The notes under the pieces: model-generated
Told to the model about the DNA's origin: nothing
The model's database searches: none
What the model saw: the letters and a program-made list of their open reading frames with translations, nothing else
Translations under genes and position numbers: made by a program
Assembly: GCA_015686845.1 (NCBI GenBank)
Contig: JADPRS010000029.1
Coordinates: forward strand, 1 to 44,145
Length of the DNA: 44,145 bases
Reading direction: 5' to 3'
DNA from: Lutibacter sp. B2
GTDB taxonomy: Bacteria > Bacillota > Clostridia > Peptostreptococcales > Thermotaleaceae
Part shown: piece after piece, positions 1 to 44,145 of the stretch
How positions within the stretch are numbered: position 1 is the first letter of the stretch
How the letters are laid out: every line of letters begins with the position of its first letter

Positions 1-342
1 GTAGAGGATATGCATTTTTCAATGAAAATTGTAAAGCATATTAAATCCAATGGAATTGTCATTGCAAAGGATGGACAAACGGTAGGAATCGGACCCGGTC
101 AAGTAAATAGAATTTGGGCAGTAGAGAATGCAATCAAACAATCTAACTTTGATATCAAAGGAAGTGTATTGGCTTCAGATGCATTCTTCCCATTTGATGA
201 TTGTGTAGAAACAGCGGCTAAGGCTGGCGTGACTGCTATTATTCAACCCGGTGGTTCTATGAGAGATGAAGAATCCATTAAAAAAGCAAATGAGTACGGA
301 ATGGCTATGATTTTTACTGGAATGAGACATTTTAAGCACTAG
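1..342 (+). CDS. purH: PurH C-terminal part (AICAR transformylase/IMP cyclohydrolase), cut by window edge
   Basis: The reading frame is open from base 1, so this is the 3' end of a gene that starts outside the window. The peptide carries the conserved C-terminal AICAR formyltransferase segment, with [13 protein letters not shown], a SDAFFPFDD stretch and the family ending [11 protein letters not shown]. PurH performs the last two steps of IMP synthesis: formylation of AICAR from 10-formyl-THF, then cyclisation. Only the end of the formyltransferase domain is visible; the N-terminal cyclohydrolase domain lies upstream. The gene ends 13 nt before purD, whose ribosome site (AGAGGAGGGG) starts right at its stop codon, so the two are co-transcribed in the usual purine operon order. 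The family assignment is firm. Confidence 0.95.
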
Positions 343-355
343 AGGAGGGGTTAGG

Positions 356-1618
356 ATGAAGGTATTAGTAGTAGGAAGTGGTGGACGAGAACATGCGATT
401 GTTTGGAAATTAAGACAAAGTAGTCATGTAGATAAAATCTATTGTGCTCCAGGAAATGGAGGAACTGCTCATATAGCCCAAAATATAGATATTAAAGATC
501 ATGAAATAGATCAATTACTAACCTTTGCAAAGGAAAATGAAATAGATTTAACAGTAGTAGGACCTGAAGTATCTTTAGTTATGGGAATCGTAGATTTGTT
601 TCAAGAAAATGGACTTAAAGTATTTGGACCTAACAAAAAATGTGCTCAGCTAGAGGGAAGTAAAAATTTTACAAAAAAATTCTTAATTCGTAATAATATC
701 CCTACAGCACCTTACGTAGAAGTAAGAGACATTAAAACAGCAAAAGAAAAATTAGAAAATTTCGGATACCCCGTTGTTATAAAAGCAGATGGATTGGCTG
801 CAGGAAAAGGTGTTGTCATTGCAGAAAATCAAGAACAAGCTCATAAAGCACTAGAGGATATGATTGTTAGTAGAAAATTTGGAGAAGCAGGAGACAATGT
901 AATAATAGAGGGCTTCTTAACAGGAAAAGAAGCTTCTATTTTATGTTTTGTAGACGGAAATACGATGGTTCCTATGGAAAGTGCTCAGGATTATAAGAAG
1001 ATATTTGAAAATGATTTAGGGCCAAATACGGGAGGAATGGGAAGTTATTCTCCTAATTTTTTGTATGAAACAACCTATAAGAAAGAAGTAGAAGAAAAGA
1101 TTTTAAAGCCTATGCTTGAAGGTTTTAAAAAAGAAAAATTAGATTTTAAGGGAATCCTTTTTATTGGACTTATGCTTACAGAAGAAGGGACGCAAGTGTT
1201 AGAACTAAATGTAAGATTCGGAGACCCTGAAACACAATCGATTCTCATGAGGTTAGAAACAGATTTAGTAGAGATTATGGAGAGCATCTGTGAAGGAAAT
1301 CTTGAAAATATGAATATTAAGTGGAATGACAAGCAAGCAGTATGCGTAGTTATATCATCAGGTGGATATCCTGAGCTCTATGAAAAAAACAAAGTGATTG
1401 AAGGATTAGAAAATGTAGATGAGGATGTAGTTGTATTTCATGCAGGAACAAAATTAGAAGATGAAAAAGTACTTACAAATGGCGGTAGAGTATTGGGGGT
1501 TACAGCTCTTGGAAATACCACTGAAGAAGCAAGAAAGAAAATTTATAAAGAAATAGAAAAGATTCGTTTTGATGAAATGTACTATAGAAAAGATATTGCA
1601 CAGGATAGTAATTATTAA
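356..1618 (+). CDS. purD: Phosphoribosylamine-glycine ligase (GAR synthetase)
   Basis: PurD joins glycine to 5-phosphoribosylamine with ATP to give GAR, the second step of de novo purine synthesis in the cytosol. The 420 residues match the usual family length. The N-domain has GSGGREHA at residues 7-14 and APGNGGTA soon after. The ATP-grasp core has VVIKADGLAAGKGVVIA and PNTGGMGSYSP, and the metal-binding LNVRFGDPETQ follows. ATG 356 has an AGGAGGGG site just upstream. It follows purH directly and is the last gene of the operon, because a strong hairpin lies within 11 nt of its stop. Nothing about it is unusual. Confidence 0.97.
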   Translation: MKVLVVGSGGREHAIVWKLRQSSHVDKIYCAPGNGGTAHIAQNIDIKDHEIDQLLTFAKENEIDLTVVGPEVSLVMGIVDLFQENGLKVFGPNKKCAQLEGSKNFTKKFLIRNNIPTAPYVEVRDIKTAKEKLENFGYPVVIKADGLAAGKGVVIAENQEQAHKALEDMIVSRKFGEAGDNVIIEGFLTGKEASILCFVDGNTMVPMESAQDYKKIFENDLGPNTGGMGSYSPNFLYETTYKKEVEEKILKPMLEGFKKEKLDFKGILFIGLMLTEEGTQVLELNVRFGDPETQSILMRLETDLVEIMESICEGNLENMNIKWNDKQAVCVVISSGGYPELYEKNKVIEGLENVDEDVVVFHAGTKLEDEKVLTNGGRVLGVTALGNTTEEARKKIYKEIEKIRFDEMYYRKDIAQDSNY

Positions 1619-1628
1619 GAAGAATTTA

Positions 1629-1685
1629 TTATAATCTAAATAACGAGATACTCTTTTTAAGAGCATCTCGTTATTTAGATTATAA
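1629..1685. terminator. Bidirectional intrinsic terminator between purD and the HD-GYP gene
   Basis: A perfect 21-bp inverted repeat (1629-1649 with 1665-1685) encloses an inner CTCTT/AAGAG stem with a TTT loop. A-rich and T-rich flanks occur on both sides. It sits between the stop codons of two convergent genes, so it probably ends transcription in both directions. Confidence 0.85.
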
Positions 1686-1694
1686 ATTAAGTTG

Positions 1695-3500
1695 TTAAAC
1701 TTGATTTTTAGCTAGAAGATCTAAAAATACATCAACGATTTTTTCATCGAATTGAGTACCTTTGCCTAACTGAAGTTGCGTGATGGCTTGTTCTGTTGTT
1801 AAGGGGGCTTTTCTGTAAGGTCTGGCACTTGTCATTGCATCATAAGCATCTGTAACCATTAATATTTTTGCTAATATATTAATTTCATCTCCCTTTAATT
1901 GAAGAGGATATCCTTTGCCGTCAATACGTTCATGATGTTGCCGTAAGATATTTCTACTTTCTTCAAGGAAACCTACATCTTTAAGGATATTATAGCCAAT
2001 TTGAGGGTGTTGCTGAATTAATTTAAATTCTTCATCCGTTAACTTACCTTCTTTATTAATAATAGAAGAGGGAATACCTATTTTTCCTATATCATGAAGA
2101 ATACTAGAAAATTCAAGGACGTTGATTTTAGTTTGACTCATGTTAAGTTCCTTTGCAATGATTAGTGAATAATTTCTAACCCGATCACAGTGTCCGTGTG
2201 TATATTTGTCATTTGCTTCAATTGAATTTGCAAGAACGTTAACAGTTGAAAGATAATTTTTTCTGACTTCATCTAAAAGGCTTAATAATTCTTCATTCAT
2301 TTCTTCTGTCTCTTCTGAGTAAGCAAGAATTTCTTCTTTTTGTGATAATATTTCCTTGTTTTTGTCTACAAGCTCTTGAACATGAATGTTCCTTTCTTCA
2401 AGAAGATCCCTAATTTTCTGGATCATATTATTAAAATTATCCCCTAGAATTTTAAATTCATCGTGTGATTTAATTTTTACATGAACATTAAAATTATTGT
2501 GGGTAGATACTTGATTAATTACTTTCATTATATTGTTTATAGGATTGATGATGATTGAGGATAAAAAATAACCTATTACAAAAGTGATGAGCATACTAAA
2601 TATGCCAATAGCAATGAATCTATTTTTTATGGGAGAAACTTCTTTATCAATATTTATTGGATTGACTCCTACAAGTTTCCATTGCGTATTTGGTACTGTT
2701 AGATAAGAGATCACTACTTTTTCGTTATTCCATGTATGTATATCTGTTCCCTTTTCATTAGAAAGGATTGTTTTTACCCACTCTTTATTACTTATATTTT
2801 TTGTAAGCATTTTGTTATTTGGATGTGCGTAAACATCTCCTTTTTTACTAAGAAGCATAAGATAACCGTTTTCACCGAATTGGATATTATTAATAATGTT
2901 TGAGAATTTTTTTAATTTGATATCCATACCTATTACACCCACTAAGGAATCATTCTTATGAATAGCTTTTGCTACAGTTACAATAACATTTCCAAGATCT
3001 CCTGCATCTACATAGGGTTCTGTCCAAATGATTTTTTCATTATTGTTTACTGTAGCCTTGTACCATGATCTAGTTCTGCAGTCGTAATCATCAGGCATGG
3101 TAGGGTCTATAGGCGTAATAAAAATCGAACCATCTTCTTCTACACCTAAATATATCCAAGCAATATCAGGGATTGAGTTAACATAACCTGTCCATTGATC
3201 TGATATAGGCTTAAAATGTTTAGGGATAGCGGTAACCATTTTAAGCTGATTGGCATGATTGCGATAATTTTTCAAGTCATCCTTTGAAGCCCAATCATTA
3301 ATGATATACTCCATATCATACATAAAATTTTTCAAGAAATAATCGTTTACATTTTGTAAAGTTTCATAATTATTCAATTTTATCTGATTAACCACTATTT
3401 TTTTTGAGTCATTGTAAGTTAAAAATCCTAATGTTGTAACAGAAATAATAATTAATATGAGCATTATGATAGTGAGTTTACTTCTAATCTGTAGTCTCAA
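1695..3500 (-). CDS. Membrane sensor with Cache, HAMP and HD-GYP domains (c-di-GMP phosphodiesterase)
   Basis: The 601-residue protein has a transmembrane segment near residues 9-28, an extracellular Cache-type sensor at about 35-285, a second membrane segment at about 293-314 and a HAMP linker at about 315-368. A Glu-rich coiled coil (about 370-412) leads into an HD-GYP domain. The catalytic signatures are visible: HD at 469-470 in LHDIGKIGIP, HH at 522-523 and GKGYP at 528-532. HD-GYP proteins hydrolyse c-di-GMP, so an external ligand sensed by the Cache domain would lower c-di-GMP inside the cell. The Cache core holds the WYKATV and GVIGMDI segments typical of small-ligand binders. The gene stands alone, convergent with purD. 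The ligand cannot be read from sequence. Confidence 0.9.
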   Translation of the reverse strand: MRLQIRSKLTIIMLILIIISVTTLGFLTYNDSKKIVVNQIKLNNYETLQNVNDYFLKNFMYDMEYIINDWASKDDLKNYRNHANQLKMVTAIPKHFKPISDQWTGYVNSIPDIAWIYLGVEEDGSIFITPIDPTMPDDYDCRTRSWYKATVNNNEKIIWTEPYVDAGDLGNVIVTVAKAIHKNDSLVGVIGMDIKLKKFSNIINNIQFGENGYLMLLSKKGDVYAHPNNKMLTKNISNKEWVKTILSNEKGTDIHTWNNEKVVISYLTVPNTQWKLVGVNPINIDKEVSPIKNRFIAIGIFSMLITFVIGYFLSSIIINPINNIMKVINQVSTHNNFNVHVKIKSHDEFKILGDNFNNMIQKIRDLLEERNIHVQELVDKNKEILSQKEEILAYSEETEEMNEELLSLLDEVRKNYLSTVNVLANSIEANDKYTHGHCDRVRNYSLIIAKELNMSQTKINVLEFSSILHDIGKIGIPSSIINKEGKLTDEEFKLIQQHPQIGYNILKDVGFLEESRNILRQHHERIDGKGYPLQLKGDEINILAKILMVTDAYDAMTSARPYRKAPLTTEQAITQLQLGKGTQFDEKIVDVFLDLLAKNQV

Positions 3501-3787
3501 GAGGTTTCCTCCCTATGCTTTTGAATATGATGAAAAATTAAAATAAATATAATACTTTGATATTTATAATATCCTTTAAAATGGTGATTTTTTTCCTATT
3601 ATATCATATAACAGAGCCAGTCCATATAGAAAGAAAAAAGGTAGTAGTTTGAATGATAAAGAAGGAAAAATTGGTATTATGTAGAAAATATATGAATTAA
3701 GGGATGTTAGAGGAAAACTGTAGTGTGGTTAATTTATGATTATATGGGGAAATTAGATTTTAAATTAAATAACAATTTTTGAGGGGG

Positions 3788-5728
3788 ATGACGCGTTATA
3801 TGTTTTGTAATAATATTGAAATGAAAACATTGTTAGATACTGTACCTGTACCTATTATCGTTTTTGATAACAATAATGAAATAATAAGTATAAACTTAGA
3901 AGTCATAAATATGTTTAAGAATGATTTAGATATAGAACGTAATGATACCAATAGCTGTATAAAAGAGTTTTTCAAAAAAGATTTAACTTATTTTAGAAAT
4001 AAGGCTAGTGAAGAATCTTTATGTTTGGAAAAAACATTTAAAATACATAAGAAACTTTTACATTTTAAGGTTAAATTTAAAAAATCAGAAGAAAATACAA
4101 TCGTTGTTTTAAATGATATAACGAGGCATAAGAAAACTGAAATAGAACTTAAAGAAAGTAAAGAACGTTTAGACTCTGTTCTTCAAAATATGCCTATTAT
4201 GATGGATGCTATGGATGAAAATGATAATATTATAGTATGTAACAATGAATGTGAGAGGGTTACTGGTTATTCAAAGGAAGAAATGATAAATAATCATACT
4301 ATATGGGAGAAGCTATACCCAGATCAAGACTATAGAGAAAAAATAGTAAATCAAATAAGGGAGAAGGATTGTAATTTTAGAGACTTAGAGTATGACATTG
4401 TATGTAAAGACGGTAGCGTGAAAACCATATCTTGGTTTAATATTTCTAAGAAGTTTCCTATTCATGGATGGCATTCATGGGCATTTGGGATTGATGTTAC
4501 AAATAGAAATAAGACAGAAGAAAGGCTAAGAAAAAAAACGAAAGAACTTAAAAAGATATTTGAAGCATTACCTGACCTTTATTTTCGCATAAATTCACAA
4601 GGTATTATATTGGATTGTATGTCAGGTATACATTCTGATTTTGATATAGTTCCTAAAGAGTGTATTGGATATGCATTTCGGGATATAGTCCCTGAGGAGA
4701 TGAAGTCATTTATTAATAAAAAGATAAGTAAAGTTTTTAAAACAAATAGGTTAGTTGAAAAGGAATTTGAGTTAAAAGAGAATGGTAAGTTAAAATATTA
4801 TGAAAGCAGAGTAATACCTTTAATAAAAGATGAGATGATAATTATAATTAGAGATATTTCAAAAAGGAAATTAAATGAAGAAGCCAAAAAAAGAGCTAAA
4901 GAGAATATGAAGCTACTAAATGAGGCTGTTGAACACGAAAGACTTAGAACAGAGTTTTTTGCCAATATATCCCATGAATTTAGAACGCCCATAAATGTGA
5001 TATTAGGGGCTATACAATTAATTGATATTTATTTAAATGATATACCTGATTTAGAGGTTTATGAAAAACTAATAAAGATAAAGAGAAGCATGAAGCAAAA
5101 CTGTTATAGACTAATAAGATTAGTAAATAATTTGATTGACATTACAAGAATAGATTCAGATTTTTTAGAATTAAACCTTAGAAATTATGATATTGTAAAA
5201 ATAATAAAGGATATAACTTTATCCGTTTCAGAGTTTGTAAAACTTAAGTCTTTAAACCTTGAATTTTATTGTAATATTGATAAAAAAGTCATTGCTTGTG
5301 ATTTAGATAAAATTGATCGAATATTATTAAATCTGTTATCAAATGCAATAAAGTTTACAAAACAAGGTGGTAAAATATCTGTAAGTGTAGAAGCTGAAAA
5401 GAATGAGGTTATTGTTTCCATAAGGGATTCAGGAATAGGTATTAAAGATGAAAATCAAGAAATTATATTTGAAAGATTTAGGCAGGTAAATAAATCTTTA
5501 ACTAGAGAAAATGAAGGTAGTGGAATAGGATTATCTCTTGTAAAATCCTTAGTTGAAATGCAGGGTGGAACTATATGGGTAAATAGCGAATATGAAAAGG
5601 GGAGTGAGTTTATTATAAAACTTCCTGCAAAGTTGGTTGAAGATCATACAGATCATAATATACTAAAAAGCATTCAGTCAGATAAGGTTGAAAAGGTATC
5701 CATAGAGTTTTCGGATATATATTTTTAA
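3788..5728 (+). CDS. Orphan soluble histidine kinase with three PAS-like domains
   Basis: There is no transmembrane segment, so the kinase is probably cytoplasmic. Three PAS-like blocks follow one another at about 10-115, 125-245 and 255-365, the second clearest (NECERVTGYSKEEMI). A short coiled coil leads to HisKA with FFANISHEFRTP, the phospho-acceptor His near residue 396. HATPase_c follows with NLLSNAIKF, DSGIGI and GSGIGLSLVKSL. The start is uncertain: the GAGGGGG site abuts ATG 3788, ATG 3800 lies 12 nt beyond it, and TTG 3779 is also in frame. No response regulator is adjacent. The C-terminal tail ends VSIEFSDIYF and is shared with the kinase at 21999-23516, so the two are paralogues. 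Confidence 0.88.
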   Translation: MTRYMFCNNIEMKTLLDTVPVPIIVFDNNNEIISINLEVINMFKNDLDIERNDTNSCIKEFFKKDLTYFRNKASEESLCLEKTFKIHKKLLHFKVKFKKSEENTIVVLNDITRHKKTEIELKESKERLDSVLQNMPIMMDAMDENDNIIVCNNECERVTGYSKEEMINNHTIWEKLYPDQDYREKIVNQIREKDCNFRDLEYDIVCKDGSVKTISWFNISKKFPIHGWHSWAFGIDVTNRNKTEERLRKKTKELKKIFEALPDLYFRINSQGIILDCMSGIHSDFDIVPKECIGYAFRDIVPEEMKSFINKKISKVFKTNRLVEKEFELKENGKLKYYESRVIPLIKDEMIIIIRDISKRKLNEEAKKRAKENMKLLNEAVEHERLRTEFFANISHEFRTPINVILGAIQLIDIYLNDIPDLEVYEKLIKIKRSMKQNCYRLIRLVNNLIDITRIDSDFLELNLRNYDIVKIIKDITLSVSEFVKLKSLNLEFYCNIDKKVIACDLDKIDRILLNLLSNAIKFTKQGGKISVSVEAEKNEVIVSIRDSGIGIKDENQEIIFERFRQVNKSLTRENEGSGIGLSLVKSLVEMQGGTIWVNSEYEKGSEFIIKLPAKLVEDHTDHNILKSIQSDKVEKVSIEFSDIYF

Positions 5729-5757
5729 AGGTTCGTGAAATGATATAATACTTCAAT

Positions 5758-5808
5758 AAATATCTCCTACAGGATAGATTTTTTTGTCTACTCTAATAGG
5801 GGATATTT
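5758..5808. terminator. Possible bidirectional terminator between the kinase and the hydrogenase-like gene
   Basis: Arms AAATATCTCCT (5758-5768) and AGGGGATATTT (5798-5808) pair with one G-U. The 29-nt loop contains a run of seven T. It lies between convergent stop codons. The long loop makes this less certain than the other hairpins of the window. Confidence 0.4.
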
Positions 5809-5815
5809 TAATTAA

Positions 5816-7159
5816 TTATTCTCTTTTTAAAATTTTTGAAACTTCATTGTCCTCTATTATTTCTTCAATACGGCTAATTCCAAATTGTTTAAGTATTTTC
5901 ATTACATTTATATTATCAAAGGGCGTCATTATAAGGGAATCCTCTCCAAAGTCATTTACTAAGCGAGTGGCTTTTTCCACATCAATATTTGTTTTTGGTC
6001 CTCCTACACAACCACCTAAACATCCCATTCCTTCGACAAAATTATAATCTACATTTTTCTTGATAGATAATTCATCTAGGAATTGTTTACATTTTTTTAC
6101 GCCATCAATCTTCTTGGATTTAAGTTTTATTACTCTTTTTGGTTCTAATCTATTTACTACTGTTTTTACCGAAAAGCTTACGCCTCCAGTTCTTGCATAT
6201 AATCTTCCTCCAAAGGATGCTTGATCTTTTTCATCACTAGGCAAATCTTTTAAATTTATTTCTAGCGTATCAAATATTTCTTTTAACTCCCTATATGTTA
6301 CTACAAAATCTATATCTCCTTTTAAAGCTGGGTCTTTTGCTTCAGCTTTTTTCGCTACACATGGACTTATGAAAACAACCTTTGCATTCCCATAGAGTCT
6401 TTTTAAAAATCTACCTGATGCGATCATAGGAGAAATAGATGGAGGCATATGCTCAAAAAGGGTAGGATAATTTTTCTTCACTAGATTAAACCATACAGGG
6501 CAGCAACAACTAGTTAAATGAAAATCTTCTTTGCTTTTTACTAAATGAATGAATTCAAAGGCCTCTTTAATAGTTAATATATCTGCAAACATAGCCACTT
6601 CAACCATATCTTTAAAACCTATACTCTTTAGAGCAGTTCGAATTTGCCCCATAGTTACATTTTCTCCGAATTGGCCTACTATAGATGGTGCAACGGCAGC
6701 ATAAACGGTCGTATTTTTATCCTTTAGAAAATCGATTAATGGAATAAATTCTATTTTATCTACTAAAGAGCCAAAATCACAGTTAGTAACACACTCACCG
6801 CAACTTAAGCACGTATTATTGTCTATTATTGGTCCTTTGCCCCTGTTGTAAATATGAGCTTCATATTTGCAAGAATCTATACATTTATCATCTTCACAAT
6901 ACTCACATGGACCTTCTATTTTTGCAACGATAGGTTCCTTGATTTCTTTGGAATTTTTTATTATATTTATTTCATCTTCAAACTCATGCCCACTAGGATC
7001 TAATCCCATAGCGACTCTAATATGATCCTGAATAAATGGAATATCTTTGTCTTTAAAATTATATTTTTCTTTTATTTCTTGTGTTAATTTATTTAAATCT
7101 TCATTGTCTTTTAATTCTTCATCCCAGTACTTCTTTACTATTTCAGCAAAAATTTTCAT
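5816..7159 (-). CDS. [FeFe]-hydrogenase-like protein with two [4Fe-4S] clusters, possibly sensory type
   Basis: The 447 residues hold an N-terminal ferredoxin-like part with two Cys sets (85, 88, 93, 97 and 117, 120, 123, 127) and then an H-cluster domain. The three H-cluster motifs are present but not in the classical form: L1 is TSCCCPVW (216-223) rather than TSCCPGW, L2 is SPCVAKK (265-271), and L3 is EGMGCLGGCVGG with Cys 380 and 384. All four expected cluster Cys are kept. Classical members make or oxidise H2. The compact form and altered motifs recall the poorly characterised group C/D enzymes, some proposed as H2 or redox sensors. It is monocistronic, with no maturase or electron-partner gene nearby. 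Family membership is firm; activity is inference. Confidence 0.85.
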   Translation of the reverse strand: MKIFAEIVKKYWDEELKDNEDLNKLTQEIKEKYNFKDKDIPFIQDHIRVAMGLDPSGHEFEDEINIIKNSKEIKEPIVAKIEGPCEYCEDDKCIDSCKYEAHIYNRGKGPIIDNNTCLSCGECVTNCDFGSLVDKIEFIPLIDFLKDKNTTVYAAVAPSIVGQFGENVTMGQIRTALKSIGFKDMVEVAMFADILTIKEAFEFIHLVKSKEDFHLTSCCCPVWFNLVKKNYPTLFEHMPPSISPMIASGRFLKRLYGNAKVVFISPCVAKKAEAKDPALKGDIDFVVTYRELKEIFDTLEINLKDLPSDEKDQASFGGRLYARTGGVSFSVKTVVNRLEPKRVIKLKSKKIDGVKKCKQFLDELSIKKNVDYNFVEGMGCLGGCVGGPKTNIDVEKATRLVNDFGEDSLIMTPFDNINVMKILKQFGISRIEEIIEDNEVSKILKRE

Positions 7160-7310
7160 TCTTTTTTCTTGAAAGTGTTTAAATCTAGTATCTATAATAA
7201 TTCATCCTTCCTTTTTTATCATTAGGCAATCAATAAATGCTCTATTAATTTTTATACATATAATATATTACCCAAATTCAAGGGGTTTATTCAAACTAGG
7301 AATAGTAAGA

Positions 7311-7360
7311 TATGATTTTTAAATCAAAGAGTTAAAGGAAGTTTTCTGATTTAAATCATA
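7311..7360. repeat. Inverted repeat upstream of the cupin gene
   Basis: TATGATTTTTAAATCA (7311-7326) and TGATTTAAATCATA (7347-7360) are inverted copies with a two-base bulge, separated by 20 nt. They lie 55 nt before the cupin start and could be a regulator site or a leader hairpin. No terminator T-run follows. Confidence 0.4.
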
Positions 7361-7414
7361 TTTAATGGGTAAAATAAAGTATCATAATACAAATGAGCGT
7401 TAGGAGGAAAACAT

Positions 7415-7759
7415 ATGGATAAACATTTTATAAAAAATATTGATTTTTCAAAAGTCATAGAAATGGATTCCCTTGTAGAATATCAAGAGGGAAGAGTCGT
7501 TAGTAGAACATTAGCACAAGGAAAACCACTAAGTGTAACTCTATTTGCATTTGATCAAGGAGAAGAGATTAGTTCACATTCTGCAAGTGGAGATGCTATG
7601 GTTTATATACTTGATGGTGAGGCAGAAGTTACAATAGGAGAAGAGAAATTTACTGTGAAAAAGGGTGAAACCATTGTTATGCCCGCACATATTCCTCATG
7701 CACTTTTAGCAAAAGAAAGATTTAAGATGCTTTTGACTGTTGTATTTAGTCTTTCTTGA
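7415..7759 (+). CDS. Small single-domain cupin protein
   Basis: This 114-residue protein has one conserved cupin barrel. The first motif is degenerate, SSHSASGDAMVYILDGEAEVTIG, and the second is KKGETIVMPAHIPHAL. Candidate metal ligands are the His of SSHS and of PAHIPHAL, but the usual second His of motif 1 (HxH) is not clear. Small cupins of this kind bind a metal or a small ligand; the substrate is not predictable. ATG 7415 is preceded by TAGGAGGAAAACAT, a good ribosome site. It is a single-gene unit bounded by a divergent hydrogenase-like gene and a terminator. Confidence 0.85.
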   Translation: MDKHFIKNIDFSKVIEMDSLVEYQEGRVVSRTLAQGKPLSVTLFAFDQGEEISSHSASGDAMVYILDGEAEVTIGEEKFTVKKGETIVMPAHIPHALLAKERFKMLLTVVFSLS

Positions 7760-7802
7760 TATGAATTGTATGAATGTCTATATAAAATTAATAGGATAAA
7801 AG

Positions 7803-7846
7803 ACAACTCTAGAAAGCTAAGATGAAGTTTTCTAGGGTTGTTTTTT
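7803..7846. terminator. Terminator shared by the cupin and fur-family genes
   Basis: ACAACTCTAGAAA (7803-7815) pairs with TTTCTAGGGTTGT (7829-7841) with one G-U, followed by a T-run for the plus strand. The right arm overlaps the last codons of the convergent regulator gene (stop at 7832-7834), an economical arrangement. Confidence 0.75.
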
Positions 7847-8269
7847 GTTGTATTCACAATCCTTGCAATATCCATATAATTCAAGCTTATGTTCCGTTAA
7901 ATTGAAATTTTTTTCTTTTGATAATTGAATTAAACTCTTTAGAGGACAAAAATCTATTACTTCAGTTTTACCGCATCCTTTGCATATAAGATGGTGATGA
8001 TGTTTATCAGAACATGCCAATTTATATAAAGTCATACCGTTTTCAGCGATCACTTTATATAAAAGATCTAGCTTTTCTAATATTTCTAGATTTCTATACA
8101 CGGTGGACATATTCGTTTTAGGATTCATTTCTTTTGATTTACTAAGGATCGTTTCAACAGAAATTAGATTTTGATCATTTGACACAAGAACTTGTAAAAT
8201 TACTTTTCTTTGTTCCGTGGTTTTATAACCATTGGCTTTTAGTTTATTTAATAAAACATTTAAGTTCAT
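7832..8269 (-). CDS. zur: Fur-family metal regulator, probably Zur
   Basis: The 145-residue protein has a winged-helix N-domain (KLKANGYKTTEQRKVIL, then NMSTVYRNLEIL as recognition helix) and a dimerisation domain. That domain holds the metal-binding HHHHLICKGCGKTEVIDF and a second CxxC (YCKDC); the two CxxC pairs form the structural zinc site. I chose ATG 8269 because GGAG lies 8 nt upstream; an in-frame GTG at 8278 is too close to that site. The gene is divergent from a znuACB-type operon, which argues for zinc (Zur) over iron or peroxide sensing, but metal specificity is inferred only from context. It probably represses the transporter when metal is plentiful. Confidence 0.8.
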   Translation of the reverse strand: MNLNVLLNKLKANGYKTTEQRKVILQVLVSNDQNLISVETILSKSKEMNPKTNMSTVYRNLEILEKLDLLYKVIAENGMTLYKLACSDKHHHHLICKGCGKTEVIDFCPLKSLIQLSKEKNFNLTEHKLELYGYCKDCEYNKKQP

Positions 8270-8285
8270 AAGATTCACTCCAAAA

Positions 8286-8330
8286 TTCTATCATATTTCC
8301 ATAATATCATAGAATAAATGACAATAACAA
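8286..8330 (-). promoter_or_regulatory. Promoter of the fur-family gene with overlapping imperfect palindrome
   Basis: On the minus strand TTGTTA (8325-8330) and TATTAT (8301-8306) are spaced by 18 nt. An inverted repeat with 12-nt arms and a 5-nt centre (8286-8314, one mismatch, TTCTAT at one end and ATAGAA at the other) covers the -10 box and could allow autoregulation. Confidence 0.5.
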
Positions 8331-8352
8331 TGTATTTGCCTAAATAACACCG

Positions 8353-8381
8353 TTGACATTTAAATACAAACATGGTTAAAT
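8353..8381 (+). promoter_or_regulatory. znuA promoter
   Basis: TTGACA (8353-8358), a 17-nt spacer and TTAAAT (8376-8381) preceded by TGG form a sigma-A type promoter. Transcription would begin inside the palindrome at 8385-8403. Confidence 0.65.
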
Positions 8382-8384
8382 GAA

Positions 8385-8403
8385 ATTGCAAGTTACTTGC
8401 AAT
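8385..8403. promoter_or_regulatory. Perfect 9-1-9 palindrome, probable Zur operator
   Basis: ATTGCAAGTTACTTGCAAT is a perfect inverted repeat with a one-base centre, the geometry used by Fur-family proteins. It overlaps the predicted transcription start of the metal transporter operon and faces the divergent fur-family gene, so it is the best candidate operator. Confidence 0.65.
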
Positions 8404-8421
8404 AAGAAAGGAGAAATAAAT

Positions 8422-9312
8422 TTGAAGAAGAGTTTTGTATACTTATTGATGATAATAATGATAATAACCATAAGTGGTTGTGAATCTAAAAAATTAGATA
8501 ATTCGAATCGGGAGAAAAAAATTACTGTAGCCGTATCAATCGTACCGCAAGAAAATTTTGTTAGGGCGGTGTCGGGAGATTTAGTAAATATTATAACCAT
8601 GATACCGCCAGGAAATAGTCCTGCAAATTATCAACCAACACCTAAACAAATGATTGAATTCAGTGAATCTAAGGTTTATTTTTCTATGGGTGTGCCTACT
8701 GAGGAAGCGAATATTTTGCCGAAGGTAGAAGATTTAAACAAAGATATAAAAGTAGTCTCATTAGCTGATAAAGTAGGGGAAGTTTATCCACATCGTACTT
8801 TCTCTGAAGAAGCCCATGACCATAGTGGAAGAGATCCTCATATTTGGCTTTCTCCAAAACGTGTCAAGGTTATGATAAAAGTAATAAAAGATGAGTTAAT
8901 ACTACTTGACCCTAATAATAAATCTACTTATGAAAAAAATGCAGATGAATATATAGCAAAGCTTGATGAAGTTGATCATGAAATCAAAGATACATTAAAT
9001 GGATTTAATCAACAGTCATTTATTATATACCATCCAGTATTAGGATATTTTGCTGATGATTATGGATTGAAAATGATGGCTATAGAAGAAGACGGAAAAG
9101 AAACTACTGTTAAGAAATTGCAAGAGGTTATTGATTTGGCGAAAAAAGAGAATATTAAATTTGTGTTCTATCAACAAGAATTTGATAGTAAGCAAGCTGA
9201 AACCATAGCAAAGGAAATTAGAGGAGCCACTGTTAAAGTAGCACCATTAGCTCCAAACTATATTGAGAATTTAAAATCTATAGCAAATACATTTAAAGAT
9301 GTACTAAAATAG
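8422..9312 (+). CDS. znuA: Metal-binding lipoprotein of an ABC transporter (ZnuA type)
   Basis: Start TTG 8422 is chosen because AAAGGAG lies 9 nt upstream and the protein then begins with a lipoprotein signal peptide (KKSFVYLLMIIMIITISGC, lipid Cys 20). It is an SBP_bac_9 (ZnuA/TroA) cluster A-I protein that captures a divalent metal outside the membrane. Visible ligand regions are DPHIWL (138-143), the His of HPVLGYF (204) and an acidic region after QQEFDS. A short His-rich loop lies at 124-134. The usual first ligand His in the SPHxYEPTP motif is missing: residues 66-74 read SPANYQPTP. Zinc is inferred from the neighbours znuC, znuB and the Fur-family gene; manganese or another metal is possible. 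Confidence 0.85.
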   Translation: MKKSFVYLLMIIMIITISGCESKKLDNSNREKKITVAVSIVPQENFVRAVSGDLVNIITMIPPGNSPANYQPTPKQMIEFSESKVYFSMGVPTEEANILPKVEDLNKDIKVVSLADKVGEVYPHRTFSEEAHDHSGRDPHIWLSPKRVKVMIKVIKDELILLDPNNKSTYEKNADEYIAKLDEVDHEIKDTLNGFNQQSFIIYHPVLGYFADDYGLKMMAIEEDGKETTVKKLQEVIDLAKKENIKFVFYQQEFDSKQAETIAKEIRGATVKVAPLAPNYIENLKSIANTFKDVLK

Positions 9313-9323
9313 GAGGAAATTGG

Positions 9324-10058
9324 ATGTATGATATTGAGATCAATGATGTAAGTGTCAATTATGGACCAATATGTGCACTCCAAAACATTAATTTAAAGGT
9401 TAAGAGTAAAGAATTTTTAGGAATAATAGGACCAAATGGTGGTGGGAAGACGACTTTAATTAAAGCATTGTTAGGATTATTAAAACCCACAATAGGTTCA
9501 ATTTCTATAAAGGGGAATCATACGATTGGGTATGTTCCTCAATTCACATTTTTTGATAGAAACTTTCCTATTAATGTTCTGGATGTAATCCTTATGGGGA
9601 GATTACCAAAAAAAATCAGCTTGTTCCATAGATATTCAGCTAAAGATAAAAAACGGGCAGAAGAGATTATGGATAAATTAGGAATACTGGAATTTAAAAA
9701 TAGACAAATTGGACAACTATCTGGAGGACAATTACAAAAGGTACTTATAGGAAGAGCTTTAATTACAGATCCTAAAATTCTTATATTAGATGAACCTACG
9801 GCTAGTCTAGATACTAAAACAAAAAAAGAAATATATGAAATATTAAAAATGCTCAACGAGGATAAGACGATCCTTATTGTTAGTCATGATATAGAAGAAC
9901 TATTTTCATATATAGATTCTGTTACATATATAAATAAAAAGTTACATTATCATAAAAATGATTCAAGTTTAAATCATGAAGATATTAAAAAGAGTTGTGG
10001 ATATTCAGTTAAACTTTTTAGAGAAAAGGAGATTCAAAATGATCGAATCATTATTTAG
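9324..10058 (+). CDS. znuC: Metal ABC transporter ATPase (ZnuC type)
   Basis: This 244-residue nucleotide-binding protein energises uptake through the ZnuB channel. It shows Walker A GPNGGGKTT, the signature LSGGQLQ, Walker B ILILDEPTA and the switch His in IVSHD. A GGAGG-type site precedes ATG 9324, 11 nt after znuA. The C-terminal tail runs past the ABC core (EDIKKSCGYSVKLF), and its last 20 nt overlap the start of znuB, which suggests translational coupling. Confidence 0.93.
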   Translation: MYDIEINDVSVNYGPICALQNINLKVKSKEFLGIIGPNGGGKTTLIKALLGLLKPTIGSISIKGNHTIGYVPQFTFFDRNFPINVLDVILMGRLPKKISLFHRYSAKDKKRAEEIMDKLGILEFKNRQIGQLSGGQLQKVLIGRALITDPKILILDEPTASLDTKTKKEIYEILKMLNEDKTILIVSHDIEELFSYIDSVTYINKKLHYHKNDSSLNHEDIKKSCGYSVKLFREKEIQNDRIII

Positions 10059-10881
10059 GTATTCATTTCTTCAAAATGCCTTTATGGCTGCTTTTTTAGC
10101 TAGTATTGTATGTGGCATAATAGGAACAATTATCGTTGAAAAACGATTGGTTAGTATGAGTGGAGGCATAGCACATGCTTCATTTGGAGGAATTGGTTTA
10201 GGATATCTATTAGGGATAGAACCTATAATAGGAGGGCTTGTATTTTCCATATTAGCGTCTTTGGGTATATCTACCATAAAAAGAAAAACCAATACGAATT
10301 CGGATACATTAATAGGGATGTTTTGGGCTGTTGGAATGGCATTAGGCATATTGTTTATTTCTCTAACGCCTGGATACCCGCCTGATATGACCTCTTATTT
10401 ATTTGGAGACATACTTACAGTTTCTTCAATATATATAAAGATGATGGCAATATTAAGCATCATAATAATATTTTTTATTATGAGTATTTTTAATTATTGG
10501 AGAGCATATCTGTTTGATGAAGAATTTACTAAAGTAATAGGTGTAAATGTTTTGGTATTTGAATATATTTTATTTATATTAATAGCTTTAACGATAGTGA
10601 TTCTTATAAAAGTTGTAGGAATTATATTATCAATAGCATTATTAACGATTCCACCAGCTATAGCAAAATTATTTACGTATAATCTTAAGAAGATGATGAT
10701 CGTGTCTAGTTTATTAGGGGTTGTATTTAGTATTAGTGGATTGTTTATATCTTATCAGTACAATATTCCTTCAGGTTCAACGATTATATTATTATCTGTA
10801 ATAGGGTATTTTGTAGTTGGTAGTAGTAGTAAATTGTTCAATAAAATAAAGTTATACAATGTAAAAAAAGAACTGATTTAG
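10039..10881 (+). CDS. znuB: Metal ABC transporter permease (ZnuB type)
   Basis: This 280-residue ABC-3 family permease has about eight hydrophobic segments and the conserved VEKRLVSMSGGIAHASFGGIGLGYLLG block, as well as the TIPPAIAKLF segment near the C-terminus. ATG 10039 is preferred because AAAGGAG sits 7 nt before it, inside the end of znuC. Two permease copies form the membrane pore for the cation delivered by ZnuA. It is the last gene of the operon and is followed at once by a terminator. Confidence 0.92.
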   Translation: MIESLFRYSFLQNAFMAAFLASIVCGIIGTIIVEKRLVSMSGGIAHASFGGIGLGYLLGIEPIIGGLVFSILASLGISTIKRKTNTNSDTLIGMFWAVGMALGILFISLTPGYPPDMTSYLFGDILTVSSIYIKMMAILSIIIIFFIMSIFNYWRAYLFDEEFTKVIGVNVLVFEYILFILIALTIVILIKVVGIILSIALLTIPPAIAKLFTYNLKKMMIVSSLLGVVFSISGLFISYQYNIPSGSTIILLSVIGYFVVGSSSKLFNKIKLYNVKKELI

Positions 10882-10917
10882 AATGATTTAGTCAATCACT
10901 TTGAATCAGTTTTTTTA
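10871..10917 (+). terminator. Terminator of the znu operon
   Basis: AACTGATT (10871-10878) pairs with AATCAGTT (10904-10911), with an inner GATTTA..AATC pairing, followed by TTTTTT. The left arm overlaps the znuB 3' end. Confidence 0.7.
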
Positions 10918-10962
10918 TGAATACAAGATAAAAATAAATATTCGAAAAATTATAAAAAAACA

Positions 10963-10991
10963 TTGACAGCATTACAAATAATTGATACTAT
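10963..10991 (+). promoter_or_regulatory. Promoter of the GltS-like carrier gene
   Basis: TTGACA (10963-10968), 17-nt spacer, TACTAT (10986-10991). This is a good match to the sigma-A consensus, 130 nt before the start codon, leaving a leader of about 128 nt. Confidence 0.7.
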
Positions 10992-11039
10992 TACAACAAT
11001 AACCATTTATGAATACGGCTGATGAAGTGATTAATTAAT

Positions 11040-11090
11040 AAACTTTTACCATTTTCTATTAAAAGAAAGATGGTAGGGGTTTTATTTTAT
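11040..11090 (+). terminator. Terminator-like hairpin inside the leader of the carrier gene
   Basis: A 16-nt stem (11040-11055 with 11067-11082, several G-U pairs, centre ACCAT/ATGGT) is followed by a U-rich stretch. It ends only 37 nt before the start codon and about 45 nt after the promoter, so it may act as an attenuator. A second ACCAT at about 11002-11006 could pair with the same ATGGT as an alternative fold. Confidence 0.5.
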
Positions 11091-11126
11091 AAGTAGATTC
11101 AATAAAGAATACAAGGGGGAATATTT

Positions 11127-12317
11127 ATGAGTTTGATGATGGCATTTTGTACAGTTCTTATTGTATTAACGATTGGAGATGTTGTATCTACAAAAACAAA
11201 AGCTTTTGTACCATCGGTTTTTGTATCAGCAATCATATTTCTAATTGGGTTTTGGACTTTTTTTCCAAGTGATATCGTTTCTTTAGCAGGATTTACACAA
11301 CCTGTCATTATTCTATCTATGTATTTGTTAATAACACATATGGGGACGATGCTGAGTGTAAGAGAGTTAATTTCTCAATGGAAGACCATTGCTGTAGCAT
11401 TAGCAGGAATTATTGGTATATGTTTATTAACCTTAACAATTGGTAGAGTTTTATTCGGTATGGAGGCCGTTGTCATAGGAACCCCACCTTTAACAGGAGG
11501 TATTGTAGCGGCTATTTTGATGTCAGAAGCAGCAACAGCAAAAGGGTTACAAGACCTGGCAGTACTTGCAATTATCATGTATGTTATGCAAGGATTTGTA
11601 GGATATCCACTAACTGCAATCATGCTTAAGAAAGAGGGTAAAAGATTATTAAATATATGGAGAAGCGGAGCAATAAAGATTAAAAAGAATACACAAGATG
11701 AACTGGCTACAACAGTAGAAGAAAAAAGTAAATTTATGATTTTTTCACCACTTCCTAAAAAATATCAAACTACATATATGCTTCTTGCAAAATTAGGTTT
11801 AGTTGCTTGGTCAGGAGTAGCTTTTGCTGGACTTATTGATAATATCATATCAAAATATGTTATTTGTTTAATGTTTGGAGTGATAGCATCAGAAATAGGT
11901 TTTTTGGAAAGGAAACCACTAAATTTATCAGGTTCTTTTGGATTTTTTATTACAGGGTTAATGGCATTTATATTTACAGGATTAGCTAAAGCTACACCAG
12001 AGATGCTAGGTCAAATTGTTGTACCATTGGCAGGTATTATTGTTTTAGGGGTTTTGGGTATGGCTGTTTTATCTATGTTCGTAGGTACAAGGTTAGGTTA
12101 TACAAAAGAAATGTCTCTTGCTATTGCACTTACAGCTTTATATGGGTTTCCGCCAAATTATATTTTAACAGAAGAAGCAGTAAAGGCATTAACAGAGGAT
12201 GAAGAAGAAAAAAAATATTTGATGGATGAGATGTTACCAAAGATGTTGGTAGGAGGATTTACTACAGTTACGATTGTTTCTGTTATTGTTGCAGGTGTTT
12301 TTGTAAAGATGCTATAG
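11127..12317 (+). CDS. Multispanning membrane carrier, GltS-like
   Basis: The 396-residue protein has about ten to twelve hydrophobic segments. Two Gly-rich turns (GTPPLTGGIVAAI, then ALYGFPPNYIL in the second half) recall the inverted-repeat carriers related to the sodium:glutamate symporter GltS. I do not recognise a close named family. A charged loop near 175-205 separates the halves. The next gene, 43 nt downstream, is an M20 amidohydrolase, so the likely job is import of an N-acylated amino acid or small amide that the enzyme then splits. ATG 11127 follows AAGGGGG. The substrate is inference only. Confidence 0.65.
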   Translation: MSLMMAFCTVLIVLTIGDVVSTKTKAFVPSVFVSAIIFLIGFWTFFPSDIVSLAGFTQPVIILSMYLLITHMGTMLSVRELISQWKTIAVALAGIIGICLLTLTIGRVLFGMEAVVIGTPPLTGGIVAAILMSEAATAKGLQDLAVLAIIMYVMQGFVGYPLTAIMLKKEGKRLLNIWRSGAIKIKKNTQDELATTVEEKSKFMIFSPLPKKYQTTYMLLAKLGLVAWSGVAFAGLIDNIISKYVICLMFGVIASEIGFLERKPLNLSGSFGFFITGLMAFIFTGLAKATPEMLGQIVVPLAGIIVLGVLGMAVLSMFVGTRLGYTKEMSLAIALTALYGFPPNYILTEEAVKALTEDEEEKKYLMDEMLPKMLVGGFTTVTIVSVIVAGVFVKML

Positions 12318-12360
12318 GCCGATAATAACATTAAAATTATTATATATGGGGTGATGGATT

Positions 12361-13527
12361 ATGGGTATTAAAGAATTGGCAAGACAAGACAAAGAGTATG
12401 TAATTGATTTAAGAAGAGAGTTTCATATGCATCCTGAACCAAGCTGGCATGAGCAAAGGACTGCTAAAAGAATAAAAGAAGAACTAGATCAGATGGGCAT
12501 ACCATATGTTTCGGTAGCAGGTACAGGGGTTGTAGCAACTATACAAGGAAACAATGAAGGAAAGGTTGTTGCACTAAGAGGAGATATTGATGCATTACAA
12601 GTAAATGAAGCAAATGATATTTTTTATAAATCTCAAAATGAAGGGATTATGCATGCTTGTGGTCATGATGGACATGGTGCTATGCTTTTAGGAGCAGCTA
12701 AAATTTTAAACCAATTAAAGCATGAAATAAATGGAACAGTAAAATTATTTTTTCAACCAGCAGAAGAATTAGCTGAAGGTGCAGCGAAAATGGTTAAAGA
12801 AGGTGTCATGGAAGGTGTAGATAGTGTATTTGGTATTCATCTATGGAGTGATTTAGCTTATGGAACTGTATCTGTAGAAGCAGGAGCACGAATGGCATCA
12901 GCAGATTTGTTTAAGATTAGAATAAAAGGAAAAGGTGGGCATGGCTCCCTACCACATCAAGGGGTAGATGCAGTCATTGTAGCTTCTGCACTTGTTATGA
13001 ACTTACAATCTATTGTAAGTCGAGAAATCAGTCCTCTAGAGGCTGCAGTTGTAAGTGTAGGAAAGATTCAAGGGGGAACAAGATTTAATGTTATTGCTGA
13101 TGAAGCAGTACTTGAAGGAACGACAAGATGTTTTAATAATAAAATTAGAGGAGAATTTCCTGAAATTATTGAAAGAATTGCTAAAAATACAGCAAGTAGT
13201 TATAGAGCAGAAGCATCAATAGAATATAATTTAGGAACACCTGCAACGATTAATGAAGCAGAGTGTTCAAGAATTGCTACAAAATCAGTAGAAAAGCTAT
13301 TGGGTAAAGAAGGTATTGTGAAGTTTGAAAAAGTTACAGGTGGAGAAGATTTTGCAATGTACTTAGAGAAAGCTCCAGGGGCTATTGCATTTGTTGGTAT
13401 AAGAAATGAAGAAAAAGAAGCAAACTATCCACACCATCATCCAAGATTTAACATGGATGAAGATGCATTAGAAATTGGAACAGCACTTTATGCACAATAT
13501 GCAATAGATTTTTTAAATGAAAAATAA
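12361..13527 (+). CDS. M20 family amidohydrolase (hippurate/N-acyl-amino-acid hydrolase type)
   Basis: The 388 residues match M20D amidohydrolases, cytosolic dimetal enzymes that cut amide bonds of N-acyl amino acids, hippurate or related compounds. Metal-site motifs are visible: RGDIDALQ, HACGHDGHGAM and FQPAEE with the catalytic Glu pair. The dimerisation domain carries KGGHGSLPH, and GGEDFAMYL with a late HHHPRF complete the set. There is no signal peptide. It follows the carrier gene with its own site (GGGGTG), and both are probably one operon. The exact substrate is not decided by sequence; indole-3-acetyl and benzoyl conjugates are among known family substrates. Confidence 0.88.
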   Translation: MGIKELARQDKEYVIDLRREFHMHPEPSWHEQRTAKRIKEELDQMGIPYVSVAGTGVVATIQGNNEGKVVALRGDIDALQVNEANDIFYKSQNEGIMHACGHDGHGAMLLGAAKILNQLKHEINGTVKLFFQPAEELAEGAAKMVKEGVMEGVDSVFGIHLWSDLAYGTVSVEAGARMASADLFKIRIKGKGGHGSLPHQGVDAVIVASALVMNLQSIVSREISPLEAAVVSVGKIQGGTRFNVIADEAVLEGTTRCFNNKIRGEFPEIIERIAKNTASSYRAEASIEYNLGTPATINEAECSRIATKSVEKLLGKEGIVKFEKVTGGEDFAMYLEKAPGAIAFVGIRNEEKEANYPHHHPRFNMDEDALEIGTALYAQYAIDFLNEK

Positions 13528-13561
13528 GGAATGAAAAAACCTGGGAAACCTCGGAAACCTC

Positions 13562-14718
13562 GGGACAGTTAACAAAATATCAACATAAAAGAATATTTTA
13601 AAAAAGTTTAGGCATACTATTATCAAACTAAGAAAGGATGATCGTATGCCTAGAATAGCTAGATTAAAAAGCAATGACTCTATATTTCATATTATGGTGA
13701 GAAGTATAAGTGAAATACAATTATTCAAAGAAAATGAAGATAAAGACAGATATTTGGGTTTAATAAAAAAACATATGAAAAAGTTTGGGTTCAAAGTATA
13801 TGCATATTGTCTTATGGATAACCATGGACATCTAATAATAGATTCAAGTGGAGCAGACATATCAAAAATAATGCATGGAATAAACTTTTCGTATGCGGCA
13901 TACTTTAATAGAAAATATAAAAGACATGGACATGTATTTCAAGACAGATTTAAAAGTAAAATAATAGATTCGGAAAGATATTTAATTACACTATCAGCAT
14001 ATATTCATTCAAATCCTACAGATATAAAAAAATATAAGAAAAAACCGCAGAAATACAAATATTCTACCTTGAATTTATATTTAGGATGTAGAAAGGATCC
14101 ATATGGCATAGTAGATGAAAAATATGTGATGAGTTTATTTAGCAATCAAGTAAATAAAGCTAGAGAACAATATTTAGAATTTGTACTAGGATATAAAAAT
14201 GAAGAAATGAATATGAAAGTAGAATTTACAAACGAAGAAACAGAATACAGAAGTGAAAGAGTGATTCATAAGAGAGACTATACCCCTAAGGATATAGTAA
14301 AATATGTAGCAGCATATACAAAAATAGAAGAGAAGAAAATATATATAAAATACAATAAAGAAGCTACAGTTAGTAGATCATTAGTTGCTTTATTAATGAA
14401 GAGATTTTGTAATTTTTCGCATAAGGATATATGCAAAGTGATAGGAAATATAACAAGTTCAAGGATATCAAGTTTATGCACAATGGCAGTAGAAATTGTG
14501 ATGGGAACTAGTATATACAATAAAATAATAGATGATTTTATATATAGTGAAGTAGTATAAAAATAAAAAACTAAATAGGCTTATTCAATCTGGGCTAATA
14601 GGGTGCAGATTATTTATGATGCTTAGAAGTGGATTAAAGGGGTTAGAAATGTGGATTTATTGAGACGATTGTATAAAAAACCATATTTCAAATAGATAGA
14701 AAAATAATTAACCGTCCC
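13562..14718 (+). mobile_element. RAYT element with REP-like inverted ends
   Basis: The transposase gene lies between GGGACAGTTAA (13562-13572) and TTAACCGTCCC (14708-14718), inverted copies with one mismatch. The right end is followed by a T/C-rich tract. Just before the left end, GGAAACCTC occurs twice in tandem. The same ends recur, as a close pair without a gene, at 26341-26406. The boundaries are taken from the inverted ends; single-domain RAYTs normally do not move as classic IS, so mobility of the whole unit is uncertain. Confidence 0.7.
13646..14560 (+). CDS. REP-associated tyrosine transposase (RAYT, Y1 HUH family)
   Basis: This is a single-strand-DNA nicking enzyme of the IS200-like TnpA_REP family, thought to copy or move short REP palindromes. 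The HUH metal site is in AYCLMDNHGHLII, and the Tyr of SAYIHSNP is the probable nucleophile. The start MPRIARLKSNDSIFHIMVR is typical of the family. At 304 residues it is longer than minimal members: a C-terminal part (from about 205) resembles a helix-turn-helix region (SLVALLMKRFCNFSHKDICKVIGN). ATG 13646 follows AGAAAGGATGATCGT. The flanking GGGACRGTTAA motifs and the remote doublet at 26341 are the likely substrates. Confidence 0.9.
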   Translation: MPRIARLKSNDSIFHIMVRSISEIQLFKENEDKDRYLGLIKKHMKKFGFKVYAYCLMDNHGHLIIDSSGADISKIMHGINFSYAAYFNRKYKRHGHVFQDRFKSKIIDSERYLITLSAYIHSNPTDIKKYKKKPQKYKYSTLNLYLGCRKDPYGIVDEKYVMSLFSNQVNKAREQYLEFVLGYKNEEMNMKVEFTNEETEYRSERVIHKRDYTPKDIVKYVAAYTKIEEKKIYIKYNKEATVSRSLVALLMKRFCNFSHKDICKVIGNITSSRISSLCTMAVEIVMGTSIYNKIIDDFIYSEVV

Positions 14719-14811
14719 TTTCTTTTTCTCTTTCTTCTTTTTTTTCTCATAAAAGAGGTTAAAAAGAAGTTTTATAGAAAAAATATATATAGACTAAGGA
14801 GGGCGTAGTAT

Positions 14812-15705
14812 ATGAAAGTAATATTAATTTACAATCCTTTTGCAGGGAATAGAGTGTTTAAAAATCATTTGGATTATGTAATTGAAAAATTTCAACAACA
14901 AGGTCTTCAAATAATACCGTATAGAATGGATAGCCAAGAGTCTTTATATAAAATGATTTCTGAAATTGATGAAAAAGAATATAACAAGATATTGATTGCA
15001 GGTGGAGATGGCACCATTAATCAAGTTGTTAATGGACTTTTAAAATATAACATTCAGTTACCTGTGAGTATTTTCCCTGTTGGAACTGCAAATGATTATG
15101 CACAATATTTTAATTTACCTAAAAACATTGAAGAGATGACAGAAATAGCGTTAGGGGATCATTATACTTATAGTGATGTAGGATATGTAAATGATCAATA
15201 TTTTATCAATGTTGCAAGTTTAGGTTTTTTAATTGACATTAGCCAAAAAACAGACCCTAATTTAAAAAACAATTTAGGCGTATTAGCATATTATTTAAAG
15301 GGTATAGAAGAATTGCCCAAAATGAAACCCATAAATGTAAAGGTAAGTAGTAAGGAAATAAACTATATTGGTGAAATATATTTTATGTTAATTATGAATG
15401 GAAAATCTGCTGGAGGATTTAAAAAAATAGCTCCTTTGGCTTCTACAAATGATGGGTTATTAGATATTTTTATATTTAAAAAATGTGCACTATACGAATT
15501 AATACCTTTAATGTTGAACGTTGTTAATGGGGAACACATGAATAATGCACATGTTATTTATTTTCAGACAGATGAATTAACGGTTGATTGTGATGGCAAC
15601 ATAGGAACAGATTTAGATGGGGAAAAAGGGTCTACTTTTCCATTGGTTATTAAAACAATTCCTAAAAAGTTGAAAATAAATATCAAAAATAATAGTATAA
15701 TATAA
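14812..15705 (+). CDS. Diacylglycerol kinase-family lipid kinase (YegS/DagK type)
   Basis: The 297-residue protein starts MKVILIYNPFAGN and holds the catalytic loop IAGGDGTINQVVNGLL and the FPVGTANDYA motif. These are hallmarks of the DAGK_cat/YegS fold, which phosphorylates diacylglycerol or a related lipid at the membrane face. The C-terminal half (AGGFKKIAPLASTNDGLLDIFIFKK, then DCDGNIGTDLDGE) is also conserved. ATG 14812 has AAGGAGGG upstream. It stands alone between the RAYT element and the structured region at 15726. The exact lipid substrate is open. Confidence 0.88.
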   Translation: MKVILIYNPFAGNRVFKNHLDYVIEKFQQQGLQIIPYRMDSQESLYKMISEIDEKEYNKILIAGGDGTINQVVNGLLKYNIQLPVSIFPVGTANDYAQYFNLPKNIEEMTEIALGDHYTYSDVGYVNDQYFINVASLGFLIDISQKTDPNLKNNLGVLAYYLKGIEELPKMKPINVKVSSKEINYIGEIYFMLIMNGKSAGGFKKIAPLASTNDGLLDIFIFKKCALYELIPLMLNVVNGEHMNNAHVIYFQTDELTVDCDGNIGTDLDGEKGSTFPLVIKTIPKKLKINIKNNSII

Positions 15706-15725
15706 AAACTTGTTAAGTATATATA

Positions 15726-15870
15726 AGGCATATTGAAAAAATAAATTAGCCATTTTACTGGTTATTTGAATTATTTTCTTCGTTATGGAGTCGTTTACAT
15801 ATGTTCAATATACTCGCTCACCATGCCTGGAAAATAATCCGAATTCCTCAGTGTCTTGACTAGTTTGTTT
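15726..15870. repeat. Structured intergenic element with nested inverted repeats
   Basis: AGGCAT and TATTGAA (15726-15737) pair with TTCAATA (15804-15810) and ATGCCT (15823-15828). Inside lies an AT-rich palindromic stretch around 15739-15778 and an ATGGAG..CTCACCAT stem (15785-15824) with bulges. A T-rich run follows near 15868-15875. It could be a non-coding RNA, the 3' structure of the lipid kinase mRNA, or an end of a degraded insertion sequence. I do not recognise a named family. Confidence 0.4.
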
Positions 15871-15892
15871 TTTTTATATGCTTAAAATTTTA

Positions 15893-15921
15893 TTGACAGT
15901 TATAAAGGGATTTAGTACAAT
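15893..15921 (+). promoter_or_regulatory. Promoter of the sugar kinase operon
   Basis: TTGACA (15893-15898), a 17-nt spacer and TACAAT (15916-15921) form a near-consensus promoter, directly followed by a LacI-type operator. Confidence 0.8.
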
Positions 15922-15925
15922 TAAC

Positions 15926-15941
15926 ATGGAACATGTTTCAT
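15926..15941. promoter_or_regulatory. LacI-family operator 1
   Basis: ATGGAACATGTTTCAT is a near-perfect palindrome of the LacI/GalR type, 4 nt after the -10 box, where a bound repressor would block initiation. It matches the second site at 18497-18512 at 13 of 16 positions, with the same ATGGAAC half-site. Confidence 0.75.
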
Positions 15942-16021
15942 AGTGTTCTAAATTGGATTTTTACTACGAAAAATGTAGTTTAATATTACATAAAATATAA
16001 AAACAGAAGAAGGAAATGAAT

Positions 16022-17497
16022 ATGATTTATATTGGTATAGATTTAGGTACGTCATCTGTAAAATTAATAGGGCTTAGTCAAGAGGGAAGTATAGTAGGAG
16101 AAATCACAAAAGAGTATCCAATTTATTTTCCGAAGGCAAATTGGGCGGAACAAAATCCTGAAGACTGGTGGAAACAAACGGAAGAAGGAATGAAGGAATT
16201 AATAGAAAAGTTTAATATTCCTAAAGATCAAATTAAAGGGATTGGATTCAGTGGACAGATGCATGGGTTGGTTGCACTGGATCAGAATGGGGAAGTATTA
16301 ACACCGGCAATATTGTGGAATGATCAAAGAACGAGCAAAGAATGTATTGAAATAGAAACACATTTTGGACAAGCTAAATTAACTGAATTAGTTGGAAATA
16401 AAGCTTTGACAGGATTTACAGCTCCAAAAATATTATGGCTTAAAAATAATCATAGAGAATTATTTGACAAAGTAGCACATATTTTACTACCAAAAGATTA
16501 TATAAGATACAAGTTAACAGGAGATTATGCAACGGATGTTTCTGATGCTTCAGGAATGCTTCTCTTAGATGTTAAGAATAGAAATTGGTCTCAAGAAATG
16601 ATCGATTTTATTGGTATAAAAAACGAGATGTTGCCGAAATTGTATGAATCTTATGAAGTTACTGGTGTGTTATCAGAGTCAGTTAAAGAATCATTTGGTA
16701 TACAAGGTGAAGTGGTAGTTGTAGGGGGTGCAGGAGACCAAGCAGCTGGTGCTGTTGGAACAGGCACGGTAGAAGAAGGTGTTATTTCTATAACATTAGG
16801 AACATCAGGCGTTGTATTTGCTGCACATAATGATTTTGCAGTTGATGAAGAAAATAGATTACATTCATTTTGTCATGCCAATGGTAAGTACCATTCAATG
16901 GGTGTCATGCTTTCTGCTGCTAGTTCTTTAAAATGGTGGGTAGAAGATGTTAACAAAGGAACATCTTTTGAAGAATTATTAAGAGAAGCAGAAGAAAGTG
17001 AAGTAGGAAGTAAAGGGGCTATTTTCTTACCTTATTTGATGGGAGAGAGAACACCATATGCTGATCCCGATGCTAGAGGATGTTTTATTGGTTTGAACAT
17101 GCACGTAAAAAGAGGAGATCTGACAAGAGCCGTATTAGAAGGTGTTTCATTTGGTCTTCGTGATTCATTAGAAATATTGAAAGATTTAAATATTCCTATT
17201 CATCAAATTAGAGTCATTGGCGGTGGAGCAAAAAGTAAATTATGGAAACAAATACTTGCAGATGTATTGAATCATCCGATTGATGAAATTAATACAAACC
17301 AAGGCGGTGCTTTAGGGGCTACAATTCTAGCAGCCGTTGGGTCTGGTCAATATGAGAATGTTGAGGAAGGCTGTAAAATGTTAATAAAAAGCATAAATCA
17401 GATAAAGCCAGTTGAAGAACATGTGAATCAATATGAAAAAATATATATAAAATATACTTCACTATATACTTGTTTAAAAGATTGGTTTAAATCATAG
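16022..17497 (+). CDS. xylB: FGGY-family carbohydrate kinase, xylulokinase-like
   Basis: The protein (491 residues from ATG 16022) transfers phosphate from ATP to a sugar, probably a pentulose. The N-terminus YIGIDLGTSSVKL is the phosphate-1 loop. IGFSGQMHGLVALDQNGEVL and PAILWNDQRT are typical of xylulokinases, and the C-terminal domain has GGGAKSKLWKQILADVLN. ATG 16022 lies 8 nt from AGAAGG; the in-frame ATG 16016 is only 2 nt away. It heads an operon with a LacI regulator and an Rbs-like ABC transporter. No isomerase or epimerase is present, so the imported sugar may already be a ketose such as xylulose or ribulose; that is inference. Confidence 0.85.
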   Translation: MIYIGIDLGTSSVKLIGLSQEGSIVGEITKEYPIYFPKANWAEQNPEDWWKQTEEGMKELIEKFNIPKDQIKGIGFSGQMHGLVALDQNGEVLTPAILWNDQRTSKECIEIETHFGQAKLTELVGNKALTGFTAPKILWLKNNHRELFDKVAHILLPKDYIRYKLTGDYATDVSDASGMLLLDVKNRNWSQEMIDFIGIKNEMLPKLYESYEVTGVLSESVKESFGIQGEVVVVGGAGDQAAGAVGTGTVEEGVISITLGTSGVVFAAHNDFAVDEENRLHSFCHANGKYHSMGVMLSAASSLKWWVEDVNKGTSFEELLREAEESEVGSKGAIFLPYLMGERTPYADPDARGCFIGLNMHVKRGDLTRAVLEGVSFGLRDSLEILKDLNIPIHQIRVIGGGAKSKLWKQILADVLNHPIDEINTNQGGALGATILAAVGSGQYENVEEGCKMLIKSINQIKPVEEHVNQYEKIYIKYTSLYTCLKDWFKS

Positions 17498-17509
17498 GTA
17501 GGAGGCTTT

Positions 17510-18484
17510 ATGGCAAATATTAGAGATATTGCAAAGGAAGCTGGGGTAGGCATTGCTACAGTATCTAGATATTTAAACGATACGGGTTATGTAAGTGATG
17601 AAGTGAAAGTGAAAATACAGAAAGTTATTGAAGAATTAAATTATAAGCCAAATGCATTAGCGAGAGCAATTTTTACAAAAAACTCAAAAACAATAGGATT
17701 GATGGTACCAAATATATCCAATCCATTTTTTAATCAAATGGCTTCAGTAATTGAGGAATATGCCAATGAGATGGGCTATAACATATTTTTATGCAATACG
17801 GATGATAATCCTGAAAAGGAAAGCAAGTATCTTGATGTTTTACAAAGCCATAGAGTAGCAGGTATTATCGTTGCTAGAAGTAAATGTAAAGAAGCGTATA
17901 GCAATATAGATATTCCAGTGATCTCATTTGAGAGCCATATATCTGATAAAATAATAACGGTTTCTTCAGATAATTATAATGGAGGCAAAATTGCGTTTGA
18001 TCATTTGTATCAATGTGGATGTAGAAAGATGATCCACATAAAAGGGCCTACTTGTTTTGAAGCAACGGAAGATAGAAGTAGAGGATTTTTAGATGCAGCA
18101 AAAGATAAGAACTTGAAAATCGATCTTATTGAGTTTGAAACGGACTTTCAAGTGAAAATGCTTGAAGAAAATATTGAAAGCCTTAATAAAATAGGTGAAT
18201 GTGACGGCATATTTGTTTTTAATGATATTGCAGCAGCAACGGTCATCAAATTTCTTAGAAAAAAAGGCGTTAGGATTCCAGAAGAAGTCCAAATAATGGG
18301 TTTTGATAATAGTTTCATTTGTGAGTTGCTACATCCTTCGCTGACAACAATTAATCAGCCAATACAAGCGTTGGGAAAGTATACCATTGAATTATTAATT
18401 AAATTAATAAATGATGAAGATATTGAGATAGAAGATTATCTTATGGAAACGAAACTGATCAAGAGAGAGACAACATTGAGCTAA
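17510..18484 (+). CDS. LacI-family transcriptional regulator
   Basis: The 324-residue protein has the LacI helix-turn-helix at its N-terminus (IRDIAKEAGVGIATVSRYLN) with a hinge helix (KPNALARAI), then a periplasmic-binding-like effector domain from about 60. It includes the GLMVPNISNPFF opening and a DGIFVFNDIAAA segment. It sits 12 nt after the kinase gene with an AGGAGG site. Its probable operators are the two ATGGAAC palindromes at 15926-15941 and 18497-18512, which flank the kinase-regulator pair, so it probably represses its own operon until the sugar or its phosphate binds. Confidence 0.92.
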   Translation: MANIRDIAKEAGVGIATVSRYLNDTGYVSDEVKVKIQKVIEELNYKPNALARAIFTKNSKTIGLMVPNISNPFFNQMASVIEEYANEMGYNIFLCNTDDNPEKESKYLDVLQSHRVAGIIVARSKCKEAYSNIDIPVISFESHISDKIITVSSDNYNGGKIAFDHLYQCGCRKMIHIKGPTCFEATEDRSRGFLDAAKDKNLKIDLIEFETDFQVKMLEENIESLNKIGECDGIFVFNDIAAATVIKFLRKKGVRIPEEVQIMGFDNSFICELLHPSLTTINQPIQALGKYTIELLIKLINDEDIEIEDYLMETKLIKRETTLS

Positions 18485-18496
18485 GTGAATGGAAAA

Positions 18497-18512
18497 ATGG
18501 AACTAGTTCCAT
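18497..18512. promoter_or_regulatory. LacI-family operator 2
   Basis: ATGGAACTAGTTCCAT is a perfect 16-bp palindrome just after the lacI-type gene and 34 nt before rbsA. It may support looping with operator 1 about 2.57 kb upstream, act as a roadblock, or control an internal promoter. Confidence 0.7.
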
Positions 18513-18545
18513 GAAATGTAAATTTGTAGAATTGGAGGTGTTCAT

Positions 18546-20030
18546 GTGGAATTAATTATGAAGGATATTAGCAAATCTTTTGGTGATGTGAAGGTTTTAG
18601 AAAATGTAGGCGTTCACGTTAAGGATAAGCAAATTCATGCACTTATGGGTGAAAATGGTGCTGGTAAATCTACTATGATGAAAATTTTAACGGGCGTTTA
18701 TAAAAAAGACGCTGGAAAAGTAATCATCAATGGTAAAGAACAAGAAATTAATACTATAAGAGACAGTGAAAATCTTAAACTTGCATTTATTCATCAGGAA
18801 TTAAATGTGTTACGTGAAATGAGCATTGTAGACAATATGTTTTTAGGTAAAGAGCTGAAAAATAAATTTGGTTTGCTGGATAAAAGTACAATGATTAAAA
18901 GAGCAAAAGAAAAATTACAGTTGCTAGGTTTAGATATTAATCCGAATGTATTTATGAAAGATATTTCTCTTGGTTATAGGCAACTTGTTGAAATCGCAAA
19001 AGCACTTTTATTAGAGGCTGAATTAATTATCATGGATGAGCCAACCGCTGCACTTACAGATAAAGAAATCGAATTGCTTTTTAAAGTAATAAGAAATCTA
19101 AGAGATCAGGGCGTTTCATTTATATATATATCACATAAAATGGAAGAAATATTTGAATTGTGTGATGAAATTACCATTCTGCGGGATGGAAAATATATTG
19201 GTTCTAAAAAGATAAAAGAAACAAATTTTGATGAAATCGTAAGTATGATGGTTGGTTATGATATGGATGAACGTTTTCCTAAAATAGAAATAACGCCGGG
19301 TGAAGTGGTTTTATCTGTAAAGGGGTTAACGAAAAAAAGAAAATTTGAGGATATTAATTTTGACTTAAGAAGTGGAGAAGTACTAGGGTTCTCGGGATTG
19401 ATGGGTGCAGGTAGAACAGATGTGATGCATGCAATATTTGGAAGTGTTAAATATGATACAGGTTCAATCTATTTAAATGGGAAAAAAGTTAATATAAGCT
19501 CACCTATTGTTGCAAAGAAATTAGGGTTTGGCTTTATTACGGAAGATAGAAAAAATGAAGGGTTAATATTAGACTTTGCTGTTAATAGTAATGTGGCCTT
19601 ACCTGACTTACCAAACTTTACAGATAAGGGTATTGTAAATGATTCTAAAATTTCAAAAACTGTAGATGAGTTTATAAAGAAGTTGAATATAAGAACACCA
19701 AATCAGCATATAGAGATAAAAAATTTAAGCGGTGGAAATCAACAGAAGGTTGTAATCGCAAAATGGTTGGTCACAAAGCCTAAAATATTGATTTTGGATG
19801 AGCCTACACGTGGTGTAGATGTAGGGGCTAAAAAAGAAATATATGAAATCATTAATGAACTTAAGAAGCAAGGTGTTGCAATCATTGTTGTTTCTAGTGA
19901 ATTACCTGAGGTATTAGGGATTTGTGACAGAGTAGCTGTTATGCATATGAAAAAGATCAAAAAAATATTCGATATCAAAGATGCTACGCAAGAAAAGATT
20001 ATGGAATATGCCACGGGTGGAGGAAAATAG
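18546..20030 (+). CDS. rbsA: Sugar ABC transporter ATPase with two nucleotide-binding domains (RbsA type)
   Basis: The 494-residue fused ATPase powers carbohydrate uptake. The first domain has Walker A GENGAGKST, a LSLGYRQ signature and LIIMDEPTAAL. The second has a degenerate P-loop (GLMGAGRTD), an intact LSGGNQQK signature and ILDEPTRGVDVG, the usual asymmetry of the CUT2 class. The start is GTG 18546, 5 nt after GGAGGTG; the overlapping ATG at 18544 runs into a stop. The gene is three bases from rbsC. Substrate specificity is not set by this subunit. Confidence 0.9.
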   Translation: MELIMKDISKSFGDVKVLENVGVHVKDKQIHALMGENGAGKSTMMKILTGVYKKDAGKVIINGKEQEINTIRDSENLKLAFIHQELNVLREMSIVDNMFLGKELKNKFGLLDKSTMIKRAKEKLQLLGLDINPNVFMKDISLGYRQLVEIAKALLLEAELIIMDEPTAALTDKEIELLFKVIRNLRDQGVSFIYISHKMEEIFELCDEITILRDGKYIGSKKIKETNFDEIVSMMVGYDMDERFPKIEITPGEVVLSVKGLTKKRKFEDINFDLRSGEVLGFSGLMGAGRTDVMHAIFGSVKYDTGSIYLNGKKVNISSPIVAKKLGFGFITEDRKNEGLILDFAVNSNVALPDLPNFTDKGIVNDSKISKTVDEFIKKLNIRTPNQHIEIKNLSGGNQQKVVIAKWLVTKPKILILDEPTRGVDVGAKKEIYEIINELKKQGVAIIVVSSELPEVLGICDRVAVMHMKKIKKIFDIKDATQEKIMEYATGGGK

Positions 20031-20033
20031 CTT

Positions 20034-20972
20034 ATGAGAAAAATAGGTGATTTATATAAAAAGTATGGAACAGTAGTCAGTCTGATGATATTAGTAGCCA
20101 TCGTAACAATATTAAATCCAAGATTTTTTACTATGTACAATATTTTAAATATATTTAAACAGGTATCAATTAATGGATTGATTGCATTTGGTATGACTTT
20201 TGTAATTTTGACAGGTGGAATTGATTTATCTGTAGGAGCAACTCTAGGATTATCCGGTGTGATTTTAGGATGGATGATATCCACAGGTACCCCTGATTAT
20301 ATAGCCATAGGAGTTACCCTTGTATTTGGAGCTGTACTTGGAGGAATGAATGGTGTATTAGTTTCTAAGGTAAAATTGCAACCCTTTATAGCTACATTAG
20401 CCACAATGACTATGTTTCGAGGGATTACAATGATTGTTTCAGATGGTATTCCATTTATGGGATTAACGAAAAATGCACCTATGCTAGATTATTTCAGTCA
20501 AGGAAAATTTTTAACAGTGCCATTTCCAATGCTTGTATTTATTATAGTATTAGCCATCCTATTCGTTATATTACATAATACTGTTTTCGGTAGAGGGGTA
20601 TATGCAGTAGGTGGAAATGAAGAGGCTGCTAGATTATCATCAATACCAATTACGAAGATCAAAACATTGGTTTATACTATAAGTGGTCTTATGTCTGCAT
20701 TAGCAGGTATTATATTAACTTCTAGATTAAGTTCATCTCAACCAACTGCAGGAATGGGTTTTGAATTAGATGCAATTGCAGCAGTTGTTATAGGTGGAAC
20801 AAGTTTATCAGGTGGAAAGGGAAGAATTTTTGGTACATTTTTAGGGGCTTTAATTATTGGAGTTCTAAATAATGGATTAAATATAATTGGAATTTCTGCT
20901 TTTTATCAACAATTTATTAAGGGACTAGTAATACTTTTTGCGGTTATATTAGACCGTAAAAGTAATGCATAG
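20034..20972 (+). CDS. rbsC: Sugar ABC transporter permease (RbsC type)
   Basis: The 312-residue CUT2 permease has eight to ten hydrophobic segments. It contains FGMTFVILTGGIDLSVGATLGLSG and, near the end, the cytoplasmic loop AVVIGGTSLSGGKGRIFGT that couples to the ATPase. Two copies would form the channel with RbsA and the lipoprotein RbsB. The start ATG is three bases after the rbsA stop, so the two are co-translated. Confidence 0.92.
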   Translation: MRKIGDLYKKYGTVVSLMILVAIVTILNPRFFTMYNILNIFKQVSINGLIAFGMTFVILTGGIDLSVGATLGLSGVILGWMISTGTPDYIAIGVTLVFGAVLGGMNGVLVSKVKLQPFIATLATMTMFRGITMIVSDGIPFMGLTKNAPMLDYFSQGKFLTVPFPMLVFIIVLAILFVILHNTVFGRGVYAVGGNEEAARLSSIPITKIKTLVYTISGLMSALAGIILTSRLSSSQPTAGMGFELDAIAAVVIGGTSLSGGKGRIFGTFLGALIIGVLNNGLNIIGISAFYQQFIKGLVILFAVILDRKSNA

Positions 20973-20991
20973 ATAAAAAAAGGGAGGAATT

Positions 20992-21927
20992 ATGATGAAA
21001 AAAATTACTTCACTATTACTAATCATCTCATTACTATTTGTAATGGTTGGTTGTGGTGACACAGAAACTGCAAGTAAAAAAGAAGAACAACAAAAAATTG
21101 CACTACTTATGGCAGACTTAGGAAATCCATTTTTCCATGTACTGAAGGATGCAGTTGAGAACAGAGGAAAAGAATTGGGTTATGAGGTTTTAGTTTATGA
21201 TGGACAAAATCAAGCTTCTAAGCAACCTTCTCAAATAGAAGATGCAATTCAAAAAGGAGTTAACGCAATCGTTATAAACCCAGCAGATGAATCTTCAACT
21301 GCAAATGCTTTAAAAGAGGCTATTGCTCAAGGAATTCCAGTAGTAACTGTTGATAGATCTGTAGACGTAGATGGTGTTTTATCTTACTTAGTTACAGATA
21401 ATTTAAAAGGTGGAGAACTTACAGGAAAATGGTTAGAAAAGAGATTACCTGAAGGTGGAAAAGTTATTCATATGGAAGGTATTATAGGTACTGCTCCACA
21501 ACGTGAACGTGGGGGTGGATTCCTTAGTGTAATTGATCCAGCAAAAAATGCAAATAGTAAATTTGAGATATTAGATACAGCTGTAGGTGAGTTTTCAATG
21601 GCTCCAGCTGAAGCTGCTATGTCTGATTTATTAGCAAAGCATGATGATATTAGTGTAGTATTTGCACAAAATGATACAATGGCAGTTGGGGTTGCTCGTG
21701 CAATTGAAACAGCTGGAAGATCTGATGATGGTATTATTGTTATTGGTTTTGATGGTGCAAAAGAAGCATATGACTTAATAGACCAAGGAAAAATGTCAGT
21801 AACAGCAGTTCAGGATTTTGAATTTATAGGTTCTGAGGCAGTTAACTATGTTGATGCTTTCTTAAAAGATGGTACAAAACCAGAACCAAAAGTTTTAGTT
21901 GATGTTTTCATGTCAGATGAAAAATAA
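20992..21927 (+). CDS. rbsB: Sugar-binding lipoprotein (RbsB type)
   Basis: The protein begins with a lipoprotein signal (KKITSLLLIISLLFVMVGCG, lipobox Cys in VGC), so it is anchored outside the membrane. It has a Peripla_BP_4 fold of about 311 residues. Hinge and pocket segments include LLMADLGNPFFHVL, AIVINPADESS, TVDRSVDVDG and FAQNDTMAVGVARAIE, as in ribose and galactose binding proteins. A GGGAGGA site precedes ATG 20992. It closes the operon. Which sugar it binds cannot be read; the kinase next door suggests a pentose or pentulose. Confidence 0.9.
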   Translation: MMKKITSLLLIISLLFVMVGCGDTETASKKEEQQKIALLMADLGNPFFHVLKDAVENRGKELGYEVLVYDGQNQASKQPSQIEDAIQKGVNAIVINPADESSTANALKEAIAQGIPVVTVDRSVDVDGVLSYLVTDNLKGGELTGKWLEKRLPEGGKVIHMEGIIGTAPQRERGGGFLSVIDPAKNANSKFEILDTAVGEFSMAPAEAAMSDLLAKHDDISVVFAQNDTMAVGVARAIETAGRSDDGIIVIGFDGAKEAYDLIDQGKMSVTAVQDFEFIGSEAVNYVDAFLKDGTKPEPKVLVDVFMSDEK

Positions 21928-21938
21928 TTAGTAAGCAA

Positions 21939-21975
21939 AACCCCTTTGATTTATAAATCAAAGGGGTTATTTTGT
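21939..21975 (+). terminator. Terminator of the sugar operon
   Basis: AACCCCTTTGAT pairs with ATCAAAGGGGTT around an ATAA-type loop (21939-21968), followed by a T-rich tail. It lies 12 nt after the rbsB stop, and the next gene is convergent. Confidence 0.85.
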
Positions 21976-21998
21976 ATAAAATAAAAGTTTTAAAATCC

Positions 21999-23516
21999 TT
22001 AAGAATAAATATCTGAAAACTCAATATGAATTCGTTCGATACATCCTACTTCAGGTTGATTATAAAGATTTTTTTCTTCAGTAGGTAGTGTTTGAACAGG
22101 AAGTTCTATAATAAAATTACTGCCTACATTATATTCACTTTCTAAATATATTTTTCCATTATGTAGCTCAACAAGAGATTTTACCAAAGATAATCCTATG
22201 CCACTTCCTTCATGATTTCTAGCAAGTGTTTTGGTAACCTGCTTAAATCGTTCAAAGATTTTTTCATGTTGTTCCTTTGGTATACCAATGCCTGTATCTG
22301 CTACACTTATTCGTATATTTTTTTCTTCCGTATAAATTGTGACGCTAATACTTCCACCTGTGTCTGTAAACTTTATTGAGTTAGAAAGAAGATTTAAAAT
22401 AATTCTTTCCATTTTATCAGGATCACAAGCTATTATTTTTTCTTCTACATCTGTGTCGAATAAAAGGGTAATGCCTTTATTCTCAATATAGTCAGCTACT
22501 GATAGTGTGATATCTTCAATAAGGCTTACCATATTTACATTTTGTAGCTTTATTTCGAAGAAACCAGTATCTATTTTTGTAATGTCAATCAAATTGTTTA
22601 TAAGCCGTAATAAGCGATTACAATTTTGTCTCATGATCTTTGTGTATTTTTTTGGGATGTTATTATAAAAAGATGAATTCAGTAATTGTAGAGTGCCTAA
22701 AATTACATTAAGGGGTGTTCTTAACTCGTGGGAAACATTTGCAAAAAATTCATTTTTTAATTCATCGTATTCTTTTACTTCTTTTAATAATCGTTCATTT
22801 TCTTCTGCATTTTTTCGTTCTGTAATATCTTTACAATAGCATAATAGATATAGAGGTGTTTCATCTTCGTTTGATACTACAGAAATACTGGAATAAACCC
22901 AAGAGATTTCTCCATTTTTTTTAATATATCGTTTTTCCTGTTCAATAGACTGGGCTTTACCTTGTTGTATTATATTTAATTTTTCTATGGTAGCGTTGTA
23001 ATCGTGCGAAAATATAATGTCTTTTATATTTGCAGATTGTAATTCTTGATCAGAATAGCCAATAAAATCACAAAAACTAGGTGGAAATTTAAGTATTTGG
23101 CCATCTAATCCTACATGTAGAATCATAATATTTGATAAATGTTCAGCTTTGTTTAAACGGATTTGATTTGTTCTTAATTCATCGTGTGATAATTTTATTT
23201 TTTGTATCATTTTTACAATTAGTAATGATGCACCTATTAAAATTAGATCATTTATAAGTCCACTTATAAAATAAATTTTTGCGTGAATGGGTGCAGAGGA
23301 CAATCTAAATAGCCACGTAAAAACATAAAGAATACTAATAATAAAATTAATATAAATGGTTTTTAATCCGTTCATAAACACAGAATAGATAATAATAATG
23401 CAAAAGATTCCAGTTATATCTGGGAATTTTATTCCATTTAATACAAGGATTGTATTGATGATCAAAATAGTTAATGCAATTATTGGACAGGCTAATTTTT
23501 TAAAAATATAAATCAC
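21999..23516 (-). CDS. Membrane-bound orphan PAS histidine kinase
   Basis: Four hydrophobic segments occupy about residues 5-105, followed by a PAS domain (about 125-235). HisKA follows with FFANVSHELRTP, then HATPase_c with NLLSNSIKF, DTGIGI and GSGIGLSLVKSL. The kinase half is closely related to the protein at 3788-5728 (shared NNLIDIT, ITLSV, IACD and LARNHEGSG/LTRENEGSG blocks), and both end in IEFSDIY plus one residue. No response regulator is nearby. The given start is GTG 23516, which touches the AGGAG site, so the true start is uncertain. The membrane part may sense a hydrophobic or membrane signal. Confidence 0.85.
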   Translation of the reverse strand: MIYIFKKLACPIIALTILIINTILVLNGIKFPDITGIFCIIIIYSVFMNGLKTIYINFIISILYVFTWLFRLSSAPIHAKIYFISGLINDLILIGASLLIVKMIQKIKLSHDELRTNQIRLNKAEHLSNIMILHVGLDGQILKFPPSFCDFIGYSDQELQSANIKDIIFSHDYNATIEKLNIIQQGKAQSIEQEKRYIKKNGEISWVYSSISVVSNEDETPLYLLCYCKDITERKNAEENERLLKEVKEYDELKNEFFANVSHELRTPLNVILGTLQLLNSSFYNNIPKKYTKIMRQNCNRLLRLINNLIDITKIDTGFFEIKLQNVNMVSLIEDITLSVADYIENKGITLLFDTDVEEKIIACDPDKMERIILNLLSNSIKFTDTGGSISVTIYTEEKNIRISVADTGIGIPKEQHEKIFERFKQVTKTLARNHEGSGIGLSLVKSLVELHNGKIYLESEYNVGSNFIIELPVQTLPTEEKNLYNQPEVGCIERIHIEFSDIYS

Positions 23517-23731
23517 TCCTTGATTGTAGTGCAGTATTCTTCTAAAAAATGTACTTATTTACATTATATTCTACAATATAAAGATATATCCTTTTTAAAA
23601 GAAAAAATTTCCAATAAGTACTATGAATAAGAAAAAACTAGGCTGAAAATGCTTGGTATTTACAAATGTTGAAAATAAAAGAATTTTTCTATATAATATA
23701 TAATAGGTTTTATGTAGAAAGGAGTGGAATT

Positions 23732-24043
23732 ATGATTATCGTAACAACTAATTTTATCAATGACAAAAAACTTGAAACGATGGGAATCGTTAAAGGTGCA
23801 ACTGTACAGTCGAAGCATGTTGGAAGAGATATTTTAAGTGGACTTAAAACACTAATAGGTGGAGAAATAACTGCTTATACAGAAATGATGGAAGAAGCAA
23901 GAGAAATTGCTACAAAAAAAATGATGGAAGAAGCAAAGAGACTGGGGGCAGATGGAATTGTAAATGTCAGATATGCTACTAGTGCAGTAATGCAAGGAGC
24001 AGCAGAAGTCATGGCTTATGGAACAGCAGTAAAGTTTTTATAA
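23732..24043 (+). CDS. YbjQ/UPF0145 (DUF74) family protein
   Basis: This 103-residue protein has the family pattern: VTTNFINDKKLETMGIVKGATVQSKHVGRD, then an amphipathic EEAREIATKKMMEEAKRLGADGIVNVRY segment and a C-terminal GTAVKF. These proteins form pentamers; some are called heavy-metal-binding, but no firm function is known. ATG 23732 is chosen because AAAGGAG lies 8 nt upstream; the frame extends further 5' without a better start. It is a single-gene unit. Confidence 0.85.
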   Translation: MIIVTTNFINDKKLETMGIVKGATVQSKHVGRDILSGLKTLIGGEITAYTEMMEEAREIATKKMMEEAKRLGADGIVNVRYATSAVMQGAAEVMAYGTAVKFL

Positions 24044-24045
24044 TC

Positions 24046-24087
24046 AAATCGGGAAAGTTATTAAGTGTAATAACTTTCCCGATTTTT
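24046..24087. terminator. Bidirectional terminator between the ybjQ-type gene and hpdA
   Basis: AAATCGGGAAAGTTATTA pairs with the mirrored right arm at 24068-24085, flanked by A and T runs. It serves two convergent genes (stops at 24043 and 24092). Confidence 0.85.
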
Positions 24088-24091
24088 AACT

Positions 24092-25027
24092 TTAAAACAA
24101 AGTCTCATGACCAATATAACAGGCAATATCATGATCTAAAAATATAGATTGAATATGCTCTAGTGTATACATAGAAGTAGGTTCTGTATCCTTATATAAA
24201 TAATCATATCCAAGTTGTGTCCACTTAGAATCGCCCATTCTGTGAAATGGAAGAATGTTTATTTCAAACAAGTCTAATGTTTCCATAAATGTAACTATTT
24301 TTTTTATATTTTCATGCGTATCATTAAAATCTTTTATAACAGGCATTCTAAGAATTAATCGACCTTTCCAATTAGAAGATTTAAGGGCTTTTATATTTTC
24401 AAATATTAGATCATTATAAACCCCAGTTTTTTTCTTGTGTTGATCCCGATCCATATGTTTTACATCTATAAAAGCAAAGTCAATGTAATTCATTACCTCT
24501 AAAAAACTAGACGTATCTACATAAGCAGTGGTTTCTATTGCAGTATGAATATATCTTTCTTTGCATTTTTTTAACGTTTCTAATAGAAATTCTTTCTGAA
24601 TAAAAGGTTCACCACCACTAAAAGTGATTCCTCCATTTTCTCCCCAATATTGTCTGTCTCTATCCATTATTTTTAATAAATCATCCACACTATAATATTT
24701 GCCACAAAGTTTGAGGGCTTCATAAAAACAAGCTTTTGTACATTCAAAAGTAGTACATTTTCTACAAAGGTTCCAATTTATAATAAGTTCATCATCACAA
24801 AAGTTAATGGCCCCATAGGGACAAGAACTTTTACATCTAGTGCAACCTTTACTGTGTTTACATTTGCTAGAAGCAAACATTACCTTTTGTGATAATTTCC
24901 AGCTTTCTGGATTCGCACACCAATCACAATGGAGGGGACATCCTGATAAAAAAAATAGAGTTCTACATCCAGGGCCATCATGAACTGAATAGCTTTGTAT
25001 ATCAAATAATAATCCTTTTGTATTCAT
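24092..25027 (-). CDS. hpdA: Glycyl radical enzyme activase for 4-hydroxyphenylacetate decarboxylase
   Basis: This radical-SAM protein (311 residues) abstracts a hydrogen from the glycyl residue of HpdB. The SAM cluster motif is CPLHCDWC. Two further Cys sets typical of the longer activases occur: CKHSKGCTRCKSSC and CRKCTTFECTKAC, which bind auxiliary [4Fe-4S] clusters. GGITFSGGEPFIQ is the SAM-binding GGEP motif. The start MNTKGLLFDIQSYSVHDGPG is characteristic of the group. It is the last gene of the hpdB-hpdC-MFS-hpdA unit, 14 nt behind the transporter. Its partner is inferred from the operon. Confidence 0.9.
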   Translation of the reverse strand: MNTKGLLFDIQSYSVHDGPGCRTLFFLSGCPLHCDWCANPESWKLSQKVMFASSKCKHSKGCTRCKSSCPYGAINFCDDELIINWNLCRKCTTFECTKACFYEALKLCGKYYSVDDLLKIMDRDRQYWGENGGITFSGGEPFIQKEFLLETLKKCKERYIHTAIETTAYVDTSSFLEVMNYIDFAFIDVKHMDRDQHKKKTGVYNDLIFENIKALKSSNWKGRLILRMPVIKDFNDTHENIKKIVTFMETLDLFEINILPFHRMGDSKWTQLGYDYLYKDTEPTSMYTLEHIQSIFLDHDIACYIGHETLF

Positions 25028-25041
25028 TTTAATCGCTCCAT

Positions 25042-26304
25042 TTATTTATTATTGGGTGTTGCAGTTAGTGGTAAGAAGAATGCTACGATAGCAGAAATAG
25101 CAAAAGAACAGGTCGCAAATATGATAGAGTTTTGATAATTTCCAGAGAGATCAAATAAGTAACCGCCCATAAAGCTTCCTATTGCAGGGCCAATACCCAT
25201 AACGATTAAGGTAGCAGCTCCCCAAATTTTACCTAACGTTTTTCTGCCATAGATAGCTCCAGTATATCCTGCTACACCACCTGGTTCAATTGCCCAATAT
25301 ACTGCAAATAGTACACAAGCAATAACACCAAAAGCAATGGTTGATTTAGTCATTAGAAGTAATATACAAGCAATAACACCTACGATAGGGGCAAATATCA
25401 ACATTTTTTTTCTTCCATTTGATTCCAACGTTGAATTTGCAACTACTTTATCAGCAAGTTTTCCCATAAGAGGCATTGTGAAAATTCCAGCGATACCAAT
25501 CATTACATATAAGTTAGTAGCAGTTCCTAAAGAAAGTTTTATATCTCTTGTCCAGTACATAACTACTTGTGTCCAAATTAAAAATTCACCAATCATACTC
25601 GTTAGAAAAGCGATTATAGCACCCCAAATAGCAGGTTTACTATAAGCTTCTTTTAATGTCCAAGTATATTCATCCGTTGGATTATTATCATTTTTTTTCA
25701 TACCAAAAGGGGTAAGACCATAATCTTCAGGGTTTTTCTTAGCAACAAAAGAGGCTATTACTAAAGCTATAAATACTACGACAGATAAGCCTTTCATAGC
25801 AAGACGCCAATCCATAGTTAAAAGAACTCTTTTAACGCCTAAACTAAGAACTACTTGTGCAACTGGAGCACCCATGAATGCCATTCCCCACATAGTTCCA
25901 TATGATTTTCCTGTATACCATTTACGAACAGAAATAGTAGATGAAACCCAAAGCATACCTGTACCAATACCAGCAAAAATCATATAAGGAATTAAATAAG
26001 CTAGATAAGTATGTGCATTACTTGTGATATAAAATCCCAATGCTGCACAAACAGAACCAATCGCATATGCAGGTTTCGTTCCCCACTTATCTATAATCAT
26101 TCCACTAAAGAAAGCAGTTATAGCATATACAGTCATCATTAGAGAATACCCTAGTGATAATTGAGATATGCTCCATCCTAAGTCTTTAGACATAGGACCT
26201 AAAAGAACTGAAAAAGTTGCACGATATCCAAATAAGCAAAAAACTGCTAACCAAGAAGCAAGAACAACCATATGGCCTAAATGTTTTGCTTGTTTTTCAC
26301 CCAT
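25042..26304 (-). CDS. MFS transporter of the OFA (oxalate/formate antiporter-like) family
   Basis: The 420-residue protein has twelve predicted membrane segments. LGWSISQLSLGYSLMMTVYAITAFFSG is a typical OFA opening, followed by GIGTGMLWVSSTISVRKWY. It is encoded between hpdC and hpdA, so it probably carries the decarboxylase substrate 4-hydroxyphenylacetate in, or the product p-cresol out. Exchange of acid for neutral product is a speculative option. An AGGAGG-type site (minus strand) precedes the start. A REP doublet sits 36 nt upstream, between this gene and hpdC. Confidence 0.85.
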   Translation of the reverse strand: MGEKQAKHLGHMVVLASWLAVFCLFGYRATFSVLLGPMSKDLGWSISQLSLGYSLMMTVYAITAFFSGMIIDKWGTKPAYAIGSVCAALGFYITSNAHTYLAYLIPYMIFAGIGTGMLWVSSTISVRKWYTGKSYGTMWGMAFMGAPVAQVVLSLGVKRVLLTMDWRLAMKGLSVVVFIALVIASFVAKKNPEDYGLTPFGMKKNDNNPTDEYTWTLKEAYSKPAIWGAIIAFLTSMIGEFLIWTQVVMYWTRDIKLSLGTATNLYVMIGIAGIFTMPLMGKLADKVVANSTLESNGRKKMLIFAPIVGVIACILLLMTKSTIAFGVIACVLFAVYWAIEPGGVAGYTGAIYGRKTLGKIWGAATLIVMGIGPAIGSFMGGYLFDLSGNYQNSIIFATCSFAISAIVAFFLPLTATPNNK

Positions 26305-26340
26305 ATTACAGACCTCCTTTTTTTCTTTTTTAGTTTTTTA

Positions 26341-26406
26341 GGGACGGTTAACAAATTTATCATAAATTCCTTATGAATTAAATATTAATTATTCATTAAC
26401 CGTCCC
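26341..26406. repeat. REP doublet (REPIN-like), non-autonomous copy of RAYT ends
   Basis: GGGACGGTTAA (26341-26351) and TTAACCGTCCC (26396-26406) are perfect inverted copies 44 nt apart, with an AT-rich interior. The left side matches the RAYT left end over 15 nt with one mismatch (GGGACRGTTAACAAA). The right end is followed by a similar T/C-rich tract. It is inserted between hpdC and the transporter gene of one operon. Confidence 0.8.
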
Positions 26407-26425
26407 TTATTTTCTTTCTTTTTTT

Positions 26426-26692
26426 CTATTTTTTACTGTAGCCTGCACAAGTTGTTGCAACTAAATTAGCATAGGTCCAATTTTCTTTTTCAAGTCCGGT
26501 ACAGATCCCCATATTTTCCTGTTTAGAGTTAACAAAATGAGTACAGTTTCTACATTTAGCTAGTTCTGAAAATGCAGGACATATTGGTGTATCTATAAAT
26601 ACTGTTTTATTCGTAATTCTGCATATGCCTTTTGCAACATCAATTGGTGCAAAGTTTAAACAATCATTGTGTTTGAAATTTTTAGTTTCCAT
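26426..26692 (-). CDS. hpdC: 4-hydroxyphenylacetate decarboxylase small subunit
   Basis: This 88-residue protein carries the ligand pattern of the HpdC family, two [4Fe-4S] clusters. The first set is His8, Cys11, Cys24 and Cys38 (HNDC start, GIC, PICP). The second is Cys47, Cys50, Cys64 and Cys82 (KCRNC, GICTGLEKENW, TTC). In C. difficile the first cluster uses an N-terminal His, and the same HxxC spacing occurs here. The subunit is needed for the hetero-octameric active enzyme and is absent from indoleacetate and phenylacetate decarboxylases, so it decides the identity of the operon. Its ATG overlaps the hpdB stop in TAATG, so translation is coupled. Confidence 0.93.
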   Translation of the reverse strand: METKNFKHNDCLNFAPIDVAKGICRITNKTVFIDTPICPAFSELAKCRNCTHFVNSKQENMGICTGLEKENWTYANLVATTCAGYSKK

Positions 26693-29412
26693 TACATCAC
26701 TCCTTCGTATTCTGTTCTTGCAATAACTTCATCTTGAATTGGTTTACCAATTTCACACCAATATTGAGTAAATCCAGCAACACGAACCATTAAATCCCTA
26801 TAAGTTTCAGGCGTTTGTTGTGCATCTTTTAGCATTTTTGAATCTACAATATTATATTGAATATGGAATCCACCTTTTCTCATATAAGCACGAGTAAGTT
26901 CAAGGAGCTTTTTAGATCCTTCAATACCGTTAATTGCACTTGGATGAACCTTTAAGTTAAGTTGAGAGTTTTGTGATTTAGTATGATCCCATACGGTAGC
27001 AGAATTGAATAAAGCATATGGACCATTTTTGTCTGTGCCAGGATATGCTGACATAGAACCATCTGCATAGGTTGTTCCTGCTAGTCTGCCATCAGCACTT
27101 GCAAGGGTAGCTCTACCTTGAGCACCATGGGTGGAAACAGAAATTTGACAAGCGTATAATGGCTTAGCATATAGAGATTCATAGTTATGGCACATTTCAC
27201 AGAACCAATCTTCGTATTCTTTAAGAATAGAATCAGCATAAGGATCATCGTTACCATATTTAGGAGCAAGTAAGCAATCTCCATAAAGATCATCATAGTT
27301 ATCTCCATTAGGAAGTTTAACTTGATCTGCTAAGGAGTAACTTCCAATTTTTTCTGCATTTTCAAACCCAAAATTATGAAGGATCGCAGTAGTCATTTCA
27401 TCTAGGGTGTATTTTTTGTCTTCGTATACTAATTTTTTAAGTGCTACTAATGAATTAGTCATGTTTGAAGTACCACAGCTTTCAATATTATAGGTTCCAT
27501 TGTATCGATAGCCTAAATGACCAATATGATGTCCCTTATCTAAGCAATCAGGTTTTAGCATGGAGCTAAATACAGACATATTGTGTCTTCTCCAAATATC
27601 ATGTTGGATATTATTCGTTGTAGTTAAGCAGTCACAAGTCATTTCATAATACATTTTAAATGTATACCACAAATCCTCATATGTATCTAATTTATGATTA
27701 TGAGGCGGATATACTTGTATACCTGTTCTATGGTCTTTACCATTTGTAAGTACTAACTCTAGTACTTTTGGATTTGCAATAAAGTGAACGCCTACACTCG
27801 TAGGTTGGCCTGAACCACCAGGGATACTATACTTTTTACCATTTAAAGTTAACTCTTTCCAAGAACATGGAGAAGTTTCTAGACATCCTCCAATTGCAAA
27901 TGATCGAGCTTCTGATATAGTCATTCCTTCAGGGCCATATTGTTCCATAATGAATTGAATACCACCTTGATTATTCATCCATGCTGGATAACCTGTACCC
28001 GTCTTATCACATTCAATGCATTTAAGCAAAAATTCTTCTGGTAATTTTTCATCATATAATAAAGATAGAGTTGGTTGAGGAGTAGCACAGGTAATACCAG
28101 CTTCTACAATTAACATTTCTAAAGGATTTGTAGCGGACAAACCATCCTTCGTAAGGCCACCAATACTTAAATTGTTAAATGTATTTCCCGATAAAACCCC
28201 TCCAACAACGCCCATTGAAGCAAAGCAGTCTATACAAGTCATTTTTACACGATGAAGTTCTAATAGTTCTAATACTTCATTCTCTGTAATTTTGCCAGCC
28301 TTCATATCTTGTTCAAACCAAGGATAAAGAACTTGACCCAATCGTCCAGGAGATAGTCCTGATATAGCATCTTCATTTAAACAGCCAATATGTACAATAT
28401 AGGATAATTGAAGCGCTTCTCTAAAAGTACGAGGTTGATGATGAGCAACCCACTCAAGACAATCAGCAATCTCTTCATATTCGCTTTTTTGAACAGAATC
28501 TTTCTCAGTAGTAGCAAGTCTTTTTGCTTCTTTTGCATAATTTGAAATCCATGTTTGGATTCCCTCGATAATTATACGAACAGCTTCATAGAAATATAAA
28601 CGATCCATACCAACTAATCCGTCTCCATCAGCTCTTCCAGCAACTTTAGATTTACAATCTTCAGCCATTTTTTTAAGTTCATCAAAACCATATTGAAGGG
28701 GATAATAGTAATTGATAACCTCTCTTCCCTGTGGAAGGGTAAATCCAGAGTCAAACATACAAATTAATGTACGCATAATATTTTCTTTCATTTTGTATTC
28801 AGGAACCATTTGTTCATATTTATGACCTACATCATCTACAGATTTGCCAACCCACATTTTAGCTAGTTTTACTAAAATAGGGATTTCTTCTTTTCTCATT
28901 CCAAATTTACCTGCAATAGAAACCACATTACCAAAGCTTTCAGTAACATTTCCACCGCCTGTACCAAACTTACTAAGTTCATCAGAACTAGCACTACCTC
29001 TTTCTAATGCATCTTTATAGAGTTCATCTTCTTTTGCTACAAAAAATCCTTCAGATAGCCATGGCATAGGGAAGGAACCTCTATAATAGCTAGCTTTTTG
29101 CATAACTAATTTCTCACCGGGGAAAATTACTGGGGTAAGATGAGAAAATGCACATTTTAATGATTCCGCTCTTCTTACTACAGTGACCTCTCCTTCTAGC
29201 TCATTCCATTTACGAGTATACCAATAAGGAAATTCTGTATTAGCAGAAGATAAAGTATCGTAATAAATATTTCTTAATTTGTCTGCTCTAGGCGTAGGTT
29301 TCTTGTTTATTTCTCTGTCGATCATTTCAGGGGGTGCAACTCCTCCCGATTGGAAATTGATGGATAAGCCCTTTGAAGCTAAGATCTCAGCTAATTTTTT
29401 TTTCGTACTCAT
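26692..29412 (-). CDS. hpdB: 4-hydroxyphenylacetate decarboxylase large subunit (glycyl radical enzyme)
   Basis: HpdB decarboxylates 4-hydroxyphenylacetate to p-cresol, the end of tyrosine fermentation in some Clostridia. The 906 residues fit the family. Residues match the published C. difficile active site with a constant offset of 7: Cys510 and Glu512 in GCLETSPC, His543 in SVGVH, Glu644 in YNIES and Phe412. The glycyl radical site is Gly880 in RVAGFTQYW near the C-terminus. The start has AGGAGG 7 nt upstream. It leads the hpdB-hpdC-MFS-hpdA unit. Other arylacetate decarboxylases were considered, but hpdC and these residues favour HPAD. Confidence 0.94.
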
Positions 29413-29460
29413 GTTTTAACCTCCTTTTAATCTTAATAATATACATATTAGCTTTTGATA

Positions 29461-29508
29461 GAAATCATGCATCAAAAATGAAAAAACAAGAAATCATGCA
29501 TTAAAAAT
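29461..29508. promoter_or_regulatory. Direct repeat upstream of hpdB, possible regulator site
   Basis: GAAATCATGCATCAAAAAT (29461-29479) recurs as GAAATCATGCATTAAAAAT (29490-29508), 18 of 19 identical, with starts 29 bp apart. It lies 49-96 nt upstream of hpdB, on its promoter side. Such tandem sites suit an activator or repressor; no local regulator gene is an obvious partner. Confidence 0.5.
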
Positions 29509-29539
29509 AAAAGATGAATATCTTTATTCAAATAGTAAA

Positions 29540-29590
29540 TGGCATTTGACAATAACTAAATAAAAGGTATAATATAATTAGCAAATGCCA
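29540..29590 (+). promoter_or_regulatory. mrp promoter framed by an inverted repeat
   Basis: TTGACA (29546-29551), a 16-nt spacer and TATAAT (29568-29573) form a near-perfect promoter for the mrp operon. TGGCATTTG (29540-29548) overlaps the -35 box, and its inverse CAAATGCCA (29582-29590) covers the first transcribed bases. This is the layout of a repressor acting on this promoter. Confidence 0.7.
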
Positions 29591-29613
29591 ATAATGAAAC
29601 GGGAGGGATAAAA

Positions 29614-30408
29614 ATGCAAATAAAAAAAGAAAAACCACAAGAAGGAACAAATATTAAAAAGATTGTTGCTATTATGAGTGGAAAAGGAGGCGTAGGAAAG
29701 TCTTCAGTTACTTCTTTAATTGCAGTATCTTTACAGAATAAAGGATATAAGGTTGGAATATTAGATGCTGATATTACAGGTCCAAGTATTCCGAAAGTAT
29801 TTGGATTAGGTGGAAAAAGAGCTATTTCAATTGAAGAAGTCATTCAACCAGTAGAAACAGTAACGGGTATAAAAGTAATGTCTATTAATTTAATGATAGG
29901 GAAAGAAGATGATCCTGTAATATGGAGAGGACCATTGATCGCATCTATCGTAAAACAATTTTATACAGATGTAGCTTGGGGAGAGCTAGACTATCTTTTA
30001 ATTGATTTACCACCAGGAACTGGAGATGTTCCTTTAACAATTATGCAATCATTACCAGTTGATGGTATTGTAGTTGTTTCTTCTCCTCAAGATTTGGTAC
30101 AATTAATAGTGAAAAAATCTGTAAATATGGCCAAGATGATGAGTATTCCTATTTATGGGCTTGTAGAAAACATGAGTTATTTTGAGTGTCCAGATTGTAA
30201 CAAGAAACATTACATATTTGGAAATAGTAATATAGAAGAGACTGCAAAAAATATGAATATTGATGTATTAGAAAAGCTTCCTATTAATCCTGATTTTGTA
30301 ACTTTATGTGATGAGGGAAGAGTAGAGGTATTTGGTAAAACATATTTTGGATTATGTGAAAGTCTTGCTAAAAAAGTAGAAGAAAAAATAGGAGGAATTG
30401 AAAAATGA
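29614..30408 (+). CDS. Mrp/NBP35-family iron-sulfur cluster carrier ATPase
   Basis: This 264-residue P-loop protein is of the ParA/MinD class. It has the deviant Walker A SGKGGVGKSS, DADITGPSIPKVFG and LIDLPPGTGDVPLT. A CPDC pair near residue 193 can bridge a [4Fe-4S] cluster between two subunits, as in ApbC/NBP35 proteins that deliver clusters to target enzymes. It opens a cluster of metal-related genes, and ATG 29614 follows GGGAGG. The next gene overlaps by ATGA. It is divergent from the hpd operon, which needs many clusters, but a functional link is inference. Confidence 0.92.
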   Translation: MQIKKEKPQEGTNIKKIVAIMSGKGGVGKSSVTSLIAVSLQNKGYKVGILDADITGPSIPKVFGLGGKRAISIEEVIQPVETVTGIKVMSINLMIGKEDDPVIWRGPLIASIVKQFYTDVAWGELDYLLIDLPPGTGDVPLTIMQSLPVDGIVVVSSPQDLVQLIVKKSVNMAKMMSIPIYGLVENMSYFECPDCNKKHYIFGNSNIEETAKNMNIDVLEKLPINPDFVTLCDEGRVEVFGKTYFGLCESLAKKVEEKIGGIEK

Positions 30409-30785
30409 AAATAGCTATTACAAGTGTTACAAAGGATAAAGAATCAGTAATTGATGAAAGATTTGGAAGATGTAATTATTTTGCAATTTATGATACAGAA
30501 AGCAAATCTTTTGAGCATGTTGAAAATAAAGGAGTGACTTCTTCACAAGGAGCTGGAATTGCTGCAGGACAACAATTACTTGACTGTGGAGTAGAGGCGG
30601 TTATTACAGGATATGTAGGTCCTAATGCCATAAGAGTATTACAAGGTGGGAATGTAGCTATTCACAAATTCACTGGAAAAAGTATTCAAGAAGAAATAAA
30701 TTTATTTTTAGACAATAAATTAGAAAAAATTAATGAAGCAGGTCCTGCTCATGCTGGAATGCAAAACAGAAATGGAAGGGCATAA
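30405..30785 (+). CDS. NifX/NifB-associated (dinitrogenase cofactor) domain protein 1
   Basis: The 126-residue protein begins MKIAITSVTKDKESVIDERFGRCNYFAIYD, the Nitro_FeMo-Co fold. In nitrogenase systems that fold (NifX, NafY, the NifB C-terminus) binds iron-molybdenum cofactor precursors. No nitrogenase genes are present here. It overlaps the end of mrp by four bases and is followed by two ferredoxin-ATPases. In other anaerobes such genes accompany Mrp and MinD-like ATPases with unknown purpose. A short tail (HAGMQNRNGRA) follows the domain. Confidence 0.85.
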   Translation: MKIAITSVTKDKESVIDERFGRCNYFAIYDTESKSFEHVENKGVTSSQGAGIAAGQQLLDCGVEAVITGYVGPNAIRVLQGGNVAIHKFTGKSIQEEINLFLDNKLEKINEAGPAHAGMQNRNGRA

Positions 30786-30786
30786 T

Positions 30787-31623
30787 ATGCAAATTGCAGT
30801 TTTAAGTGGAAAGGGTGGAACAGGAAAAACCACCGTTTCTACGAATTTAGCGAAAGCAATGGGATGGCAATATGTAGATTGTGATGTAGAAGAACCCAAT
30901 GGATTTATATTTTTAAATCCAAAGATTACAAAAACTGAAAAAGCCAGTATACCTGTTCCTAAAATTGATCCGATCAAGTGCGTAGGATGTCAAAAATGTG
31001 TAAAAATATGTCAGTTTAATGCCTTGGCATGGGTAAATAGAGACGTATTATTTTTTGATAAATTATGCCATGGATGTGGAGCTTGTAGCTTAGTTTGCAG
31101 ATATAATGCTATTTCTGAAGTGGATAGAGAAATTGGAAATATTGATGTAGGTAATGATGGCGAAATAGCATGTTTGAGAGGAACCTTAGATATAGGAGAA
31201 CCCATGGCTGTACCAATTATTCGTAATTTAAAGAAAATGATAGGAAATGAAAATACAATCATAGATTGTTCTCCAGGGAGTTCATGTACGGTAGTAGCTT
31301 CTATAGAAGGTGTAGATTACGCACTTTTAGTAACAGAACCTACGGCATTTGGACTTCATGATTTAAAAATTGCAATAGAACTTGTAAGAAATATGAATAT
31401 TCCCTTTGGAATTATCATAAATAGAGCAAGTGATGAAAAAGATTTAATAGAAGAATATTGTGAAAAAGAAAAAATAAATGTATTAGAAAAGATAAAGTTT
31501 GATAAAGATATTGCAGTTTTGTATTCAAAGGGTAGGATGCTTGTAGAACATGATAAATATAAAGATTTATTTTTAAACATAGGGAAAAGAATTGAGGAGG
31601 AAGTATCATGCAACTTGTTGTAA
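30787..31623 (+). CDS. MinD-like ATPase with inserted two-[4Fe-4S] ferredoxin domain 1
   Basis: The 278-residue protein has the P-loop SGKGGTGKTT at residues 7-16. A ferredoxin insert at about 62-105 carries CVGCQKCVKICQFNA and CHGCGACSLVCRYNA. IIDCSPGSSCTVVASI and the MinD-type ending follow. The start is ATG 30787, one base after the preceding stop, with GGAAGGG as ribosome site. It belongs to the CooC/Mrp-like P-loop family with fused ferredoxin, found in pairs in many strict anaerobes. Its partner is the similar gene just downstream. The role is probably ATP-driven handling of a metal cluster; the target is unknown. Confidence 0.88.
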   Translation: MQIAVLSGKGGTGKTTVSTNLAKAMGWQYVDCDVEEPNGFIFLNPKITKTEKASIPVPKIDPIKCVGCQKCVKICQFNALAWVNRDVLFFDKLCHGCGACSLVCRYNAISEVDREIGNIDVGNDGEIACLRGTLDIGEPMAVPIIRNLKKMIGNENTIIDCSPGSSCTVVASIEGVDYALLVTEPTAFGLHDLKIAIELVRNMNIPFGIIINRASDEKDLIEEYCEKEKINVLEKIKFDKDIAVLYSKGRMLVEHDKYKDLFLNIGKRIEEEVSCNLL

Positions 31624-32468
31624 TAAGTGGAAAAGGTGGTACTGGAAAAACGACTGTTACAGCTTCCTTTGCATACTTAAATAAAGAAAGTATAAAAGTT
31701 GATTGTGATGTAGATGCCTCTAATCTTAATATTGTTCTACAAGGAGAGGATATAGAATCTTCTCAATTTATTGGGGCAAAGATGGCTAAGATTAATAAAG
31801 GTAAATGCATAAAGTGTGGAAGATGTGCTTCTGTATGTAGATTTGATGCAATAAAAGACAATCAAATTATAGAACTTAAATGTGAAGGATGTGCAGCATG
31901 CAAAGTAGTTTGTCCAGTGGATGCTATTTCTTTAGATGATGAAGTTACAGGCGAAACAATCATTACTAAGACAGATGCAGGTATATTATCTAGAGCTGAG
32001 ATGATTGTTGGCGCTGAAGGGTCAGGAAAACTAGTTACAGAGGTTAGAAAAAATGCAATGAAGTATCAAAAAGATAATGAGTTGGTGATTCTTGATGGTA
32101 CACCAGGAATTGGGTGTGCCGTTATGGCATCCATTACTGGATGCGATGTTGCTTTAATCGTAATAGAGCCTACTCAATCGGGACTAAATGATTTTAAGAG
32201 AGTACTTTCTTTGATTGATCATTTTGGTGTAACGCCTCTTGCCTGTATTAATAAATATGACATTAATGAAGAGATGACTTTAGAAATTGAAAAATATTGT
32301 GAAGATGAATCTGTTGAGGTTTTAGGTAGGATTCCATTTGATCCTATGGTTCAAATAGCTGTTAATGAATTAAAACCTATTATCTGTTATGAGAAAAGCA
32401 TTGCTGGAGAAGCAATTAAAAATATTTGGGAAAAAATAAATAAAAAATATAAGGAGGAAATAGTATGA
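31608..32468 (+). CDS. MinD-like ATPase with inserted two-[4Fe-4S] ferredoxin domain 2
   Basis: This is a paralogue of the previous protein (286 residues). The P-loop SGKGGTGKTT is at 7-16, and the ferredoxin insert has CIKCGRCASVCRFDA and CEGCAACKVVCPVDA. LDGTPGIGCAVMASITG corresponds to the partner's DCSPGSSC stretch. It overlaps the upstream gene by 16 nt and has GGAGG just inside that gene, so the two are made in step and may form a heterodimer. The next gene, NifX-like, overlaps its stop by ATGA-type spacing. Confidence 0.88.
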   Translation: MQLVVISGKGGTGKTTVTASFAYLNKESIKVDCDVDASNLNIVLQGEDIESSQFIGAKMAKINKGKCIKCGRCASVCRFDAIKDNQIIELKCEGCAACKVVCPVDAISLDDEVTGETIITKTDAGILSRAEMIVGAEGSGKLVTEVRKNAMKYQKDNELVILDGTPGIGCAVMASITGCDVALIVIEPTQSGLNDFKRVLSLIDHFGVTPLACINKYDINEEMTLEIEKYCEDESVEVLGRIPFDPMVQIAVNELKPIICYEKSIAGEAIKNIWEKINKKYKEEIV

Positions 32469-32821
32469 AAATAGCAATTGCAAAGGATGGAAATGTGGTA
32501 TCAGGTCATTTTGGACACTGTGAGGGATTTGAAGTATTTAATGTAGAAGGAAAAGAAATCAAAGGAAGAGAATTTTTACAAAACCCAGGACATAAACCAG
32601 GATTTTTACCAAAATATATAGCTGAAAAGGGAATCGATATTATTATTGCTGGCGGAATGGGTGGTACAGCACAAGAGCTTTTTAAAGAAAATGGTGTTGA
32701 TGTAGTTGTTGGAGCATCTGGAAATTTAGAAGATGTAATGAATCAGTATTTAAATAAAGAGCTTACATCAACAGGTAGTGTATGTCAAGATCATGCACAT
32801 GAAGGACATTGTAACGATTAA
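32465..32821 (+). CDS. NifX/NifB-associated (dinitrogenase cofactor) domain protein 2
   Basis: This second 118-residue Nitro_FeMo-Co domain protein starts MKIAIAKDGNVVSGHFGHCEGFEVF. It has the core IIIAGGMGGTAQELFKENGVDVVVGASGNLEDVM. The C-terminus is His/Cys-rich (SVCQDHAHEGHCND), a plausible metal-binding tail that the first copy lacks. It overlaps the upstream ATPase by four bases and ends the main part of the cluster before a terminator-like hairpin. Confidence 0.87.
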   Translation: MKIAIAKDGNVVSGHFGHCEGFEVFNVEGKEIKGREFLQNPGHKPGFLPKYIAEKGIDIIIAGGMGGTAQELFKENGVDVVVGASGNLEDVMNQYLNKELTSTGSVCQDHAHEGHCND

Positions 32822-32825
32822 TATG

Positions 32826-32851
32826 AAAGGGGTTCTAATGAACTCCTTTTT
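32826..32851 (+). terminator. Weak terminator or attenuator hairpin before the DUF134 gene
   Basis: AAAGGGGTTC (32826-32835) pairs with GAACTCCTTT (32840-32849) with one G-U, then T2-3. The short T-run suggests partial termination that tunes DUF134 output. Confidence 0.45.
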
Positions 32852-32868
32852 ATGTAGGGAGGGAAATA

Positions 32869-33330
32869 ATGCCTAGACCGACAAAACTAAGAAAAATTGC
32901 TTTTATGCCTGAAAACAGATACTTTCTTCCTGTAGGAAAACCAAAATGTTCTCTAGAAGAAATACAATTAAAGCTTGAAGAAGTTGAAGCTATGAGGTTA
33001 AAGGATATAGAAAAATTGTCGCAAGAGGAATGCGCAAAACAGATGCATGTTTCAAGACAAACGTTACAGATTATTTTAGATGAGGCAAGAAGAAAGGTAG
33101 CTAAGGCCCTTACGGAAGGAATGGCTATTCACATTCAAGGTGGAAATTATACAATGAATATTTGTAAATATGAATGTCAAAATTGTGGTCATAAGTTTGA
33201 TGAAGCTTATGAAAAAGAAAAACATGTATGTCCTAAATGTGGTTCGGATGATGTTTTATGTATTAATATGAATAGATGTTGTATGAAAGGGAATAGAAAG
33301 CCTTGGTGTAAAAAAAATGAGGAAGAATAA
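32869..33330 (+). CDS. DUF134 family protein: HTH plus zinc-ribbon region
   Basis: The 153-residue protein opens PRPTKLRKIAFMPENRYFLP, the DUF134 (UPF0251) start. It then has a sigma-70-like helix-turn-helix (LEEVEAMRLKDIEKLSQEEC, then MHVSRQTLQIILDEARRKVA), and its C-terminal half is Cys-rich: CKYECQNCGHKF, HVCPKCGSDDVLC and a later CCMKGN..PWC. It looks like a DNA-binding protein with a metal or cluster sensor. It lies at the end of the Mrp/NifX/MinD cluster and is the only regulator-like gene there, so the inverted sites at 29540-29590 are candidate targets. That pairing is inference. Confidence 0.87.
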   Translation: MPRPTKLRKIAFMPENRYFLPVGKPKCSLEEIQLKLEEVEAMRLKDIEKLSQEECAKQMHVSRQTLQIILDEARRKVAKALTEGMAIHIQGGNYTMNICKYECQNCGHKFDEAYEKEKHVCPKCGSDDVLCINMNRCCMKGNRKPWCKKNEEE

Positions 33331-33356
33331 AAGTCGAGATTTTCTTCTCGGCTTTT
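33329..33356 (+). terminator. Terminator after the DUF134 gene
   Basis: AAAAGTCGAGA (33329-33339) pairs with TCTCGGCTTTT (33346-33356) with one G-U, starting at the stop codon. Confidence 0.65.
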
Positions 33357-33378
33357 GTGTATAAGAAAGGGTGATAAA

Positions 33379-34008
33379 ATGCCTATAATTACAAAACTAG
33401 AAATACAACAAAAGGACAAGAAAAGAGTGAGTATATATGTAGACGACGAATTTTTTATGGGGGTAAATGAAGAAATCATTTATAGTCTATATATTCAAAA
33501 GGGTCAAGAGATCGACAATGAAAAACTCCAGAAAATGATAGCAGAAGAAAATTATTTAAAGGCAAAAAGTAAAGCTTTAAAACTATTACATTTTTCTTCT
33601 AGAACAGAGAAGGAAATTCGTGATCGACTTAGAAAAAATGAATATGAGGATGACACCATTGATAGAGTTATTGTATTTTTAAAAGAATATGAGTTTATCA
33701 ATGATGAATATTTAACGAAAAATATGATTAATAATAAATTGAATAATAAAAAATATGGTAGTAAACGTATAAAACAAGATTTGCAGAGAAAAGGGGTAGA
33801 TGCAAGTATTATAGAAAGTAGTATGGAAGATTATGTAGATGAAGAAATAGAATATGAAAATGCCATTTTGCTAGCAGAGAAAAAGCTAAAGGGGTTAAAG
33901 GATGATGACCCTAGGAAAATCTATGAGAAAGTTGGACGTTATCTAGCTTACCGAGGATATAATTATGATATTATTCGTAAAGTACTAAATACAGTTCTAA
34001 AAAGATGA
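33379..34008 (+). CDS. recX: Regulatory protein RecX
   Basis: The 209-residue protein matches RecX, which binds RecA filaments and limits recombination. Two helical repeats are evident: LKAKSKALKLLHFSSRTEKEIRDRL and YGSKRIKQDLQRKGVDASII, with KVGRYLAYRGYNYDIIRKVL near the C-terminus. ATG 33379 is chosen because AAGAAAGGG lies about 8 nt upstream; GTG 33355, in the terminator arm, is less likely. A N-terminal KRVSIYVDDEFFMGVNEEII precedes the repeats. recA is not in the window. Confidence 0.9.
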   Translation: MPIITKLEIQQKDKKRVSIYVDDEFFMGVNEEIIYSLYIQKGQEIDNEKLQKMIAEENYLKAKSKALKLLHFSSRTEKEIRDRLRKNEYEDDTIDRVIVFLKEYEFINDEYLTKNMINNKLNNKKYGSKRIKQDLQRKGVDASIIESSMEDYVDEEIEYENAILLAEKKLKGLKDDDPRKIYEKVGRYLAYRGYNYDIIRKVLNTVLKR

Positions 34009-34075
34009 GTTTCTATTTATTGTATGATATACTAAAATAGATATATATATTAAATTATGTTGGGAGTAGATTTCA

Positions 34076-34399
34076 TTGACATATGAAAAAAGTACGGTAT
34101 ATATGATTGGAACCTCCAGGATCAATAGTAATGATCCCATTACAGCAACCTTTGATTTTTTGTTTGTAGGCATAATAGTAGATAAAGATACTGATATTAT
34201 TGTTGATTTTACATGCAACATGGTAAAAGAGGTTACTTCTAATTTTATTAAATCATTACTTGTAGAATATAACTTTATAGATGAAATAGATGAAATCATA
34301 AATGAGATCAAAACAAGATTTTATGGAATGGCTCAAAAGGCAGTTATTGCAGCTGTAAAGGATGCACGAAATAAGTATATGATGATTAAAAAGGATTGA
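34076..34399 (+). CDS. DUF3870 domain protein
   Basis: This 107-residue protein begins at TTG 34076, 9 nt after GGGAG. It carries the DUF3870 pattern YMIGTSRINSNDPIT, then a VGIIVDKDTDIIVDFTC strand pair, and ends FYGMAQKAVIAAVKDARNKY. The family is small, mostly found in Firmicutes, and no biochemical role is established. It sits between recX and a candidate small RNA. The promoter of that RNA overlaps its last codons. Confidence 0.75.
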   Translation: MTYEKSTVYMIGTSRINSNDPITATFDFLFVGIIVDKDTDIIVDFTCNMVKEVTSNFIKSLLVEYNFIDEIDEIINEIKTRFYGMAQKAVIAAVKDARNKYMMIKKD

Positions 34400-34423
34400 A
34401 TAAATCCCTAAAAATGGTATAAT
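34396..34423 (+). promoter_or_regulatory. Promoter of a candidate small RNA
   Basis: TTGAAT (34396-34401), 16-nt spacer, TGGTATAAT with -10 at 34418-34423. It overlaps the stop codon of the DUF3870 gene and points to a short intergenic transcript. Confidence 0.65.
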
Positions 34424-34429
34424 GAAGAT

Positions 34430-34548
34430 GTAATTAAAAATTAAATATAATGTTTTGTTTATTCGTATGTAGATTAGCCTCTATCATACAAAGATAAATA
34501 AGACCCAGTTAACTTTCGAGTTGAGCTGGGTCTTTTGCGTTTTTTTAT
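34430..34548 (+). ncRNA. Candidate intergenic small RNA (about 120 nt) with strong terminator
   Basis: A good promoter ends at 34423. A strong intrinsic terminator ends near 34548: AAGACCCAG (34500-34508) pairs with CTGGGTCTT, an inner AACT-TTCG-AGTT tetraloop tops it, and T6 follows. Between them only a 15-codon frame without a ribosome site occurs. It may be a trans-acting small RNA or the terminated leader of the DUF1445 gene. No known RNA family is recognised. Confidence 0.45.
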
Positions 34549-34678
34549 GGATAAACAACTTGATATAGCAAGGTTGTGATTATATAAACGTCGTTCCGGC
34601 AAGTATGAAGATTGCAAGTCACTCCTTATTATATAATCACAACCTTTTTTAGTTAAAGTATGAAGTTGTTTATCCATA
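34546..34678. repeat. Nested inverted repeat, MITE-like
   Basis: Outer arms TATGGATAAACAACTT (34546-34561) and AAGTTGTTTATCCATA (34663-34678) are perfect. Inner arms of 17 bp (34571-34587 and 34629-34645) are perfect too, leaving a 41-nt loop. If the terminal TA pairs are target duplications, this is a 129-bp miniature element with 14-bp ends, as made by IS630/Tc1-type transposases. It could instead be a leader RNA structure of the downstream operon. Confidence 0.6.
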
Positions 34679-34708
34679 GTAAAATTTTTAAATGAGGGAG
34701 GAATAGAA

Positions 34709-35500
34709 ATGAAAGATTTATCTTATGCAAGTCCTTATGAAGTTAGAAAATTAATAAGAAACGGGGAAATACAAAAACCTACAGCTGGTATGTGTAGAGG
34801 ATATGCACAGGGGAATTTGGTGATTTTACCTGAAAATTTAGCTTATGACTTTCTTTTATTTACCCAAAGAAATCCAAAACCTTGTCCAGTACTAGAAGTT
34901 ACAGATGTAGGGTGTAAGGAATTTAAAAATATTGCCCCAGGTTCAGATATAACTACGGATCTACCTAAATATAGAGTATATAAAAAAGGAGAACTTCAAG
35001 GCGAATACACAGATATAAAATCATTTTGGAGAGATGACTTTGTTTCATTTATGTTAGGGTGTAGTTTTACATTTGAATCTGCTTTAATGGAAGCTGGAAT
35101 GAATATAAGACATATAGAGTGTAACAGCAATGTACCTATGTATATTACAAATAGAGAATGTAAAAAAGCAGGCATATTTACAGGACCAACGGTAGTAAGT
35201 ATGAGACCTTTACCAATGGATCAAGTTGTTAAAGCTGTACAGATCACATCTCGATTTCCAGGCGTCCATGGCGCACCTATACATATTGGAAATCCTGAGC
35301 ATATAGGGATCAAAGATATATATAAGCCCGATTTTGGAGATGCAGTAGAGATCAAAGAAAATGAAGTTCCTGTATTTTGGGCATGTGGCGTTACACCTCA
35401 AGCTGTTGCTATGAAAGTAAAGCCCGAAATAATGATTACCCATGCGCCAGGCCATATGTTTATTGCAGATATAAAAAATCAAGATTTAGCTATTTTCTAA
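34709..35500 (+). CDS. DUF1445 family putative hydro-lyase (D-glutamate cyclase N-terminal part)
   Basis: The 263-residue protein belongs to the DUF1445/YcsI (UPF0317) family, of usual length. Conserved stretches include GMCRGYAQGNLVILP, DLPKYRVYKKG, FWRDDFVSFMLGCSFTFE, RHIECNSNVPMYITNREC and CGVTPQAVAM, which ends with ITHAPGHMFIADI. In animals the mitochondrial D-glutamate cyclase DGLUCY contains such a domain followed by a DUF4392 domain, and the next gene here is DUF4392. The pair probably acts on D-glutamate, 5-oxo-D-proline or a related acid. GGAGG precedes ATG 34709. Confidence 0.85.
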   Translation: MKDLSYASPYEVRKLIRNGEIQKPTAGMCRGYAQGNLVILPENLAYDFLLFTQRNPKPCPVLEVTDVGCKEFKNIAPGSDITTDLPKYRVYKKGELQGEYTDIKSFWRDDFVSFMLGCSFTFESALMEAGMNIRHIECNSNVPMYITNRECKKAGIFTGPTVVSMRPLPMDQVVKAVQITSRFPGVHGAPIHIGNPEHIGIKDIYKPDFGDAVEIKENEVPVFWACGVTPQAVAMKVKPEIMITHAPGHMFIADIKNQDLAIF

Positions 35501-35514
35501 AAGGAGTTGATCAT

Positions 35515-36408
35515 ATGAATAAAAAATATTTTGAGCAAATAGATAGAGTGATCAGAAAAAATTTAGAACAAAGAGGAATGGATAAGGTTAGACTTGTGGG
35601 AGAACTTGAAAGAGCATCGAGAAGTCTTTTTGAAAGTGAAACTGTTTTTATTGTCACAGGATTTTGTATAAGAGATACCCTTACAGGTGAAACAGATGGG
35701 CCTATAGGAGCCATATCTTTAGCGAGTGGATTAGAACAATTAGGGAAAAAAGTAGTAATTATAACAGATGAATATTCTAGAGAAATGTTGTTTAATTGCA
35801 AGATGGTAAAAGGTGTTAAAGGGCCGATAGAAGTTGTTCCACATAAGGCCGCAGAATATTTTTGCAACCATCTTATAAACAATTATAAACCATCTCATAT
35901 TGTGGGGGTAGAAAGACCTGGAAGAGCAAATGATGGCTGTTGCTATTCAATGAGGGGCGAAAATCTTAGTGATATCGTCCCAAATACAGATATATTATTT
36001 GAAAAAGCAAAGGAACTTTGTATAAGGACAATTGCTGTTGGTGATGGAGGAAATGAAGTTGGAATGGGAAAAGTTTCATCACTCGTAATGAATTGTGTAA
36101 ATAAAGGAGAAAAAATATGTGCAGCTATTAGTTCTGATTATTTGATTGTAGCAGGTGTATCAAATTGGGGTGGGCATGCTTTAGTTGCAGGGCTTTCATT
36201 ACTTAGTGATAAAATATTACTACATGATCGTAAAACAGAGATACAATTACTCAAAAGTATGCTAGAGGCAGGAGCTGTAGATGGATGTACGAAGAAGAGT
36301 ACTATGACTGTGGATGGATTAAGTTTAGAAGAGAATCTTGAAATTCTTGAAAGCTTACGAAAAATAGTAAAAGGAAGAATGCGGAAAGATTGTGTAATGG
36401 CTGGATAA
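35515..36408 (+). CDS. DUF4392 protein (D-glutamate cyclase C-terminal-like)
   Basis: The 297-residue protein matches DUF4392. Visible conserved pieces are TVFIVTGFCI, ETDGPIGAISLASGL, HIVGVERPGRANDGCCYSMRG, AVGDGGNEVGMGKV and ISSDYLIVAGVSNWGGHALVAG, with KKSTMTVDGL near the end. In the human enzyme DGLUCY this domain follows a DUF1445 domain and the protein turns D-glutamate into 5-oxo-D-proline. Here the two are separate genes 14 nt apart with AAGGAG before ATG 35515. The frame extends upstream inside the DUF1445 gene, but this start is the supported one. Activity is inferred. Confidence 0.85.
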   Translation: MNKKYFEQIDRVIRKNLEQRGMDKVRLVGELERASRSLFESETVFIVTGFCIRDTLTGETDGPIGAISLASGLEQLGKKVVIITDEYSREMLFNCKMVKGVKGPIEVVPHKAAEYFCNHLINNYKPSHIVGVERPGRANDGCCYSMRGENLSDIVPNTDILFEKAKELCIRTIAVGDGGNEVGMGKVSSLVMNCVNKGEKICAAISSDYLIVAGVSNWGGHALVAGLSLLSDKILLHDRKTEIQLLKSMLEAGAVDGCTKKSTMTVDGLSLEENLEILESLRKIVKGRMRKDCVMAG

Positions 36409-36457
36409 CGGAATAAATTTATAGATAAAGTAAAAAAGAATTTTAGGAGTAGCTAGA

Positions 36458-36476
36458 GTGAACCATATCATAAGTA
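36458..36476 (+). repeat. 19-nt repeat, copy 1
   Basis: GTGAACCATATCATAAGTA matches copy 2 at 39058-39076 at 17 of 19 positions. The two lie in the same orientation on either side of the blaR-blaI pair, start to start exactly 2600 nt. Confidence 0.5.
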
Positions 36477-36600
36477 ACGGTGTTTTTTTTCAGTATAAAA
36501 ATGTTTTTATATAGAATGAAGTTACAATAGATAAGTAATACATTCATATTAATAAAATACTTTAAAATTTATAAAATATAACAAAAATTAAATAAAAAAG

Positions 36601-36642
36601 TGAAAAGTAAGAAAAGTCTAATTAAGATTTTCTTACTTTTCA
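36601..36642 (-). terminator. Terminator of the blaI-blaR operon
   Basis: A perfect 15-bp inverted repeat (36601-36615 with 36628-36642) is followed on the minus strand by CTTTTTTATTT. It lies 72 nt beyond the end of the M56 gene. Confidence 0.7.
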
Positions 36643-36713
36643 ATGGATTGATTGTATTTCTAAAATTTGTATTAAGAGGTAACATTATAGATGACTTATG
36701 GGAAGTTAAACAA

Positions 36714-38543
36714 TTAATTATTTTTAATGGATGATGAAAAATGCTCATCTAATCGCTCAAATTCTATATCAGGTCGATCTATTTTTATATTTTTGATTAT
36801 ATTGTTTTCTGATAAAACATAGATGCCACCAAGAGATCCTGCATAATCTTTACTAATGATAGGATAAACACTTAATTGTAGATTTCCTTCTTTGTTTATA
36901 GCTTCATTCCCGCCATGTGACAGATTAAATTTATTCTTGAAATCAGACAAAGATTTATTTAAGAATTCTTTTTTAAGCTCCGTTAAATCAGGATCTTTTT
37001 CTATATCAGGTAAATCTTTTACATCAATATCTGATCCTAATTGGTATGAATAGGCATTTACTTTATACTCAGAATCCTTCCAAGTGTTGCTTGGTACTCC
37101 TGAAAATTCATCCATTTTTACATCTACAATTTTGTCATTTTCCATGAATACATACAAAGCACTACTTTCTTCTTTGCTTTCTATAGGGTAGATGGATTCA
37201 CTAGACAAATTCTTTAATATCTCATCTTTAGTAAGACCTTTTGTATTTACATAGTAAGTTTTTACATAAGGGGTTCCTATGATTTCCCATATATAGGCAT
37301 AATCCTTGCCAAGGATATCTTTTTTATTTTTAAATATTTTTTGTGCATCAGAAAAACTAAGGGAGTTTTCATTGCTCTTTATAGGATTTTCTTGAGTTGT
37401 TTTTTCTGTAATTTCTGTAGGATTAGCAGTAGATTCTGGTACACTAATAGAGCTGCATCCAACTAAGACTATCAATAAAAAGCTTATAATTGTTAATGAA
37501 TAAGATGTTTTACTAAATTTTTTAATCATAATAATTCTCCTTTTAACTTCAGATTTATTTTCTAATATATTTGTGGATATTGGAATAAAACGAACATGAG
37601 AAAAATATTCCAATAGGGCTATAATAGCTTTTCCATAAGAAATATGCTTTTCTTTCTCTAAATGATTTAATACAAAATCATCACAAGCAACTTCCATATC
37701 ATTTTTCATTTTATAAAAACCAATCCACACAATAGGATTAAACCAATATATTAATTGGTAAATCAATATAATCCAATTCATGAATAGATCTTTTCTTTTT
37801 AAATGTGCCAATTCATGAAGGAGTATGAATTCCAATTTTTCATCATCAAAATCAGATAAAATTTGTTCTGGTAAAAGAATCTTTGGATGGAATAGTCCCA
37901 CTAGACTAGGAGTAGAAAAATTCTTGGTTTTTATTAATTCTAAGTTTTTTTCTATACCCAAGTAACTTTTACATTTATAAAGCAGAAATATTTTTTCTGT
38001 ATTTACAAGCGTTTGTTCACTGCTTATTAATTTGTGGAAATGAATGGTCTTTATAAGAACAATGAAACTTAGTAATAAGAAACCTAATAACCATATGTAT
38101 GCAAAAATATTTGCAAGGGCTTTGGATGTATACAGGCTGGTTATGAATTTCAATATGTTGCTTTTTCTATTGGTTGTAATTTTATCTCCTTTTGTTTTAA
38201 TGAAAGGTTTATTTCTTTCTTTTGAAGTAGATTGATTGTTTTCTAAATAATATTTTTCTCCATTTGTATTTGCTATATGAGTAGTGGGAAAAAAAGTATT
38301 TTGACTAAGCTGTATATTTAAAATAGATGCATTATAAAAAAAGTATTTTGGAATATTGTATATGCTCATATTACTCTTGGGTGCATAAGGTATTGTAAGG
38401 GATATAAACAGTAAAAACCATATGAAATAATGTGTTTTTGCTGTAAAAAATCTATTAAATAGGAATTTTACTATTAATATGACCAAGATTAAAATACTTG
38501 CTTTTATTGACATCATGAATAAAATTTGAGTAAAATTAATCAT
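36714..38543 (-). CDS. BlaR1/MecR1-type M56 membrane metalloprotease with an unrecognised C-terminal domain
   Basis: The 609-residue protein has membrane segments at about 5-30, 38-52, 143-166 and 349-362. The M56 zinc protease motif HELAH is at 243-247, with the third ligand Glu likely in MEVACDD (284). BlaR1 proteases cut a BlaI repressor after sensing an antibiotic. Here the extracellular part (about 363-609, after VGCSS) is not a penicillin-binding domain: no SxxK/SxN/KTG set is seen. It has two or three related-looking segments (AYIWEIIGTPYVKTYYVN, SYQLGSDIDVKDLP). The signal is therefore unknown, possibly another cell-wall stress. It overlaps blaI by one base. Confidence 0.8.
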   Translation of the reverse strand: MINFTQILFMMSIKASILILVILIVKFLFNRFFTAKTHYFIWFLLFISLTIPYAPKSNMSIYNIPKYFFYNASILNIQLSQNTFFPTTHIANTNGEKYYLENNQSTSKERNKPFIKTKGDKITTNRKSNILKFITSLYTSKALANIFAYIWLLGFLLLSFIVLIKTIHFHKLISSEQTLVNTEKIFLLYKCKSYLGIEKNLELIKTKNFSTPSLVGLFHPKILLPEQILSDFDDEKLEFILLHELAHLKRKDLFMNWIILIYQLIYWFNPIVWIGFYKMKNDMEVACDDFVLNHLEKEKHISYGKAIIALLEYFSHVRFIPISTNILENKSEVKRRIIMIKKFSKTSYSLTIISFLLIVLVGCSSISVPESTANPTEITEKTTQENPIKSNENSLSFSDAQKIFKNKKDILGKDYAYIWEIIGTPYVKTYYVNTKGLTKDEILKNLSSESIYPIESKEESSALYVFMENDKIVDVKMDEFSGVPSNTWKDSEYKVNAYSYQLGSDIDVKDLPDIEKDPDLTELKKEFLNKSLSDFKNKFNLSHGGNEAINKEGNLQLSVYPIISKDYAGSLGGIYVLSENNIIKNIKIDRPDIEFERLDEHFSSSIKNN

Positions 38544-38920
38544 TATTTACTCTCCTCATCCAATATATTTTTTAGTTCATCTATTTCTTGGGTAGATAAT
38601 TTCATATCTTTTATAAAGTGAACAACCATGGCATTAATAGAGCCGTTGTAGACTCTTTTTAAAAAGGATTTGTTTTCCAGTATTCTGTAATCAACTTCCT
38701 GTATTAAAGGATAATAAAGATAGGATTTACCATCTTTTGTATAGCTAATAGCTTCTTTTTTTAGAAGTCGATTGATCATCGTTTTGATGGTTTTTTCACT
38801 CCAATGATTACACACATCTACTTGCTCTATGATTTCTTGTGATTTTATAGGATGTTGTTTCCAAATAAGTTTCATGATGTCATATTCACTATCAGATATT
38901 TTAGGAATATTTGTATGCAT
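38543..38920 (-). CDS. BlaI/MecI-family repressor
   Basis: The 125-residue winged-helix protein begins HTNIPKISDSEYDIMKLIW, then IKSQEIIEQ and HWSEKTIKTMINRLLKKEAISYTKDGKSYLYYPL. This is the Penicillinase_R pattern. ATG 38920 is chosen because TAAGGAGG lies upstream. It shares a stop/start base with the M56 protease gene, and the two form a typical sensor-repressor operon. Two TTACAnnTGTAA operators sit just upstream. No beta-lactamase gene is next to it, so the regulated target besides the operon itself is unknown. Confidence 0.9.
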   Translation of the reverse strand: MHTNIPKISDSEYDIMKLIWKQHPIKSQEIIEQVDVCNHWSEKTIKTMINRLLKKEAISYTKDGKSYLYYPLIQEVDYRILENKSFLKRVYNGSINAMVVHFIKDMKLSTQEIDELKNILDEESK

Positions 38921-38944
38921 TAAATATAACCTCCTTATTAGCGA

Positions 38945-38995
38945 ATTACAATTGTAATCTGTGTTTAGTATTACATGTGTAATCTTTTTTGTCAA
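38945..38995 (-). promoter_or_regulatory. Promoter and two BlaI-type operators of the blaI-blaR operon
   Basis: ATTACAATTGTAAT (38945-38958, perfect palindrome) and ATTACATGTGTAAT (38970-38983) both fit the BlaI consensus TACAnnTGTA, with centres 25 bp apart. On the minus strand TTGACA (38990-38995) is followed after 16-18 nt by a TAATACT-type -10, so the upper operator lies inside the promoter and the lower one just downstream. Confidence 0.8.
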
Positions 38996-39057
38996 TAATA
39001 TTTAAAAAATATATTTTAATATGTATAAACCTAAAAAAACACAGTTTAAGGAAAATG

Positions 39058-39076
39058 GTGAACCGTACCATAAGTA
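39058..39076 (+). repeat. 19-nt repeat, copy 2
   Basis: GTGAACCGTACCATAAGTA, 17 of 19 identical to copy 1 at 36458. Same orientation, on the far side of the blaI-blaR operon. It contains a short TGGT..ACCA stem. Confidence 0.5.
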
Positions 39077-39227
39077 GGCTCAAAGAATAGCTTGATTTAA
39101 TATAATGACAGCTCTCCTAGTAACTATCCCCTATTTTTCACAAAAGTTTTTAAAATTGTATTGAAGAACTAGTTACATCATATTGTTTTAGTTTTCTTGA
39201 TCGGTTCCACTGTATTCATTCTTTTAC

Positions 39228-39347
39228 CTATTTTCTTTCATTTTCAGTATTTCCTGCAGTAATTCTGTGTACTTTCCATAAATATCTAATAAGCATCCCT
39301 ACAAACCCTACATTGATTCCTAGAATTAAAAGGATAATAAAACCCAA
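39228..39347 (-). pseudogene. Possible remnant of a small membrane protein
   Basis: Minus-strand codons from 39347 to the stop at 39228 give a 39-residue peptide with one hydrophobic helix (GFIILLILGINVGFVGMLI) and a basic tail ending ENERK. There is a stop just upstream and only a TTG without a ribosome site. Next on the same strand, after 10 nt, a second start (MNTVEPIKKTKTI) breaks off after 13 codons. The pair looks like the ruins of a two-gene transporter unit, but identity is not established. Confidence 0.3.
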
Positions 39348-39480
39348 TAGCTAATAAGACTATAGAAATTCATAGATCAACAACAAGTTAAGTAAGGAAA
39401 AAGAGTGATTTTATCCGGTTAAAAAATTCACCTAGATATAGCTTCAGTTTATATGAAGGAAAAACTGGTAAAGTTTTCAG

Positions 39481-39750
39481 ATGAAATTTTTACTAAACAG
39501 TCATCAACTAATTAATTACTGCATAGATATCAAGCCAATCTTCATGGAAGGCGAAAAGCAGAGAGCTGATGAACGTACATTAGAACAGGAATACATTCAA
39601 AATTTCTTAGATGCTGGCGCAACAGTATATGAATTAACAAAAGAAGAAAAAGATGATTTATACAAGAAATGTGAAAGCGTATATGCAATGCAGAGAGAAA
39701 GAACAGGTGCTGAAATCTCTGATAAATTCCTGTCAACTGCAGGTAAATAA
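39481..39750 (+). pseudogene. C-terminal fragment of a TRAP substrate-binding protein (DctP-like)
   Basis: The last 68 or so codons (from about 39541) read like the C-terminal helices of a DctP protein: a long amphipathic stretch RTLEQEYIQNFLDAGATVYELT followed by KEEKDDLYKKCESVYAMQRE, then EISDKFLS. Normal DctP proteins are about 330 residues with a signal peptide; neither the signal nor the two binding domains is present. The first codons (KFLLNSHQLINYC) look unrelated. A hairpin and a dctQ-dctM ruin follow in the right order for a TRAP operon, which supports the call. Confidence 0.6.
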
Positions 39751-39815
39751 GCATAACGTGTAAGTGTGAGAAATAGTAGTCATATCATTGTAAACTAAAT
39801 TTTGCTTAGTATGAT

Positions 39816-39848
39816 CATCTGGGTTGGATCTAAAGTTCCACCCAGATG
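39816..39848 (+). terminator. Hairpin between the dctP fragment and the dctQ-dctM ruin
   Basis: CATCTGGG (39816-39823) pairs with CCCAGATG (39841-39848), continued by TGGA/TCCA. Intact TRAP and ABC operons often carry such a hairpin after the binding-protein gene. No T-run follows, so it may be an mRNA stabiliser rather than a terminator. Confidence 0.5.
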
Positions 39849-39935
39849 CATTTATATATGGGCATGGAAATATTCGTAAGATTTAAAAGTAATTATTCGT
39901 ATAATCTTAGAAATAAGCTAGAATTGGAGGTAGTG

Positions 39936-40186
39936 ATGAAAAAAATCGCTTAATCAATGTTTATAATCACTTCGAAGAAATACTTCTGGTAACAATATTT
40001 GCAGTTCTAGTTGCTGTATCTGTTCTTGCATGTATGTTTTTCGGCGAATTATCCGGTTCTGGAATGGCTACTACATCCGCAATCGGAAGCATGATGAAAT
40101 ACATCATACCATTCTTATTAGTGTCAATAGTTGCACTGATGATCATTACCTATGTACCAGCATTATCATTAATATTCCTAGACTAA
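39936..40186 (+). pseudogene. Deleted, frameshifted TRAP permease remnant (dctQ start joined to dctM pieces)
   Basis: After a good ribosome site (GGAGG) and ATG 39936, the frame stops at once at TAA. One base of slippage in the A7 run opens an 80-codon frame (39944-40183, stop 40184-40186). It begins like DctQ (YNHFEEILLVTIFAVLVAVSVLACMFF), then jumps to a DctM internal motif (GELSGSGMATTSAIGSMM). It ends like the DctM C-terminus (PFLLVSIVALMIITYVPALSL). Two internal deletions and one frameshift would explain it. The encoded protein cannot transport. Confidence 0.65.
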
Positions 40187-40334
40187 GATGATAATATTTG
40201 AGTCCCTCAGAGTGTGATATAAACGCCTTAGATTTTTTCACAATAGTCTCTGTGTAATACATTTTAAAAAGAAAAGTGATAACACTATAAATATGTGAAA
40301 GAATGAAATTGTATATGATAAAGAGGTGAGCACA

Positions 40335-40808
40335 GTGGTTAATAAAGAGTACCTGTTGGATACGAATGTAGTTATAAAAATATGGAATGAATATCCTTCC
40401 TTATTTCAAAGTATAGAAAAACATGAGGGCGTTGATTTTAAGATTGATCATCATATAGCTGGAGAATTATCTATAAAAAAATTCCGAGAAATTGATGGAG
40501 TCCCAGTACTTACATATAAATTTGTAAAATTATTAGAGCATATCATTGATGAGGATGTAGTTAAGTTTTTAGAAATTCATAAACCGAATGTTTGTATCAA
40601 ACATGATTCCAATAAATACATCTATTCTATAAATGGTAATAAACTTTCTAGAAATGACTATAAGCTTATTTGTATTTGTGAAAAATATAAACAATATACA
40701 TTGGTTACGCAAGATAAAAAGCTGCTCAATAGTGCAAAAATTATATTAAACCCTTCTAGGGTATTGACTTTTAATGAATTGCTGTGTGATTTAAAGGATG
40801 ATTTTTAA
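40335..40808 (+). CDS. PIN-domain-like protein (putative ribonuclease)
   Basis: About 157 residues. YLLDTNVVIKIW near the N-terminus carries the first PIN-domain Asp. The last acidic cluster lies in SRNDYKLICICEKYKQYTLVTQDKKLL, with TQD as the final acidic residue. PIN domains cut RNA with metal bound by these acids, and many are toxins of toxin-antitoxin pairs. No antitoxin gene lies next to it in the same direction: upstream is the TRAP ruin and downstream a convergent MFS gene. GTG 40335 has an AGAGG site 8 nt upstream; GTG 40326 touches that site. It may be a stand-alone or cellular PIN protein. Confidence 0.7.
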   Translation: MVNKEYLLDTNVVIKIWNEYPSLFQSIEKHEGVDFKIDHHIAGELSIKKFREIDGVPVLTYKFVKLLEHIIDEDVVKFLEIHKPNVCIKHDSNKYIYSINGNKLSRNDYKLICICEKYKQYTLVTQDKKLLNSAKIILNPSRVLTFNELLCDLKDDF

Positions 40809-40811
40809 TAA

Positions 40812-41993
40812 TCATCCTTTTTTAATATCCCATATTTTTAGCTTTCTTAAGAAATAAAGAGAAATCAATTGACTGCTTCCTATAAAAAGTAAAAAGTAAT
40901 TAAGTACCCTATCATTTTTTATAAAAGTTAAAAGGGTCATCAATAAGATTGTACTTATTATTCTGCCTATATTAAGAGCAATATCCCTGTTTATAATATA
41001 TTCAACTCTCATATTCGCTTCATGGTGTTGAGCTAGGACATTAAAAGTAGCTGATGTCATAGGTACATAAAAAAAGGGTACAGATATTGCATCTAGTATG
41101 ATAAAGAATAATATAGAATAATAGTTAATTTTGACAACGAGTCCTAAAACTGAAATAAACATTATTATTGCACCTATATGTAGGGCAAATATTCTTCTTC
41201 TAGGCTTTATAAACTTTTGTTCTGATATATAAGATGCTGATGAAATTAAATAAGAAATTAAAAAAAGTTTTCCTAGTTCCATTTCACTTCCTGTTGTTTT
41301 ATATATTAGGATATTGAGTAAAAATAGTATTACAACGTCTCTTATTCCCCACGCAACGGTACTTTTTCTTAAATTACTCCACTCAAAATTATTACTACCT
41401 ATTATTTTCTTGAAATCTAGTTTTTCTCCATAGTGCTGTGAGTGAAGGAATAAACTGATAAGTATTAAAACAACAAAAAATATTAATGAGAGTAAAAATA
41501 CGATCATATAGCCTGTCATATTTTCACTTCTAGAAATAATATAAGCGGATGTAAAAGGAGCAATGGCAGCACATATTCCATCTATAGAACCATTATATCC
41601 ATTAAAAGTATCGCGGTTAATAGTAGATGTGAAATCAAAACTTAGTACATTAAAAGCAAGCCAGTAAAATCCTCCTGCTACTCCAAATAATATACCAAGA
41701 GGGTAGATGTATTTTATAATGTCATCTTTTATTAAAAGAATAAAAATAAAAAATAATATATAAAAAACAATGCCAATTCTAAGTGCCCATACGCCATTCT
41801 TTTTTTTTGACAGCCACCCTGCCATCGTAAAAGCAATTGGCAAAAATATATACTGAATTAGATTATACTGTGAAATCATGATAAAATCACTTGATTTTTT
41901 CCATAAGAATATATTTACAAAAACATTAGATAACCCTTTAGCAAGGGTAAATAATCCACTAACGAGCAATAGGATTTTTGCTTCTTTTGACAT
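40812..41993 (-). CDS. MFS transporter, YqgE-like
   Basis: The 393-residue protein has about eleven to twelve membrane segments. VSGLFTLAKGLSNVFVNIFLWKKSSDF and the central GFYWLAFNVLSFDFT block resemble the YqgE-type MFS permeases of Firmicutes. Their substrate is unknown. It is a single gene on the minus strand, convergent with the PIN-domain gene (stops 4 nt apart). TTTTGGAGG precedes the start. Nothing nearby hints at its cargo. Confidence 0.75.
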   Translation of the reverse strand: MSKEAKILLLVSGLFTLAKGLSNVFVNIFLWKKSSDFIMISQYNLIQYIFLPIAFTMAGWLSKKKNGVWALRIGIVFYILFFIFILLIKDDIIKYIYPLGILFGVAGGFYWLAFNVLSFDFTSTINRDTFNGYNGSIDGICAAIAPFTSAYIISRSENMTGYMIVFLLSLIFFVVLILISLFLHSQHYGEKLDFKKIIGSNNFEWSNLRKSTVAWGIRDVVILFLLNILIYKTTGSEMELGKLFLISYLISSASYISEQKFIKPRRRIFALHIGAIIMFISVLGLVVKINYYSILFFIILDAISVPFFYVPMTSATFNVLAQHHEANMRVEYIINRDIALNIGRIISTILLMTLLTFIKNDRVLNYFLLFIGSSQLISLYFLRKLKIWDIKKG

Positions 41994-42210
41994 TTTACCT
42001 CCAAAATATAAGTATTTTAAATTTATATATCATTTTATTGTTTTCAATTAATATGAAAATTATAAGGATAAAAAAACTAGGTTTTGTTGGAAGGAACATT
42101 TGTATATTCTACATTAGGAAATATGTGAGAATTAATAGACGTATACATGGTTGATAACTTTTTATATTTATTTACAAAATAGTAAACACTAATTACAAGG
42201 AGAGATAAAA

Positions 42211-43992
42211 ATGAAATTATCAGTGGCAGAAAGAGAACTTAAAAAACTTAAAAATCAGATAAAGCAGATTGAGCAAATAATAACCAACACAAATATAAAT
42301 GCACTTTGGGAGCATGAAGGGGCTCTTCGTAAGAAATTGAAGCTTATAGGAGAAATGGAGAAAATATTTAATAAAAATAGAAATTCTACAAAACAGAAGG
42401 AAGTAAATAAATTATATAAAAACTATGAGAAACTCCTGAATGATGTATCTGAGAGAATGCTTTTAGATTATAATCAAAAAAATAATGCAGATCATAAATT
42501 AGAAGAAATAATAGGGAAGCATTATGAAAGTTATAAAAGTTCAGGATTAATGAATATTTTGATTACCAAATATATTCCAAAGCTAATCAATGAGAAACTG
42601 GATATAATATTTCCTCAAAATCCAAAGGATGAATATAAACAAGCGAGAAAAATAAAGAGAACGATTTATCTACATTTAGGAGAAACCAATACAGGCAAAA
42701 CTTATAATGCAATGCAAGGACTTAAAAAAAGTAAAAAAGGCATATATCTTGCTCCGCTTAGAATACTTGCATTAGAAAACTATGAAAGATTAAATAATGA
42801 AGGGGTAGTGTGCAATTTATTTACAGGAGAAGAAGAAATCATCCATGAAAATGCAGAGCATATTTCATGTACGATAGAAAAACTAAATATAAATGAAGAA
42901 TTTGAAATAGCTGTAATTGATGAAATACAGATGATCTCTGATGAAAAAAGAGGAGCAGCATGGACGAGAGCACTATTAGGATTAAGATGTAGAGAAATAC
43001 ATATATGTGGAGCATTAAATGCAAAGAAATTATTAATTGATATTATAAAAGATATAGGTGATGAGTATACTATTAAAGAGTATACACGCAATATTCCACT
43101 TGAGATAGAAGAAAAGTCCTTTAAATACAAAGATGTTAAAGACGGAGATGCGCTCGTTGTTTTTTCTAGAAAAAGAGTTCTTGAACTTGCTTTGTTCTAT
43201 TCGAAAATTGGAATCAAATGCAGTATGATCTATGGTGATTTGCCACCAGAGGTTAGAAAAAAGCAGTATACTCAATTTTTAAATAAAGAAACATCTATTT
43301 TAATTACAACAGATGCAATTGGTATGGGCGTGAATCTTCCCATTAAAAGAATCGTATTTATGGAGATAAAAAAATTTGATGGAAAAGAGTTTCGGTTTTT
43401 AAATTCTCAAGAAGTGAAACAAATAGCAGGTAGAGCGGGTAGAAAAGGAATATATGATGTGGGGTATGTTTCTGTATATGGAGATAATTATGAATTTATA
43501 AAGAAATCGATTCATAAGCAAGATCATAATATTGAATATGCAATTTTAGGGCCAAGTGAAGATATATTGAATATAGAAAATGTTTCTCTAACAGAAAAAC
43601 TGTCTGTTTGGAGTGAAAAAGAATGTGAATCAGTATTATATGAAAAAATGGATATAGGGGAATATTTAATTGTTTTGCATAACATAAGAAGATATAAGCT
43701 TTCACAAATTAATCAATGGAAGCTTTTGAAGATACCCTTTGATGTACAGCATAAAGAGCTTATGAATACATTTCTATCCTATGTGGATGAATTATTTATT
43801 TCCAAAAGAAATGAAATATTCAAGCCCATATGCAAATATGAATCCCTTGATGAATTAGAAATTTATTATCAGAAGATCAATATATATTATTCTTTTGGTA
43901 AGATTTTTGAACCTACGATTGATGAAGACTGGATCTATGAGGAAAGGAAGAACGTGAGTGGAAAAATAAATAATCTATTACTTAAGATATAA
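42211..43992 (+). CDS. Suv3-like DExH-box RNA helicase
   Basis: The 593-residue protein has a charged, partly coiled N-terminal region (about 1-150), then a helicase core. Motif I is GETNTGKT (157-164), motif II DEIQ (237-240), TTDAIGMGVNL lies at 366-376 and motif VI QIAGRAGRKG at 404-413. GETNTGKT and DEIQM are the signature of the Suv3 family, best known from mitochondria, where Suv3 works with an exoribonuclease in RNA decay. The C-terminal part (about 440-593) is helical. In this anaerobe it probably unwinds structured RNA, with a partner nuclease encoded elsewhere. AAGGAGAG precedes ATG 42211. Confidence 0.88.
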   Translation: MKLSVAERELKKLKNQIKQIEQIITNTNINALWEHEGALRKKLKLIGEMEKIFNKNRNSTKQKEVNKLYKNYEKLLNDVSERMLLDYNQKNNADHKLEEIIGKHYESYKSSGLMNILITKYIPKLINEKLDIIFPQNPKDEYKQARKIKRTIYLHLGETNTGKTYNAMQGLKKSKKGIYLAPLRILALENYERLNNEGVVCNLFTGEEEIIHENAEHISCTIEKLNINEEFEIAVIDEIQMISDEKRGAAWTRALLGLRCREIHICGALNAKKLLIDIIKDIGDEYTIKEYTRNIPLEIEEKSFKYKDVKDGDALVVFSRKRVLELALFYSKIGIKCSMIYGDLPPEVRKKQYTQFLNKETSILITTDAIGMGVNLPIKRIVFMEIKKFDGKEFRFLNSQEVKQIAGRAGRKGIYDVGYVSVYGDNYEFIKKSIHKQDHNIEYAILGPSEDILNIENVSLTEKLSVWSEKECESVLYEKMDIGEYLIVLHNIRRYKLSQINQWKLLKIPFDVQHKELMNTFLSYVDELFISKRNEIFKPICKYESLDELEIYYQKINIYYSFGKIFEPTIDEDWIYEERKNVSGKINNLLLKI

Positions 43993-44027
43993 TATATTAG
44001 TGTTAAATATTTTAGAAGAGACAATAA

Positions 44028-44064
44028 AAAATTCCTAAGAATTTTAATTCTTAGGAATTTTTTT
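44028..44064 (+). terminator. Terminator of the helicase gene
   Basis: AAAATTCCTAAGAATT pairs with AATTCTTAGGAATTTT around a short loop, followed by T-run, 36 nt after the stop codon. Confidence 0.85.
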
Positions 44065-44145
44065 GAGACTATTTATAATTATAAAATCAAATTTGGCCGT
44101 GTAAAAAATTTTGTGTAAACTGAATAAAATAGACTTCTTCTTGTC

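Follow-up and report, generated by a model that had tools for sequence, protein, structure and literature searches.

A close known relative of the gene pair studied here is the animal enzyme DGLUCY (GLUCM, C14orf159), a single polypeptide. The mouse protein, encoded by 9030617O03Rik, converts D-glutamate to 5-oxo-D-proline and its knockout accumulates D-glutamate, while normal humans excrete mainly the D-form of 5-oxoproline (PMC5339696). For stand-alone proteins of the DUF4392 family, which forms the C-terminal half of DGLUCY, the sole reported activity found is the Mn-dependent phosphatase of TON_0340 from Thermococcus onnurineus (PDB 4fc5, 5gl4), which was uncovered by screening 20 compounds at hand, is abolished by metal-site mutation and, at a kcat/KM of 1.9 x 10^2 per M per s with AMP, is very low (PMC5132392). 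In the alignment published with that work six metal-site acids are absolutely conserved, human included, and homologues of the N-terminal half, DUF1445, are described as absent from archaea (PMC5132392). No reported function was found for the bacterial DUF1445 (UPF0317) proteins, among them PSPTO_5379 (PDB 2pif), Atu3911 (PDB 3db9) and B. subtilis YcsI, which are still named 'putative hydro-lyase'; ycsI belongs to the pxpABC/ycsG operon of B. subtilis (PMC10448178). The 5-oxoprolinase PxpABC is a distinct, ATP-dependent enzyme, linked to DUF1445 and DUF4392 by genome position.

The two-gene form as such has been tabulated before, with split homologues of GLUCM_HUMAN in gut bacteria listed as nFull 0 and nSplit 6 (Rendina et al. 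2024, PMC11580864, Table 1); that row says nothing on neighbouring operon genes, on the metal site, on fusions in bacteria or on a connection with 5-oxoprolinase. Neither a DUF4392-5-oxoprolinase link nor bacterial DUF1445-DUF4392 fusions were found among the listed titles and abstract openings of open-licence PMC papers, and a C. glutamicum paper on 5-oxo-L-proline (PMC13274462) gave no match to D-glutamate, 5-oxo-D-proline, ycsI, DUF1445, hydro-lyase or epimerase.

The window analysed here, a stretch of 44,145 nucleotides from Lutibacter sp. B2, carries both domain families of animal DGLUCY, arranged as in that enzyme, but as two genes. A DUF1445 gene (UPF0317, PF07286; 34709-35500, forward strand; 263 aa from an ATG) is followed after a 14-nt spacer by a DUF4392 gene (PF14336; 35515-36408, forward strand; 297 aa from an ATG). 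The sequence-only reading had described them in this way, as a split DGLUCY, and both open reading frames, their domains, order and spacing were confirmed. The mechanical reading frame of the second gene reaches back to a TTG at 35377. The stop at 35500 and the fresh ATG at 35515 separate the pair from the single polypeptide of animals, and on direct reading each gene has its own purine-rich, ribosome-binding-like sequence on the forward strand, GGGAGGA at 34696-34702 ahead of DUF1445 and AAGGAG at 35501-35506, within the spacer, ahead of DUF4392.

Profile searches, proposed as a check of this assignment, placed both proteins in the DGLUCY domain families. The DUF1445 protein matched PF07286 (D-Glu_cyclase) over residues 112-254 with 230 bits (cut-off 25, E 1.1e-68) and NCBIfam PRK05463 (NF003969, 'putative hydro-lyase') with 428 bits (cut-off 324). 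The DUF4392 protein covered the whole of PF14336 (GLUCM-like_C) with 291 bits (cut-off 27.9, E 1.6e-86), and no NCBIfam model matched it at E up to 1. Each Pfam family has one match in the host genome. Neither protein matched the PxpABC families (LamB/YcsF, CT_C_D, CT_A_B) at E up to 1; judged by sequence, the pair are neighbours of PxpABC in relatives and not members of the 5-oxoprolinase.

The DUF4392 protein is a homologue of TON_0340 (PDB 4fc5; E 2.5e-37), and the alignment pairs its acids E59, D61, E133, D177, E181 and D267 with the metal-site residues E59, D61, E115, D157, E161 and D246 of the archaeal protein. All six are kept in 42/42 distinct aligned DUF4392 sequences and, by the published alignment (PMC5132392), in the human protein. 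Most likely the DUF4392 protein provides an active site for di-Mn2+/Mg2+, with the six acids around it. TON_0340 itself is archaeal and reported solely as a weak phosphatase (PMC5132392).

The DUF1445 protein is strongly conserved, with 49-76% identity to the window protein across 28 relatives, and residues C59, C118, C226, H187, H245, R134, R166 and E123 are invariant in 48/48 sequences. It matches PDB 3db9 and 2pif by sequence and by fold, and its structure model (pLDDT 94.7) superimposes on the UPF0317 structure 2pif with a VIA Z of 35.9 (rmsd 2.1 over 248 residues). The sole clear fold match beyond its own family is MJ0159, titled nitrogen repressor-like (NrpR-like), found by Foldseek (E 2.1e-6, TM 0.42 and 0.48) and by VIA (Z 9.4, rmsd 4.1 over 167 residues, 9% identity; next entry Z 3.7). 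Apart from 2pif, 3db9 and 3nek, no other family in the VIA list rose above Z 3.7, and further relatives are still possible. The action of NrpR depends on 2-oxoglutarate (PMC9765008), and this likeness might indicate that DUF1445 serves as a ligand sensor or activator instead of an enzyme, binding a dicarboxylate that resembles glutamate and modulating DUF4392 or PxpABC. Such a role is considered very improbable: the MJ0159 match is modest, a common fold proves no function, and the very high conservation with many invariant reactive residues is more like that of an active site than of a sensor.

Among 398 genomes of the host phylum, DUF4392 was found in 39 (including one, G236, under the curated cut-off), DUF1445 in 62 (including three with short matches only, G049, G062 and G175) and both in 29 (Fisher p 1e-18; the tests in this survey assume independent genomes, an assumption that related genomes violate). 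The split pair had been singled out as occurring in an anaerobe; the pair is indeed present, but it is widespread in the phylum and not peculiar to this organism. In 16 of the 29 genomes with both domains they lie within 6 kb on the same strand, with DUF1445 first in 15, and these 16 genomes span 8 family codes. At the level of family codes, 13 of the 19 families with DUF4392 have both domains, and 8 have them within 6 kb. Chance adjacency was rejected (p about 3e-30 against random placement, a crude model with genomes taken as independent). These counts depend on family and profile searches and not on the simple ORF caller. Co-occurrence, conserved order and the one-piece fusions described below bear out the suggestion that the two parts act together in bacteria.

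DUF1445 is also associated with 5-oxoprolinase. The pxpA gene occurs in 61 of the 62 DUF1445 genomes compared with 115 of 398 overall, and lies within 6 kb of DUF1445 on the same strand in 48 of the 62; such co-occurrence suggests a specific pathway and a defined group of substrates. Every one of the 29 genomes that hold DUF1445 together with DUF4392 also has pxpA, and in seven genomes of the phylum pxp genes partner DUF4392 as well as DUF1445. That the link between the two domains is a mere by-product of pxpA was rejected within pxpA-positive genomes, where DUF4392 is found in 29/61 with DUF1445 and 3/54 without it (p 2e-7). The 54 pxpA genomes (out of 115) that have no DUF1445 indicate that PxpABC is independent of DUF1445.

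Several operons hold all of these parts. The order is transaminase-like-pxpA-pxpB-pxpC-DUF1445-DUF4392 in L077, transaminase-like-pxpB-pxpC-DUF1445-pxpA-DUF4392 in L079 and L080, and pxpA-DUF1445-pxpB-pxpC-DUF4392 in L088 and L089, while Aestuariicella (L239) has DUF1445-pxpA-pxpB-pxpC-DUF4392 followed by LysR-type, D-amino-acid-transaminase-like and alanine racemase genes. Class-IV aminotransferase genes (D-amino-acid-transaminase-like) were found in 10 of 80 named loci, every one with pxp genes; the transaminase-like genes of the operons score under the D-amino-acid-transaminase cut-offs. In 44 of the 80 loci neither DUF1445 nor pxp lies in the stretch covered. Natural one-piece proteins occur in bacteria in both orders, DUF1445-DUF4392 (L187) and DUF4392-DUF1445 (L183, L189); when L187 was aligned with separate rows, DUF4392 rows landed partly on its DUF1445 half. 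DUF4392 is also fused to PxpB (L220) and to MurD-like domains (L206, L213, L219), with a hydantoinase/oxoprolinase-type enzyme encoded beside it in L213 and L219. These fusions to PxpB and MurD-like parts are independent pointers to 5-oxoproline and glutamate.

Domain identity, metal-site residues, genomic linkage and natural fusions are what the analysis shows. The presence of 5-oxoprolinase genes within these operons or close to them lends weight to the tie with D-glutamate/5-oxoproline chemistry made in the sequence-only reading, and suggests that DUF1445, DUF4392 and the 5-oxoproline-breaking genes share a D-glutamate/5-oxoproline handling route. With about even confidence, we favour the view that the pair is a two-subunit or two-step D-glutamate/5-oxo-D-proline enzyme in a 5-oxoproline module, in which the DUF1445 protein would either be the second subunit or catalyse a neighbouring step. 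The reaction, its direction and stereochemistry, the physical complex, the division of labour and the purpose of the pair are what we infer here. The bacterial halves, being separate proteins, lend themselves to assay both singly and in combination.

The host genome carries pxpA, pxpB and pxpC, but on contigs other than that of the pair. It also has an NRAMP-type gene, one glutamate racemase and two class-IV aminotransferases, one nearest to aminodeoxychorismate lyase models; both fall under the cut-offs, and a D-amino-acid transaminase is not claimed. A Hydantoinase_B-type oxoprolinase gave 0 matches in this genome. The separate contigs count against the favoured two-subunit or two-step enzyme, as do the diversity of the family, the separability of the halves and the prospect of a futile cycle, which would arise from a cyclase working next to an ATP-driven 5-oxoprolinase if the enzymes did not differ in enantiomer or direction.

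Pairing is not obligate: 33 of the 62 DUF1445 genomes do not have DUF4392 and 10 of the 39 DUF4392 genomes do not have DUF1445 (seven of these ten are also without pxpA). B. subtilis, the only PF07286 match among 14 control genomes, differs from the host in having no DUF4392 match in the profile search, and DUF4392 stands without DUF1445 in the stretch covered at the archaeal loci L218, L229 and L233. One half may therefore work alone or perform a separate step. Two successive enzymes would fit this pattern, with DUF4392 alone as a metal-dependent D-glutamate cyclase and DUF1445 as a 5-oxoproline racemase/epimerase, or other 5-oxo-D-proline enzyme, that feeds the L-form to PxpABC (D-Glu to 5-oxo-D-Pro to 5-oxo-L-Pro to L-Glu). 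The futile cycle would then disappear; DUF1445, in which several Cys, His and Arg residues and one Glu never vary, is found without PxpA in just one of its 62 genomes, and fusions in both orders and to PxpB are as expected for adjacent pathway steps. No likeness to racemases was seen, however, in DUF1445, its only clear fold match outside the family being MJ0159. Moreover, the full-length mouse enzyme is reported to yield 5-oxo-D-proline and the D-form predominates in human excretion, so that inversion is not seen in mammals (PMC5339696). This scheme is regarded as rather unlikely.

A wider proposal, which we advance tentatively and with equally low expectation, is that DUF1445 and DUF4392 supply the D-side so far missing from 5-oxoproline metabolism in bacteria. 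With PxpABC, or with an enzyme of the hydantoinase/oxoprolinase type, they would make up a salvage route that turns D- into L-glutamate at the expense of ATP. The di-Mn DUF4392 enzyme would cyclise D-glutamate, DUF1445 would invert or otherwise channel 5-oxo-D-proline, and PxpABC or the hydantoinase/oxoprolinase-type enzyme would open 5-oxoproline to L-glutamate. Parts of the route would have been fused in differing orders, also to PxpB or MurD-like domains, and animals would have inherited two of them in fused form.

Divergence within DUF4392 was examined in a tree with 117 rows from bacteria and archaea, from which L162, L164, L167, L180 and L216 were left out as the same contigs as G-labelled genomes (the named-loci and G-labelled sets share at least five members). 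A divergent clade of 16 rows (SH-aLRT 95) was distinguished, and the window protein falls outside it. Fourteen of the 16 have no DUF1445 in the fetched stretch, the other two, L088 and L089, being linked to DUF1445 and pxp, and some members adjoin FGGY (sugar) kinase, SelA-like or solute-binding genes. A single uniform function for all DUF4392 proteins was rejected on the basis of this clade and its other neighbours, which indicate that the family is not bound to one substrate. Linkage to DUF1445 is clustered on the tree yet repeatedly gained or lost, with 16 changes against a shuffled mean of 31.2 (24 rows being unlabelled owing to short flanks).

The neighbours of the divergent clade and the phosphatase of TON_0340, which is lost on metal-site mutation (PMC5132392), could mean that D-glutamate is not a substrate of the pair at all, DUF4392 being a small-molecule phosphatase or other metal enzyme that took the DGLUCY name from a remote homologue in animals. 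We judge this improbable given the strong linkage to 5-oxoprolinase and the very low level of an activity that emerged from a trial of 20 compounds (PMC5132392). The position of the window protein outside the divergent clade also argues against it, though that clade includes the pxp-linked L088 and L089.

Between the DUF1445 gene and the gene 5' of it lies a long inverted repeat (34540-34684), which is outside the enzyme unit. At least 14 genomic places, the window copy counted, match it over at least 111 query bases, a lower bound with 40 of 62 candidates scored, and the other 13 are 83-91% identical to the window copy. With this palindromic repeat dispersed across the host genome, a role as riboswitch or regulator of the pair is unsupported, and no Rfam match reached the gathering score within the window. 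The gene 5' of the repeat encodes a DUF3870 protein of 107 aa (PF12986, E 1.8e-28; 34076-34399, forward strand). Its positions and the neighbour clusters depend on a simple ORF caller that overlooked some overlapping genes, including the DUF1445 gene of the window and pxpA in L081. By these calls, DUF4392 is preceded upstream by a DUF3870 gene in seven of the nine genomes of the host's taxonomic family that carry DUF4392.

The DUF1445 gene (34709-35500, + strand) and the DUF4392 gene (35515-36408, + strand) match PF07286 ('D-Glu_cyclase') and PF14336 ('GLUCM-like_C') of Pfam far above the cut-offs, and the order, coordinates and 14 nt spacing given for them in the sequence-only reading are right. 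Ribosome-binding-like sequence lies ahead of both genes, a family search of the genome returned a single match for each, and NCBIfam names the DUF1445 protein a 'putative hydro-lyase'. Gut-bacterial split forms of human DGLUCY were already tabulated in 2024 (nFull 0, nSplit 6; PMC11580864) and the DUF1445 fusion in higher animals was noted in 2016 (PMC5132392); the two-gene form is therefore of an already recorded kind. Among the matches listed in the literature searched, nothing was found on a link between DUF4392 and 5-oxoprolinase or on bacterial DUF1445/DUF4392 fusions. It is the pathway context and the fusions that make the pair in the window a useful variant.

A phylum-wide sample of 398 genomes has 39 with DUF4392 (38 of them pass the curated cut-off), 62 with DUF1445 and 115 with pxpA. 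Both DUF families were present in 29 genomes against about six expected (Fisher p 1e-18, an optimistic value because the genomes are not independent). In 16 of these 29 the two genes lie within 6 kb on one strand, with DUF1445 first in 15, and the 16 genomes span eight family codes. DUF1445 occurs without DUF4392 in 33 genomes and DUF4392 without DUF1445 in 10, seven of which also lack pxpA. A GTDB genome scan gave at least 584 confirmed DUF4392 relatives, and the best 80 loci were analysed: DUF1445 was found in 33, a pxp gene in 23, both in 20 and neither in 44 (24 with DUF1445 and 16 with a pxp gene among the 46 loci with full flanks). Separate DUF1445 and DUF4392 genes, seen in 30 of the best 80, are always on one strand, DUF1445 preceding in 24. 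No DUF1445 was found in the stretch examined at the three archaeal loci of this set. There is also a separate DUF4392 clade with members that stand beside other genes, yet it includes the pxp-linked loci L088 and L089. Given the separate occurrence of each half, the archaeal loci and this divergent clade, DUF1445 and DUF4392 are linked but are not obligate partners. The divergent proteins of loci L090, L102, L104, L107 and L092 probably have a function other than one on D-glutamate.

In the phylum survey the 5-oxoprolinase gene pxpA is present in 61 of 62 DUF1445 genomes, 48 of which have it on the same strand at a distance of no more than 6 kb, and in all 29 genomes with both DUF families. 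Conversely, 54 of the 115 pxpA genomes are without DUF1445, which is therefore not needed by PxpABC. In seven of the 16 adjacent cases pxpA is within 6 kb of DUF4392 too, in tight operons that read transaminase-like gene, pxpA, pxpB, pxpC, DUF1445, DUF4392 (L077), transaminase-like gene, pxpB, pxpC, DUF1445, pxpA, DUF4392 (L080) or pxpA, DUF1445, pxpB, pxpC, DUF4392 (L088). For the class-IV aminotransferases of L077, L079, L085 and L239 the best matches are D-amino-acid transaminase models, with scores that stay under the cut-offs. Genes of this kind occur in 10 of the best 80 loci, and pxp genes are present in all 10. The Aestuariicella albida operon (L239) extends to a LysR-type gene, followed by the transaminase-like gene and an alanine racemase that scores above cut-off. 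The B. subtilis ycsI gene is reported in the pxpABC operon together with the Mn2+ importer ycsG (PMC10448178).

Of the 16 genomes in the window's taxonomic family, nine have DUF4392 and six have DUF1445; these six are all among the nine, and each has pxpA too. The two DUF genes adjoin in the window's genome and in G001 and G011. In G003, G007 and G009 DUF4392 is located elsewhere: in the first two, DUF1445 adjoins an iclR-pxpA-NRAMP-type-pxpB-pxpC group and is transcribed away from it, and in G009 it sits next to iclR, close to a contig end that also has a fragment of pxpA. DUF1445 thus adjoins either DUF4392 or 5-oxoprolinase genes within one family. In the window's genome another contig (C31) carries pxpA, pxpB and pxpC, along with an NRAMP-type gene and an IclR-type regulator, and no DUF1445 was found near them in the stretch examined; this NRAMP-type protein scores below the NCBIfam cut-offs but has an L115 homologue above the Pfam cut-off for Nramp.

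Natural fusions were found among the best 80 of the at least 584 relatives. Three loci encode one-piece DUF1445/DUF4392 proteins: L187 (Clostridiales MAG21) in the order of animal DGLUCY, and L183 and L189 (two clostridial MAGs) in the order DUF4392-DUF1445. In a Spirochaetales MAG (L220) a DUF1445 gene is immediately followed by a fusion of DUF4392 with PxpB (5935-7491). Three further proteins (L206, 5785-7644; L213, 5953-7782; L219, 257-2464) combine DUF4392 with a MurD-like Mur-ligase part scoring 149-182 bits against NCBIfam murD, below its cut-off of 212. MurD is the ligase that attaches D-glutamate to the peptidoglycan precursor, and these fusions are therefore an independent pointer to D-glutamate. 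Directly upstream of the L213 fusion is a Hydantoinase_B/oxoprolinase reading frame (Pfam), and a piece resembling it precedes the L219 fusion at the contig end (phmmer). All of the fused loci are metagenome-assembled genomes by title, and the fused frames are taken as assembled.

The mouse two-domain enzyme converts D-glutamate to 5-oxo-D-proline, and its loss leads to D-glutamate accumulation (PMC5339696); the bacterial pair would most likely carry out the same reaction. Stereochemistry or direction would have to separate a cyclase from a neighbouring ATP-consuming 5-oxoprolinase for the arrangement to make sense, so a two-step version is kept in view, in which DUF1445 may handle 5-oxo-D-proline for PxpABC. 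Inversion in mammals is disfavoured, as the main form excreted by humans is reported to be 5-oxo-D-proline (PMC5339696).

In the putative bacterial cyclase, DUF4392 would provide the metal site. The window's DUF4392 protein is a homologue of TON_0340 (4fc5), whose metal site is lined by six acidic residues, five of them binding two Mn2+ and E59 holding a water bound to the metal; these six are described as absolutely conserved in an alignment that includes the human sequence, and weak phosphatase activity is reported (PMC5132392). The window's protein has all six, and so does each of the 42 distinct relatives in the alignment. In DUF1445, C59, C118, C226, H187, H245, R134, R166 and E123 are kept in 48 of 48 aligned sequences. 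The predicted structure of the window's DUF1445 protein (mea4834ea776f; 29-row alignment, pLDDT 94.7) matches the two solved relatives, 2pif and 3db9, at VIA Z 35.9 and 31.6. One more entry, 3nek (MJ0159, titled nitrogen repressor-like), stands well above other non-family entries (VIA Z 9.4, rmsd 4.1 over 167 residues, 9% identity; next entry Z 3.7), with a Foldseek E of 2.1e-6 at TM of only 0.42 and 0.48. Repression by NrpR is reported to depend on 2-oxoglutarate (PMC9765008); the modelled likeness is at most a hint of the kind of ligand and says nothing on function.

A DUF3870 gene (34076-34399) lies upstream of the pair on the same strand, as it does in seven of the nine DUF4392-bearing genomes of the taxonomic family (the window, L073, L074, L093, L094, L095 and L098), and the local unit may therefore be DUF3870-DUF1445-DUF4392. 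L098 has three DUF3870 copies. Between the DUF3870 and DUF1445 genes is a long inverted repeat (34540-34684) that is dispersed in the genome, with at least 14 places, the window copy counted, matching at least 111 query bases (40 of 62 candidates scored). The other 13 copies are 83-91% identical, matches in relatives cover only 22-32 query bases, and the repeat looks like a MITE-type palindromic element.

Among the divergent DUF4392 genes, that of L090 has FGGY kinase and SelA-like neighbours, and genes from these clusters also occur in L102 and L107; that of L104 is beside a malic-enzyme-like gene, and that of L092 near solute-binding-protein genes. G001 has a second, short DUF1445 match containing TGA, apparently a remnant (contig C22, 54767-54865). 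Read by eye, an upstream ORF run in the window (29614-32821) resembles Mrp/NifH-type ATPases and small iron-molybdenum-cofactor-type proteins, and a 160-aa ORF at 40326-40808 with a PIN-domain-like start (LLDTNVVIKI) is a possible toxin of a toxin-antitoxin pair.
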